Assembly: GCF_002574545.1 (NCBI RefSeq)
Contig: NZ_NUGT01000082.1
Location: forward strand, 1-64,000
Length of the DNA: 64,000 bases
Direction of reading: 5' to 3'
Source: Bacillus sp. AFS055030
GTDB taxonomy: Bacteria; Bacillota; Bacilli; Bacillales; Bacillaceae_G
Part shown: one piece after another, positions 1 through 64,000 of the stretch
How the letters are laid out: each line of letters starts with the position of its first letter
How positions within the stretch are numbered: position 1 is the first letter of the stretch
The notes under the pieces: model-generated
What the model saw: only the letters and a program-made list of their open reading frames with translations
What the model was told of the DNA's origin: nothing
Database searches by the model: none
Translations under genes and position numbers: made by a program

Positions 1-69
1 TTTTCAAAGTTCACTTCATCGCTCGCAAGCGACTTTTTAATATTATCATTTTACATCATAGCCTGTCAA
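1..69 (-). promoter_or_regulatory. rrn operon proximal promoter (P2) and start of rRNA leader
   Basis: On the minus strand TTGACA (69-64) is followed after 18 nt by TAATAT (45-40), or after 17 nt by ATAATA. Downstream is a short GTCGCTTGCGAGCGA inverted repeat and then GAACTTTGAAAA at the very edge, which resembles the leader just ahead of 16S rRNA in Bacillus. The rrnI operon follows pdaB in B. subtilis, so synteny agrees. The 16S gene itself is outside the window. Confidence 0.7.
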
Positions 70-131
70 CACTTTTAAAAATTTTTTTTAATTTGTTGAA
101 TCAGTTTATGTTGTCGTTGAAGACAAGAAAT

Positions 132-161
132 AATATACCACGTATCCAAATATAACGTCAA
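132..161 (-). promoter_or_regulatory. rrn operon distal promoter (P1)
   Basis: TTGACG (161-156) and TATATT (137-132) are separated by 18 nt on the minus strand, about 90 bp upstream of the second promoter. Tandem promoters are usual for Bacillus rRNA operons. The A/T tracts at 170-200 just upstream would suit an UP element. Confidence 0.6.
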
Positions 162-279
162 CACAAAAATTACTTTTTTTTAATCTTTTTTATGAATTAA
201 TTAAAAAAGCTCACATGATTGCGAAAGTAAACAGTAATAATGCTTATTACTCTCCATACATTCATTAAAGAGAATTTAC

Positions 280-456
280 CTATAGCGGTAATCTATTATA
301 CACGTCATATAAGATTTTCTTCTTTTGGACCATTTCATTTTTTACTCTTTCATTTAAATTATTTGCTGATAACTCTTTCTCTAATTCATATAGTGAGCGA
401 ATTATGAGCGATTCGATCTCTAATACATGCTCCTTTTTTAGAAGTATTCCAAACAT
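280..456 (-). CDS. small hypothetical protein, 58 aa
   Basis: The function is not recognised. The frame encodes a small, highly charged, mostly helical protein (many Glu, Lys, Leu) with no signal peptide or membrane segment. I start it at the ATG at 456 because GGAG lies 8 nt upstream. An in-frame GTG at 465 overlaps that ribosome binding site and is less likely. It lies between the rrn promoters and the divergent pdaB, so it may be a short single-gene unit. The clear ribosome binding site and length argue for a real gene, but a spurious frame cannot be excluded. Confidence 0.5.
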   Translation of the reverse strand: MFGILLKKEHVLEIESLIIRSLYELEKELSANNLNERVKNEMVQKKKILYDVYNRLPL

Positions 457-551
457 AAACCCCACTCCATTGTACTTTCGAATACTGCAATTTTAAAAAG
501 TCCCAATTTTATTGTGCTAATACTTAAAACATTTAATCTTTCTTTTTATAG

Positions 552-559
552 CATACAAG
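552..559 (+). promoter_or_regulatory. possible sigma-E type -10 upstream of pdaB
   Basis: CATACAAG, 57 bp ahead of the chosen pdaB start, resembles the sigma-E -10 consensus (CATACAnT). pdaB is reported as mother-cell expressed in B. subtilis. No convincing -35 box is visible at the right distance, so this is only a hint. Confidence 0.25.
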
Positions 560-615
560 CTTACTTAATCTCATATCCTTTATATAAGAACTTGGACAAG
601 AAAGAAGGCGATTTT

Positions 616-1383
616 ATGCTTTTTTACTTTTACATCACTTCAAAAAGAAAACTAAAGCAATTTTCTTTAATTACTATTATTGCATTTTTCACAGCTTGCT
701 TAGTTTATATACAAGCACCTAAAACATTTTCAACTTTTTCTACAAACAAAGGGCCAATGGCTATTTACAAAGGTGATGCCACACAAAAAAATGTAGCTCT
801 TACTTTTGATATAAGTTGGGGCGATGAAAATGTACTTAAAGTATTAGACGTATTACGAAATCAAAACATTACGAATGCAACTTTTTTCTTATCGGCATCA
901 TGGGCAGAGAGACATCCAGAAATTGTTGAAACGCTCGTTAAGCAAGGTCACGAAATTGGGACACTTGGATATCGTTATAAAAGCTACACCCAATTAACTC
1001 CAGTTGAAATGCAAAGAGATTTAAATCATTCGGCAGAAGTATTTAATCGTCTAGGCGTAAAAGACGTGAAGTTATTTAGACCCCCAAATGGAGAATATAA
1101 TAAAGAAGTTATCAAGCTTGCTGCACGGAACAACCTTTCTGTCATTCATTGGAGCATTAATACTGAGGACTGGAGAAATCCTGGAACAAATAAAATTGTG
1201 AAAAGCGTAGAAGACAATACCGACCCGGGAGACATCATATTGCTTCATGCAAGTGATTCAGCACTTCAAACACCAAAAGCTTTGCCATTAATTTGGTCCT
1301 ATTTAAAAGACGAAGGATATAAAAACATAACTGTTTCTCAAATGATATCTAATACTAAAACAAATATTAAAATTGTTAAATAA
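616..1383 (+). CDS. pdaB: PdaB-type polysaccharide deacetylase (sporulation)
   Basis: NodB-fold polysaccharide deacetylase of the PdaB/YbaN family, needed for late spore stability in B. subtilis. The 255-aa protein has a hydrophobic N-terminal segment (about residues 14-32) for secretion or anchoring, then the deacetylase domain. VALTFDISWGDE replaces the classic TFDDG motif, SASWAERHPE follows, and RPPNGEYN and ILLHASDSA lie in the C-terminal half. These variants are typical of PdaB, not a sign of decay. The ATG at 616 gives the usual family length (B. subtilis 254 aa); a frame extending back to 514 lacks family support. It is the only confident plus-strand gene and converges on kbaA. Confidence 0.9.
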   Translation: MLFYFYITSKRKLKQFSLITIIAFFTACLVYIQAPKTFSTFSTNKGPMAIYKGDATQKNVALTFDISWGDENVLKVLDVLRNQNITNATFFLSASWAERHPEIVETLVKQGHEIGTLGYRYKSYTQLTPVEMQRDLNHSAEVFNRLGVKDVKLFRPPNGEYNKEVIKLAARNNLSVIHWSINTEDWRNPGTNKIVKSVEDNTDPGDIILLHASDSALQTPKALPLIWSYLKDEGYKNITVSQMISNTKTNIKIVK

Positions 1384-1414
1384 AAAAGCTAAGAGAAATT
1401 CCTCTTAGCTTTTT
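1383..1414. terminator. bidirectional terminator between pdaB and kbaA
   Basis: A 13-bp inverted repeat, AAAAAGCTAAGAG (1383-1395) with CTCTTAGCTTTTT (1402-1414), has a 6-nt loop and T runs on both strands. The kbaA stop codon lies inside the hairpin, so the element serves both convergent genes. Confidence 0.85.
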
Positions 1415-1992
1415 AGTATTTTGTGTAGAGTTAATAACTGATACGTATTACAAATAAATAATGGTACTAACATTAGAATTAACCACGAAAGATCATTCTG
1501 TCTTAATGCAGGAACCCATTCAACGATTGTAACGACAATCATAAAAAATAATGCTGGGATAAACGCCCCTTTGTTCGTTTCGTTCATTTTTATATAAGAA
1601 ACAATCAAGCTACCTACAAAAAGCACTATTGGAAAAATTAAATAGACAGTAAAAGCTTCTCCATTCGCATACTCTTTAAATCGAAAATATGCTAAATCAA
1701 ATAACGCTAATATAATTAATATTATTTGAACAGAATTCCATAATGATTTAAATAAGCCTAATCCGAATCTATGTATTGTCAAATATGCAAAGAATCCCAT
1801 CTGACTTACTGCACTGAATACTAATCCCAATATAAATAAAAATGATACTTCAACTAGTATTTTAATAAATCTACCATCTTGAATGTAACTTAAATACTCC
1901 TTATACCCATAAAGAATACCCGTTATGATTGTTGCAATTCCACCAACTAGTAAAGTTGTAAAAAATAATCGAACCAATTTCCGACTCGTCAT
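1405..1992 (-). CDS. kbaA: KbaA, KinB-signalling pathway activation protein
   Basis: Integral membrane protein of 195 aa (B. subtilis 198) with about six hydrophobic segments, required in B. subtilis for KinB to feed the Spo0A phosphorelay. Identification rests on length, membrane topology and position between salA and pdaB; no catalytic motif is expected. The ATG has GGGGG about 12 nt upstream, a longer spacing than usual. gerD, which normally sits between salA and kbaA, is not present. The stop codon lies inside the shared terminator with pdaB. Confidence 0.85.
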   Translation of the reverse strand: MTSRKLVRLFFTTLLVGGIATIITGILYGYKEYLSYIQDGRFIKILVEVSFLFILGLVFSAVSQMGFFAYLTIHRFGLGLFKSLWNSVQIILIILALFDLAYFRFKEYANGEAFTVYLIFPIVLFVGSLIVSYIKMNETNKGAFIPALFFMIVVTIVEWVPALRQNDLSWLILMLVPLFICNTYQLLTLHKILKS

Positions 1993-2116
1993 TCGTTTCT
2001 TAATCCCCCGTTTTCACAAAGCTTCTGCTTTTCTTCTAAAATTAACGATTCATATAAAACTTTATTAACTATTTAATCAATATAAATACCCTTATAATTT
2101 ATTTCATGTCTAAATA

Positions 2117-2147
2117 TTAGCAATGGCCATACGATCACCATCGCTAA
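2117..2147 (-). terminator. possible terminator downstream of salA
   Basis: A 10-bp hairpin (TTAGCGATGG with CCATTGCTAA on the minus strand, including one G-U pair) stands in the salA-kbaA gap. The tract after it is only TATTTAG, so termination may be weak. The rest of the 192-bp gap is A/T-rich with no gene. Confidence 0.45.
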
Positions 2148-2184
2148 CAAAAAACAAGCATACAAATTAAAAGGGTATAGTTTA

Positions 2185-3246
2185 TTATTTATTTAATACG
2201 ATTTTCTCGACTACTTGCTTAGCAATCGACGTATAGATTTTACCAGTTGGGTGGTCTTTATCATATATTGAAGGAGCAAAGTCCTCTTCATCCCAATCAG
2301 GCTGTTGTAAAGGTAATTGTCCTAAAAGAGTAGTTTGAAGCTCTTTTGCAAGCCTTTCTCCTCCACCTTTACCAAAAACATACTCTTTTTCGCCAGTTTT
2401 TTTACTTTCAAAATAACTCATATTTTCTACAACACCAATTATTTCATGATCTGTTTTTAATGCCATTACTCCCGCTCTAGCTGCAACAATTGAAGCTGTA
2501 GGATGTGGTGTCGTAACAATTATTTCCTTACAAGATGGTAACATACTATGAACATCTAATGCTACATCCCCAGTACCTGGTGGTAAATCTAGTAATAAAT
2601 AATCTAAATCTCCCCATTCAACTTCTGTGAAAAACTGTTGAAGCATTTTACCAAGCATTGGACCTCTCCAAATAATTGGTGAATTATCTTCTACAAAGAA
2701 TCCCATTGAAATGACCTTCACTCCAAAACGATCAACAGGAATGATACGCTCTCCTCTGATTACAGGTCTTGTCGTAATTCCCATCATATCCGGTACACTA
2801 AAGCCATAAATATCAGCATCGATTATACCTACTTTTTTACCTAATCTTGCTAAAGCAACTGCTAAGTTCACAGAAACAGTAGATTTACCTACTCCACCTT
2901 TTCCACTTGCGATTGCTAAAAATTGTACTTTTTTATTATCTAATAGTGAAAGTGTTGAGTTATCTTGGTTGTCTCCAATAAACTGACCTTTTTCTTCATC
3001 TGTAAATTCAGTAAATCGAATTCCAACTGTATCAGCGCCATTCTGCTTTAATAACTGAACAATTTGTGTTTGAATTTGCATTTGTTCTGCTGTGCCAGTT
3101 TTCAATAACGCAATTTTAACGCTTACATGTTTCTTCTCTTCTTTTATCGAAATTTCTTTAACAGCATCTAATTCTTCTAATGATTTATTTAAAAATGGTT
3201 CATTAATCGTGCCTAAAAGTGATAATACTTGTTCATTGGTAAGCAT
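2185..3246 (-). CDS. salA: SalA, Mrp/ApbC-family P-loop ATPase
   Basis: Mrp/NBP35-family ATPase of 353 aa (B. subtilis SalA 352). An N-terminal MIP18/DUF59-like domain (about residues 1-90) precedes a ParA-like P-loop domain with ASGKGGVGKST (about 113-123), then LLLDLPPGTGD. The CxxC that Mrp/ApbC iron-sulfur carriers use is replaced by ESKKTG after VENMSYF, the same state I recall for B. subtilis SalA. A regulatory role (negative control of scoC) is therefore more likely than Fe-S scaffolding. GAGGTG stands 6 nt before the ATG. Lies between cwlD and kbaA. Confidence 0.88.
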   Translation of the reverse strand: MLTNEQVLSLLGTINEPFLNKSLEELDAVKEISIKEEKKHVSVKIALLKTGTAEQMQIQTQIVQLLKQNGADTVGIRFTEFTDEEKGQFIGDNQDNSTLSLLDNKKVQFLAIASGKGGVGKSTVSVNLAVALARLGKKVGIIDADIYGFSVPDMMGITTRPVIRGERIIPVDRFGVKVISMGFFVEDNSPIIWRGPMLGKMLQQFFTEVEWGDLDYLLLDLPPGTGDVALDVHSMLPSCKEIIVTTPHPTASIVAARAGVMALKTDHEIIGVVENMSYFESKKTGEKEYVFGKGGGERLAKELQTTLLGQLPLQQPDWDEEDFAPSIYDKDHPTGKIYTSIAKQVVEKIVLNK

Positions 3247-3336
3247 ATTTACACCTCGTTATCTTAATATACTAAATAGTATAACACATGTAACATAGTA
3301 AGTCCTAAGTAAGATGAATTAGTTAGTAAAAATGAA

Positions 3337-3359
3337 AACCACCGATTAATTCGGCGGTT
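3337..3359 (-). terminator. terminator downstream of cwlD
   Basis: A 9-bp hairpin (AACCGCCGA, loop ATTAA, TCGGTGGTT on the minus strand) is followed by TTCATTTTT. The end of the cwlD reading frame, including its stop codon, forms the first arm. Confidence 0.8.
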
Positions 3360-4056
3360 CATTTTTATCTGTATAATACCTAATAACCCCTCTATATATA
3401 GCTGCAGCAAGTTTATCTTGATATTCATCATCTCTTAACTGCTGACTTTCTTCATAATTTGATAAAAAGCCCACTTCTACAAGCGCACCTGGTACTTTAG
3501 CATATTTCATCAAGTAAACATGATTGATAATTTTCGCTAATCGATGAGTATTATTTAGACTTTCTCTTAACTCAGCTTGGACGTATTTTGCAAATCGTTC
3601 ATTTTCAATTAATGAACCATAAAAGAATGTTTGTGCACCTTTTGAAGATGTTCTTGGTAAGGAGTTTAAATGAATTGATATGTATAGGTCTGCGTTCGAT
3701 CCATTAATAATTTCTACCCTTTTCCTTAAATCCACGCTTTTTCTCCTACTATACCCTTTCATTCCATCCTCTGCTAGATCGTAATCTCCATCTCTTGTCA
3801 TAATAACCGTTGCACCTTGACCTTGTAAATAATCCCTCAGTTTGTTTGTTATTGATAGAGCAACAACTTTTTCAATAACATCTCCACCAGAAGCACCTCC
3901 ATCTGGTCCACCATGCCCAGCATCCAAAACAATCACTTTTCCGTCTAAAGGTAGTCCTCTAAAATTCCAGGTCTTTGAAGTTTTTTGTAGAAAAGGTATA
4001 CTCAAAATCAAAAAAACAAAGGTTACAATGATAACGATTAAATGCCATCTTTTCAT
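3346..4056 (-). CDS. cwlD: CwlD, N-acetylmuramoyl-L-alanine amidase (spore cortex)
   Basis: Zinc amidase_3 family enzyme that, with PdaA, makes muramic-delta-lactam in spore cortex so that germination enzymes recognise it. The 236-aa protein (B. subtilis 237) has an N-terminal hydrophobic anchor (about residues 5-22), then VIVLDAGHGGPDGG with the first zinc His, ISIHLNS with the second, and the catalytic Glu in ALVEVGFLSN near the C-terminus. I start at the ATG at 4056, preceded by GGGGGAG; a frame opening 14 codons earlier has no ribosome binding site. Neighbours ybaK and salA are as in other Bacilli. Confidence 0.9.
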   Translation of the reverse strand: MKRWHLIVIIVTFVFLILSIPFLQKTSKTWNFRGLPLDGKVIVLDAGHGGPDGGASGGDVIEKVVALSITNKLRDYLQGQGATVIMTRDGDYDLAEDGMKGYSRRKSVDLRKRVEIINGSNADLYISIHLNSLPRTSSKGAQTFFYGSLIENERFAKYVQAELRESLNNTHRLAKIINHVYLMKYAKVPGALVEVGFLSNYEESQQLRDDEYQDKLAAAIYRGVIRYYTDKNEPPN

Positions 4057-4114
4057 TTTTTCTCCCCCTGATTGTCCTATAAAAAATATATGGGACAACT
4101 AGGAAGAATATGAC

Positions 4115-4546
4115 TTACTTTGATAAACGAAGTCTGTGTCTTCTTTCTCCTTTTACATATCCATCTAACCACCAATTATTTAAAAAAGACTTACATTTAT
4201 CAAACGGTTCTGTTTGAATATCATCCTTGCGACCAAATACGGATGAATAAAATAAATACGCTAACCATTCAGATTCTTTAGCTGATCTTCTTTTAACATT
4301 TTCGATTGGTTCACCGTAAAAACCAAATCGGCTATATCTTGCACCCAATAAGTATGTTTCCACCGCTAACTCTAAACAATAATCTTCTCTTGCTTTTCTT
4401 TGGTTAATGTCTGCGTCTATACAGTAGGAAAATGAATCCTTTAACTGGGTTTTTAATTGCATTATTTTTAGTTCTTTTAATAAGCTCTTTTCAAATTTAA
4501 TTTGCTTTTCTCTTCTTTTTTCTCGGAAATTTGTTATTAGATTCAT
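4115..4546 (-). CDS. ybaK: YbaK family protein (DUF2521)
   Basis: Soluble, basic 143-aa protein matching the length and position of B. subtilis YbaK, directly upstream of cwlD; its function is unknown. The N-terminal 40 residues are strongly charged and helical (REKRREKQIKFEKSLLKELK). The rest is rich in aromatics (ARYSRFGFYGEP, NNWWLDGYVKGERRHR). The ybaK-cwlD gap is under 60 bp, so the two are probably co-transcribed. Confidence 0.8.
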   Translation of the reverse strand: MNLITNFREKRREKQIKFEKSLLKELKIMQLKTQLKDSFSYCIDADINQRKAREDYCLELAVETYLLGARYSRFGFYGEPIENVKRRSAKESEWLAYLFYSSVFGRKDDIQTEPFDKCKSFLNNWWLDGYVKGERRHRLRLSK

Positions 4547-4653
4547 GATGAAACCTCCCCGTAGCCATAGTCTAAGACGAAAAGGTGTGCTTCATTCAAA
4601 AACTACATACTTAATTTCTTCCATAAAAAAATAAAAACTTAAGCTAATAAAAA

Positions 4654-4682
4654 AAGAGGGGTCACAAAATTCCCTCCCTCTT
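4654..4682 (-). terminator. terminator after the homospermidine-synthase-like gene
   Basis: On the minus strand AAGAGGG pairs with CCCTCTT and is followed by seven T residues, a few bases past the stop codon at 4688. It separates the accessory block from ybaK. Confidence 0.75.
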
Positions 4683-4687
4683 CATTT

Positions 4688-5956
4688 TTAATCATTGAAT
4701 GATTTCATTCTTTGTAAAAGTAAACCATCACTTTTTTCATTTTCTCCGTATACAAACTGCGGCATATGATATTTTAAATACTGACCATATTTGCTATTTG
4801 TATTTAGTACTAATTCATCTACAAAGTAGGCACCATTTACTACAGTATCCAAACATAAACTAGCAACTCCTGCATATACTCCACATGCGACTTGAAGATA
4901 GGTTGCATTTGTACCGTAATTTGCAAATGAATCTTTATTGTTCATTACATTATAGATATAGCGCTCTTTATCTTCATACACGAGTAAAACTCCAACTACG
5001 TCCTCTCCTACTAATGGAGCTGTTGAAGGATCTAGAAGCTTTTTATCAAAACCCAATATTTCGTCAGTGTTTTTTAAATTATTTCTAATTAGATTCGTTG
5101 TATGCTCATTAACACGATACACAAAACCACTTTCTATGTTAAACAATTTGCCAATAATAAATACTTCTTCATGTGGCATAAGACAGCCATAAAAGACTTT
5201 TTCGCCCAATGTTACTTTAAATTCGACAGAATAAACATCATCATACAAGAAGATTGGAATATTTTGTTTAACAAACATAGGAAAGCTTGTGACTGCCTCT
5301 TCTAGGAAGCAATCTGGGGACCAAGTGGTGTATATTGTTTCTTTTTGAGCTAGTGAAGGGTTTTCATAAAAAGAATTATCATGTTCAACAATATAACATG
5401 CAAGAGGTTTTTCGGAAGGAAATTGGTTCATTAAATCGATTGCCATCCATTGTACAATTCCAGGATTCATCCCTGAACCAATAATGGCTGTAGTATTTTT
5501 AAACTTTCGTTTATTTTCCTCGAAGATACGTAAACGTTCTTTAAGCGGGAACCCGGAACTAATACTTTCATCTTCATCTACTATTTCACTTTCTAAAGCT
5601 GTGTTGACATACTTCACACCAAACTCATTACAACAGCGCAACATTTCAACAGAATCCGCTCTAGAAACATCAACTACAATAACTGTATTACTCTCTATAA
5701 GATGTTTTTTCATTAATTCACTATTATTAACATTCATTTCATGAAACGTAACTTTTTCTATTAGGTTAGGGATAATCCTTTCAAAATAAGTTATATCTTT
5801 TTGTTTCAAATCAATTAAATGAAACTTGGCATTTTTCATTATTAGATAAATCGGATCATTTTGATCCTTTGCCGCTTTATTAAATATAGAAAGTACTGCC
5901 TTTGCTACTCCGCCAGAACTACCTAATAGGGTAATAATCGCATCTTTTTCAAACAT
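4688..5956 (-). CDS. saccharopine dehydrogenase / homospermidine synthase-like protein
   Basis: NAD(P)-dependent oxidoreductase-like protein of 422 aa with an N-terminal Rossmann glycine motif, LLGSSGGVAKA (residues 10-20). SGMNPGIVQWM (about 161-171) and YTTWSPDCFLEEA (about 209-221) resemble the homospermidine synthase signatures GANPGMVS and NTWSVEGFISE, and TNATYLQVACGVYAG near the C-terminus fits the same family. Homospermidine synthase makes the polyamine from putrescine and is usually about 480 aa, so this shorter protein may have a different substrate. It is a single gene between terminators, start supported by TGGAGT 7 nt upstream. Family call fairly firm, substrate inferred. Confidence 0.6.
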   Translation of the reverse strand: MFEKDAIITLLGSSGGVAKAVLSIFNKAAKDQNDPIYLIMKNAKFHLIDLKQKDITYFERIIPNLIEKVTFHEMNVNNSELMKKHLIESNTVIVVDVSRADSVEMLRCCNEFGVKYVNTALESEIVDEDESISSGFPLKERLRIFEENKRKFKNTTAIIGSGMNPGIVQWMAIDLMNQFPSEKPLACYIVEHDNSFYENPSLAQKETIYTTWSPDCFLEEAVTSFPMFVKQNIPIFLYDDVYSVEFKVTLGEKVFYGCLMPHEEVFIIGKLFNIESGFVYRVNEHTTNLIRNNLKNTDEILGFDKKLLDPSTAPLVGEDVVGVLLVYEDKERYIYNVMNNKDSFANYGTNATYLQVACGVYAGVASLCLDTVVNGAYFVDELVLNTNSKYGQYLKYHMPQFVYGENEKSDGLLLQRMKSFND

Positions 5957-5997
5957 ATAAACAACTCCATAAATTGGTTTAATTTTAGCTATTACTT

Positions 5998-6024
5998 TAC
6001 TATATGAACCAATAGAAAAAGTGT
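5998..6024 (-). promoter_or_regulatory. possible sporulation (sigma-K/E type) promoter of the dehydrogenase gene
   Basis: CATATAGTA (6006-5998) fits the sigma-K -10 CATAnnnTA, with AC 16 nt upstream (6024-6023) as the minimal -35; it also approximates sigma-E. It lies about 40 bp before the start codon. These consensus sequences are loose and A/T-rich DNA gives chance matches. Confidence 0.3.
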
Positions 6025-6072
6025 TCGGACAAGTATCCTGTCGATCTATAACCTATGTTATCTTTTTAATTG

Positions 6073-6105
6073 AAAAAAAGCCTAACTAATAACTAGTTAA
6101 AAGCT
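6073..6105 (-). terminator. terminator downstream of the portal-like gene
   Basis: On the minus strand AGCTTTTAACTA and TAGTTAGGCT form an imperfect stem followed by TTTTTTT, just after the portal gene stop codon. This indicates a monocistronic transcript. Confidence 0.6.
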
Positions 6106-6119
6106 TCTCATTTTTCTAT

Positions 6120-7445
6120 TTAAGTATTTTTATCGTCTGGTTCTGGTTTCTCTAAAAGTTTCTTTTGTTCTTCCATACAAAACTCTTTAAATTTTTTGCA
6201 CTCTTCTATACACTCTTGTCTGCATTTTTCAATTTCTTCTTCGCGTTTCTTTTCTCTTTCAACACGTAATTCAAATTCCCTATCACGTTCTTTTTGATCG
6301 ATTGGGGCAGTATCATTTTTAAGAAGTGGAACGTTTCCTCTTTCAATTGGCCCAAGCCCCATCAAAGAGCGCCATTCGTTAGGTGTTAGAGAAGCTCTTT
6401 CTACCATAACTGTAAAGGCTAATTTTGTTGTGATAGATGCAAATTCTAAATTAGATGCTTCAAAAACAATACGATTACCATTTTTTCGTTCTGCAGGGGT
6501 AAAGAATTTGCGTGTAAACTCATTATTTAGCTGGATGACTAAAGGATTAATTACGGCTTCATTGTAAGTATTCCATTCAACCTCATTAAATGTACTTTGA
6601 ACAATTTTTTCGTTCGTATTAAAAAAACTATAGATTCGTCTGATTGCATCATTCGTTCTTTGTGCCTCTGGAGCATAATTACTTACGGGTACTTGTTGTA
6701 GTGTATAGATTGGCTCTGAAAAACCTGCTTTTACACCATCTCCAGTAAATTTCATATAATTGTTTACAAACTCATTCGTATTCGTAATCATATCTTCTTG
6801 ATCTAGTACTTCTTTAAAGTTTAATAACCAGTATATAAAGCGGTTTTTACTTACATTTTCAACAATACTGTCATCTACCGAATCAATCACTTCTAATAAC
6901 GGTAGTAAAGGATCATACGGGGGCGTGCCAAATAGATCATTACTATTAAAATCTTGTCTTAAATGAATGATATCGCTATAAGGTAAAATTAATACATTTT
7001 TCGTTTTGAATGTGAATTTTAAAAATATTAATCCCTGATTATTTTCGAGCACTTCAACTTTTGTACAAGGAATAGGAAAAATAGCGGTAGGATAACCAAA
7101 ATCATTTCGCTTAATAAATGCAAACGCATTACTGTTTAAATCAAGTTGCGTTACCATCTTCTCTAAAAGTAATTGTCTAGACATAAAGGGATTTGGTTCT
7201 TGCAGTACATTATAAATCCAGGGGTCAGGGTTAATCTTGCATTCTCTATTGTTTTCTCTAACATGTGTTACTTTTAGTTTACCAATCGCATTAGCTTTAG
7301 GTCTAATACATGCCCTGATCACATCATTCTTAAATAATGTATCGCCTAATGTTAATTGGCCATCCCCTTCATCATTTAATAACTCAAAAGAACTAGTACT
7401 TGATTGAAAATTCATTTTCCCCATTATCCAATCGATTAAGCCAAT
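6120..7445 (-). CDS. orphan HK97-type phage portal protein
   Basis: HK97-family portal protein, the dodecameric ring that docks terminase and passes DNA into phage heads. Family hallmarks in order: NDVIRACIRPKANAIGKL (about residues 40-57), LQEPNPFMS (81-89), LDLNSNAFAFIKR, LPYSDIIHLR, PLVIQLNNEFTRKFF, and LTPNEWRSLMGLGPIERG (353-370). The last 55 residues are a charged helical tail with four Cys. No terminase, protease, capsid or tail gene is nearby. The best ribosome binding site, AGGGGGGATTTAT, precedes an ATT codon (7445), giving the typical portal N-terminus (M)GLIDWI and 441 aa. The first ATG, at 7424, has no good site. Either ATT initiates or the start codon was lost. Apart from this the frame is intact. 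Confidence 0.82.
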   Translation of the reverse strand: MGLIDWIMGKMNFQSSTSSFELLNDEGDGQLTLGDTLFKNDVIRACIRPKANAIGKLKVTHVRENNRECKINPDPWIYNVLQEPNPFMSRQLLLEKMVTQLDLNSNAFAFIKRNDFGYPTAIFPIPCTKVEVLENNQGLIFLKFTFKTKNVLILPYSDIIHLRQDFNSNDLFGTPPYDPLLPLLEVIDSVDDSIVENVSKNRFIYWLLNFKEVLDQEDMITNTNEFVNNYMKFTGDGVKAGFSEPIYTLQQVPVSNYAPEAQRTNDAIRRIYSFFNTNEKIVQSTFNEVEWNTYNEAVINPLVIQLNNEFTRKFFTPAERKNGNRIVFEASNLEFASITTKLAFTVMVERASLTPNEWRSLMGLGPIERGNVPLLKNDTAPIDQKERDREFELRVEREKKREEEIEKCRQECIEECKKFKEFCMEEQKKLLEKPEPDDKNT

Positions 7446-7624
7446 ATAAATCCCCCCTAACTAGATGGCCATTGGTATAATTTATTATGGTATATTATTT
7501 TATTCTTTCAAAACTCTTCTATGCTACATTTTAGAATGAATTATTAAAACTCTTTAATTTTTATCGTTTTAAGATATGAGTTTACTATTTAGTTTATTCT
7601 AGAAAGTAATCGTGCACAAAAAGA

Positions 7625-7647
7625 CCCTCACTAAAATCATATGAGGG
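7625..7647 (-). terminator. terminator downstream of the response regulator gene
   Basis: CCCTCA and TGAGGG form a 6-bp stem on the minus strand followed by TCTTTTT, 17 bp past the regulator stop codon. The next 180 bp up to the portal start hold only A/T-rich DNA with a possible TTGAAA/TAATAA promoter. Confidence 0.75.
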
Positions 7648-7663
7648 CTAACAAAATTTATTT

Positions 7664-8596
7664 TTAATATCTTTCAACTAAAAGCTGTTTTGATTCAAAG
7701 TATAAAACTTGTATAAATTTCTTTGCATTAATGCGAGTGTGTGATGATGAAGTCAAGGATGCTTGTTTCAATTCACTCATTCTTTGACGAACTGTTTCAA
7801 AATCAAAAAATTTTGAAGCATAATTTTCAAATTTAGGGTTTGCAAAATCTGTCAGTCCTATTGATGCCATATGGTTTAAAGATTGGTAAATCGCTCTCCG
7901 AACTCGTTGTTCTGATGATTTTCTTTCCCGCTCAACGTCTTCTTGAGAATTTACAATCCCTAGCTTTTTCAAACTGATATGAGTGTATATATCCTTAAGT
8001 GTAGGAAATCCTGCCTCTAGACCATAATTCGTTTCATATTCATATAGGTAATTGAGCATATCAAGTAAATCCTTGCTCCCATTTTCTCCAGCTATACCAA
8101 GTTCCGATAATAGAACCTGTCCCCAATCCGTAATCTTCTTTTTATCAGTCATCGATTTAGGTTGATTGATTGCATTTACATTGAAAACATTACTTAATGA
8201 TTTTTGAATATCAAAAATCGATTGTTCTAGTCGAATACGCTCCAAGACCTTTCTAACGACTGATATTACTTCAATTTTGTTCAAAGGCTTAGTAATGTAA
8301 TATTCAATTCCAAGAGAATAAGCTTCTCCAATTAATTCTTTAGACTCCACTTGGGAAATCATAATAATCTTACCTTTGAATGAAGATCCCATTCTCCTAA
8401 TTGTTTCTATACCGTCCTGAAGAGGCATTAATAAATCGATAAATAAAATATCAACTTGATTGACTTCAAGCGTATTTGCATCTAAAAAATATCCGTCTTC
8501 CGCCTCACCAACAACTTCACCTAACTCTTCATCTTCTATGATCTGTGATAACATCGATCGAAAGACTTCATCATCATCCGTGATATAAAATTTCAT
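7664..8596 (-). CDS. glnL: GlnL/YcbB-type response regulator
   Basis: Response regulator of 310 aa: receiver domain (1-120) with the acidic pocket at D7-D9, phospho-acceptor D54 in FIDLLMP and K103 in ITKPL. A YcbB-type DNA-binding domain follows (about 165-300; QVLLSELGIAGENGSKD, RRAIYQSLNHM). In B. subtilis GlnL activates glutamine uptake and use through TTTTGT-N4-TTTTGT repeats; such a repeat occurs here at 14743-14758, ahead of the transporter gene. The start overlaps the kinase stop as ATGA, with AAAGGGTG upstream. It lies beside aspartase and malic enzyme genes, so its targets here are probably amino-acid/C4-acid genes. The symbol is by similarity. Confidence 0.75.
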   Translation of the reverse strand: MKFYITDDDEVFRSMLSQIIEDEELGEVVGEAEDGYFLDANTLEVNQVDILFIDLLMPLQDGIETIRRMGSSFKGKIIMISQVESKELIGEAYSLGIEYYITKPLNKIEVISVVRKVLERIRLEQSIFDIQKSLSNVFNVNAINQPKSMTDKKKITDWGQVLLSELGIAGENGSKDLLDMLNYLYEYETNYGLEAGFPTLKDIYTHISLKKLGIVNSQEDVERERKSSEQRVRRAIYQSLNHMASIGLTDFANPKFENYASKFFDFETVRQRMSELKQASLTSSSHTRINAKKFIQVLYFESKQLLVERY

Positions 8597-9951
8597 AAAT
8601 TCACCCTTTCTAAGGCGAGAGCTCCAATAGGTAGTCGAATCGTAAAAATGCATTCACTCTCTTTTTGATTGAGAACAACTTCTCCTCCCAGTTCTTCTGC
8701 CATTTCTTTAATATAGGATAAACCGATTCCCGTTGATGGGTTTCCATCTTCGCTATATTTAGAAGTAAATCCAGGTTTAAAAATAAGCTTCATATTTTTT
8801 GACGGAACTCCTGGTCCATTATCAATCACCTTACATTCAATCCAATCTTCAACTCTTTCAATTGATAAGACAACCGTCCCTTTTTGTTCTATGGCTTCAA
8901 CTGCGTTCGCAACTAAATTATTAATAAATGATAGCATTAGGTAGATATGGTAGTGCGGATGCTGTCCCTTTATTTGAGAAACAAATTCAATTTTCTTTCC
9001 TAGCATACCTGCATATTTTTGATTAATCCGGATAATCATTGTTACTAAATCATTTACATTCATATATTCAGGTAAACTTTCACTTGTAATCAGTTTAGAA
9101 AGACCAGCGAAAATTCTTTGGTTATCTTTTTTTATTTCATGTACCTCTCCTGCAATCCTTAAAGATTTGCTCCCCCATTCTTCAATCGGAACTCCTAAAT
9201 CTTGTTTATACTTACTCATGTCTCGATATAAATTGTAGGATTCTTTTGTGATTGTTTCGGCATTTTGTAACGTCTTTTTCAAATAAACAGACTCTACATA
9301 CAAATTAGATAAATGCATAAGCATATTTTCATTTTCTTTACGTATTTGCGATTCCTTCAGTTTTAGCTCGTAAAGTTTCATCATATTGATAAATGCTAAT
9401 ACAAAAAAACTTCTAAACACAGCAATAATGATGATTTTGTTTAACTCTTCTATAGTAAGTGAAGCTCCTACACCATAAAGTTGAAGTATTAACTCGATTA
9501 AACTAGAGGTAATCTCAATCGTAATACCAAAAATCCCTATTAGTATCGGGTGCTGAAACCGATTTACCTTCAATAAATAAAAGAAAACAGAATATGAAAC
9601 ATAATATAAAAAAGTTGGAAATCTGACTGAATAAGCTGAGGCAAAATTAAAATCTGGCAATACTAACCAATCTAGCCCAACTCGGAATACGAAGACAGAT
9701 ATGCCTATTAAGAGTCCTATTAAAACAGAATGATACTTCCTAAAATATAATAAAGAAAAGAAAAAAATTGGGGTTCCAAAACTAACTCGAAATATATTAT
9801 CAAATGGATGAAAGTTCAGTTCACCCGCTATCGGAACAATAACCATAAGTGCAATAACAATCCAAAAATCTTTACCTTGCATTCCTTTTGATCCCAAATC
9901 CGCCACTTCCTGATTTTTGCTACTAGTATATCGCCTTGTTGTTATTAACAC
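8593..9951 (-). CDS. glnK: GlnK/YcbA-type membrane sensor histidine kinase
   Basis: Sensor kinase of 452 aa. Residues about 28-190 hold roughly six membrane segments with no large extracellular domain, followed by a coiled linker (195-250). The dimerisation region carries the candidate phospho-His H271 in VHEIKKDNQ. The HATPase_c domain has N-box NNLVANAVEAI (344-354), DNGPG (377-381) and STGIGLSYI (406-414). It starts at a GTG (9951) with GGAGG 6 nt upstream. Translational overlap with the regulator gene marks a cognate pair. The stimulus is unknown; the membrane-embedded input and neighbours suggest a transported amino acid. Confidence 0.75.
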   Translation of the reverse strand: MLITTRRYTSSKNQEVADLGSKGMQGKDFWIVIALMVIVPIAGELNFHPFDNIFRVSFGTPIFFFSLLYFRKYHSVLIGLLIGISVFVFRVGLDWLVLPDFNFASAYSVRFPTFLYYVSYSVFFYLLKVNRFQHPILIGIFGITIEITSSLIELILQLYGVGASLTIEELNKIIIIAVFRSFFVLAFINMMKLYELKLKESQIRKENENMLMHLSNLYVESVYLKKTLQNAETITKESYNLYRDMSKYKQDLGVPIEEWGSKSLRIAGEVHEIKKDNQRIFAGLSKLITSESLPEYMNVNDLVTMIIRINQKYAGMLGKKIEFVSQIKGQHPHYHIYLMLSFINNLVANAVEAIEQKGTVVLSIERVEDWIECKVIDNGPGVPSKNMKLIFKPGFTSKYSEDGNPSTGIGLSYIKEMAEELGGEVVLNQKESECIFTIRLPIGALALERVNL

Positions 9952-9982
9952 AATGATCCTCCATACTACTAAATTTCATAAG

Positions 9983-10014
9983 AAAATACAGCTTGATGAT
10001 ACAAGCTGTATTTT
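9983..10014 (-). terminator. terminator downstream of maeA
   Basis: A 13-bp perfect inverted repeat (AAAATACAGCTTG with CAAGCTGTATTTT) is followed by TCTTATG on the minus strand, between maeA and the kinase gene. Some read-through into the kinase gene is possible. Confidence 0.75.
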
Positions 10015-10020
10015 TGGTTT

Positions 10021-11715
10021 TTATATAGTGACCAATTCTTTAGTAGCTTTAATCGGTCGATATGCAGGTTCCCACATTGCGTTTCGTACAGCTTGCTCAA
10101 TATCGTCGTGTACAACACGAGCTACACCGTCAGCAACTGCTGCTTTTGCTACTTCAATCGCAACTACTTCTGAAATAGTACGTAGATTCTCGATTTGTGG
10201 TAGTAATGGTGCACCTAATTTACTTACATCGATCATTTCCGCTACAGCTTCGGCAGCCGCTGCAAACATTCCATCAGTAATAATACTAGCACGTGAAACA
10301 TTTGTTCCAAGTCCTAGACCTGGGAAAATAAGCGCATTATTTGATTGACCAATTACATAAACTGTTTTGTTATAAGTTACTGGAGCAAAAGGACTTCCTG
10401 TTGCTACCAAAGCTCTTCCTTCAGTCCACTTGATTAAATCAGATGGTTTTGCCTCAGCAAGTGGTGTAGGATTTGACATCGGTAAAATGACAGGTCTTTC
10501 AACATGTGCCGCCATATCTTTAATAATCTCTTCAGTGAAAGCACCGGCAACAGTTGAAGTACCAATTAAGATCGTAGGATGAACTTCGCTTACTACGTCA
10601 GCTAGGCTTGCACCTGAATTATTTTCCTCGATTGGGCGTGCATACGGTTGTTGGAAGTCGAATAACCCTTCCATATCCTCTGCAATCAATCCATTTCGGT
10701 CAATGCACCAAAATCTACGGTTTGCTGATTCGAATGAAAGACCTTCACGTACCATTGCATCACGAACTTGATCAGCGATCCCGATACCCGCTGCTCCTGA
10801 ACCAAATACAACTACACGATGTTCGCTTAATGGAATACCAGATGCCTTTACTGCTGCTAGTACGGCTGCTAGTGATACAGCTCCCGTGCCTTGAATATCA
10901 TCGTTGAAAGTACAAACTTGGTGACGATACTTATCTAATATATTTCTTGCATTTTTAGAGCTAAAATCCTCCCAGTGAAGTAAAGCACTTGGGAATTTCT
11001 CTACTGCAGTTTTTACAAACTTATCAATGAACGCTTCATATCGACTGTCGCGAACGCGAGGATGACGGTTACCAACATAAAATGGATTATTTAATAGCTC
11101 TTCGCGATCAGTACCAACATCTAAAATGACTGGCAATACTCGTGCTGGATCAATACCCGCAGCAGCTGTATAAACTGCTAATTTACCAATTGCGATATTA
11201 ATTCCGCCAACTCCCCAGTCACCAATTCCTAATATTCCTTCACCGTCAGTAATAACGATTAAATCAATTTCATCTGCATTTGCCCCATAATTATCAAATG
11301 CTTGCGCAATACCATCTTCTTCGTTAATAGAAAGATACAAACCACGAGGTCTTCTATATTCATTACTATAACGTTGAATTGCTAAACCAACTGTTGGCGT
11401 ATAAACAACCGGAAGCATTTCAGGTAAGTGATCAGTTAATACTCGGTAAAATAATATTTCATTACGATCATGCAAAGCTGATAATGCAACATTTTTATGC
11501 AAATCAGTAGGTTGTGACGAGAATTGCTCGTAAGCTCGTTTTGCTTGCTCTTCTAGCGTTAGTACAGCTGGCGGTAATAATCCTGTTAAACCTAATTCAT
11601 TTCGTTCCTCTTGAGTAAATGCAACTCCTTTATTAAGCATTGGAACACCTAATAATTCGGCACCTCGCAAGGTAGTCTCCACTTCTCCATTCGAACCTAC
11701 CTTGAATTTATGCAT
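10021..11715 (-). CDS. maeA: NAD-dependent malic enzyme
   Basis: Oxidative decarboxylation of malate to pyruvate and CO2. At 564 aa it is the long type (MalS/SfcA class). The malic N-terminal domain carries VVYTPTVG (catalytic Tyr region), the RRPRGLY substrate-binding stretch and FNDDIQGTG (metal ligands). The NAD-binding domain has [13 protein letters not shown], and [11 protein letters not shown] lies after it. It sits downstream of aspA, whose fumarate product feeds malate. GGGATGGGATTTATATG is the start context. The stem-closed element and terminator upstream suggest separate control from aspA. Confidence 0.92.
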
Positions 11716-11771
11716 ATAAATCCCATCCCTTTTCCATATTATTTATGTTTATCTTTTTTAGTTAAGCAAAA

Positions 11772-11788
11772 AAGGGCTATTCGCCCTT
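11772..11788 (-). terminator. terminator between aspA and maeA
   Basis: AAGGGC-GAATA-GCCCTT forms a compact hairpin followed by TTTT on the minus strand. It lies 9 nt downstream of the large stem-closed element, an arrangement like an attenuator in front of maeA, though it may simply end the gltP-aspA transcript. Confidence 0.8.
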
Positions 11789-11796
11789 CACTTTGT

Positions 11797-11948
11797 AATC
11801 ATTAATTGTCAGACTGCCAAAAAGTAACCTACTTCCTACGTGCAATACTAGTAGCAGCGCTAAATTTATATACATGGCAGTATAAGCACTGCAAACAAAC
11901 AAAGCAGCATAAAAAGTAAGCATTTATCAGCAGTCTGACTAAATGATT
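11797..11948 (-). other. stem-closed structured element between aspA and maeA
   Basis: A perfect 10-bp inverted repeat, GTCAGACTGC (11808-11817) and GCAGTCTGAC (11930-11939), encloses 112 nt. It is extended outward, after a small internal loop, by AATCATT (11797-11803) and AATGATT (11942-11948). The outer arm starts in the aspA stop codon. Inside are smaller stems (GCAGT-GCTTAT-ACTGC; CTGC with GCAG) and two similar TTACTTTTT runs. It could be a regulatory RNA ahead of a terminator, a degenerate miniature inverted-repeat element, or a 3' UTR stabiliser. I recognise no known riboswitch class. Confidence 0.55.
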
Positions 11949-13384
11949 TATTGACGTTCTAAAAGAACTGCACCAGCAATACCAGGGTGAGTCATTTCAA
12001 ACGGATCTAAAATTAGATCAAGCTCTTCTTCTGATAATACGTCATATTTTAAGCAAAGTTCACGTACTGGCTTTCCTGTTAGAATTGCTTCTCTCGCTAT
12101 TCTTGCAGCAACTTCATAACCGATATGTGGATTAACAGCTGTTATTAGACCAACGCTCTTTTCTACATATTCCTTCATTCTGTCTTCATTAGCTTCAATT
12201 CCTTTTAAACAATTATCTGTAAATACACGGAATGCGTTATTCATAATGCTAATTGATTGAAGTAAATTAAATACTAAAACAGGTTCCATAACGTTTAATT
12301 CTAATTGCCCTGCTTCAGACGCTAAACAGATTGTATGGTCATTTCCGATTACTTGGAATGCAACTTGGTTAATAAGTTCTGCCATTACGGGATTTACTTT
12401 ACCTGGCATAATTGATGATCCAGGTTGACGTGCTGGCAATGAAATTTCACCAAGACCTGCACGTGGGCCTGAAGCCATTAAACGTAAATCATTCGCAATT
12501 TTAGACATATTCATCATACATACTTTTAGAGCAGCTGATACTTCTGTGTAAGCATCAGTGTTTTGAGTAGCATCAACAAGATGCTCAGCTCCAACAAGTG
12601 ATAGGCCGCTTATTTCAGCTAATTGTTTTACAACTAATTCAATATAGCGAGGATCTGCATTTAAACCTGTTCCAACCGCTGTAGCCCCCATATTTACTTC
12701 ATATAAGTGCTGACGAGATTGTTCAATACGTTTTATATCACGACCAAGAACACGAGAGTATGCTTCGAATTCTTGTCCTAAACGAATTGGTACTGCATCC
12801 TGTAAGTGAGTACGGCCCATTTTAATTACATGGTCAAATTCTTTTGCCTTTAAATCAAATACATCACGCATATAATTCATTGTTTTTAATAATTTTTCTA
12901 ACATATTTAAAGTCGCAATATGAATTGCAGTTGGGAATGCATCATTTGTAGACTGCGACATATTTACATGGGTATTTGGACTAATGCAGAAATAGTCACC
13001 TTTTTCTTTACCTAGTATTTCAAGCGCACGATTTGCAATTACTTCATTTGCATTCATATTCATTGATGTACCTGCTCCACCTTGGATAGGATCTACAATG
13101 AACTGATCATGCCATTTACCTTCAATAATTTCTTGAGCTGCCTCTGCAATCGCATTTCCATTTCCCTCATAAAGGCGTTTTGTTTCTACGTTAGCAAGTG
13201 CTGCTGCCTTCTTTACAATTGCTAAAGCTTTAATTAGTTCTTCGTGAATTTTATAACCAGTAATAGGGAAATTTTCAACTGCGCGTAATGTTTGGACACC
13301 ATAGTAGGCATCTGCAGGAATTTCTTTTTCCCCTAAAAAATCTTTTTCAATGCGTATGTTTGGTTTAATTTCAGTAGCCGCCAT
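11948..13384 (-). CDS. aspA: aspartate ammonia-lyase
   Basis: Fumarase/aspartase superfamily enzyme converting aspartate to fumarate and ammonia. The 478-aa sequence has GGAGTSMNMNANEV in the N-terminal third, the substrate-binding TGRTH-type motif as MGRTHLQDAVP, and the flexible catalytic loop GSSIMPGKVNPVM with the base Ser. Class II fumarases share these, but the IEKDFLGEKEIPADAYYGVQT N-terminus fits aspartase. GGGAGAAAA precedes the ATG. It follows the transporter gene by 18 bp, so import and deamination are co-transcribed. Confidence 0.9.
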   Translation of the reverse strand: MAATEIKPNIRIEKDFLGEKEIPADAYYGVQTLRAVENFPITGYKIHEELIKALAIVKKAAALANVETKRLYEGNGNAIAEAAQEIIEGKWHDQFIVDPIQGGAGTSMNMNANEVIANRALEILGKEKGDYFCISPNTHVNMSQSTNDAFPTAIHIATLNMLEKLLKTMNYMRDVFDLKAKEFDHVIKMGRTHLQDAVPIRLGQEFEAYSRVLGRDIKRIEQSRQHLYEVNMGATAVGTGLNADPRYIELVVKQLAEISGLSLVGAEHLVDATQNTDAYTEVSAALKVCMMNMSKIANDLRLMASGPRAGLGEISLPARQPGSSIMPGKVNPVMAELINQVAFQVIGNDHTICLASEAGQLELNVMEPVLVFNLLQSISIMNNAFRVFTDNCLKGIEANEDRMKEYVEKSVGLITAVNPHIGYEVAARIAREAILTGKPVRELCLKYDVLSEEELDLILDPFEMTHPGIAGAVLLERQ

Positions 13385-13402
13385 TTGTTTTTTCTCCCAT
13401 CT

Positions 13403-14674
13403 TTACGCAACTTTTGATTCTTTAACAGAATCAATATATTGTCGCGCTTTATCTTTATCGTATTCGCCTTCCCATTTCGCCATCGTAATGGCTGCTAATG
13501 AGTTTCCTAATACATTTACTGCAGAACGAACCATATCTAAAATACGATCAATACCTGCAATTAATGCGATACCTTCTAAAGGTAATCCCATTGAACCTAG
13601 TGTAGCTAGTACTACTACGAACGATGCACCAGGGACACCGGCCATACCTTTTGATGTAAGCATTAGTACAAATAACAATGTTACCTGCTCCATAAACGAC
13701 ATGTGAATATTGTACATCTGAGCAACAAATAATGCAGCAAGAGCTTGGTAAATCGCTGAACCAGTTAAGTTAAACGAGTACCCTGTCGGTATAACAAACG
13801 ATACAATTGCTTTTGGACAACCCATTTGCTCCATTTTTTTCATAATGTTAGGTAATACTGCTTCTGAACTTGCTGTTGTAAAAGAAAGAATCAACTCTTC
13901 CTTTAAAATCTTCATTAGTGTAAAAATATTCGTCCCTGTCATTTTAGCATTAATACCTAAAATAACAATAGCAAAAAATGCCACTGTGATATAAACAGCT
14001 ACAACAAGTTTACCAAGTGGTAATAGAGTACTTACTCCGAACTTTGCAACTGTTACTGCAATTAATGCAAATACCCCAAACGGAGCAGTTTTCATAACTT
14101 GATTTGTAACCCAAAACATCGCTTCTAATACACCTTCAAAAAATCCAAGAACAGGCTTTCCTTTTTCTCCAATCGCTGCTACACCTAAGCCAAACAGTAC
14201 AGAGAAGAAAATAATCGGTAGTAGATCACCTTGTGCCATTGATTCAAACACATTTTTTGGGAAAATATGAACCAGTGTCTCTGCAAAGCCACTTTTTTGT
14301 GTTGCAGTTGCTGTTTGTTCATATGCTGAAATATCACCTTTTTGCAGATGACTCATATCTACTCCTTTTCCCGGATGGAATAAATTTGCTGCAAGCAATC
14401 CAATTGCTAGTGCAATCGTCGTAATGACTTCAAAATAAAGAAGTGTTTTTCCTCCAAGTTTTCCTAACTTCTTTATATCCCCTACACCTGCTACGGCAAC
14501 TATAAGAGCTGAAATTACAATTGGCATAACGATCATTTTAATTAAATGAATAAAGATATCACCAATCGGTTGAATATAAGATATTGCCTTTTCATTTCCG
14601 TATACTAAAGCTCCTACAACAATACCTAATATAAGAGCAACGAAGATCTGTGTAGCTAAACCAAATTTCTTCAT
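13403..14674 (-). CDS. gltP: glutamate/aspartate-proton (or sodium) symporter, DAACS family
   Basis: Dicarboxylate/amino acid:cation symporter (GltP/GltT/DctP family), 423 aa, with multiple membrane segments and two re-entrant loops. Family motifs present are IKMIVMPIVISALI, the serine-rich loop FTTASSEAVLP, the NLTGSAIYQ segment of TM7, and AGIDRILDMVRSAVNVLGN containing the substrate-binding Asp/Arg region. The ATG at 14674 follows AAGGGGGATTTAT; a frame starting at 14701 has no such site and overlaps the cre. It is first gene of the gltP-aspA unit. The exact substrate (glutamate, aspartate or a C4-dicarboxylate) cannot be fixed from sequence. Confidence 0.85.
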   Translation of the reverse strand: MKKFGLATQIFVALILGIVVGALVYGNEKAISYIQPIGDIFIHLIKMIVMPIVISALIVAVAGVGDIKKLGKLGGKTLLYFEVITTIALAIGLLAANLFHPGKGVDMSHLQKGDISAYEQTATATQKSGFAETLVHIFPKNVFESMAQGDLLPIIFFSVLFGLGVAAIGEKGKPVLGFFEGVLEAMFWVTNQVMKTAPFGVFALIAVTVAKFGVSTLLPLGKLVVAVYITVAFFAIVILGINAKMTGTNIFTLMKILKEELILSFTTASSEAVLPNIMKKMEQMGCPKAIVSFVIPTGYSFNLTGSAIYQALAALFVAQMYNIHMSFMEQVTLLFVLMLTSKGMAGVPGASFVVVLATLGSMGLPLEGIALIAGIDRILDMVRSAVNVLGNSLAAITMAKWEGEYDKDKARQYIDSVKESKVA

Positions 14675-14685
14675 ATAAATCCCCC

Positions 14686-14701
14686 TTGTTAACGCTTTCA
14701 T
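14686..14701 (-). promoter_or_regulatory. CcpA cre site in the gltP leader
   Basis: ATGAAAGCGTTAACAA on the minus strand matches the cre consensus WTGNAANCGNWNNCAW at every position. It lies between the presumed promoter and the gltP ribosome binding site, where bound CcpA would act as a roadblock. Carbon catabolite repression is inferred. Confidence 0.7.
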
Positions 14702-14742
14702 ACATTGTAATGAAATACTTAACTAATTCTATATGCAAACCT

Positions 14743-14758
14743 ACAAAACAATACAAAA
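14743..14758 (-). promoter_or_regulatory. GlnL-type direct-repeat operator upstream of gltP
   Basis: TTTTGT-ATTG-TTTTGT on the minus strand exactly fits the TTTTGT-N4-TTTTGT repeat reported for B. subtilis GlnL (YcbB). A third partial half-site, GTTTGT, lies one further 10-bp turn upstream. It stands about 70 bp before the gltP start, a suitable place for activation. Confidence 0.65.
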
Positions 14759-14959
14759 ACCTACAAACACATTTAAAATAATTATAAAAAGTTTCAAAAA
14801 CGCTAAATAATTGACAATTTTATACAATGGGAAGACCTACTGAAAAGAAGTGCATGTAAAAACGCGGTATTCAAAAATAAAAACGGACAGACAACAATTA
14901 TAAAGAAAAGGAAGTAAGCTGAGAGGGAGGGATTAAAATTTGTGGAATTCAAATAGAAA

Positions 14960-14992
14960 AAAACTCCTGTCCACAAAGTGGAGAGGAGTTTT
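14960..14992 (-). terminator. terminator of the rplM-rpsI operon
   Basis: A 15-bp stem with one mismatch (AAAACTCC...GGAGTTTT) and a 3-nt loop is followed by a T run on the minus strand, 18 bp past rpsI. The gltP-rpsI gap (14675-15009) also holds the cre and operator listed above; from 14800 to 14955 I see nothing. Confidence 0.9.
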
Positions 14993-15009
14993 GAACGTAT
15001 AAATAAAAA

Positions 15010-15402
15010 TTAACGTTTTGAGAACTGAGGAGCTCTACGTGCACCTTTAAGACCGTATTTTTTACGTTCTTTCATACGTGCATCACGAGTTAATAATCCA
15101 GCGCGTTTTAATGTTCCGCGGTATTCAGGATCAACTTGTAATAAAGCTCTAGAGATACCGTGACGAATTGCACCAGCTTGACCAGTGTATCCACCACCGT
15201 TAACGTTTACTAAAATATCATAGCTACCTAAAGTTTCAGTTGCAACAAGTGGTTGTTTAACAACTTCTCTTAATGCAGCGAATGGGATGTAATCTTCAAA
15301 ATCACGACCGTTAATGATAACGCGTCCTTCGCCAGGAACTAAACGTACACGAGCTACTGAGCTTTTACGACGTCCTGTGCCATAGTATTGTACTTGTGCC
15401 AT
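15010..15402 (-). CDS. rpsI: 30S ribosomal protein S9
   Basis: 130 aa, as in B. subtilis. [16 protein letters not shown] opens the protein and [15 protein letters not shown] is the family signature. The basic tail ends in QFSKR, the extension that contacts P-site tRNA. It is second gene of the rplM-rpsI operon, with AAAGGAGGG upstream of the ATG, and is followed by the operon terminator. In B. subtilis ybaJ comes next; here the accessory block does. Confidence 0.97.
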
Positions 15403-15423
15403 GTGAATGCCCTCCTTTTATAA

Positions 15424-15861
15424 TTATCCGCGAAGTTCGTAAACTTCTGGTTTTTGTGCTTGGTGTGGATGCTCGTTACCAGCATACACGTGTAATTTTT
15501 TAATTTGAGCACGTCCAAGACGTCCTTTTGGAAGCATACCTTTAACAGCTAACTCAAGCATTTTAACTGGGTAGTTAGTACGCATTTCTAAAGCTGTACG
15601 CTCTTTTAAACCACCAGCATACATTGTATGACGGTAGTAAATTTTATCGTTTAATTTGTTTCCTGTTAATTCAACTTTCTCAGCATTGATGATGATTACG
15701 TTATCACCTGTATCAACGTGTGGTGTGAAAGTTGGTTTGTGCTTACCGCGAAGTAAAGTAGCTACTTCAGTTGCAAGACGACCTAAAGTTTTTCCTTCAG
15801 CGTCTACAACAAACCACTTACGTTCAACTTCGCTAGCTTTTGCCATATAAGTTGTGCGCAT
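15424..15861 (-). CDS. rplM: 50S ribosomal protein L13
   Basis: 145 aa, identical in length to the B. subtilis protein, an early 23S assembly protein. The L13 core reads [16 protein letters not shown], with [12 protein letters not shown] and [10 protein letters not shown] further on. The ATG encoding MRTTYM is preceded by AGGAGGAAAATTAGA. It leads the operon with rpsI and is preceded by an L13-type leader and promoter. Confidence 0.97.
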
Positions 15862-15965
15862 TCTAATTTTCCTCCTAATACAATATACATAAAGTAAAAT
15901 TGTTTTTATTGTTTATCTTTAACACGACTGGTTCCGGGGCTAATCGTGGTTCTTAAAACAATACC
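15862..15965 (-). promoter_or_regulatory. L13-type ribosomal protein leader
   Basis: Between the rplM promoter and start codon the minus strand contains AACCACGATTAGCCCCGG followed by AACCAGTCGTG, whose complementary CACGA and TCGTG segments enclose a CCCCGG core. This matches my memory of the autoregulatory L13 leader of Firmicutes. A covariance-model search would be needed for a firm class call. Confidence 0.6.
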
Positions 15966-15972
15966 GTATTTA

Positions 15973-16001
15973 ATATTAAACTTTATACCTTCTAATGTCA
16001 A
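15973..16001 (-). promoter_or_regulatory. rplM-rpsI promoter
   Basis: TTGACA (16001-15996), a 17-nt spacer and TAATAT (15978-15973) form a near-consensus sigma-A promoter just downstream of the truA stop codon. Confidence 0.8.
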
Positions 16002-16019
16002 GCAAATGTTACACCAGGA

Positions 16020-16763
16020 TTAGTTGTTATAATCAACTTTCCATAAAAATAGTCCATTAGGCGGTGAAGTCTTGCCAGCTTTGGCTCGGTCACGTGCTAA
16101 TAATGCGTTTTTAACACTTTTTACATCACGCTTTCCTTGCCCCACTTCAATTAATGTTCCAACAATTATTCTCACCATATTATAAAGAAAACCATTTCCT
16201 TCAAGAGCAATGACAATCCCCTGATCAGTTTTATTAATAGTTCCTTTATATATCGTTCGTACTTTGTCCTTTACATCGGTATTTGATGCACAAAAGGAAC
16301 TAAAATCATGAGTACCTAGTAAGCAATCTAATGCTTCTTGCATTTTTATAATATTTAGCTCATGAGGAAAAAAATAATGATGGTTTCTAGAGAAAACATT
16401 TTCGTCTTTTTCATTCCAAATAAAATAACGGTATTCTTTTCGAATAACGTCAAATCTCGAATGAAAATTATCATCGACGATTTCTACACATCTAACATAT
16501 ATATCTTTAGGCAATTGTGCATTTAATGCTTTTTTCCATTGTTCTGGTTGCAGTACATATTCACTATCAAAATGAATTACTTGTCCTACTGCGTGCACTC
16601 CCGTATCTGTCCTTCCAGATGCATGGATTCTTATTGGATTACCTTTGTGCATCTTTGTTAGAACTGTCTCAATACTCGTTTGAACTGTTCTCTGATTAGG
16701 TTGTACTTGGTAGCCATTAAATAATGTGCCATCATATGAAATTATACATTTAATTCGATTCAT
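16020..16763 (-). CDS. truA: tRNA pseudouridine(38-40) synthase TruA
   Basis: Isomerises uridines 38-40 of the tRNA anticodon stem. The 247-aa protein matches B. subtilis length. The catalytic Asp is D53 in GRTDTGVHA, preceded by YDGTLFNGYQ near the N-terminus, and FLYNMVRIIVGTLI is the conserved C-terminal motif. It follows ecfT by 12 bp and precedes rplM, as in other Bacillus genomes. Confidence 0.95.
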   Translation of the reverse strand: MNRIKCIISYDGTLFNGYQVQPNQRTVQTSIETVLTKMHKGNPIRIHASGRTDTGVHAVGQVIHFDSEYVLQPEQWKKALNAQLPKDIYVRCVEIVDDNFHSRFDVIRKEYRYFIWNEKDENVFSRNHHYFFPHELNIIKMQEALDCLLGTHDFSSFCASNTDVKDKVRTIYKGTINKTDQGIVIALEGNGFLYNMVRIIVGTLIEVGQGKRDVKSVKNALLARDRAKAGKTSPPNGLFLWKVDYNN

Positions 16764-16775
16764 AACGTATCTCCA

Positions 16776-17570
16776 TTACTTACGTAAAAACAATAATAAT
16801 AAAAATAATAAAAGTAATACAACTAAGCATGCTGTATCCCGTAAATGCCACTTCATAACACGAAACTTTGTTCTTCCATCTCCGCCTTGATAACCTCTGG
16901 ATTCCATCGCAACTGCTAAGTCCTCAGCTCGTTTAAATGAATGAATAAATAATGGGACAAGTAAAGAAACTAATGCCTTTAACCTGTCTTTTATAGGTCC
17001 TGAAGAGAAATCCACTCCTCGAGACGATTGTGCCTTCATAATCTTTTCGGTCTCTTCCATAAGCGTTGGAATAAATCGTAGTGAAATTGACATCATTAAA
17101 GCCATTTCATGCACAGGTAGGCCAAACCTTTTAAATGGATTAAATAATGACTCAAGCCCATCTGTAATTTCGATTGGATTTGTTGTTAATGTCAGTAAAG
17201 TAGTAATTGAAACTAATAGAAAAAATCTCAAAGATATATAAATACCTTGAATAATTCCTTCTTTATGAATCTCAACCCATCCAAAATGATAAATAAGTGG
17301 TCCCTCTTTATTTGTAAAAACATGTAATAAAAATGTAAACACAGCTAACAACCAGATTGCTCTTAATCCTTTTAAATAATAATTAAGAGGTACTCTTGAT
17401 AGCAATACTGATCCGATTGAAAATAAAAATAAAATACCGTATGTTATAAAATTATTTGCAAAGAAAACGATACAAATAAAAATGAACATTGTTAGAAGTT
17501 TTGCTCTAGCATCTAGACGATGAATAAGTGAATCGATTGGAATATATTTTCCGATAATTAGACTATTCAT
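16776..17570 (-). CDS. ecfT: ECF transporter transmembrane subunit EcfT
   Basis: Membrane coupling subunit of a group II energy-coupling factor transporter, shared by several vitamin-binding S components encoded elsewhere. The 264-aa protein has about five membrane segments. The two coupling-helix motifs that contact the ATPases are visible as AQSSRG and AMESRGYQG. Its start overlaps ecfA2 by 4 bp, consistent with translational coupling. Confidence 0.95.
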   Translation of the reverse strand: MNSLIIGKYIPIDSLIHRLDARAKLLTMFIFICIVFFANNFITYGILFLFSIGSVLLSRVPLNYYLKGLRAIWLLAVFTFLLHVFTNKEGPLIYHFGWVEIHKEGIIQGIYISLRFFLLVSITTLLTLTTNPIEITDGLESLFNPFKRFGLPVHEMALMMSISLRFIPTLMEETEKIMKAQSSRGVDFSSGPIKDRLKALVSLLVPLFIHSFKRAEDLAVAMESRGYQGGDGRTKFRVMKWHLRDTACLVVLLLLFLLLLFLRK

Positions 17571-18433
17571 TTTGTTTCCCCATTATAAAGATTCGCAATG
17601 TAATTAGCGAGTTGTTCGATTGTTAAACTTGTAGCTTTTTCATTAATGCCTAATTTTTTATTTAGCTCTTGGTGAAATTTTAACGAAAGTGGAATTTGTA
17701 ATCCTATTTCCTCTAGTTCCTTTTCATAGGAGAACACTTCTAAAGGACTTCCCTTTAAATACGTGGTCCCTTTTTGGAGCACATGGATCGTATCAGCATA
17801 TCGCGCTGCATCTTCCATACTATGAGTCACCAAAATGATCGTCAGACCCTTTTCTTTATGCATCTGGTAAAACATATCCATTAAAGCCTTTTGACCACTA
17901 GGATCAAGACCAGCAGTAGGTTCATCCAAAACTAAAACTTCTGGTTCCATTGCTAAAACACCTGCAATAGCAACCCTTCTCATTTGACCACCACTTAATT
18001 CAAAAGGTGACTTCATTAAATATTCTTCACTTAAGCCTACTTTTTCAATTAAATCTTTCGCTCTTTTTTTAGCTTCATCTTCAGATACACCAAAATTCAT
18101 TGGACCAAAGCAAATATCTTTCTCTATCGTTTCTTCAAATAATTGCTGCTCAGGAAACTGAAAAACTAATCCTACTTTTTTTCTTAATGACTTCAAATTC
18201 TTGTTTTTCTTATCTGAAAAAAGGGTAATATCATCTATTTTGGCAATGCCCTCTGTTGGTTGTAAGAGGCCATTTAAATGTTGAAGAAAAGTAGATTTAC
18301 CTGAGCCTGTATGACCAATTACAGCATAATATGACCCATCAGGTATCGTAACATCAATATCATAAAGAGCACGATGCTCGAAAGGTGTTTTCGGCTGATA
18401 AGTATAGCCTACTTTTTCAAAAGTAATTTGCAT
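17567..18433 (-). CDS. ecfA2: ECF transporter ATPase EcfA2
   Basis: ABC ATPase of 288 aa that pairs with EcfA1 to power vitamin uptake. Walker A is GHTGSGKST (about 39-47), signature LSGGQMRRVAIAG, Walker B VLVLDEPTAGLDP, and the switch His follows in ILVTHSMED. It overlaps ecfA1 by 25 bp and ecfT by 4 bp, a tightly coupled three-gene module. Confidence 0.95.
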   Translation of the reverse strand: MQITFEKVGYTYQPKTPFEHRALYDIDVTIPDGSYYAVIGHTGSGKSTFLQHLNGLLQPTEGIAKIDDITLFSDKKNKNLKSLRKKVGLVFQFPEQQLFEETIEKDICFGPMNFGVSEDEAKKRAKDLIEKVGLSEEYLMKSPFELSGGQMRRVAIAGVLAMEPEVLVLDEPTAGLDPSGQKALMDMFYQMHKEKGLTIILVTHSMEDAARYADTIHVLQKGTTYLKGSPLEVFSYEKELEEIGLQIPLSLKFHQELNKKLGINEKATSLTIEQLANYIANLYNGETK

Positions 18434-19251
18434 AATTCGCTCACCAAGCTTTCTTGCTCTAGATGGTCTTGTCTCAAAGGTAAACCTTTTTCAATTAATA
18501 AACTAGAAAGGTTATTTGTAAAAGGAGATACTAATCCAAGCGACTCTAAAGAAAATTCTGTTTTTAATAGTTCTTCTGGAGTAACGCTTTGAACTAAATG
18601 ACCATCATGCATAATTAAAATACGGTCTGCATGTATTGCTTCTTCTATATCATGAGTAATTGAAATAACAGTCATATTAATTTCTTTATGTAAATCACGA
18701 ATGGTCTCGATTACTTCTTTTCTACCAAATGGATCTAACATCGATGTAGCCTCATCTAATATTAATATACTTGGTTGAATTGCCAAAGCACCTGCTATTG
18801 CTACTCTTTGTTTTTGACCACCCGAAAGAGAGTGTGGCTCATGAAGTACAAATTCGCTCATATTAACAATGTTTAAAACATCCTCAATTCGACGATCCAT
18901 TTCTTCTTTCTCAATCCCGTGATTTTCTAATCCGAATGCAATATCATCTATTACTGTCGTACCTACAAACTGATTATCTGGATTTTGAAATACCATCGCT
19001 ATTTTCTTTCGGACGTCCCAAATTGTCTGTTCTGATAAGCTAACTTCCTCATCAATCACGATTTGACCATCTTCAGGTAATATTAGCCCATTTAAAAGTT
19101 TAGCCAATGTTGATTTTCCAGAACCATTTCGACCTACAATAGCAACCCATTCATTTTCTTTTATATTAAATGATACAGAATGAACTGCATTTGTTTGTGC
19201 CTGTGGATATTTAAAAGATATGTTATCTACTTTAATACTATCTTTTCTCAT
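18409..19251 (-). CDS. ecfA1: ECF transporter ATPase EcfA1
   Basis: ABC ATPase of 280 aa. Walker A is GRNGSGKST (about 40-48), the Q-loop is in MVFQNPDNQFVG, signature LSGGQKQRVAIAG, Walker B ILILDEATSMLDP and the switch His is in ISITHDIEE. It is first gene of the ecf module and follows the rplQ terminator, so it probably has its own promoter; a weak TTTACT/TATAAA pair lies in the gap. Confidence 0.95.
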   Translation of the reverse strand: MRKDSIKVDNISFKYPQAQTNAVHSVSFNIKENEWVAIVGRNGSGKSTLAKLLNGLILPEDGQIVIDEEVSLSEQTIWDVRKKIAMVFQNPDNQFVGTTVIDDIAFGLENHGIEKEEMDRRIEDVLNIVNMSEFVLHEPHSLSGGQKQRVAIAGALAIQPSILILDEATSMLDPFGRKEVIETIRDLHKEINMTVISITHDIEEAIHADRILIMHDGHLVQSVTPEELLKTEFSLESLGLVSPFTNNLSSLLIEKGLPLRQDHLEQESLVSELCKLLLKK

Positions 19252-19310
19252 TTGTTCACCTATAATTTCTCATTGTTTATAGATATATAATAGTCTAAAA
19301 GTAAACAGAA

Positions 19311-19353
19311 AAAAAGGGCAACGACATGTTTACAAGAAACGTCGAGCCCTTTT
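19311..19353 (-). terminator. terminator of the alpha ribosomal cluster (after rplQ)
   Basis: GGGC-T-CGAC and GTCG-T-GCCC form an interrupted stem around a 15-nt loop, followed by TTTTTTT on the minus strand, just past rplQ. It marks the end of the long S10-spc-alpha transcript. Confidence 0.8.
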
Positions 19354-19364
19354 GTATACGAATA

Positions 19365-19727
19365 TTAAACTAATTCGATAACAACCATTGGTGCTGCGTC
19401 TCCACGACGAGGACCAATTTTTGCGATACGAGTGTATCCACCTTGGCGCTCAGTGTAACGAGGAGCGATGTCAGCAAATAATTTTTGTAAAGCGTCTTGA
19501 CCGTTTTCAGCGTTAGCAACTTCATTACGGATGTAAGCAGCAGCTAGACGACGAGCGTGTAAGTCTCCACGTTTACCTAATGTAATCATTTTTTCAACAA
19601 CTGAACGTAACTCCTTCGCACGAGTTTCAGTAGTTTGAATACGTTCGTTGATAATTAAATCAGTAGCTAAGTCACGTAACATAGCTTTACGTTGTGAACT
19701 TGTACGTCCTAATTTTCTGTATCCCAT
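19365..19727 (-). CDS. rplQ: 50S ribosomal protein L17
   Basis: 120 aa, B. subtilis length. The conserved N-terminus is [25 protein letters not shown] and [12 protein letters not shown] lies near the C-terminus. It is the last gene of the alpha operon, 84 bp after rpoA, and is followed by a strong terminator. GGAGGG lies upstream of the ATG. Confidence 0.97.
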
Positions 19728-19811
19728 TTCTAGTTCCCTCCTTTGTAAGTAGTATCAAAATTGGGTCATATAGACATGAAGAGAACGCCTCTCCCTTTAT
19801 CGAAGCTACAA

Positions 19812-20756
19812 TCAGTCTTCTTTACGTAGGCCAAGACCTAACTCTTCTAACTTATGTTTTACTTCTTCTAAAGACTTACGACCTAAGTTACGTACTTTCA
19901 TCATGTCTTCTTCTGTCTTATTCGCAAGCTCTTGTACGGTATTAATACCAGCTCGCTTTAAGCAGTTATATGAACGAACAGAAAGATCAAGTTCTTCAAT
20001 CGTCATTTCAAGGACTTTATCTTTTTGATCTTCTTCTTTTTCGACCATGATTTCTGCATTTTTAGCTTCGTCAGTTAAACCTACAAAAATGTTTAAGTGT
20101 TCAGTTAGAATTTTTGAACCTAGTGCAATTGCATCTTTTGGTCCAATACTTCCGTCAGTCCAAACATCAAGTGTTAACTTATCGAAATTTGAAACCTGTC
20201 CCACACGTGTATTTTCAACTTGGTATGTGACACGAGACACTGGAGTGTAAATCGAGTCGATAGGAATAACACCTATTGCTTGATCCTCTCTCTTGTTACC
20301 ATCTGCAGGGATGTATCCACGTCCACGTCTAGCAGTTAGACGCATACGTAAATGAGCATCTTTAGCAAGAGTTGCAATATGAAGATCTGGATTTAGAACT
20401 TCAACATCGCTATCATGCGTAATATCGGCTGCAGTAATTGGCCCCTCACCGCGTACATCAATTTCTAATGTTTTTTCTTCGTCTGAATAAATTTTCAGAG
20501 CTAGTTTTTTAACATTAAGAATAATTGTTGTAACGTCTTCTACAACACCTTCAACTGTAGAGAACTCATGTAACACGCCATCAATTTGGATAGCTGTTAC
20601 AGCGGCACCAGGAAGTGAGGATAAAAGGATACGACGTAAGGAGTTACCTAGCGTTGTACCATATCCACGCTCAAGTGGTTCAATAACGAATTTACCATAT
20701 TTGGAATCGTCACTGATCTCAACCGTTTCGATTTTCGGCTTTTCGATTTCAATCAT
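19812..20756 (-). CDS. rpoA: DNA-directed RNA polymerase subunit alpha
   Basis: 314 aa, as in B. subtilis. The N-terminal domain (1-230) dimerises and binds beta and beta' ([19 protein letters not shown]). The C-terminal domain (about 245-314) binds UP elements and activators ([26 protein letters not shown]). It lies between rpsK and rplQ. The 166-bp gap upstream carries a hairpin and possible promoter, listed separately. Confidence 0.98.
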
Positions 20757-20788
20757 TTTTTAAACCCTCCTTCAAAACGTCGAAACCC

Positions 20789-20810
20789 TCGGTTAGACGA
20801 TGCTAACCGA
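20789..20810 (-). promoter_or_regulatory. hairpin in the rpoA leader
   Basis: TCGGTTAG and CTAACCGA form a perfect 8-bp stem 33 bp upstream of rpoA. It is not followed by a T run, so it is not an intrinsic terminator. The gap also contains TATAAT at about 20893 without a good -35 box. It may be a processing or stabilising structure. Confidence 0.4.
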
Positions 20811-20922
20811 AAGTCCCTATTAGGCAGTTCCTAATTGTGCACAACAAGAGATGTCTGTTAATATTTGCCAAACATATATCATAATCCATTATAGACAATT
20901 TTAGAAAATTTATACAGACAAA

Positions 20923-21327
<405 letters not shown>

Positions 21328-21341
21328 TTACTTAAAAAATA

Positions 21342-21707
21342 TTATTTCTTCTTGTTCGCTACTGTACGGCGTGGGCCTTTACGAGTACGAGCATTGTTTT
21401 TAGTGTTTTGACCACGAACAGGTAAGCTACGACGGTGGCGAATACCACGATATGAACCGATTTCGATAAGACGTTTAATGTTTAAAGAAACTTCACGACG
21501 AAGATCCCCTTCAACTTTCAACTTGTCGATTAATTCACGAATTTTACCTAATTCTTCTTCTGTTAAATCACGTACACGAGTGTCTTCTGAAATACCAGCT
21601 TCAGCTAAGATTTTTTCAGAAGTTGCACGACCGATTCCGTATACATAAGTTAAAGAAACAACCACGCGTTTGTCGCGAGGAATATCTACACCAGCAATAC
21701 GAGCCAT
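21342..21707 (-). CDS. rpsM: 30S ribosomal protein S13
   Basis: 121 aa, B. subtilis length, a head protein contacting P-site tRNA and L5. It opens [19 protein letters not shown] and has the family signature [14 protein letters not shown]. The lysine-rich tail ends TVANKKK. It lies between rpmJ and rpsK. Confidence 0.97.
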
Positions 21708-21728
21708 TCTAGTGCACCTCCTTCTTTA

Positions 21729-22099
<371 letters not shown>

Positions 22100-22326
22100 T
22101 AGGGCATTCTCCTTTCTTCAAATCAGTAGCTTGCTTGTAGGCAAACATACGCTTAGGAACATTAAGCCAAAAGTGCTCTGATATGTTGGAGATTTTTGGC
22201 CTACTAAAGACCTATATTATATCTATCGTTCCAAGCCAAGCTATGTTTAAGCTTTTATAACAGTATCAGTTTTGACGAAACAACAATACGTCATACACAA
22301 GGAACGACGATCTTATCGTTCAATTA
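22100..22326 (-). promoter_or_regulatory. adk-infA gap: possible infA promoter and leader hairpin
   Basis: The 227-bp gap has no gene. A TATAAT (on the minus strand near 22214) lacks a good -35. Downstream, GCCAAAA and TTTTGGC enclose about 22 nt, forming a possible leader stem ahead of infA. An AACGAT-rich imperfect repeat lies just after adk. Confidence 0.4.
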
Positions 22327-22989
<663 letters not shown>

Positions 22990-23026
22990 TCAAAATTAGG
23001 TGAGCAATAGGGAATTATGCATTTCC

Positions 23027-24331
23027 CTATGCTCGATCTTTAATAAAGCCTTTGTAGTTTCTCTTAACAAGCTGACTTTCTAATTGTTTCATTGTTTCAA
23101 GTGCAACGCCGACTACGATTAGTAAACTTGTTCCTCCAATTTGTGCTGAAGGTGGTAAGTTCGCAATTTGACCAAATACAATTGGTAATAAAGCGATGAC
23201 AGCTAAGAAAATTGCTCCTACGAAAGTTAAACGATATAAGACTTTAATGATATATTCTTGAGTGCTCTTACCTGGACGAATACCCGGGATGTAGCCACCT
23301 TGCTTCTGAAGATTTTCAGCCATTTGCTCTGGGTTTGCCTGAACAAAAGTATAAAAATATGTGAAAGCAACGATCAAGATTAAATAAAATGCCATACCCC
23401 ATGGATTGTTATAAGTAAAATGCTTTTCAATCCAATCAGTTACATTGTTATTTGGTAAAAACGATGCAATTGTTGATGGAGTTATTAAAAATGAAACAGC
23501 GAAGATTACCGGAATAACCCCAGCGCCATTTACTTTTAATGGCAAGTGAGTAGTTTGTCCTCCGACATAGCTATTATTACCATTGTTTCGTTTAGCATAT
23601 TGGATTGGAATTTTACGATTAGCTTGTTGGATGTAAATTACAGCTACGATTACTAATAGTAAAACTAAAACCACGATACCAACTTTCACGATGTTTAAAA
23701 ATAGCGCGTCACCAGCATCTTTAAATTGTTGCTGATAGACTTGGCTTACTGTAGTAGGTATAGCAGCAACTATACCTGCAAAGATGATAACTGATATACC
23801 GTTCCCTACACCTTTAGCAGTAATCTGCTCACCTAACCACAATAAGAAAGCTGTTCCAGCTGTTAGTACAATTGCTATATAAAGATAGGTTGACCAACCT
23901 GGATTTTCAATTAACATTCCGCCAGTAATATTATTCATACTGATAGATAATCCAATTGCTTCTACAAAACCAAGAATAATTGTGATGTATCTAGTCAGTT
24001 GAGTCAATTTACGTCGACCAATCTCACCTTGCTTCGACCATTCAGTTAACTTCGGAACAACGTCCATTTGAAGTAACTGAATAATGATTGAAGCAGTAAT
24101 GTAAGGCATTATACCCATTGCAAAAATCGAGAACTGTTTAAGAGCTCCTCCACCAAATGTGTTTAGAATACCAAAGACGCTTGAGCTATCTTGTGATGCT
24201 AAAACATCGGCGTTGACGTTTGGAACAGGTATAAACGTTCCAATACGAAATACAATTAACATTAATAACGTAAAGAATATTTTTTTTCTAATATCTGCAA
24301 TGCGCATAAAGTTGGAGATTGTCCGGAACAT
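23027..24331 (-). CDS. secY: protein translocase subunit SecY
   Basis: Channel-forming subunit of the Sec translocon, 434 aa (B. subtilis 431), with ten membrane segments. The TM2 region with FGGGALKQFSIFAMGIMPYI and the cytoplasmic loop GVIPVIFAVSFL are conserved. It follows rplO with a 1-bp gap, suggesting translational coupling, and precedes adk. secE lies about 26 kb away at 50020. Confidence 0.97.
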   Translation of the reverse strand: MFRTISNFMRIADIRKKIFFTLLMLIVFRIGTFIPVPNVNADVLASQDSSSVFGILNTFGGGALKQFSIFAMGIMPYITASIIIQLLQMDVVPKLTEWSKQGEIGRRKLTQLTRYITIILGFVEAIGLSISMNNITGGMLIENPGWSTYLYIAIVLTAGTAFLLWLGEQITAKGVGNGISVIIFAGIVAAIPTTVSQVYQQQFKDAGDALFLNIVKVGIVVLVLLLVIVAVIYIQQANRKIPIQYAKRNNGNNSYVGGQTTHLPLKVNGAGVIPVIFAVSFLITPSTIASFLPNNNVTDWIEKHFTYNNPWGMAFYLILIVAFTYFYTFVQANPEQMAENLQKQGGYIPGIRPGKSTQEYIIKVLYRLTFVGAIFLAVIALLPIVFGQIANLPPSAQIGGTSLLIVVGVALETMKQLESQLVKRNYKGFIKDRA

Positions 24332-24332
24332 T

Positions 24333-24773
24333 TTAGATCACCTCAGCATTTCCACCAGCTGCTTCGATTGCCTCTACAGCAGAAGATGAGAACTTGTGAG
24401 CTTTAACAGTAAGTTTAACTTCTAACTTACCTTTACCTAAAATCTTAATACCAGCTAATTCTTTACGAACAATACCAGTTTCGATCAGTAACTCAGGAGT
24501 TACTTCAGTTCCGTTTTCGAAGCGATTTAACGTTTCAACATTAACGATTGCGTAATCTTTACGGTTGATGTTAGTGAAACCACGTTTTGGTAAACGACGG
24601 AATAAAGGAGTTTGACCACCTTCAAATCCAAGACGAACACCGCCACCTGAACGAGCGTTTTGTCCTTTATGACCTTTACCTGCAGTTTTACCAGTACCTG
24701 AACCAATACCACGACCGATACGTTTAGATACTTTACGAGAACCTTCTGTAGGTTTTAATTCATGAAGTTTCAT
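24333..24773 (-). CDS. rplO: 50S ribosomal protein L15
   Basis: 146 aa, B. subtilis length. The glycine- and basic-rich N-terminal extension ([19 protein letters not shown]) threads into 23S rRNA, followed by a globular domain with [15 protein letters not shown]. It lies between rpmD and secY with AGGTGCCC upstream. Confidence 0.97.
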
Positions 24774-24803
24774 TAGGGCACCTCCTTACTTATTCATGTT
24801 CAA

Positions 24804-24986
24804 TTAAATTTCTTTTACAGATACAAGGTGAGAAACTTTGTTAATCATCCCACGCATTGCAGCGTTGTCTTCTTTAACAACAGTTTGGTTTGTTTTAGTA
24901 ATACCTAAAGCACGAACTGTTGCGATTTGATCTTGTTTGCGACCAATTACACTGCGAGTAAGGGTAATTTCTAACTTTTTAGCCAT
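24804..24986 (-). CDS. rpmD: 50S ribosomal protein L30
   Basis: 60 aa. It opens [28 protein letters not shown], the conserved L30 start, and ends in [10 protein letters not shown]. The short bacterial form lies between rpsE and rplO, with AAGGAGGGATAACG before the ATG. Confidence 0.95.
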
Positions 24987-25001
24987 CGTTATCCCTCCTT
25001 A

Positions 25002-25502
25002 TTAACCTAGTAATTCTTCTACAGATTTACCACGTAATTTTGCAACTTCATCCGCACGTTTTAAGTTACTTAAACCTTCGATTGTAGCACGTACAATGTT
25101 AACTGGTGTGTTAGAACCAAGAGATTTAGATAAGATATCATGTACCCCAGCAAGTTCTAATACCGCACGAACAGGACCTCCAGCGATAACTCCAGTACCT
25201 TCAGAAGCAGGTTTTAAGAATACTTCACCAGCTCCAAAACGACCAGTAATTTCGTGAGGAATTGTAGTTCCAACGATTGGTACATTAATTAGATTTTTCT
25301 TAGCATCTTCAACAGCTTTACGAATAGCATCAGGTACTTCTTGAGCTTTACCAGTACCGAAACCTACATGACCGTTTTTGTCACCAACAACTACTAATGC
25401 TGCAAAGCGGAAACGACGTCCACCTTTTACAACTTTAGCAACACGGTTGATCGTAACTAAGCGTTCTTCAAGCTCTAATTTATTAGGATCAATGCGACGC
25501 AT
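25002..25502 (-). CDS. rpsE: 30S ribosomal protein S5
   Basis: 166 aa, as in B. subtilis. An N-terminal dsRNA-binding-like domain ([18 protein letters not shown]) is followed by the S5 C-terminal domain ([17 protein letters not shown]). [10 protein letters not shown] lies in the loop where spectinomycin-resistance changes occur and looks wild type. It lies between rplR and rpmD. Confidence 0.97.
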
Positions 25503-25522
25503 GTGTGTCCCTCCTTCTTTTA

Positions 25523-25885
25523 TTAAAATTGTAAACCAGCTTCACGAGCAGCTTCAGCTAAAGCTTTTACGCGACCATGATATAAGTAACCACCGCGGTC
25601 GAATACAACTTCAGTAACACCTTTTTCAGTAGCACGTTTTGCAACTAAGCTACCAACTAATGTTGCTGCTTCGATATTACCAGTACCATTTAAAGTTAAT
25701 TCTTTATCTAAAGTTGATGCACTTGCTAATGTTACACCATTAACATCATCAATGATTTGAGCATAGATATGGTTGTTTGAACGGTAAACGTTTAAACGTG
25801 GACGTTCTTGAGTACCAGATAATTTAGTACGAACACGAGCATGTCTTTTTTTACGTACTGCATTTTTATCAGCCTTAAAGATCAT
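25523..25885 (-). CDS. rplR: 50S ribosomal protein L18
   Basis: 120 aa, a 5S rRNA-binding protein ([15 protein letters not shown] near the N-terminus, [16 protein letters not shown] near the end). I start at the ATG at 25885, 8 nt after AGGAG, which gives the B. subtilis length. An in-frame GTG at 25894 lies in the ribosome binding site itself. Confidence 0.96.
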
Positions 25886-25918
25886 CTTGGTCACTCCTTT
25901 CTCTTATCTAGTTATAGA

Positions 25919-26455
25919 TTACTTCGCAGTTTTACCTTCTTTACGACGAACCATTTCGCCTTCGTAACGGATACCTTTACCTTTGTAAGGTTCTGGTGGA
26001 CGTACTTGACGGATGTAAGCAGCAAGAGCGCCTACACGTTCTTTGTCGATACCTTTAATACTGATTTTAGTATTTGAAGGTACTTCGATTTCAACACCTT
26101 TTTCAGGAGTGATCTCAACAGGGTGAGAATAACCAACAGCTAGAACAAGTTTGTCACCTGTTTTAGTCGCACGGTAACCTACCCCAACTAATTCAAGGTT
26201 ACGAGTATAACCATTAGTTACACCTTCAACCATGTTACCTAAGATAGCACGAGTTGTACCATGAAGAGCACGGTGCTCTTTGTTATCAGTTGGACGTGCA
26301 ACTGTTAATACGTTCTCGTTAACTTCGATTGTCATATCAGGGCTAAAAGTACGAGTTAACTCACCTTTAGGTCCTTTTACTGTAATAGTATTGTTGTTAT
26401 TAGTAAGAGTAACTCCAGCTGGAATTACAAGTTCTTTTTTACCAACACGAGACAT
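25919..26455 (-). CDS. rplF: 50S ribosomal protein L6
   Basis: 178 aa (B. subtilis 179), two repeated L6 domains next to the sarcin-ricin loop. The C-terminal signature is [23 protein letters not shown]. It lies between rpsH and rplR in spc order; GGAGGTGTAGTGA precedes the ATG. Confidence 0.97.
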
Positions 26456-26485
26456 TCACTACACCTCCATTCTCTCTGTGTTTTA

Positions 26486-26884
26486 TTACCAAACGTATGC
26501 TAAGATTTCGCCACCAGTTTTTGCTTGACGAGCTTCTTTATCTGTCATTACACCTTTAGATGTTGAAACAATTGCAACACCTAAACCGTTAAGTACGCGA
26601 GGTACTTCGTCAGCTTTCGCATAAACACGTAAGCCAGGTTTAGAAATTCTTTTTAATCCAGTGATAACACGTTCGTTGTTCACACCATATTTTAAGAAAA
26701 TACGGATGATTCCTTGTTTATCATCTTCAATGTACTCAACGTCACGGATGAAACCTTCACGTTTTAGAATTTCAGCAACTTCTTTCTTTAGGTTAGAACC
26801 TGGGAATTCTAATTTCTCGTGACGTACCATGTTCGCATTACGAATGCGAGTAAGCATATCTGCAATAGGATCTGTCATGACCAT
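26486..26884 (-). CDS. rpsH: 30S ribosomal protein S8
   Basis: 132 aa, a central-domain 16S binder that in E. coli also represses the spc operon. [18 protein letters not shown] opens the protein and [14 protein letters not shown] lies near the end. The start is ATG at 26884 with AAGGAGG upstream. Confidence 0.97.
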
Positions 26885-26917
26885 GTTCAGATAACCTCCT
26901 TCCTAATATCTATAGAA

Positions 26918-27121
<204 letters not shown>

Positions 27122-27137
27122 TTAGCGCTGGCTTTCA

Positions 27138-27677
27138 TTATTTTTGAAAAGGCATTCCGAATAATGTTAGCATTTCACGAGCTTCTTCATCAGTATTTGC
27201 AGTAGTTACAATAACGATGTCCATACCACGTACTTTGTTTACTTTATCATAATCGATCTCTGGGAAAATTAATTGTTCTTTAACACCTAAAGTGTAGTTT
27301 CCACGGCCATCGAATGCTTTTTTAGAGATTCCACGGAAGTCACGTACACGAGGTAATGTTACAGAAATTAATTTTTCAAAGAATTCGTACATACGCTCAC
27401 CGCGTAATGTTACTTTCGCACCGATAGGCATTCCTTCACGAAGACGGAATTGAGCGATTGATTTTTTAGCTCTAGTTACAACAGGTTTTTGACCTGCGAT
27501 TAAAGTTAATTCCTCAACAGCAGTATCTAATGCTTTTGAATTTGAAACAGCCTCACCAACACCCATGTTGATGACGATCTTTTCAATTTTTGGCACTTGC
27601 ATAACTGATTTATAGTTAAACTTGCTCATTAGAGCAGGAGTGATTTCATTTTGATATTTCTCGACTAGGCGGTTCAT
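27138..27677 (-). CDS. rplE: 50S ribosomal protein L5
   Basis: 179 aa, B. subtilis length, a 5S rRNA binder and bridge to S13. [16 protein letters not shown] and [21 protein letters not shown] are family signatures. It lies between rplX and rpsN with AAGGAGGTCAACTGA upstream. Confidence 0.97.
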
Positions 27678-27705
27678 TCAGTTGACCTCCTTTCATAAAT
27701 TTCTA

Positions 27706-28017
27706 TTATTTATCAAGTAATTCGCCTGATTTTTTTGCAATACGTACTTTTTTACCATCCACTAATTGGTAACCTACGCGTGTAGGTACTCCAGTTTTTG
27801 GATCTAATGCCATAACATTAGAAACATGGATTGGTGCTTCTTTCTCGATGATGCCACCTTGTGGGTTAGCTTGAGTAGGTTTTGAGTGTTTTTTAATGAT
27901 GTTAACACCTTCAACTAGTACGCGGTTCTTCTTTGGAAAAGCCGCAAGGATAACGCCTTGTTTTCCTTTGTCTTTACCAGAGATAACTTGAACTTTATCA
28001 CCTTTTTTTACATGCAT
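27706..28017 (-). CDS. rplX: 50S ribosomal protein L24
   Basis: 103 aa, an assembly initiator with an N-terminal KOW motif ([20 protein letters not shown]). [19 protein letters not shown] is the conserved second half. It lies between rplN and rplE. Confidence 0.97.
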
Positions 28018-28073
28018 CTTCTTCGTGCACCTCCTTAATAAGGCTTTCTGAAGTATTTATTAAAGTACATTAA

Positions 28074-28442
28074 TTAAAGTACTTCTGGAGCTAATGATAC
28101 GATTTTCATGAAGTTGCTATCACGTAATTCACGTGCAACTGGTCCGAAAATACGAGTACCACGTGGGCTCTTATCATCTTTAATGATAACAGCTGCGTTT
28201 TCATCAAATTTGATGTAAGTTCCGTCTGGACGACGAACACCGCGTTTCGTACGAACGATAACAGCTTTAACTACATCACCTTTTTTAACAACGCCACCTG
28301 GTGTTGCTTGTTTTACTGAACAAACGATGATATCACCGATGTTAGCAGTTTTACGGCCTGAACCACCTAATACTTTAATAGTAAGTAATTCACGTGCACC
28401 TGAATTGTCAGCAACTTTTAAACGAGTTTCTTGTTGGATCAT
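28074..28442 (-). CDS. rplN: 50S ribosomal protein L14
   Basis: 122 aa, as in B. subtilis, at the subunit interface. [19 protein letters not shown] opens the protein, and [21 protein letters not shown] is the signature region. It lies between rpsQ and rplX with AAAGGAGGTCAATTTGAC upstream. Confidence 0.97.
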
Positions 28443-28488
28443 GTCAAATTGACCTCCTTTCGGATTAAGAATGATATCCGATCATCTA

Positions 28489-28752
28489 TTAGATAATAAC
28501 AGCTTCTTCTACGATTTCAACTAAACGGAAACGTTTTGTAGCTGATAATGGACGAGTCTCCATGATTTTTACGATATCGCCAACTTTTGCAGTGTTTAGC
28601 TCATCGTGCGCTTTATATTTCTTAGAATATTTAACGCGTTTTCCGTATAGTTTATGTGTTTTGTAAGTTTCAACTACAACAGTAATTGTCTTATCCATCT
28701 TATCAGAAACTACACGTCCTGTGTAAACTTTACGTTGGTTACGTTCGCTCAC
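28489..28752 (-). CDS. rpsQ: 30S ribosomal protein S17
   Basis: 87 aa, OB-fold primary 16S binder. [19 protein letters not shown] and the signature [22 protein letters not shown] are present. It lies between rpmC and rplN. Confidence 0.97.
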
Positions 28753-28773
28753 TGTGCAAACCTCCCCTCATCA

Positions 28774-30060
<1,287 letters not shown>

Positions 30061-30063
30061 CGA

Positions 30064-30405
30064 TTATCCCTCCTTCTTCTCTGATACCACGATTGTAATG
30101 TGGCTTGTGCGTTTGTTGATTGCGCTAGCACGTCCTTGTGCACGAGGGCGGAAACGTTTTAAAGTAGCACCTTCATCAACGAATACTTTTTCGATGTATA
30201 AGTTATTAACATCCATATCATAGTTATGCTCTGCGTTAGCAATAGCAGATTTTAATAATTTTTCTACAACAGGAGAAGCAGTTTTCGGCGTATGTCGAAG
30301 GATTGCGATCGCTTCGCCAACTTGTTTACCTCGGATTAAATCGACTACAAGACGAACTTTACGAGGAGCGATTCGAACTGTTCTCAGTACAGCTTTAGCT
30401 TGCAT
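30064..30405 (-). CDS. rplV: 50S ribosomal protein L22
   Basis: 113 aa from the family start [16 protein letters not shown]; an in-frame ATG 6 codons earlier has less support. The extended hairpin [17 protein letters not shown] reaches the exit tunnel and is intact, with none of the known macrolide-resistance deletions. It lies between rpsS and rpsC. Confidence 0.96.
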
Positions 30406-30422
30406 TGGAGTGCCTCCTCTCA

Positions 30423-30701
30423 TTATCTTCTAGTTTTTTTGTCATCCGCATCGTGACCTTTGTAAGTACGAGTTGGAGCAAATTCACCAAGTTTGTGACC
30501 TACCATATCTTCCGATACATATACAGGTACGTGTTTACGACCATCGTATACTGCAATAGTATGTCCGATAAATTGTGGGAAAATAGTCGAACGACGTGAC
30601 CAAGTTTTAACAACTTGCTTAGAGTCAGTTTCGTTTAATTTCTCAACTTTAGCTAATAAGTGATCATCAATAAATGGACCTTTTTTCAGGCTGCGTCCCA
30701 T
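30423..30701 (-). CDS. rpsS: 30S ribosomal protein S19
   Basis: 92 aa, as in B. subtilis, a head protein. [20 protein letters not shown] opens it, with the signature [17 protein letters not shown] near the end. It lies between rplB and rplV, with GGGAGGTACCACA before the ATG. Confidence 0.97.
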
Positions 30702-30758
30702 TGTGGTACCTCCCTTCGTGATTGACCTACGGTTCTAGTGAACCGTAGCACAATCGCG

Positions 30759-31589
30759 TTATTTTTTACGACGACGAACGATAAATTTGTCTGACGCTTT
30801 GTTTTTCTTACGAGTTTTATAACCAAGAGTTGGTTTACCCCATGGAGACATTGGTGATTTACGTCCGATTGGAGAGCGTCCTTCACCACCACCGTGTGGG
30901 TGATCAACTGGGTTCATTACAGATCCACGTACAGTTGGGCGTTTACCCATCCAACGAGAACGACCTGCTTTACCGATGTTAATAAGTTCGTGATGTTCGT
31001 TACCAACTTGACCTACTGTCGCGCGGCAAGTTGCTAATACCATACGTACTTCACCAGAATTTAAACGAACTAGTACATAACGATCTTCTTTACCTAATAC
31101 TTGTGCAGAAGTACCAGCTGAACGTACTAATTGTCCTCCACGACCTGGTTTTAACTCGATGTTGTGGATTGTAGTACCTACTGGAATGTTAGCAAGTGGT
31201 AAAGCGTTACCTACTTTAATATCTGCTTCAGGACCTGAAACGATTTCCATTCCTACTACTAAGTTTTTAGGAGCTAGGATGTAACGTTTTTCTCCATCAG
31301 CGTAGTTAATTAACGCAATGTTTGCAGAACGGTTTGGATCGTACTCGATTGTAGCAACGCGTCCTGGTATACCATCTTTATCTCGTTTGAAATCGATGAT
31401 ACGGTATTGACGTTTGTGTCCACCACCTTGGTGACGAACAGTAATTTTACCTTGGTTGTTACGGCCAGCTTTTTTATTAAGTGGAGCTAATAAAGATTTT
31501 TCTGGTTTGTCAGTAGTGATCTCAGCAAAATCATTAGTAGTCATACCACGGCGACCGTTAGTGGTTGGTTTATACTTTTTGATTCCCAT
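30759..31589 (-). CDS. rplB: 50S ribosomal protein L2
   Basis: 276 aa (B. subtilis 277), essential for peptidyl-transferase assembly. [19 protein letters not shown] lies in the N-terminal half. The C-terminal signature [14 protein letters not shown] contains the conserved His near the catalytic centre. It lies between rplW and rpsS. Confidence 0.98.
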
Positions 31590-31620
31590 CGTAATTTCCC
31601 TCCTTTTCTAGTAGTTAATA

Positions 31621-31911
31621 TTAAACGCCTTCGAATAATGTAATTTCTTGGCTATCAGCAGTTAATTTAACGATTGCTTTTCTACGACGGTTTGTGTAAC
31701 CAGCATGTTTACCCATACGTTTAAACTTACCTTTGTAGTTCATTACGTTAACTTTTTCTACTTTAACACCGAAGATTGCTTCAACAGCATCTTTAACTTC
31801 AGTTTTATTAGCTCTTACATCTACTTCGAAAGTATATTTTTTTTCAGCGATTGCTTCCATAGAAGCTTCAGTGATAACTGGGCGTTTGATAATATCACGA
31901 GGATCCTTCAT
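31621..31911 (-). CDS. rplW: 50S ribosomal protein L23
   Basis: 96 aa (B. subtilis 95), at the tunnel exit, docking site for trigger factor and [17 protein letters not shown] and [19 protein letters not shown] are the signatures. Its ATG shares one base with the rplD stop codon (TAATG), implying coupled translation. Confidence 0.97.
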
Positions 31912-32534
31912 TACGCAAGCACCTCCTCTACTTTTTCCACCGCAGCTTTAGTCATGATTAATGAATCATGATGTAAAACGTCGATTACGTTTACTTCATT
32001 TGCTGCAAGAACTGTGATTCCAGGGATATTGCGAGCAGATAAAGCCACGTTTTCATTTAGGTCAGCTGTTACGATTAAAACTTTCTTAGCAACTGATAAG
32101 CCAGTTAAAACAGTAACCATATCTTTTGTTTTTGGTGCGTTTAACGTTAAATCTTCAAGAACTAACATGTTTTGTTCTAATACTTTAGTAGATAAAGCAG
32201 ATTTAATCGCTAAGCGACGTACCTTTTTAGGTAATTTATAAGAATATGATCTTGGAGTTGGACCGAATACGATACCACCACCACGCCATTGTGGAGAACG
32301 AATTGAACCTTGACGAGCACGGCCAGTTCCTTTTTGTCTCCATGGTTTACGACCACCACCACGTACTTCAGAACGTGTTTTAACTTTGTGAGTACCTTGA
32401 CGTAAAGATGCACGTTGCATCATTACAGCATCAAATAAAGCATGTTCGTTTGGAGCGATTCCGAATACAGCATCAGCTAATTCGATTTCTCCTACTTGAG
32501 CACCTGTTTGATTAAACATAGTAACTTTAGGCAT
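31911..32534 (-). CDS. rplD: 50S ribosomal protein L4
   Basis: 207 aa, B. subtilis length. The long internal loop ([18 protein letters not shown]) reaches the exit tunnel and is wild type at positions linked to macrolide resistance. In E. coli L4 also regulates the S10 operon. It lies between rplC and rplW. Confidence 0.97.
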
Positions 32535-32561
32535 TTTATTTCCTCCTTTCTTCTAAATTAA

Positions 32562-33191
32562 TTATTTAGATTTAACCGCAGTACGGATAGTTACGTAAGA
32601 TTTTTTAGAACCTGGTACATTACCTTTTACTAATAGTAAGTTACGTTCAACGTCAACTTTAACGATTTGTAGGTTTTGTACTGTTACTTTTTCTCCACCC
32701 ATTTGACCAGGTAAAGCTTTGTTTTTGAATACACGGTTCGGAGCAACAGGACCCATTGAACCTGGACGACGGTGGTAACGAGAACCGTGAGACATTGGTC
32801 CACGAGATTGTCCGTGGCGCTTGATGCTACCTTGGAATCCTTTACCTTTTGAAGTTCCAGTTACATCAACGATGTCACCATTTGCAAAAATATCTACTTT
32901 GACTTCTTGACCAACTTCATAAGCTGAAACGTCAGCGTTGCGAAGTTCACGAACGAAGCGCTTAGGTGCAGTGTTTGCCTTAGCAGAGTGCCCTTTTTCT
33001 GGTTTGTTAGCTAATTTTTCACGTTTGTCAGCGAAACCGATTTGGATAGCTTCGTAGCCATCAGTTTCAGTAGTTTTCTTTTGTAAAACCACGTTTGGAG
33101 TAGCTTCGATTACAGTTACTGGAATTAACTCGCCATTTTCAGCAAATACTTGTGTCATACCGATCTTTTTCCCTAAGATTCCTTTAGTCAT
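32562..33191 (-). CDS. rplC: 50S ribosomal protein L3
   Basis: 209 aa, B. subtilis length. It opens [16 protein letters not shown]. The central extension [22 protein letters not shown] followed by GSMG approaches the peptidyl-transferase centre. It is second gene of the S10 operon with AGGAGGTGTGACTT before the ATG. Confidence 0.97.
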
Positions 33192-33224
33192 AAGTCACAC
33201 CTCCTGAATTTATATATAATGTTA

Positions 33225-33660
<436 letters not shown>

Positions 33661-33665
33661 CATCT

Positions 33666-33694
33666 ATTATACATAAAAAATAATGCTATTGCAA
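33666..33694 (-). promoter_or_regulatory. S10 operon promoter
   Basis: TTGCAA (33694-33689), a 17-nt spacer and TATAAT (33671-33666) form a strong sigma-A promoter about 130 bp upstream of rpsJ. Confidence 0.85.
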
Positions 33695-33825
33695 GCATTT
33701 GTTATAAGTTTAAATAAATAATGTTCTCGTCGTCTTCAGTACTTAGTTATTATATTATCTTCAATTATTAAAATCAAGCAAGAATCGGTATTAATACATA
33801 TTTTAAATATTTCCAGTTTACTTAT

Positions 33826-33862
33826 AAAAAAAGCTTAGAAGAATAGATCTTCTAAGCTTTTT
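33826..33862. terminator. tuf terminator
   Basis: A 15-bp perfect inverted repeat (AAAAAGCTTAGAAGA with TCTTCTAAGCTTTTT) around a 5-nt loop has T runs on both strands and lies 9 bp past tuf. It ends the str operon and isolates the S10 promoter. Confidence 0.9.
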
Positions 33863-33870
33863 AAGTTTAA

Positions 33871-35058
<1,188 letters not shown>

Positions 35059-35112
35059 TCTAAAAAGCCTCCTTATAATGTAAGAAAATTATTTTTTAGT
35101 TTATATGATTAT

Positions 35113-35143
35113 GCTATAAAGGGTAACTTGTACCCCTTATAGC
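35113..35143 (-). promoter_or_regulatory. stable hairpin between fusA and tuf
   Basis: GCTATAAGGGGTA and TACCCTTTATAGC pair over about 13 bp (one G-U) around a 5-nt loop. No T run follows, so it is not a classical terminator. It may be a processing site or 5' stabiliser that lets tuf mRNA accumulate above fusA. Confidence 0.5.
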
Positions 35144-35190
35144 TAACATCTAACATAAATAGTTATACATGATGAGAACTAAATAATCAA

Positions 35191-37269
35191 TTACTCACCT
35201 TTAAATTTTTTAACGATTTCTTCAGAAATTGATTTTGGTACATCTTCGTAATGGTCAAATACCATTGAGAACGTTCCACGACCTTGAGTGTTAGAACGTA
35301 ATGAAGTTGCATAACCAAACATTTCTGAAAGTGGTACCATAGCACGTACAACTTGAGCGTTACCGCGTGCTTCCATACCTTCAACGCGTCCACGACGAGA
35401 AGTAACATCACCCATGATATCTCCTAAGTATTCCTCAGGGATAACAACTTCTACTTTCATGATTGGTTCAAGTAGAACTGGGTTACATTTCTTAACAGCG
35501 TTTTTAAGAGCTAATGAAGCAGCTACTTTAAACGCCATCTCGTTTGAGTCAACATCATGGTATGATCCATCGAATAATTTCGCTTTAATGTCGATTAGTG
35601 GGAAACCAGCTAATACACCATTTTTAAGAGAATCTTCAAGACCTGCAGCTACAGCTGGGATGTATTCACGAGGAACAACACCACCAACGATTGCGTTTTC
35701 AAACTCGAAGCCTTTTCCTTCTTCGTTTGGTGAGAATTCAATCCAAACGTGTCCGAATTGTCCACGTCCACCTGATTGACGAACGAATTTACCTTCTACT
35801 TGTGCAGAAGAACGGAAAGTTTCACGGTATGCTACTTGAGGAGCACCAACGTTAGCTTCTACTTTGAATTCACGACGCATACGGTCAACGATGATATCAA
35901 GGTGAAGTTCACCCATACCAGCGATGATTGTTTGACCAGTTTCTTGGTCAGTATGTGCACGGAATGTTGGATCTTCTTCAGTTAATTTAACTAATGCTTG
36001 ACCCATTTTATCTTGGTCAGCTTTAGATTTTGGTTCGATTGCAATTGAGATAACTGGCTCTGGGAACTCCATTGACTCAAGAATTACTAAATTCTTTTCA
36101 TCACATAAAGTATCTCCAGTTGTAGTGTCTTTAAGACCTACAGCAGCAGCAATATCTCCAGCGTATACTTTCGAAATCTCTTGACGAGAGTTAGCATGCA
36201 TTTGTAGGATACGTCCTACACGCTCACGCTTACCTTTTGTAGAGTTTTGAACGTATGAACCAGATTCTAACGTACCAGCGTATACACGGAAGAACGTTAA
36301 TTTACCAACGTAAGGGTCAGTCATAATTTTGAATGCTAATGCAGCGAAAGGCTCATCATCACTTGATGGAACTACTTTCTCTTCATCAGTATCAGGTAAT
36401 GTACCTTTGATTGCTGGTACATCTAATGGTGATGGTAAGTAATCAATTACTGCATCAAGCATTAATTGAACACCTTTGTTTTTGAAAGCAGAACCACATA
36501 CTACTGGGTAGAATTGAACTGAACATGTAGCTGTACGAATAGCAGCTTTTAATTCAGGAATTGTGATTTCTTCACCTTCAAGATATTTCATCATTAATTC
36601 TTCATCAAGCTCAGCTACTGCTTCGATTAAACGTCCGCGGTATTCTTCAGCTTGTTCTTTATATTCTTCTGGAATTTCGATCGTTTCAATGTCAGTTCCT
36701 AAGTCATTGTTATACTTAATAGCTTTCATTTCAACTAGGTCAATAATACCCCAGAAATTATCTTCAGCACCCATCGCTAATTGGATTGGGTGTGCGTTAG
36801 CTTGTAAACGCTCATGTAACGTACCTACAGAGTATAAGAAATCCGCGCCGATTTTATCCATTTTATTAACGAATACTACACGTGGAACTCCGTAAGTAGT
36901 TGCTTGGCGCCAAACTGTTTCAGTTTGAGGCTCAACACCAGATTGAGCATCAAGTACTGCTACTGCACCATCAAGTACACGTAGAGAACGTTCAACCTCT
37001 ACAGTGAAGTCTACGTGACCTGGAGTATCAATGATATTTACACGGTGGTTATTCCACTGAGCTGTTGTCGCAGCAGATGTGATAGTGATACCACGCTCTT
37101 GCTCTTGCTCCATCCAGTCCATTTGTGAAGCTCCTTCATGAGTTTCACCAATTTTGTGAATACGACCTGTGTAATAAAGGATACGCTCAGTTGTTGTTGT
37201 TTTACCAGCATCAATGTGAGCCATGATCCCGATATTACGAGTGTTATTTAAGGAGAACTCTCTTGTCAT
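35191..37269 (-). CDS. fusA: elongation factor G
   Basis: 692-aa translocation GTPase. [19 protein letters not shown] (G1), DTPGHVDF (G3) and NKMDK (G4) are followed by domains II-V, with the domain IV tip around [18 protein letters not shown]. Its length equals B. subtilis EF-G. It lies between rpsG and tuf; a 46-nt inverted repeat lies in its 236-bp leader. Residues around the fusidic acid pocket look ordinary. Confidence 0.98.
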
Positions 37270-37410
37270 CAGGGTTCTTTCTCCCTTCCAGTATTAGTTA
37301 GGATTTTTTTAGTACAAGAAAAAGTTATTCCTGTACACATTTCATGTTATTAAGTTAAGCAAGCACTACAAGCAAGGAACTATTGTGTCATCCTAAGTTA
37401 TGTAATCCGA

Positions 37411-37456
37411 CGTTCACCTATTTAATCTAGCAAGCTAAATTAAAAATAGGTGAACG
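37411..37456 (-). promoter_or_regulatory. long hairpin in the rpsG-fusA gap
   Basis: CGTTCACCTATTT and AAATAGGTGAACG pair perfectly, and the inner TTTAAT..AGC / GCT..ATTAAA continues the stem, giving about 20 bp around a short loop. No T tract follows. It lies about 140 bp upstream of fusA. The rest of the gap shows no promoter I would defend. Confidence 0.6.
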
Positions 37457-37505
37457 ACTTAACCAACATTCATTATGTGCAGAAATAACTAAATTGCTTT
37501 TAATC

Positions 37506-37994
<489 letters not shown>

Positions 37995-38007
37995 CTAATC
38001 TTATCTA

Positions 38008-38430
38008 TTACTTCTTAGCTGCTTTTGGTCTCTTAGTTCCGTATTTAGAACGACCTTGCATACGCTTGTCAACACCTGCAGTATCTAACGCACCACGAAC
38101 GATATGGTAACGTACCCCCGGTAAGTCTTTTACACGTCCACCACGGATAAGAACAACACTGTGCTCTTGTAAGTTGTGTCCGATACCTGGGATATAAGCA
38201 GTTACCTCGATTTGGTTAGTTAAACGCACACGAGCATATTTACGTAAAGCTGAGTTTGGTTTCTTTGGAGTCATTGTACCAACACGAGTACAAACACCAC
38301 GTTTTTGTGGAGCTGATAAATCAGTTGATTTTTTCTTTAATGAGTTGAAACCTTTATTTAATGCTGGTGATTTTGATTTCCATACTTTAGAAGTACGTCC
38401 ATTACGCACTAACTGGTTAATAGTAGGCAT
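38008..38430 (-). CDS. rpsL: 30S ribosomal protein S12
   Basis: 140 aa, a decoding-centre protein. I start at [12 protein letters not shown] (38430), preceded by GGGAGGAAAACTC; a frame running 34 codons further upstream has no family support. [20 protein letters not shown] and [10 protein letters not shown] carry the Lys positions linked to streptomycin response and are wild type. It is first gene of the str operon. Confidence 0.97.
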
Positions 38431-38621
38431 GAGTTTTCCTCCCTTCAAATATTTATAAGACCACACATCCAGGTGGTTCATAATAAGTTGAAAACAAAGT
38501 TTTTGCAAGAAGGAAGAAACCTTCCTTCTCACAAAAACAGTTTTAACTGTATATTCCTAAATTAGCCCCGGATCTAACCTGCTTAGATTAGCAGTGCTAT
38601 TGTCTAGGAGCAACCTTGAAT
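38431..38621 (-). promoter_or_regulatory. str operon leader (rpsL 5' UTR)
   Basis: This leader contains a CTAATCTAAGCAGGTTAG stem, a CCGGGGCTAA segment similar to that in the rplM leader (GCCCCGG), and GAAGGAAGGTTTCTTCCTTC, a strong hairpin. It occupies the site where other Bacilli carry the L7Ae-like gene. An autoregulatory role is inferred from structure only. Confidence 0.5.
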
Positions 38622-38651
38622 ATAATATCATTTTTTATCAAATGATGTCAA
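38622..38651 (-). promoter_or_regulatory. str operon promoter
   Basis: TTGACA (38651-38646), an 18-nt spacer and TATTAT (38627-38622) stand just downstream of the rpoC stop codon, so rpsL-rpsG-fusA-tuf can be transcribed separately from rpoBC. Confidence 0.75.
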
Positions 38652-38675
38652 CTCAAGTTATAAAATATTTTAAGA

Positions 38676-41600
38676 TTATTTTTCAACTAATACTTCTTCG
38701 TTCATTTCAACTGATTCAGTCAAATCTTTAACAAGATCAACTTTACGGTATCTGTTCATACCAGTACCAGCTGGAACCAACTTACCTATAATAACATTCT
38801 CTTTTAATCCTAGCAACTCATCACGTTTTCCTTTAATCGCAGCGTCTGTTAATACACGCGTTGTTTCTTGGAATGATGCAGCAGAAAGGAATGAGTCTGT
38901 TTCTAATGATGCTTTTGTAATACCTAGTAATAATGGGCGTGCAGTAGCTGGTTGTTTACCTGCATATAAAGCTTCTTTATTTGCTTCAGTGAACTGGTGA
39001 AGTTCTAATAATGTACCAGGTAATAATTCAGTTTCACCTGCATCCATTACACGAACTTTCTTCAGCATTTGACGTACCATTACCTCTACGTGTTTGTCAC
39101 CAATTTCTACCCCTTGCATACGGTATACTTTTTGTACTTCACGTAGTAGGTACTCTTGAACAGCATTTGTACCTTTTACTTTTAGAAGTTCTTTAGGATC
39201 AATTGAACCTTCAGTCATTACTTGACCGCGATCAATCGTTTCACCTTCTTGAACTTTTAGTCTAGCGCCATAAGGAACTGGGTAATTTCTAGTTTCTACT
39301 GAACCTTGAACAATAATTTCTTGTTTATCTTTAGCGTCAGTAGAAATTGAAATAATACCATCAATTTCAGAAATAACCGCTTGACCTTTAGGGTTACGTG
39401 CTTCAAATAGCTCTTGAATACGAGGTAAACCTTGAGTAATATCGTCTCCTGCTACCCCACCTGTATGGAATGTACGCATCGTTAACTGTGTACCTGGTTC
39501 ACCGATTGATTGTGCAGCGATAATACCTACTGCCTCACCAACCTCAACTTCAGCACCTGTAGCTAAGTTACGGCCATAACATTTTTTACATACTCCATGG
39601 TTAGTATTACATGTGAACGCAGAACGGATATTTACTTCTTCAATACCAGCATCGATAATTTCACGAGCTAAGTCTTCTGTAATTAAATCGTTCTCTTGAG
39701 CAAGTAATACACCTGTTTCTGGGTGGCGAATAGTTGAACGTAAATGACGACCAACTAAACGATCATATAATCCCTCAATAATTTCGTTACCTTCTTTAAT
39801 TGCTTTAACGTGTAAGCCACGGTCAGTACCACAGTCATCTTGACGAACGATTACATCTTGTGCAACGTCAACTAGACGACGAGTTAAGTAACCTGAATCG
39901 GCTGTTTTTAGTGCTGTATCGGCAAGACCTTTACGTGCACCGTGTGTAGAGATGAAGTATTCAAGTACCGTTAGACCTTCACGGAATGAAGATTTAATTG
40001 GTAACTCGATGATACGACCAGCCGGGTTGGCCATCAGACCACGCATACCAGCAAGCTGAGTAAAGTTAGATGCGTTACCACGGGCACCAGAGTCACTCAT
40101 CATAAAGATTGGGTTGCGTTTATTTAGGGAAGCCATCAGTTTGCCCTGAATAACATCCTTTGCATCACTCCAAATTGCGATTACACGGTCGTAACGCTCA
40201 TCTTCTGTGATTAAGCCACGACGGAATTGTTTTAGAACTTTATCTACCTTTTCTTGAGCTTCAGCAATGATTAGCTGTTTCTCAGGTAATACGATGATGT
40301 CAGATACACCAACTGTAATACCAGCTTTAGTAGAATATCTAAATCCAAGATCTTTCATGCGGTCTAGCATTTTTGATGTTTCAGTAATTTTGAAACGTTT
40401 AAATACTTCTGCAATGATGTTTCCAAGTATTTTCTTTTTGAAAGGAGCAATTTCTTCTCTGCTTTCAATAATTTCTTTAATATTTGAACCTTTAGCAACA
40501 AAATACATCTTCGGAGTTTCCTTCTCAAGGTTACTCTGAGTTGGTTCATTAATATATGGGAACGACTTAGGTAAGATTTCATTAAAGATTAACTTACCAA
40601 CCGTTGTAATTAATAATGAATTATTTTGTTCTTCGGTAAATGTTTCGTTATTTAACGAATTAGCAGCAACAGCAACACGAGAATGTAAATGTACATAACC
40701 ATTTTGGTATGCAATTAACGCCTCATTGATATCTTTAAATACCATACCTTCACCGACTGCGCCTGCACGCTCAAGAGTTAAGTAATAGTTACCTAATACC
40801 ATATCTTGTGATGGTGTAACTACTGGTTTACCATCTTTCGGGTTCAGGATGTTTTGTGCTGCAAGCATTAGGATACGAGCCTCAGCTTGTGCTTCACTTG
40901 ATAACGGTACGTGAACAGCCATTTGGTCACCATCGAAATCGGCATTGTATGCAGTACATACCAGTGGATGCAGACGGATTGCACGACCTTCTACTAATGT
41001 AGGTTCGAACGCTTGGATACCAAGTCTGTGTAGAGTTGGGGCACGGTTTAGTAACACCGGATGCTCACGGATAACGGATTCTAATACATCCCAAATCTCA
41101 GGGTGTAATCGCTCAATTTTACGTTTTGCAGATTTAATGTTATGTGCTAGACCACGCTCTACTAATTCTTTCATCACGAATGGTTTGAATAATTCAATTG
41201 CCATTTCTTTTGGTAATCCACATTGGTACATCTGTAAGTTTGGTCCTACAACGATAACCGAACGACCAGAGTAGTCAACACGTTTACCAAGTAAGTTTTG
41301 ACGGAAACGTCCTTGCTTACCTTTTAGCATGTGAGAAAGAGATTTCAATGGACGGTTACCTGGTCCTGTAACTGGACGGCCACGACGACCATTGTCAATT
41401 AACGCATCAACTGCTTCTTGAAGCATACGTTTTTCGTTTTGTACGATGATGCTTGGTGCGCCAAGGTCTAATAAACGTTTTAAACGGTTGTTACGGTTAA
41501 TTACACGACGATATAAATCGTTTAGATCTGAAGTTGCAAAACGTCCACCATCTAATTGAACCATTGGTCGTAATTCAGGTGGGATTACTGGTAGCACATC

Positions 41601-42284
41601 TAAGATCATCCAAGAAGGCTCATTACCAGAGTTACGGAATGCTTCTAAAACTTCTAAACGTTTAATTGCTCTTGTACGACGTTGACCTTGAGCAGTTTTT
41701 AATTCTTCTTTAAGTGAATCTACATCTTTTTCAAGATTAATATCACTTAATAATTTTTTAATTGCTTCAGCACCCATAGATGCTTGGAAAGTTTGACCGT
41801 AACGCTCACGATAAGCGCGGAATTCTTTCTCAGAAAGCAATTGTTTCTTTTCTAAAGGAGTATCTCCAGCTTCTGTTACTACATAAGAAGCAAAGTAGAT
41901 TACTTCTTCCAGAGCACGAGGGGACATGTCTAAAACAAGTCCCATTCGGCTTGGAATACCTTTGAAATACCATATATGTGATACTGGTGCAGCTAATTCA
42001 ATGTGACCCATACGTTCACGACGTACTTTTGCACGAGTTACTTCAACTCCACAACGATCACATACTACACCTTTATAACGTACACGTTTATATTTCCCGC
42101 AGTGACATTCCCAATCTTTCGTAGGACCGAAAATGCGTTCACAGAAAAGACCATCTTTTTCAGGTTTTAATGTACGGTAGTTAATTGTTTCAGGTTTTTT
42201 AATTTCCCCGTATGACCACGAGCGAATTTTGTCAGGCGATGCAAGTCCGATCTTCATATACTCGAAATTATTTACATCTATCAA
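38676..42284 (-). CDS. rpoC: DNA-directed RNA polymerase subunit beta'
   Basis: 1202 aa (B. subtilis 1199). The N-terminal zinc ribbon is [20 protein letters not shown], the catalytic magnesium site is NADFDGDQM, and a second zinc cluster uses CGTDRG and [13 protein letters not shown]. The start is a TTG codon at 42284, 7 nt after GGGAGGTAG, followed by ATAGATGTAAAT; B. subtilis rpoC likewise uses a non-ATG start. It follows rpoB by under 50 bp. Confidence 0.98.
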
Positions 42285-42330
42285 GGGGCCTACCTCCCTT
42301 TCTGTCCTAAGGTTTTACCCTGTATAATAC

Positions 42331-45300
42331 TTATTCTTTTACGTATTCCATATCCATCGCTAAATGTTCTGAAGCTTGATCATCATCATCTTCAGTATCA
42401 CGCATTTCAATTTCTTCGTCTGTAGCAGACATCATCTTAACGTCCATACCAAGTGACTGTAATTCTTTAATTAATACTTTGAATGATTCAGGAACACCTG
42501 GTTCTGGTACATTTTCACCTTTAACAATTGCTTCGTATGTTTTCACACGTCCAACAACGTCATCAGATTTAACTGTTAAGATTTCTTGTAATGTGTAAGC
42601 AGCACCGTATGCTTCAAGTGCCCAAACCTCCATCTCACCAAAACGTTGTCCACCAAATTGTGCTTTACCACCAAGTGGTTGTTGCGTAACAAGTGAGTAA
42701 GGTCCTGTTGAACGAGCATGTAGCTTATCGTCAACCATGTGTGCAAGTTTAATCATATACATGACACCAACAGATACACGGTTATCGAATGGCTCTCCTG
42801 TACGTCCATCATAAAGTACAGTTTTCGCATCACGTGCCATACCAGCTTCTTCAATTGTTCCCCAAACATCTTCTTCACGCGCTCCATCAAATACAGGAGA
42901 AGCTACATGAATGCCAAGATATCTTGCAGCCATACCTAAGTGTAGCTCTAATACTTGACCGATGTTCATACGAGAAGGTACCCCTAATGGATTTAACATG
43001 ATATCAACTGGCGTTCCATCCGGTAAGAATGGCATATCTTCTTCTGGTAAAATTCGAGAGATAACCCCTTTATTACCATGTCGTCCAGCCATTTTATCCC
43101 CTTCAGAGATTTTACGTTTCTGAACGATATATACACGAACAAGTTGGTTTACTCCTGGTGGTAATTCATCACCGTTTTCACGAGTGAATACTTTCACATC
43201 AAGAATAATTCCGCCTCCACCGTGTGGAACGCGTAAAGATGTATCACGAACTTCACGAGCTTTTTCACCGAAGATTGCATGTAGAAGGCGTTCTTCAGCA
43301 GTTAATTCAGTTACACCTTTAGGCGTTACTTTACCAACTAATAAGTCTCCGTCTTTTACTTCTGCACCAATTCGGATAATACCACGCTCATCAAGATTTT
43401 TAAGTGCATCTTCACCAACGTTTGGAATATCACGAGTGATCTCTTCAGGTCCTAATTTTGTATCACGAGCTTCTGATTCATATTCTTCAATATGAACTGA
43501 AGTGTAAACATCTTCTTTAACAAGACGGCGACTCATAATGATCGCATCCTCGTAGTTGTAACCATCCCATGTCATGAATGCTACTAACACGTTACGTCCT
43601 AGTGCTAATTCACCTTTTTCCATTGAAGGTCCATCTGCAAGAATTTCACCTCTTACTACTTCGTCACCAACACTTACGATCGGGCGTTGGTTATAACAAG
43701 TACCTTGGTTAGAACGCACGAATTTTAACATACGATATTTATCAAGGTCACCTTTAACTTTTTGTCCATCTACTTCTGAGTAGCGACGTACCCAAACTTC
43801 TTTCGCTTCAACACGTTCAACGATACCTGGGTGTTTACAAATTACTGCAGCACCTGAGTCTTTTGCTGATACGTATTCCATACCTGTACCTACGATTGGA
43901 GATTCAGGGTTTAATAATGGTACTGCTTGACGTTGCATGTTTGCTCCCATTAGGGCACGGTTTGAGTCATCGTTCTCTAAGAAAGGAATACATGCTGTCG
44001 CAGCTGATACTACTTGTTTTGGAGATACATCCATATAGTCAATACGCTCACGTTTTACAACAGTGTTGTCACCACGGAAACGAGCAACTACATCTTCATC
44101 TAAGAAACTACCATCTTCACCTAAACGAGCATTCGCTTGGGCAACTACATAGTTATCTTCTTCGTCAGCAGTTAAATAGTCAATTTTATCAGTTAGACGT
44201 CCAGTTTCAGGGTCTACACGACGATATGGGGTTTCAATGAAACCAAATTGATTTACTTTTGCATAAGAAGATAATGAGTTAATTAATCCGATGTTTGGTC
44301 CCTCAGGCGTTTCAATCGGACACATACGACCATAGTGAGAGTAATGAACGTCACGCACTTCAAATCCTGCACGTTCACGTGTTAAACCACCTGGTCCAAG
44401 TGCTGATAGTCTTCGTTTATGAGTTAATTCAGCAAGAGGATTTGTTTGGTCCATGAATTGAGATAACTGCGAGCTACCAAAGAATTCTTTAATTGAAGCA
44501 ATTACAGGGCGAATATTAATTAATGCCTGTGGAGTAACTGCGTTCGTATCTTGAATTGACATACGTTCACGTACTACACGTTCCATACGAGATAGACCGA
44601 TACGGAATTGGTTTTGAAGTAATTCACCAACTGAACGTAAACGACGATTACCTAAATGGTCAATATCGTCAGTGTCACCTACGTTATGTAGCAGGTTAAA
44701 GAAGTAAGAAATTGAAGCAATAATGTCTGCAGGTGAAATGTTTTTCACACTTTTGCTTACATTCGCATTTCCAATAACTTGAATAACTTGTTCACCATCT
44801 TCTACAGGAGCGTAAATTTTAATAGATTGTAAAGTAATCTCATCTTCTAATACGCCACCAGCAGGGTGAGCAACCTTTTCACCAATATTCTTTTCTAAGA
44901 ATGGAAGAATACGGTCTAACGTACGGCGATCAAGAGTTGTCCCTTTTTCTACAATAATTTCACCAGTTTCTGGATCCACTAATGTTTCTGCAATACGTTG
45001 GTTAAACAGTCTATTTTTAATGTGTAATTTTTTATTTATTTTGTAGCGTCCAACGCTAGCTAAGTCATAACGCTTCGGATCAAAGAAGCGAGTAATTAAT
45101 AGGTTTTTAGCGTTTTCTACTGTAGGTGGTTCACCCGGACGTAATCTTTCATAGATTTCAAGAAGCGCCTTTTCGGTGCTATCTGTATTATCTTTTTCAA
45201 GTGTATTACGTAGGTATTCATTTTCGCCTAATAAGTCTAGAATCTCTTGGTCTGTACCAAACCCAAGCGAACGTAGTAGTACCGTTACAGGTAATTTTCT

Positions 45301-45861
45301 TGTACGGTCAATACGTACATAAACTACATCCTTCGCGTCCGTTTCGTACTCTAACCAAGCACCACGATTCGGAATAACTGTAGCCGTAAAACCTTTTTTA
45401 CCATTTTTGTCGATCTTTCCACTATAGTACACACTTGGAGAACGTACTAATTGTGAAACGATTACACGTTCAGCACCATTAATAATGAATGTGCCTGTGT
45501 CCGTCATCAGTGGGAAATCCCCCATGAAAACGTCTTGCTCCTTAACTTCGCCAGTTTCCTTATTTAATAGGCGAACTTTCACTCGAAGTGGAGCAGCGTA
45601 GTTTACGTCACGCTCTTTCGATTCTTCTACAACATACTTCGGCTCACCTAGGCTGTAATCAATGAACTCTAATGATAGATTACCTGTGAAATCCTCAATT
45701 GGTGAAATGTCTTGGAACATTTCTCTCAAACCTTCATCTAAAAACCATTGGTAAGATGCTGTTTGAATTTCAATTAAGTTAGGTAACTCTAAAACTTCAC
45801 TGATACGAGCATAACTTCTGCGTTGGCGGTGTCGTCCATATTGAACTAGTTGACCTGTCAA
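42331..45861 (-). CDS. rpoB: DNA-directed RNA polymerase subunit beta
   Basis: 1176 aa from TTG at 45861, the start giving [15 protein letters not shown] as in B. subtilis and lying 8 nt after AAGGGG; ATG at 45864 and GTG at 45870 are in-frame alternatives. The rifampicin region [21 protein letters not shown] is wild type. The C-terminus is about 17 residues shorter than B. subtilis and near B. cereus length. It stands downstream of the ybxB terminator. Confidence 0.98.
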
Positions 45862-45940
45862 CATATTCACCCCTTAAATCAAGAGTATTTAAAACAAAAA
45901 AATAGTAACAAATAAGCAGAAATAACCCCTTACTTGTTAA

Positions 45941-45978
45941 ACAAAAAATAAAATGGTTTCAAAATGAAAACCATTTAT
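45941..45978 (-). terminator. terminator or attenuator in the ybxB-rpoB gap
   Basis: AAATGGTTT and AAACCATTT form a 9-bp stem followed by TATTTTTTG on the minus strand. It may end the rplJL-ybxB transcript or attenuate rpoB. The 247-bp gap is otherwise A/T-rich; I cannot assign a single convincing rpoB promoter. Confidence 0.7.
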
Positions 45979-46108
45979 TAAACTCAACGACAGTCATTTT
46001 ACTATCATTTCCAAAGAATATAGAAATATACTCACTTTCAAAAAAAATCATTTTTGAAAATAAATATATATTGGCATTTAATAATACTATCACAAGCAAA
46101 AAATACAG

Positions 46109-46708
46109 TCAATCTTTTTTGCTTTTTATGATATAATATCCTTTATCTTTTTTTACTACTTCAACCTCATCAAAAGTTTCTTCCAATAAAGCAAGAGCAG
46201 ATGGCGCTCCTTGCTTCTTTTGTATAACAACCCAAAGCTCTCCACCCGAGACCAATCTTTCATGAGCACCTTTTAAAATTTCATGAACAACACTTTTTCC
46301 AGCACGAATTGGAGGATTTGTTAAAATAGCAGCATATTCACCACTTACGTTTTCATAGATGCTACTTTCATAGATTTTTACATTTTCTATTTTATTTACA
46401 TCCGCATTTTCTTTCGCCAATTCAATCGCCCTTAAATTCACATCAACCATTTCAACTATTCGATTAGAATCATCTTTTGCAATCGATAATCCTATTGGAC
46501 CGTAACCACATCCAACATCTAAAATATCACCTTCAACTTGGGGGAATGTGAACGCGTTGATTAAAACACGTGATCCAAAATCAACTTCATTCTTAGAAAA
46601 AACACCAGAATCAGAATGGAATTTCAACTCATTTCCTCTCAGAGTAAACGAAAATATCTTTTTATCAGTTTTACTATTCGGTTGATTTGTAAAATAATGA
46701 TCTGCCAT
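46109..46708 (-). CDS. ybxB: YbxB-type class I SAM-dependent methyltransferase (RsmC-like)
   Basis: 199 aa. SAM-binding motif I is ILDVGCGYGPIGLSIA (about 60-75), followed by motif VEMVDVNLRAIELAKENA and the catalytic NPPIRAG that matches the NPPF/Y motif of N2-guanine or N6-adenine methylases. The E. coli relative RsmC methylates G1207 of 16S rRNA; the substrate here is inferred. It sits between rplL and rpoB, as in B. subtilis. AGAAGGA precedes the ATG. Confidence 0.88.
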   Translation of the reverse strand: MADHYFTNQPNSKTDKKIFSFTLRGNELKFHSDSGVFSKNEVDFGSRVLINAFTFPQVEGDILDVGCGYGPIGLSIAKDDSNRIVEMVDVNLRAIELAKENADVNKIENVKIYESSIYENVSGEYAAILTNPPIRAGKSVVHEILKGAHERLVSGGELWVVIQKKQGAPSALALLEETFDEVEVVKKDKGYYIIKSKKD

Positions 46709-46773
46709 AAAAAAAATCCTTCTTCCATATATATACTTATCAACAGTCTTCCCAAAAATAATTCCATATGTAC

Positions 46774-46803
46774 AAAAAAAGCTCGCATAAATGCGAGCTT
46801 TCT
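46774..46803 (-). terminator. terminator downstream of rplL
   Basis: GCTCGCAT and ATGCGAGC form an 8-bp stem with a 2-nt loop plus A-T pairs, followed by TTTTTTTGT on the minus strand. Partial read-through would lower rpoB/rpoC output relative to L7/L12, a usual feature of this operon. Confidence 0.85.
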
Positions 46804-46819
46804 TAAAAACTTTTAGAAA

Positions 46820-47179
46820 TTACTTAACTTCTACGTTAGCGCCAACTTCTTCAAGTTTAGCTTTCATTTCTTCAGCTTCTTCTTTGCTGATTCCTTCTTT
46901 AATTGCTTTAGGAGTGTTGTCAACTAATTCTTTAGCTTCTTTTAATCCTAAACCAGTTAATTCACGAACAACTTTGATTACTTTGATTTTTTGGTCGCCA
47001 GGGCTTGCTAATACTAAATCAAATTCAGTTTTCTCAGCAGCAGCTTCTACAGCGCCACCTACCATAGCTACAGGAGCAGCAGCAGTTACGCCGAACTCTT
47101 CTTCGATTGCTTTTACTAAGTCATTTAATTCTAATACAGTCATATTTTTAACTGCTTCAATGATTTGTTCTTTAGTCAT
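46820..47179 (-). CDS. rplL: 50S ribosomal protein L7/L12
   Basis: 119 aa. The N-terminal dimerisation domain ([15 protein letters not shown]), an Ala-rich flexible hinge (about 38-50) and the factor-binding C-terminal domain ([25 protein letters not shown]) are all visible. It forms the ribosomal stalk with L10, encoded just upstream. Confidence 0.97.
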
Positions 47180-47235
47180 TGTTAATTTCCTCCTTGTTTA
47201 TACCTTTAAATTATATATTTTAAGCGATCTTGGCA

Positions 47236-47736
47236 TTATGCGCCTTGTTCTTCTTTTTGTTCTGCAACTGCTTTAGTTGCAAGAGCGAAGTTGCGGATTG
47301 GTGCTTGTAGCACGCTAAGCAACATAGAAAGTAAACCTTCGCGAGATGGAAGTTCAGCAAGAGCCTTAACTTCTTCAACAGTAGCAACGTTTCCTTCGAT
47401 TACACCAGCTTTGATTTCTAAAGCTTCATGTTTTTTAGCGAAATCGTTGATTACTTTAGCAGGAGCGATTACATCCTCCATGCTAAACGCGATTGCGTTT
47501 GGACCAGTTAATGATTCGTTTAAACCAGCTAAGCCAGCCTCTTCAGCAGCACGACGAGTTAAAGTGTTTTTGTAAACTTTGAACTCAACGCCAGCTTCAC
47601 GTAATTGCTTACGTAATTCAGTTACTTCAGCAACGTTTAAACCACGGTAGTCAACAACAACTGTTGCTTTGCTATCACGTAATTTAGCAGATACTTCAGA
47701 TACAATTTGTTTTTTAGCTTCTAATACTGCGCTCAT
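47236..47736 (-). CDS. rplJ: 50S ribosomal protein L10
   Basis: 166 aa, as in B. subtilis, stalk base protein. [37 protein letters not shown] is the conserved rRNA-binding part. It is autoregulated in Bacillus through the leader present immediately upstream. AGGAGGTGTAATAA precedes the ATG. Confidence 0.97.
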
Positions 47737-47759
47737 TTATTACACCTCCTGTGGATTTT

Positions 47760-47927
47760 AGTGTGTATACCGCAAAAGTGTAACCATAGCAAAACCTCCA
47801 CGAACTTTTCGAAAAAAAGACATGGAGGTTGTATATGCACGAATTTATCAGTTATACACCTCGGTAGGATATTAAGCTATAGCACCTACTGTCTACGGTA
47901 GTCTATTTAATTAGCAAGACAATCTCC
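47760..47927 (-). promoter_or_regulatory. L10 ribosomal protein leader with attenuator
   Basis: The minus strand carries GACAGTAGGTGCTATAGC, then CCTACCGAGGTGT, the pattern I know from the L10(L12)4-binding leader of Firmicutes. Downstream, AACCTCCA (47830-47823) and TGGAGGTTTT (47800-47791) form a terminator-like hairpin ending in a short T run. Binding of excess L10 is expected to favour termination. Confidence 0.8.
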
Positions 47928-47956
47928 ATTATAGAGAGTTCTTGTCGAATTGTCAA
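47928..47956 (-). promoter_or_regulatory. rplJ-rplL promoter
   Basis: TTGACA (47956-47951), a 17-nt spacer and TATAAT (47933-47928) give a perfect sigma-A consensus promoter between rplA and the L10 leader. Confidence 0.9.
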
Positions 47957-47971
47957 CTTTGTTTTTTTATC

Positions 47972-48661
47972 TTAGAAACTAGCTGTGTCTACTTTGATAC
48001 CAGGGCCCATAGTTGAAGTGATTGCTACGTTCTTCATGTATGTTCCTTTAGCAGCAGCAGGTTTAACTTTTAACATAGTTTCAAAGATTGTTGTAAAGTT
48101 TTCTACTAACTTTTCGTTTTCGAAAGATACTTTACCGATTGGCACGTGAATGTTACCAGCTTTATCAACACGGTATTCAACTTTACCAGCTTTAATTTCG
48201 TTAACAGCTTTTGTTACGTCAAATGTAACTGTACCTGTTTTAGGGTTTGGCATTAAACCTTTAGGTCCTAATACACGTCCTAATTTACCAACTTCAGCCA
48301 TCATATCTGGAGTTGCTACTACTACATCAAAATCGAACCAACCTTGTTGGATTTTGTTAATCATGTCAGCATCGCCTACGAAATCAGCACCAGCAGCTTC
48401 AGCTTCTTTAGCTTTTTCACCTTTAGCGAATACTAATACACGTTGTACTTTACCAGTACCGTGTGGAAGAACTACTGCACCACGAATTTGTTGGTCAGCT
48501 TTCTTTGGATCTACTCCTAAACGGAATGCTACTTCAACTGTTGCATCAAAGTTAACAGTTGCAGTCTTTTTAACAAGTTCTACAGCTTCGTTTACTGGGT
48601 AAACAGCTGTACGATCTACTAATTTAATAGCTTCTTGGTATTTTTTACCTTTGTTAGCCAT
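47972..48661 (-). CDS. rplA: 50S ribosomal protein L1
   Basis: 229 aa (B. subtilis 232), mobile L1 stalk protein. [24 protein letters not shown] and [19 protein letters not shown] are family signatures. It follows rplK across a gap holding a sizeable hairpin. AGGAGGAATAAAAC precedes the ATG. Confidence 0.97.
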
Positions 48662-48711
48662 GTTTTATTCCTCCTAATGTGGTTTTAACGGATTTTCCTC
48701 CCACGAATAAA

Positions 48712-48747
48712 GGTTGCGATAAAACACATCAAATGATGTTCGCAACC
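48712..48747 (-). promoter_or_regulatory. hairpin in the rplK-rplA gap
   Basis: GGTTGCGA and TCGCAACC pair perfectly, with an inner ACATC/GATGT stem, then TTTATT. It could be a weak terminator tuning L1 relative to L11, or an L1 binding site; the known E. coli L1 operator is in the rplK leader instead. Confidence 0.5.
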
Positions 48748-48776
48748 TCCTCAATCACACCTTATTGAAGATGGGA

Positions 48777-49202
48777 TTAGTCTTCAATAACGATACCCAT
48801 ACTACGTGCAGTACCTTCTACCATACGCATAGCAGCTTCAACAGAAGCAGCATTTAAGTCAGGCATTTTTTGTTCAGCAATCTCACGCACTTTATCGCGT
48901 TTAACTGTTGCTACTTTTTTACGATTTGGTTCACCAGAACCAGACTCGATACCAGCCGCTACTTTAAGAAGCACAGCAGCAGGAGGAGTTTTCGTAATAA
49001 ATGTAAACGAACGATCTTCGAATACAGTGATTTCAACAGGAATAATTAGACCAGCTTGGTCAGCTGTACGAGCGTTGAACTCTTTACAGAATCCCATGAT
49101 GTTAACACCTGCTTGTCCTAGTGCAGGACCAACTGGTGGTGCTGGGTTTGCTTTCCCTGCAGGAATTTGCAATTTTACCATTTTAATTACTTTTTTAGCC
49201 AC
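48777..49202 (-). CDS. rplK: 50S ribosomal protein L11
   Basis: 141 aa, binds the GTPase-associated region of 23S rRNA. I start at GTG (49202), 7 nt after AAGGAGG; this gives [20 protein letters not shown] and the exact family length. A longer frame from 49256 runs through the ribosome binding site. [22 protein letters not shown], the thiostrepton-contact proline region, is wild type. Confidence 0.97.
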
Positions 49203-49333
49203 GAGACACACCTCCTTAAGTCCGTGATGTGGTAATAGGGTTTTACACCCTCCCACTCATATCGTTTTGCATTTACATGCATATTCTTATACAGAAGTTA
49301 ATATCATCATTTCGATGCATATTGACCTTTAAA

Positions 49334-49362
49334 AGTCTAACATTTTAAAATTAAAAATGCAA
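49334..49362 (-). promoter_or_regulatory. possible rplK promoter
   Basis: TTGCAT (49362-49357) and TAGACT (49339-49334) are 17 nt apart in the nusG-rplK gap. The match is moderate; no terminator was seen between nusG and rplK, so read-through also contributes. Confidence 0.5.
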
Positions 49363-49371
49363 GGTCTTGTA

Positions 49372-49905
49372 TTATAATTTTTCAACAAGATGTAAATCCA
49401 GTTCAACTGGCGTTTCTTTATTAAAGAATTCTACTAACACAGTCACTTTTTTCTTTTCGAAGTCGATTTCCTTAATCGATCCAGTGTAATTAGCAAATGG
49501 ACCTTCTTTTAATCGAACCACTTCATTAATATCTAAATCAAAATCAATTATTTGTTCATCTAGACCCATATGTTTTAGAATATGTGTAATTTCTTCTTCT
49601 AACAGTGGAGTTGGTTTTGAACCAGATCCAGCCGAGCCAACGAAACCAGTTACTCCCGGTGTATTACGAACAACATACCAAGAATCATCAGTCATCACTA
49701 GTTCAACTAGTACATAACCTGGAAATACTTTACGTTTTGTTACTTTCTCTTTACCGTTCTTCATTTCTACTTCTGATTCTTCTGGAACTATTACACGGAA
49801 AATTTTATCCTGCATTCCCATTGTTTCTACACGTTTTTCTAAATTTGCTTTTACTTTATTCTCATATCCTGAGTAAGTATGAACTACATACCATCTTTTT
49901 TCCAT
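49372..49905 (-). CDS. nusG: transcription antitermination/pausing factor NusG
   Basis: 177 aa, as in B. subtilis. The NGN domain (KRWYVVHTYSGYENKVKANLEKR, FPGYVLVELVMTDDSWYVVRNTPGV) binds RNA polymerase, and the C-terminal KOW domain follows (RLKEGPFANYTGSIKEIDFEK). An intrinsic terminator lies between secE and this gene, so expression may depend on read-through. Confidence 0.97.
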   Translation of the reverse strand: MEKRWYVVHTYSGYENKVKANLEKRVETMGMQDKIFRVIVPEESEVEMKNGKEKVTKRKVFPGYVLVELVMTDDSWYVVRNTPGVTGFVGSAGSGSKPTPLLEEEITHILKHMGLDEQIIDFDLDINEVVRLKEGPFANYTGSIKEIDFEKKKVTVLVEFFNKETPVELDLHLVEKL

Positions 49906-49956
49906 GTTAGAGGACTACTCGTCCTTCCCTCCCCGGTCAACTTTCTTTGCAAATTA

Positions 49957-49981
49957 AAAAACCCGTCACCGGGCTTTTTTT
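49957..49981. terminator. intrinsic terminator between secE and nusG
   Basis: CCCG-tcac-CGGG (49963-49974) is flanked by A and T runs on both sides, so it can act on either strand. It lies inside what is normally the secE-nusG operon, 50 bp before nusG. Confidence 0.75.
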
Positions 49982-50019
49982 TAAACATTATCACTCATTA
50001 TAGCACAATTAGTTTTAAC

Positions 50020-50202
50020 TTATTCAAGAATAAGTCGAATTAGTTTAGAAAGTCCTGTGTCAACTACAGCAAAGAATACTACAAAGAATAAAACTGTAGC
50101 TAAAACTGTAACTGTTGAATTAACTAATTCTTTACGTTTAGGCCATGAAACTTTTTTCATTTCACTTTTTACTTCGCGAAAAAACTTACCGATACGACCC
50201 AC
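50020..50202 (-). CDS. secE: protein translocase subunit SecE
   Basis: 60 aa from GTG at 50202, which has GGGGG 8 nt upstream; the ATG at 50217 (65 aa) lacks a ribosome binding site because it precedes that GGGGG. The conserved cytoplasmic motif SEMKKVSWPKRKELV is followed by a single membrane segment (FFVVFFAVVDTGLSKLI), the short Gram-positive form. It clamps SecY. Confidence 0.93.
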   Translation of the reverse strand: MGRIGKFFREVKSEMKKVSWPKRKELVNSTVTVLATVLFFVVFFAVVDTGLSKLIRLILE

Positions 50203-50327
50203 AGATGCAACCCCCATATATACTAGTTTAGAGATTTACGAAACGTCCGCCTTGTCCAAAAAAGTGCTAAATCTTTAGTTTAAATAATGAATAAGGACAT
50301 TCGCAATTATCATTTATCTTACTTCAT

Positions 50328-50474
50328 TTATTTTGTTTCTTTATGTGTGGTATGCTCATTGCATGTTTTACAAAACTTTTTCATCTCCAAACGTTCTACA
50401 GAAGAGGAATTCTTCATCGTGGAGTAATTTCTATTATTGCAATTAGCGCACGAAAGGACAACTTTTTTTCTCAT
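50328..50474 (-). CDS. rpmG: 50S ribosomal protein L33
   Basis: 48 aa read directly: [19 protein letters not shown], with the second Cys pair in [12 protein letters not shown]. It has both CxxC pairs, so it is the zinc-binding form. It lies between sigH and secE, where Bacillus carries an rpmG copy, with a consensus-like promoter 40 bp upstream. Confidence 0.93.
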
Positions 50475-50513
50475 GGTGACACCAACCTAATTCATCTATA
50501 ATTATCCATTAAA

Positions 50514-50542
50514 AATGTACCATGCGAACTATAAACTGTCAA
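50514..50542 (-). promoter_or_regulatory. rpmG-secE promoter
   Basis: TTGACA (50542-50537), a 17-nt spacer and TACATT (50519-50514) lie just upstream of rpmG, between it and sigH. Confidence 0.75.
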
Positions 50543-50604
50543 ATTCATTTCTAACCATTGTATTCCTATCTATTATTGAGATATAAAGGAATTTCTTGAT
50601 CTTA

Positions 50605-51255
50605 CTAAACTGACAGTTCTCTTATTTCCATATATCTTTCAAGCTTTCGTTTCACTCTTTGTAATGCATTATCAATCGATTTCACATGTCTATTTAACTC
50701 TTCTGATATTTCTTGGTAAGATCGACCATCTAAATAGAGTGATAATACTTTCCTTTCTAAATCGCTTAATAATTCAGACATTTTAAGCTCTATGTCCACA
50801 TTTTCTTCTTGGTTGATAACAAGTTCCTCTGGGTCCATGTTTTTTGTTTCTGTTAAAACATCCAGTAAAGTACGATCAGATTCCTCATCATAAATAGGCT
50901 TGTCCAATGAAACATAAGAATTTAACGGGATGTGCTTTTGTCTAGTAGCTGTTTTAATCGCTGTAATAATTTGTCTTGTTATGCATAATTCTGCAAACGC
51001 CTTGAAGGACGAGAGCTTGTCTTCTTTATAATCACGAATTGCTTTGTATAATCCAATCATACCTTCTTGTATGATGTCTTCACGGTCTGCTCCTATTAGG
51101 AAATAAGACCTAGATTTTGCTTTAACGAAATTTCGGTACTTTTGGATTAAAAATGTTAGTGCCTCTTGATCACCTTCTCGAACATATTCGAGAATTACCT
51201 CATCTTCTAAAGGTCCATACTCTATCATTAGCTTCAATTCCTGTTCAACGTTCAA
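50605..51255 (-). CDS. sigH: RNA polymerase sigma factor SigH
   Basis: Sigma-70 family factor of 216 aa that directs early sporulation and competence genes. Region 2 has KYRNFVKAKSRSYFLIGADREDIIQEGMIGLYKAIRDYKEDKLSSFKAF-type core sequence, and region 4 has SYQEISEELNRHVKSIDNALQR. I start at TTG (51255), 8 nt after GGAGG; the GTG at 51264 is part of that ribosome binding site. It follows yacP and has its own promoter. Confidence 0.95.
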   Translation of the reverse strand: MNVEQELKLMIEYGPLEDEVILEYVREGDQEALTFLIQKYRNFVKAKSRSYFLIGADREDIIQEGMIGLYKAIRDYKEDKLSSFKAFAELCITRQIITAIKTATRQKHIPLNSYVSLDKPIYDEESDRTLLDVLTETKNMDPEELVINQEENVDIELKMSELLSDLERKVLSLYLDGRSYQEISEELNRHVKSIDNALQRVKRKLERYMEIRELSV

Positions 51256-51287
51256 AATTAGCACCTCCGACCAAACAATTTAATTAA

Positions 51288-51316
51288 ATTATACAGCACA
51301 AAGAAGAAGGAAACAA
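51288..51316 (-). promoter_or_regulatory. sigH promoter
   Basis: TTGTTT (51316-51311), a 17-nt spacer and TATAAT (51293-51288) fit a sigma-A promoter in the short yacP-sigH gap. In B. subtilis this gene has a sigma-A promoter under AbrB control; AbrB sites cannot be read reliably from sequence. Confidence 0.7.
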
Positions 51317-51320
51317 TAAG

Positions 51321-51872
51321 TCATCGTTCCCCTCTTCGCCATTTTTCTAAAATTTCTGTTTGTTCGGAATTTAAAGTCTTGCTAATTGTCAGTCTTTGAT
51401 CAGGTATTTCACTAATTCGACTACTTATCATTTTTTTATTTTGAGTAACCGATCGATATAGTTCCATCGCAGGTATACGAAATGCACCTTGTCCAAATAT
51501 TTGCCATTGCTCAGTAAAGTCAGATGTCGCAACATAAATATGATGGTTAACATGACGAAGCTCAATTGCAAGTTTTTCAATTTTTTCATCAGCCGTCTGA
51601 TTTTTTCGAGTAAAAATCACTTCAATCTTTGAATTCTTGTCGATCTTTTCGATTCCATTAACAAAATGAGCATCAAATACAACAATTATATGCATCCCTG
51701 TATATGCCTTATACTCAGCGAGTTGAGTAATTAGATAATCACGTGATTTGTCAAAGTCAATTTCTCGAAGTTTCCTAAGATTCGGCCAAGCTCCAATCAT
51801 GTTATAACCATCTACAATAAGTATCTCTTTCTTTTTACGATCCAAGCGGGTGTCTCTTACGATGTATTTCAT
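51321..51872 (-). CDS. rae1: Rae1/YacP ribosome-associated endoribonuclease (NYN domain)
   Basis: NYN (PIN-like) domain protein, 183 aa from the ATG at 51872 (B. subtilis 170). Acidic nuclease motif ILIVDGYNMIGAWP; further conserved are IVVFDAH, NQTADEKIEKLA and VATSDFTEQW. The B. subtilis protein cleaves mRNA in the ribosomal A site. The frame overlaps the rlmB end by 38 bp. An internal TTG at residue 10 would shorten it to the usual length, and neither start has a strong ribosome binding site. Confidence 0.88.
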   Translation of the reverse strand: MKYIVRDTRLDRKKKEILIVDGYNMIGAWPNLRKLREIDFDKSRDYLITQLAEYKAYTGMHIIVVFDAHFVNGIEKIDKNSKIEVIFTRKNQTADEKIEKLAIELRHVNHHIYVATSDFTEQWQIFGQGAFRIPAMELYRSVTQNKKMISSRISEIPDQRLTISKTLNSEQTEILEKWRRGER

Positions 51873-52578
51873 ACATTAATAAACTAGCCGCAACAGACGC
51901 ATTTAACGATGTAACTTTACCGACCATTGGTAGCTTAATTAGGAAATCACATTTTTCCTTTAAGATCCTGCTCATACCTTTACCTTCGCTACCAATAATT
52001 AACCCAAGAGAAATTTGGCCATCCATGTTACGATAGTCATCAGCACCTTTTGCATCTGTGCCAAAAATCCATACTCCTCTTTCTTTTAATTCATCTACAG
52101 TTCTTGCTAAGTTTGTTACTCGAGCTACTGGAATGTATTCGATCGCTCCAGTTGAAGCTTTTGCAACCGCTGAAGTTAAACCTACCGCTCTTCTCTTTGG
52201 AATAATAATTCCATGAGCACCAACTGCATCTGCAGTTCTCATAATTGAGCCTAAATTATGAGGGTCTTCAATCTCATCAAGAATTAAGAAGAACGGTTGT
52301 TCATTTCGACTACTAGCAACTTCAAATAAATCATCAATTTCCACATATTCATATGCAGCTACTTGCGCTACGACACCTTGGTGATTTCCTTTAACCATTC
52401 CATCTAATTTCTTGTTTGGTGCAGTTTGAACAATCACTTTGTTTTGGTTAGCTAATTCTAAAAGTTTATGGATTTGACCTTTATTTGCACCTTCGCTAAC
52501 CCAAATTTTATTTATATCTCGACCTGAACGTATTGCTTCCATAACTGGATTACGTCCAATAATAAATTCCTCAGACAT
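51835..52578 (-). CDS. rlmB: 23S rRNA (guanosine-2'-O-)-methyltransferase RlmB
   Basis: SpoU/TrmH-family knotted methyltransferase, 247 aa (B. subtilis 249). Motif 1 NLGSIMRTADAVGAHGIIIP, motif 2 LIIGSEGKGMSR and motif 3 LPMVGKVTSLNASVAASLLMYE are all present; an N-terminal L30e-like substrate domain covers about residues 1-75. The ATG at 52578 follows AAAGGAGCATAAT; a frame extending to 52647 lies inside mrnC. It lies 1 bp after the mrnC stop codon. Confidence 0.93.
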   Translation of the reverse strand: MSEEFIIGRNPVMEAIRSGRDINKIWVSEGANKGQIHKLLELANQNKVIVQTAPNKKLDGMVKGNHQGVVAQVAAYEYVEIDDLFEVASSRNEQPFFLILDEIEDPHNLGSIMRTADAVGAHGIIIPKRRAVGLTSAVAKASTGAIEYIPVARVTNLARTVDELKERGVWIFGTDAKGADDYRNMDGQISLGLIIGSEGKGMSRILKEKCDFLIKLPMVGKVTSLNASVAASLLMYEIHRKRHPLGS

Positions 52579-52579
52579 A

Positions 52580-52996
52580 TTATGCTCCTTTATCATTCTC
52601 AATATATTGAATTGCAAAATGTACAATTGTATTGAGTCTTTCTTCATTTTTTAATAAATAATGGTATCCAATTAACGCTTCCATTGCGGTTGCATATCGA
52701 TATGTTTGTACATCAGTATTTTTTGGTACAGTTCCTGACTTTGCATTACGACCCCTTTTAACAACTGCAACTTCTTCTTCTGACAATATTTCAGTATATA
52801 GCATTTCTCTAATTACTTTAGCTTGTCCTTTCGCAGAAACAAATCTTGTTGCTGCTCGGTGTAGTTGATTAGGTCTTACTGTTCCTTTTTCAAGGAGGTG
52901 ATGACGTACATAAATTTCATATACAGCATCACCTATATAAGCAAGTGCTAAACTGTTTAGTTGTTTAGCATCAATATTTTGGTTACTTTCGATCAT
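52580..52996 (-). CDS. mrnC: Mini-ribonuclease III (MrnC)
   Basis: Matures 23S rRNA ends in Bacillus. It is a 138-aa RNase III catalytic domain without a dsRNA-binding domain, with the active-site stretch [16 protein letters not shown] and a later [17 protein letters not shown]. The ATG at 52996 follows AAGAGGATAATTTC and lies 4 bp past the cysS stop codon. Confidence 0.93.
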
Positions 52997-53000
52997 GAAA

Positions 53001-54401
53001 TTATCCTCTTTTCCAGCGAATACCTTGAGGAGTATCTTCAATGATAATATTCATTTCTTTTAATTGGTCACGAATTTGGTCCGCTAATGCAAAATCACGA
53101 TTTTTTCGTGCATCTGTTCGTTTTTGAATTAATGCTTCGATTTCATCATCTAGCATTGCTTGTTCTTCAACTAACGTAATGCCTAGTACATTTGATAATT
53201 CATCAAAAGTTGCTATTAATTGATTTAATACATTTGTAGACGTATGTGTCTGTAGTAAATATTGATTTGCCAATTTAGCTAACTGATATAAAACTGAAAT
53301 GGCATTAGCCGTATTAAAGTCATCATCCATTACTTTTGTGAAGATTGTTTTTTCATCTGCTATTTCTTTTAACCACTTATTGTCATCTTCTGTTAAATTC
53401 GTACTGCTTTCTAAACGATGCTTACTATTTTGGTAAGCTGTTTTAATACGTTCAAAACCATTTTTAGCCTCTTGTAAAAGTTCCTCGCTATAGTTAATTG
53501 GATGACGGTAATGCACTGATAGCATGAAGAAACGTAATAACATCGGATCAATGACTTTAATTATGTCATGTACTAATACAAAGTTCCCTAATGATTTAGA
53601 CATTTTTTCGTTATCAATATTGATGTATCCATTATGCATCCAATAATTTGAAAAAGTTTTCCCACTTAAAGCTTCTGACTGAGCGATCTCATTCTCATGG
53701 TGTGGGAATGATAAGTCTTGACCACCTGCATGAATATCGATAGTTTCTCCAAGATATTTCTTTGCCATTGCTGAGCACTCAATATGCCATCCTGGTCTAC
53801 CTTTCCCCCACGGACTTTCCCAAGAAATTTCACCTGGCTTTGCTGCCTTCCATAAAGCAAAGTCTAATGGATCTACTTTCTTTTCACCAACTTCAATTCT
53901 TTCACCAATTCGAAGGTCTTCAATTGATTGGTGTGAAAGTTTACCATAACCATCAAATTCCTTCGTTTTGAAATAAACATCACCTTCGGATTCATATGCA
54001 TAACCTTTTTTTACTAACTCATCGATGAACTCGATTATAATGTCCATATTATCCATTACGCGCGGATGATTCGTTGCTGTTTTGCAGCCTAGCGCTTGAA
54101 CATCTTCAAAATATGCATTAATAAAACGATCTGCTATAGTTGGGACATCTGAACCTAATTCATTTGCTGCTTTGATTAACTTATCATCAACATCTGTGAA
54201 ATTTGAAACATAATTTACTTCGTATCCACGATATTCAAAATAACGTCTTACTGTATCAAAAACAATTGCAGGTCTTGCATTACCAATGTGTATATAATTA
54301 TATACTGTTGGTCCACATACATACATTTTGACCTTGCCTTCTTCTATAGGCTTAAATTCTTCTTTATTCCTTGTTAATGTATTATAAATTTGAATTGCCA
54401 T
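53001..54401 (-). CDS. cysS: cysteinyl-tRNA synthetase
   Basis: 466 aa, B. subtilis length. Class I motifs: [11 protein letters not shown] (HIGH) and [11 protein letters not shown] (KMSKS). Zinc ligands are visible as [16 protein letters not shown] and FPHHENE. It is co-transcribed with cysE (5-bp gap) and so controlled by the Cys T-box upstream. Confidence 0.97.
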
Positions 54402-54406
54402 AAGTG

Positions 54407-55051
54407 TTACTTCCTTTCAGATATTCTCATTAGGCTTCTTAGCTCTTCTAATTCCGCTTCTAGTTGTAGTAATCGATCTGCTACTGGGTCAGGTAGATCA
54501 GAGTGATCAAATTGATTATTTACTCTAATTCCATCTTGAACAACTATCTTTCCAGGTATACCAACAACCGTAGTATTATTTGGAACATCCTTTAGTACAA
54601 CTGAGTTTGCACCGATTTTTGCATTTTCTCCGATTGTGATTGACCCTAGAACCTTTGCCCCCGTAGCTACAAGTACACCATTCAATAAGGTTGGATGTCT
54701 CTTACCTTTCTCCTTCCCGGTTCCACCTAATGTTACTCCTTGATAAATCGTAACATCATCACCTATTTCACATGTTTCTCCAATTACGACTCCCGCTCCG
54801 TGATCGATAAAAAACCGTCTACCAATTTTCGCACCTGGGTGAATCTCGATACCAGTTAAAAAACGCGCAAACTGTGAAATACTTCTTGCAATAAAGTGCC
54901 ATTTTTTTCGATAGAAATAATGCGCAAATCGATAAAGCCATAAAGCATGTAAACCAGCATACGTAAGAATAACTTCTAAATAGCTAGTAGCGGCTGGGTC
55001 GCGTTCAAATATCGTCGCTACATCTTCCTTCATGTACTTTAGCATCTTCAT
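54407..55051 (-). CDS. cysE: serine O-acetyltransferase
   Basis: First step of cysteine synthesis, making O-acetylserine. 214 aa (B. subtilis 217). A left-handed beta-helix of hexapeptide repeats ([31 protein letters not shown]) carries the catalytic His of [10 protein letters not shown], with [14 protein letters not shown] following. It is first gene after the T-box, so cysteine starvation induces both synthesis and charging. Confidence 0.95.
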
Positions 55052-55100
55052 TTCCCCTTAAAGAATTTATTAAGAATTTGATTTTTTTCTCTATAAAAAT

Positions 55101-55141
55101 AAAAAGCGTCCCTGTGTACATAAAATACACAGAGACGCTTT
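55101..55141 (-). terminator. T-box regulated terminator before cysE
   Basis: AAAGCGTCTCTGTGTA and TACACAGGGACGCTTT form a stem of about 16 bp (with a G-U pair) followed by TTATTTTT on the minus strand. It is the transcription terminator that the T-box antiterminator competes with. Confidence 0.92.
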
Positions 55142-55345
55142 ACGCGCGGTTCCACTCTGTTTAGATAAAATAAATTATCTCAACTCATGTAATATAACGG
55201 TTTCCACCGCCTTAGCCTACTAAAACGTATTTTTCGGCTAAGGACTCAAGGGGGCACTTCCATGATTATCGTTAAAATCACTTCCACCAATGTGATTCTC
55301 TCTAGGTAACGAGTAATCATTTACTTTTCCCTTTCAACATTTTAC
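55142..55345 (-). promoter_or_regulatory. Cys-specific T-box leader
   Basis: The T-box core AGAGTGGAACCGCG is at 55158-55145. Upstream are a stem I region and GGAAGTGCCCC, in which TGC (Cys) is the likely specifier codon; an AAGGCGGTGG segment follows. Uncharged tRNA-Cys is expected to stabilise the antiterminator and switch on cysE-cysS. The gap from gltX to cysE is entirely taken up by this system; a promoter in the A/T-rich start near 55370 is not clear. Confidence 0.92.
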
Positions 55346-55388
55346 CTATATGAATATTACTTATATATATTACAAATTAATCAAAATG

Positions 55389-56849
55389 TTAACCAATTAT
55401 TTGTTGTAAACGAGCAATAACTTTTTCTTTTCCTAATAAAGTCATAGCTGCTGGTAATTCTGGACCATGACATTGACCAGTTGTTGCAACACGGATTGGC
55501 ATAAATAACTTTTTACCTTTTTGTCCAGTTGACTTTTGAACTGATTTCATTGCAGCTTTAATCGAATCAACTGTAAATTCTTCAGAAGCTTTTAGTTCTT
55601 CAACTAATGCTGAAAGTACTTCCTTTACTTGCTCTTCAGAAATAACAGCTTGCTCTTCTTCACCGAATGTTAAGACCTCTTTGAAGAATAAGCTTGATAG
55701 TTCTACAATTTCGGCTCCAAAACTCATTTGGTCTTGATATAAAGCTACTAAATTTGTAACCCATAGATTTTCATCTGCAGTGCGTTCTTCACTTACAAAA
55801 CCAGCTTTAATTAGATGTGGTAATGCAATTTCTACAACTTTTTCTAATGGTTGTTCTTTAATATATCGATTATTAATCCAAGTTAATTTTTGCTTATCAA
55901 ACATAGCTGGCGCAGAACTTAAACGGCTAGGATCGAAAATTTTAATAAATTCATCCTTGCTGAAAATCTCTTCCTCGCCAACTGGTGACCAACCAAGAAG
56001 AGCAATAAAGTTAAATAATGCTTCTGGTAAGTAACCAAGATTTTGATATTGCTCAATAAATTGTAATACAGATTCGTCACGTTTTGAAAGCTTTTTACGG
56101 TTTTCGTTCACAATTACAGCCATATGACCAAAATCTGGAGCATCCCAATTTAATGCACGATATACCATTAATTGTTTAGGCGTATTAGAAATATGCTCTT
56201 CACCGCGTAGTACGTGACTAATCTTCATTAATGCATCGTCAACTACTACAGCGTAGTTATAAGTAGCGATTCCGTTCTTTTTAACAAGAACCCAGTCTCC
56301 GATATCTTTTGATTCAAATTTAATATTTCCACGAACGATATCTTCCCATTCATACGTTTCGTTTGCTGGTACTGCAAAACGAATAGTATACTCTGCACCT
56401 GCTGCCTCTTTTACAGCTCTTTCTTCAGCTGTTAAATGACGACACTTCCCGCTATAACGTGTAGTTGGATGACCAGCCGCTAATTGTGCTTCACGTTCCG
56501 CTGCAAGCTCTTCCTCTGTACAATAGCACTTGTATGCATGACCATTCTCAATTAATTCATTGGCATATTGTTTGTACAAGTCTAGTCTTTCTAATTGACG
56601 ATAAGGACCGTATTCGCCACCTTTATCCGGACCTTCATCCCAATCGATCCCTAACCAGTGTAAATATTTCGCTTGACTTTCTTCGCCACCTTCAACATTA
56701 CGTTCAATATCAGTATCTTCAATACGTAATACCATATCACCATTAAAATGCTTAGCAAATAAATATACATATAATGCTGTACGGGCATTTCCAATATGTA
56801 AATGACCTGTCGGACTAGGTGCATAACGAACTCTTACTCTATTTGACAT
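55389..56849 (-). CDS. gltX: glutamyl-tRNA synthetase
   Basis: 486 aa. Class I motifs: [14 protein letters not shown] (HIGH) and KKLSKRDES (KMSKS). In Bacillus this enzyme also charges tRNA-Gln, later amidated by GatCAB. It lies upstream of the T-box-controlled cysES unit, as in B. subtilis. Confidence 0.97.
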
Positions 56850-56891
56850 TTATAGACACTCTCCACTGAATAATTAATATACTTTATTAGT

Positions 56892-57371
56892 TTAAGCCTT
56901 CTTTTGTAACAATACAACCGCTTGGGATGCAATTCCTTCTTTTCTTCCTGTAAAACCTAATTTTTCAGTTGTTGTTGCTTTTACATTAATACAATCAGAT
57001 GTCGTTTCAAGCAGTTCTGCAATTCGCTCTCTCATTAATTCGATATATGGAGCCATTTTAGGCGCTTGAGCAATAATCGTACAATCCGCGTTAACTAACT
57101 CATAGCCTTTATCCTTAACAAGATGGAATACGTGTTGAAGTAGTTTTGCTGAATCAGCATCTTTAAAAGCTGGATCTGTATCCGGAAAATGTCTACCTAT
57201 ATCTCCTTCACCAATAGCCCCTAGCAATGCATCCGAAATTGTATGAAGAAGAACATCTGCATCAGAATGACCTAATAAACCTAATTCGTATGGAATCTCA
57301 ATTCCACCAATAATTAACGGGCGATTTTCTGCAAAAGCGTGAACATCAAACCCTTGTCCAATTCTAAACAT
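56892..57371 (-). CDS. ispF: 2-C-methyl-D-erythritol 2,4-cyclodiphosphate synthase
   Basis: 159 aa, trimeric MEP-pathway enzyme. GFDVHAFAE holds the metal-binding Asp/His pair, [20 protein letters not shown] the third ligand, and [12 protein letters not shown] follows. It lies 11 bp after ispD, the preceding enzyme but one in the pathway. Confidence 0.97.
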
Positions 57372-57382
57372 GTAAACACCTT

Positions 57383-58069
57383 CTAACTTCTATATTGTTC
57401 ATAGATTGTTTTTGCAAAAAACAAGTCTTCTTTAGTTGTTACTTTAATATTGTTATAATCTCCATTTACTACAAAAACTTTACTTCCGTTCCACTCGACT
57501 AAGCTTGCATCATCAGTTCCTAAATAACCATTTTCGATTGCTTTTTGATGCGCTTCTATTAAGCAATTGTATGTAAAAGCTTGGGGAGTCTGTACTCCCC
57601 AAAGTGTAGAACGATCAATTGTTTCAACGACTTCATGATCAATCACTTTCTTTATTGTATCTTTCATTGGAACAGCACAGATGACTGCCTCATGTTCATT
57701 CATCTTTTCAAGAATCCGATCAATCACTGCATTTGTTACAAATGGTCTCGCCCCGTCATGTACTAAAATAAAACTTTCAGTATCCTTTATTGAAACTAAA
57801 CCATTATAAACACTTTCTTGCCTTTCTGCTCCACCATTTACGTAGGTTATTTTATTTTGAATACAACTTGGCAAATTTAATGTTTCAAAAAACTGTTTTT
57901 CTGATTCTTTAATCGGTAAGATAATCTCATTGCAACGATCATCTTCGCCAAAAACTTTTAAAGTTAATTCAATAATTGGCGAGCTAATTATTTTAAGAAA
58001 TAATTTATTATAACCTGCACCCATTCGTGAGCCAGAGCCCGCTGCTGGAATGATGACCTTATATTGCAT
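57383..58069 (-). CDS. ispD: 2-C-methyl-D-erythritol 4-phosphate cytidylyltransferase
   Basis: 228 aa (B. subtilis 232). CTP-binding loop [19 protein letters not shown] at the N-terminus, then VHDGARPFV and [10 protein letters not shown] in the active site. It adds CMP to methylerythritol phosphate. It lies between yacL and ispF. Confidence 0.97.
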
Positions 58070-58089
58070 TTTACGTATACCCCTCTAAC

Positions 58090-59160
58090 TTACTTTACCT
58101 TTGCAAAAATCATACGACCTGCAGAAGTTTGTAGTACGCTCGTAACGACTGTCTCTACTCGTTTACCAATTGATTCTTTACCATCTTCAACAACAATCAT
58201 TGTACCATCGTCTAAATATGCAACACCTTGTAGTTTTTCTTTACCTTCTTTTACTACAAAAGCAGTTAATACTTCCCCAGGTAATACTACTGGTTTAATT
58301 GCATTAGCTAGATCGTTAATATTCCAAACCTTAATTTGCTGTAGTTCACTTACCTTATTTAAATTAAAGTCATTTGTCACTAAAATACCATTTTTTAATT
58401 TAGTAAGTTTTACTAACTTAGCATCTACTTCGGGAACATCTTCAAAATCCCCTTCGTAGATTTCAACTTTCATAGCTAGCTCTTTTTGAATTCTATTTAG
58501 AATATCTAATCCTCTTCGTCCTCTATTTCGTTTTAACGTATCTGAGGAATCAGCTATATATTGTAATTCTGCTAATACAAATTGTGGAATCACAATAGTT
58601 CCTTCAATGAATCCAGTTTGACAAATATCAGCAATACGACCATCGATGATTACACTAGTATCTAAAATTTTAACTGGTATATCAAAAGATGCATCTTGCT
58701 CTTCAGCAGCTTTTTTCTTAGCTTTTGAAGATAGAGTAAATAAACTCAATAATTCTTCTCTCTTTTTAATCCCAACTTGAAAACCTAAATATCCTAATAA
58801 AATCGTAATAACGATTTGAATAATTGATGAAACATACTGTAATCTAATTGAGTCAATTGGCAATGAAATAAGAAATGCCAGAATAAGTCCAAAAACAAGT
58901 CCTAAACTACCAAACAAAATCATTGAAATAGGAGCTTTTAATAATTTCTCCTCAATATACTTGATAAACGTTACTGTTGGATCAACTAACCAAAGCGATA
59001 AAATAAAAAAGATCACTGCTCCACTTAAAGCCTGCACATAAGAATTTTGCAATATATTAGGTAACTCTGTTTTCAACAGTTTATCTAATAGTGGAAAAAG
59101 TACTAAACCTAAAGTACTTCCGACAAAAATATAAATAACTTGAACGATCCTCTTTATCAA
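58090..59160 (-). CDS. yacL: YacL, membrane PIN-TRAM domain protein
   Basis: 356 aa. Four N-terminal membrane segments (about residues 1-120) precede a PIN domain starting KILDTSVIIDGRIADIC with catalytic acids, then a C-terminal TRAM domain (GEVLTAFVVKEGKEKLQGVAYLDDGTMIVVE-type). A nuclease role is predicted from the PIN fold; the biological role is unsettled. It starts at TTG (59160) with AAAGGAGGTGG upstream, and follows disA. Confidence 0.9.
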   Translation of the reverse strand: MIKRIVQVIYIFVGSTLGLVLFPLLDKLLKTELPNILQNSYVQALSGAVIFFILSLWLVDPTVTFIKYIEEKLLKAPISMILFGSLGLVFGLILAFLISLPIDSIRLQYVSSIIQIVITILLGYLGFQVGIKKREELLSLFTLSSKAKKKAAEEQDASFDIPVKILDTSVIIDGRIADICQTGFIEGTIVIPQFVLAELQYIADSSDTLKRNRGRRGLDILNRIQKELAMKVEIYEGDFEDVPEVDAKLVKLTKLKNGILVTNDFNLNKVSELQQIKVWNINDLANAIKPVVLPGEVLTAFVVKEGKEKLQGVAYLDDGTMIVVEDGKESIGKRVETVVTSVLQTSAGRMIFAKVK

Positions 59161-59210
59161 CTCGCCACCTCCTTTAAATAAATAATTAACTCTATCTTAG
59201 ACGAAGTAAC

Positions 59211-60284
59211 TTAGTTATGTCTATTGATATACAGTTGCTCTTGAATTCGTTTTAACCCTTCTTTGATTTTTTTTGCACGAATTTCACCAATTCCATCAAC
59301 ATCATCTAACTCAGCAAGAGTAGCCTTGTAGATTCCTTTAAGGTGCTTAAATCGCTGTGTTAAGTTTTCAATCACTAGCGGCGGCAGTCTAGAAATTTTC
59401 ATCAACATCCGATACCCTCTAGGTTCTACCATTTCCTCAAGATTAGTGTTATTTGGATAACCTAACAATTTAATAATGTCATGATCCTCTAACAATTCTT
59501 CGTTTGCGAGCTCTTGGAGTTTTTGCAAAATACTTTTAGGATCTTCTTCCTTACTATAATGATAATCCTTTATTAAAAGTAATGCCTCCTCCTCAAGGTC
59601 CGAAATGATCTCAATTAACTGTAATTCAATCAGCCTTCCTTCATCACCAAGTTCAATTACATAGTTATTAATTTCATTTTTAATTCGAAGTACCATTTCA
59701 ACACTATGTAACACATTTACAACTTCAAATAATGTAACTAGCTCTTCAAATTCTAAAATGCTAAGTGAAGTAATCCCTTGATTCCACACAATTTTATATT
59801 TTTCAAGGGTTTGAATCGCCTGATTAGCTTTTGTTAAAATCACGCCAATATCTCGCAGCGTATAGCGTAAATTACCTTTATATAAGGTAATCACATTACG
59901 TCTTTGCGAAATAGCAATGACTAAGTTTCCTGTCTGTCTTGATACTCGTTCTGCAGTTCGATGACGCATACCAGTTTCTTTTGTAAATATTGATTGATCT
60001 GGTATTAATTGTGCATTTGCCAACAGGATTTTTGTCCCTGTTTCATTTAAAATGAGTGCTCCATCCATTTTAGCTAATTCATATAAGCTAGCTGGAGAGA
60101 AAGGGTCATTAATATGAAAACCTCCATCGACCATTTCCTTTGTTTCATCATTAAAGCCAAGTACAATTAATCCACCAGTCTGAGCTCTAAGTACATTATC
60201 AATGCCATCTCGCAATGGTGTACCTGGAGCAATCATTTCTAAAACTGGCAACATTGATTTAGCTTTTTGTTTTTGATCCTCCAT
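59211..60284 (-). CDS. disA: DNA integrity scanning diadenylate cyclase DisA
   Basis: 357 aa. The N-terminal DAC domain makes c-di-AMP, with [10 protein letters not shown] (about 71-80) and [13 protein letters not shown] (about 102-114). A helical linker follows, then a helix-hairpin-helix domain ([18 protein letters not shown]) that recognises branched DNA. It lies 2 bp after radA, whose product restrains DisA in B. subtilis. Confidence 0.97.
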
Positions 60285-60286
60285 CT

Positions 60287-61666
60287 CTACCCTCCTAACA
60301 CGTATTTTAATGCTTCATGTACCGTATTAACACCTATTATTTCCATTCCTTCAGGAAAACTCCACCCACCAATATTTTTTGATGGAATTATCGCTCTTTT
60401 AAATCCTAGTTTAGCTGCTTCTTGTACTCTTTGCTCTATTCTAGATACCCTTCTAACTTCTCCTGTTAAACCAATTTCACCAATGACTACATCTGTTGGA
60501 TTAGTAGGTTTATCTTGAAAGCTTGATGCTATACTTACCGCAACAGCTAAGTCTACAGCCGGCTCATCTAACTTCAGTCCTCCGGCAACCTTTAAATAAG
60601 CATCTTGATTTTGTAATAAAAGACCCATTCTCTTTTCTAATACAGCCATAATTAACGACACTCTATTGTGATCTATCCCTGTTGCCATTCGCCTTGCATT
60701 TCCAAAACTCGTTGGAGAGACAAGTGCCTGTAGTTCAACAAGTACAGGTCTAGTTCCTTCCATAGAAGCAACAACAGTGGAACCTGCTACTCCAAAAGGT
60801 CTCTCTTCTAAAAATATTTCTGATGGATTCAGCACTTCTACTAATCCTAACTCTTTCATCTCAAAAATCCCTGTTTCATTAGTAGATCCAAAACGATTTT
60901 TAACTGCTCTTAATATTCGATATGTATGATGTCTTTCACCCTCGAAATATAACACTGCATCTACCATGTGTTCTAGTAGTCGTGGGCCGGCAATTGCCCC
61001 CTCTTTCGTCACATGACCTACAATAAAAATTGGGATCCCTTTTGTCTTAGCGATTTTCATTAATTCTGAAGTACACTCTCGAACTTGTGAAACACTACCA
61101 GGAGCAGATGTTACTTCCTGTAAATAGATTGTTTGAATCGAATCAATTACAACAAAATCAGGAGACATCTCATCCATATATCGAGCAATATAAGACAAAT
61201 CTGTCTCGGATAAAACATATAAGTTTTGTGTAGCGACACCTAATCGCTCTGCTCTTAATTTTATTTGCTTCTGAGATTCTTCACCTGAAACATATAAAAC
61301 TTTATGATCCTTTTTAGCCAATTGTGAGGAAACTTGTAAAAGCATCGTTGACTTACCAATTCCCGGGTCACCACCAATTAATACTAATGAACCTAGAACG
61401 ATACCACCACCTAAAACACGGTTAAACTCATCAAAGGAGGTTTCGATACGAGTTTCAGTTCCTATTTCCACTTCCATGATTGAAATTGGTTTCGTTCCTT
61501 CTACTGTAGCATTCGTATTAAATGTCAGCCTTCTTGAACTAGCAGGCTGTTCTATAAATTCAACCATTGTATTCCACTCGTTACATGCAGGACACTTTCC
61601 GACCCACTTAACTGATTCATATCCACAAGACTGACAAACGAATTTAGTTTTATTTTTTTTAGCCAT
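60287..61666 (-). CDS. radA: DNA repair protein RadA (Sms)
   Basis: 459 aa (B. subtilis 458). N-terminal zinc finger (CQSCG and CPACNEW), RecA-like ATPase with [10 protein letters not shown] (Walker A) and the RadA motif [11 protein letters not shown], then a Lon-protease-like C-terminal domain. I start at MAKKNKTKF (61666), after AAGAGGAAC; an in-frame start at 61723 would add a non-homologous extension. Confidence 0.96.
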
Positions 61667-61752
61667 ATGTATAGTTCCTCTTTTGTTACTATGATTTTCT
61701 ATATTAATAGAGTATGTATTCAAAGTCTATCGTAACGCTTTTTTGATATAAG

Positions 61753-61775
61753 AAAAAGGGCTTCACGCCCTTTTT
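61753..61775. terminator. clpC operon terminator
   Basis: AAAAAGGGC and GCCCTTTTT form a 9-bp stem with a 5-nt loop, 70 bp past clpC, with T runs on both strands. It separates the clpC operon from radA. Confidence 0.85.
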
Positions 61776-61845
61776 CACAAATTAGATAACTTTACAATTA
61801 ATTTGTTCAATTATCCTTCTTAAAAGGTATGAACTTTGTAATTGC

Positions 61846-64000
61846 TTATTGATTTACAGTTTCAGCCGCTGATCTAATCACATATTCATTATCCTTTACA
61901 TCAAGAATAACTTTTCGGCCTTTTTCAACATTTCCTTTTAATAGTTCTTCAGATAAACGATCCTCTACTTGTTTTTGAATTGCTCTTCTTAAAGGACGAG
62001 CTCCATACTCTGCATCGAACCCTTCATCTGAAATTTTATCAATTGCTGCATCTGATAACTCTAGTTCAATTTCTTGTTCTTTTAAACGCTTAGTTAAGCT
62101 GTTAACCATTAAGTGAACAATTTCTTTAATATGTTTCTTCTCTAATGAATGGAAAACGATTGTTTCATCGATACGGTTTAAGAACTCAGGACGGAATGCT
62201 TTTTTCAGTTCCTCTAATACCTTTCCTTTCATATCTTTGTAATCTTTTTCTCCATCGTTAATATTAAATCCAACATATTTATTTGCTTTTAAAGCACTTG
62301 CACCAACGTTGGATGTCATAATAACTAGTGTGTTTCTAAAGTCAACTGTACGGCCTTTTGAATCAGTTAGTCGACCGTCCTCTAATACTTGAAGTAAGAT
62401 ATTAAATACATCTGGATGTGCTTTCTCAATTTCATCTAATAGAATTACTGAGTATGGTTTACGTCTAACTTTCTCAGTCAATTGACCACCTTCATCATAT
62501 CCTACATACCCTGGAGGTGCCCCTACTAATCGAGATGTTGCATGTTTTTCCATATACTCTGACATATCAATACGAATCATCGCGTCTTCATCGCCGAAAA
62601 TTGTTTCAGCTAATGCTCGAGCCAACTCTGTTTTACCTACCCCTGTAGGACCTAAGAAAATAAATGAACCAATTGGTCGTTTTGGATCTTTTAGTCCAGC
62701 TCTTGCACGACGTACAGCTTTAGAAACTGCTACTACAGCTTCTTCTTGACCAATTACTCGTTTATGAAGAACACTTTCCATATTTAACAGTTTATCTGCC
62801 TCTGTTTGCGCAAGTTTTGTAACTGGAATATTCGTCCATGATGATACAACATTTGCTATATCCTCAACAGTTACTTCAGAATTTTCTTTGCCTTGTTTCT
62901 CTTTCCATTGGCGTTTCGTATCTTCTAATTGTTCACGTAATCTTTGTTCTGAGTCTCTTAATGATGCTGCTTTTTCAAATTCTTGACTTTGAACAGCCGC
63001 ATCTTTCTCTTTACGAACTTCCTCTAATTTTAATTCCAATTCTTTTAAATTTGGTGGTGTTGTAAAGCTACGTAATCGTACTTTAGAACCTGCCTCATCA
63101 ATAACATCAATTGCTTTATCTGGTAAGAAACGGTCTGTAATATAACGATCAGATAGTTTTACAGCCTCAATAATTGCTTGATCAGAAATTGATACTCTAT
63201 GATGCGCCTCATAACGGTCACGTAATCCTTGAAGAATTTGAATTGACTCCTCTACACTTGGCTGATCAACTTGAATTGGTTGGAAACGACGCTCTAATGC
63301 AGCATCTTTTTCGATATATTTACGGTATTCATCAATTGTTGTTGCACCGATGCATTGTAGTTCACCTCGTGCTAATGACGGCTTTAAGATGTTTGATGCA
63401 TCAATTGCACCTTCCGCTCCACCTGCACCAATTAATGTATGAAGTTCATCAATGAAAAGAATGATATTGCCAGCTTGGCGAATTTCATCCATTACTTTTT
63501 TCAGACGATCTTCAAATTCACCGCGGTACTTAGTTCCAGCTACGACAGTACCCATATCAAGTGTCATTACTCGTTTATCTCTTAAAATCTCCGGTACTTC
63601 ATTATTAACAATTTGTTGAGCCAATCCTTCTGCAATTGCTGTTTTACCTACACCAGGCTCACCAATTAATACTGGATTATTTTTAGTACGTCGGCTTAAC
63701 ACTTCAATTACTCGCTGAATTTCTTTACCACGACCGATTACTGGATCTAAGCGACCCTCTCTAGCCGATACAGTTAAATCACGAGCTAAGCTGTCTAATG
63801 TCGGTGTATTTGCTTGATTAGCAGATCCATTTTGATGATTAGACGAGCTTTCATTGCTACCTAATAACTGAAGAACTTGTTGACGAGCTTTATTTAGGCT
63901 TACACCAAGATTATTTAAAACTCTTGCTGCTACGCCTTCTCCTTCTCGAATTAGTCCTAAAAGGATATGCTCTGTTCCTACATATGAATGACCTAGTTTA
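61846..64000 (-). CDS. clpC: ATP-dependent Clp protease ATPase subunit ClpC (5' end outside window)
   Basis: The 717 visible residues run without a stop to the right edge, so about 90 N-terminal residues are missing against B. subtilis ClpC (810 aa). Present are the second half of the Clp N-domain ([28 protein letters not shown]), a Ser/Asn/Gln-rich linker, AAA1 (GEPGVGKT at visible residues 113-120), the UVR-like middle domain ([18 protein letters not shown]) and AAA2 ([11 protein letters not shown]). With ClpP it degrades regulators and damaged proteins. ctsR, mcsA and mcsB are expected just upstream. Confidence 0.97.

Follow-up and report, generated by a model that had tools for sequence, protein, structure and literature searches.

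The window (the whole stretch of DNA analyzed, 64 kb in length) contains an intact HK97-type phage portal gene that stands alone among host genes and is almost certainly a maintained host gene of some kind. We consider it likely that, genus-wide in Gottfriedia, a viral portal ring has been exapted and works in the absence of capsid and terminase, its role being that of a host scaffold or conduit whose tail binds a partner or that of an anti-phage poison subunit. Between these two, we somewhat favor a domesticated phage portal that works as a host ring scaffold or conduit.

The portal gene and its flanking signals

The open reading frame (ORF) at 6120-7424 on the minus strand was matched by the Pfam family Phage_portal (PF04860; E value, 3e-41; 142 bits against a cut-off of 39.1) and by PHROG 12 (phrog_12), "portal protein," at an E value of 2e-58. 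In line with this, the description of an intact, full-length portal protein in an earlier note on this DNA was borne out. Judged by its sequence, the protein is homologous to HK97-type portals, yet its TIGR01537 (portal_HK97) score of 90.2 bits lies under the equivalog cut-off of 112.05 for a portal of the same function. The gene and the features beside it are the following.

6120..7445, minus strand: lone HK97-type portal gene, 434 amino acids (aa) from the ATG at 7424, or 441 aa if the start is the ATT at 7445
7450..7459, minus strand: Shine-Dalgarno sequence TAGGGGGGAT, where most sister species have AGGGGTGAT
7484..7511, minus strand: candidate sigma-A-like promoter, TTGAAA-N16-CATAAT, with a surrounding block conserved in 10 species
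6075..6109, minus strand: terminator-like hairpin and U run, 3' of the portal gene (-10.5 kcal/mol; z, -2.7)
4688..5956, minus strand: saccharopine-dehydrogenase/homospermidine-synthase-like gene, the downstream neighbor in 12 of 12 carriers

The ATT codon at 7445, which the earlier note took as the end of the gene, lies 4 nucleotides (nt) past a strong Shine-Dalgarno sequence. It sits in the place of a TTG that starts the portal gene in 10 other carriers, about 5 nt past a strong Shine-Dalgarno sequence; the start codon in G008 is CTG. One G is absent from the window at 7443-7448, at this conserved TTG start, which leaves either the ATT at 7445 or the internal ATG at 7424. The missing G could be a sequencing error, or the start change could be recent in the window strain, and the window copy may be poorly translated unless ribosomes start at the ATT or the assembly is in error. 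More generally, the non-ATG start suggests that expression of the portal gene is low.

Promoter-like matches near the gene were no more frequent than in shuffled sequences. The earlier note had also given the gene its own terminator; the U-tailed hairpin at 6109-6075 is present and conserved in 10 species, which upholds that part of the claim, but a simple terminator scan gave no call for it.

Upstream of the portal gene lies a GlnK/GlnL-type two-component pair and downstream the dehydrogenase-like gene, so that the reported position between a two-component system and a dehydrogenase gene is correct on both sides. The dehydrogenase-like product matches its Pfam family only weakly, just under the cut-off (24.8 versus 25.1 bits). 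A strongly conserved block 5' of its gene, at 5957-6030, contains CATATAGTA, a candidate -10 element that looks, by eye, like those of sporulation sigma factors. Elsewhere in the window, Rfam identified a T-box leader (55128-55346, minus strand) and a ribosomal protein L10 leader (47780-47916, minus strand).

Distribution and descent in Gottfriedia

The earlier note had proposed a search for orthologues at the same locus, and these were found in 12 species. The portal gene is present in 12 of 13 Gottfriedia genomes, with 64 to 95% aa identity and an open frame in every carrier, and the named records that match it are all Gottfriedia or "Bacillus" genomes of that genus. Synteny is likewise retained in all carriers, where the portal gene directly precedes the saccharopine-dehydrogenase-like gene, followed by DUF2521-cwlD. 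No portal was found in G004, the deepest Gottfriedia branch, or in six genomes of the family's other three genera. At this locus, G004 and the four of these six that were examined have neither the portal nor the dehydrogenase gene; the other two gave no portal match, and in the four examined the rpsI-DUF2521 spacing is only about 130 to 435 bp.

Two candidate observations were set aside. A 25% match in G004, which as an orthologue would bring the count to 13 of 13, adjoins a large terminase (TerL) gene (L088) and was rejected. An in-frame TAA in the prophage portal of G002 lies at the end of that gene, whose ORF is 385 aa.

In a tree of five neighbor genes, the 11 carriers included form one clade (support, 100/99) with G004 outside, and in the portal tree the 12 lone proteins form one clade (100/100) on a stem of 0.84. 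The simplest history suggested by these sequences is a single gain after the G004 lineage had split off, followed by vertical inheritance. Presence at the same locus in many species together with vertical descent, the pattern by which a domesticated gene is recognized, holds for this gene. Furthermore, a prophage at this site in a sister species, which according to the earlier note would have pointed to a remnant, occurs in none of them.

Purifying selection on the portal gene

The mean pairwise dN/dS of the portal gene is 0.084 (Nei-Gojobori) among 10 close species, for which pairwise dS ranges from 0.18 to 0.73 (mean, 0.48). Neighboring genes gave 0.083 (dehydrogenase), 0.082 (truA), 0.091 (glnK), and 0.036 (cwlD); a glnL value of 0.63 was an artifact of one misframed sequence (G005) and was discarded. 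Purifying selection on the portal is therefore comparable to that on host genes, as in a domesticated gene, and the dN/dS comparison that the earlier note had called for came out on the side of domestication. Along the window's own branch the value is 0.044 to 0.065, and the portal gene is therefore not decaying, the window strain included.

These values bear on whether the gene is a prophage remnant that happens to be unbroken still. Its phage origin and the one-base deletion at the window start codon would agree with such a remnant; however, twelve open frames, a mean dS of 0.48 at this dN/dS in ten close species, the shared locus, and an apparently single, old gain make it very improbable. 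Of the two readings left open by the earlier note, the very recent remnant is accordingly rejected, with 12 species sharing the locus, a dN/dS of about 0.08, a single old gain, and no sister prophage, and the same locus, selection, and gain uphold its other reading, that the protein has been kept for a new cellular role.

A second possibility is that the gene is retained passively, or that its DNA or RNA has a regulatory role between the dehydrogenase and two-component genes. The blocks before and after the portal gene are conserved, and the same dehydrogenase gene adjoins it in all carriers, as this possibility would have it. In contrast, selection acts on the amino acids, and the portal is still found, with the dehydrogenase, in G009 (L071, 9912-10233), which has a fragmented gltT and no malS, glnK, or glnL. 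The dehydrogenase gene also occurs in genomes of the order that lack the portal, and we regard passive or regulatory retention as barely credible. A link between the portal and the GlnK/GlnL genes is not supported, because G009 keeps the portal without glnK and glnL. In G001, a gene that by eye is SelO-like (YdiU) lies between glnL and the portal gene (L072, 9242-10714).

The dehydrogenase gene is probably a mere neighbor of the portal gene and not a partner, because it occurs elsewhere in the order without a portal. We also considered that portal and dehydrogenase had been domesticated together as a pair, but rejected this because 21 of 300 order genomes carry the dehydrogenase, some of them family members that have no portal. 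G011 (L073, 5678-6943; 70% identity), G010 (L074, 6053-7309; 70%), and G001 (L075, 5195-6460; 55%) each hold a second dehydrogenase copy, none of which adjoins a portal gene.

Absence of phage partner genes

In all carriers the genes beside the portal are host genes. A tblastn search of the 64-kb window with phage TerL, Clp-type protease, major capsid, and tail proteins gave no match, confirming the earlier observation that the portal has no terminase, protease, capsid, or tail genes nearby. The genome-wide partner search covered two profiles alone among the terminase and capsid families, PF05065 (HK97 capsid) and PF03354 (TerL), both of which gave matches in control genomes. Neither profile was matched in 10 of the 12 carrier genomes, the window genome included; among the Gottfriedia genomes, both were found in G002, G004, and G007 only. 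One contig of G002 (C1; L076, L200, and L203) holds three HK97-type capsid loci and three terminases, of which one set is a CBP1-type prophage.

Relatives of the portal were sampled from 399 order and 400 class genomes, in addition to an earlier 100 relatives. TerL was present in the stretch at 16 of 16 loci read in context outside Gottfriedia, a reading that left aside some weaker matches, for example G126, G265, and G290. The prophage relatives of the portal in G002 and G004 also adjoin TerL.

Phage gene sets are known to end up as gene transfer agents (GTAs), and the lone portal could belong to a dispersed GTA or act as a prophage helper that packages DNA with a capsid and terminase encoded elsewhere. 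Retention of the full portal fold, as modeled below, would suit such a role. However, the PF03354 terminase and PF05065 capsid are missing from 10 of the 12 carriers, and their pattern of presence does not match that of the portal, so that this explanation is largely refuted for HK97-type partners and is improbable overall.

Predicted fold, remodeled surfaces, and the C-terminal tail

An AlphaFold monomer model computed from 77 sequences reached a pLDDT of 76 and a pTM of 0.63, with moderate overall confidence and with residues 1-28 and 226-234 below a pLDDT of 50; it superseded a first model from 33 close relatives (pLDDT, 49). The best Foldseek matches of the model in the PDB are the portals of GBSV1 (9i8c) and HK97 (8fql), at E values of 2e-17 to 3e-17, and the model thus suggests that the full portal fold is kept. 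The single window protein gave no match in a phmmer search against solved structures or in a first viral scan. Two regions of the gene are of interest here.

6675..6917, minus strand: first stem helix plus clip, placed at about residues 170-250 by aligning the protein with the HK97 portal
6120..6305, minus strand: C-terminal tail specific to this lineage, the last 61 aa, beginning with PIDQK (KR, 28%; DE, 34%), Cys-bearing

Compared with about 32 related phage portals, the lone proteins have an identity of 0.26 to 0.32 at residues 181-200, 221-260, and 361-380, where phage portals share 0.56 to 0.77 with one another; over most of the remaining core, lone-versus-phage identity is about 0.4 to 0.64. 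All lone proteins keep 85 of 121 phage-invariant positions, including 43 of 49 within residues 34-169. The first stem helix retains a smaller share of them (2 of 7; P = 0.024), as does the C-terminal/crown segment 361-376 (1 of 5; P = 0.027), while the clip keeps 4 of 8 (P = 0.24, not significant); these P values are uncorrected, and the boundaries of the regions were drawn by hand on a moderately confident model. Within a portal, the clip is the docking site of the large terminase, the wing touches the capsid, and the crown meets the packaged DNA (PMC10359639).

A charged C-terminal tail of 46 to 72 residues is present in all 12 lone proteins and absent from their phage relatives, and in the window protein it is modeled as a single helix (377-424). 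When distant lone proteins are compared, its first part (381-400) ranks with the best-conserved stretches. In the phage portals inspected, the tail is mostly 13 to 35 residues long, with much Gly, Asp, and Glu. Taken together, sequence and model fit a protein that has kept its fold and core contacts, lost its match to the motor and packaged DNA, and gained a helix.

Proposed role

We propose a single capture, after the split of G004, of a portal like those of Caldibacillus phage CBP1 and Clostridioides difficile phages, the gene having since been passed on vertically and on its own. Assembly of the protein into a portal-type ring has most likely been retained. Its surfaces that in a phage serve the terminase and the packaged DNA would have been remodeled; these are the first stem helix, the crown side, and probably also the clip. 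At the C terminus, the protein would have acquired a charged, helical tail, now conserved, for a new contact. We infer that the ring is most likely a low-abundance scaffold or conduit and that its tail binds a host partner.

Alternatively, the protein may act as a poison subunit: it would enter mixed rings with the portal of an HK97-type phage that infects the cell, or fill a capsid vertex, and, being unable to dock the terminase, make packaging fail. Endogenous retroviral Gag proteins restrict viruses, and a poison portal would act likewise. Conservation is highest in the wing and N-terminal core (the wing being the capsid contact; PMC10359639), and the first stem helix and crown side are changed, as this alternative would predict. 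CBP1-type prophages are also rare in carriers, with one in G002, among the few genomes available. On the other hand, the gene is core to 12 species with a dN/dS of 0.08, whereas defence genes are usually patchy and fast-evolving. Mixed rings are less likely because identity to the nearest phage portals is only about 41 to 52%, and no PADLOC model matched the gene. We therefore consider a poison subunit a plausible but rather unlikely explanation. Genus-wide retention with low dN/dS favors a household role over defence, and we place the host ring scaffold or conduit ahead of the poison portal.

Comparison with known portals

The portals of Caldibacillus phage CBP1, Clostridioides phage phiCD08011, Terrisporobacter phage TPDSL_ph2, and the G211 prophage belong to the same family and predicted fold as the lone portal, with 46 to 52% identity over nearly the whole core; that of the G211 prophage is the closest, at 52%. 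Unlike the lone portal, these four are encoded in terminase-portal-protease-capsid operons or adjoin a terminase gene, have no charged helical tail, and retain the motifs of the stem helix and crown. The HK97 (8cez and 8fql) and GBSV1 (9i8c) portals have the full portal fold in common with the lone protein (Foldseek E value, about 1e-17), but they are virion structural proteins with about 16% identity to it. A C-terminal helical extension, as in the lone portal, is also known from the P22 portal, where it forms a helical barrel (PMC4992974 and PMC5290284), while the tail of the lone portal is a short, highly charged, predicted helix. The portal Rcc01684 of the GTA RcGTA (6toa/6tba) is a phage portal kept by its host, with the same fold as the lone portal. 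GTA portals, however, come with capsid, terminase, and tail genes, none of which were found with the lone portal by tblastn in the window or, for capsid and terminase, by PF05065 and PF03354 in 10 of the 12 carrier genomes.

Domesticated phage tails and whole particles are known, and domesticated portals are known within GTAs, together with their partners. A literature search for lone, orphan, exapted, or domesticated portals found nothing relevant, which is weak evidence from open-access sources, and to our knowledge no portal has been described that is kept alone as a core host gene. The lone portal thus offers a clean, testable case in which a component of a large virus machine is parted from its former partners and recruited to a role in the host.
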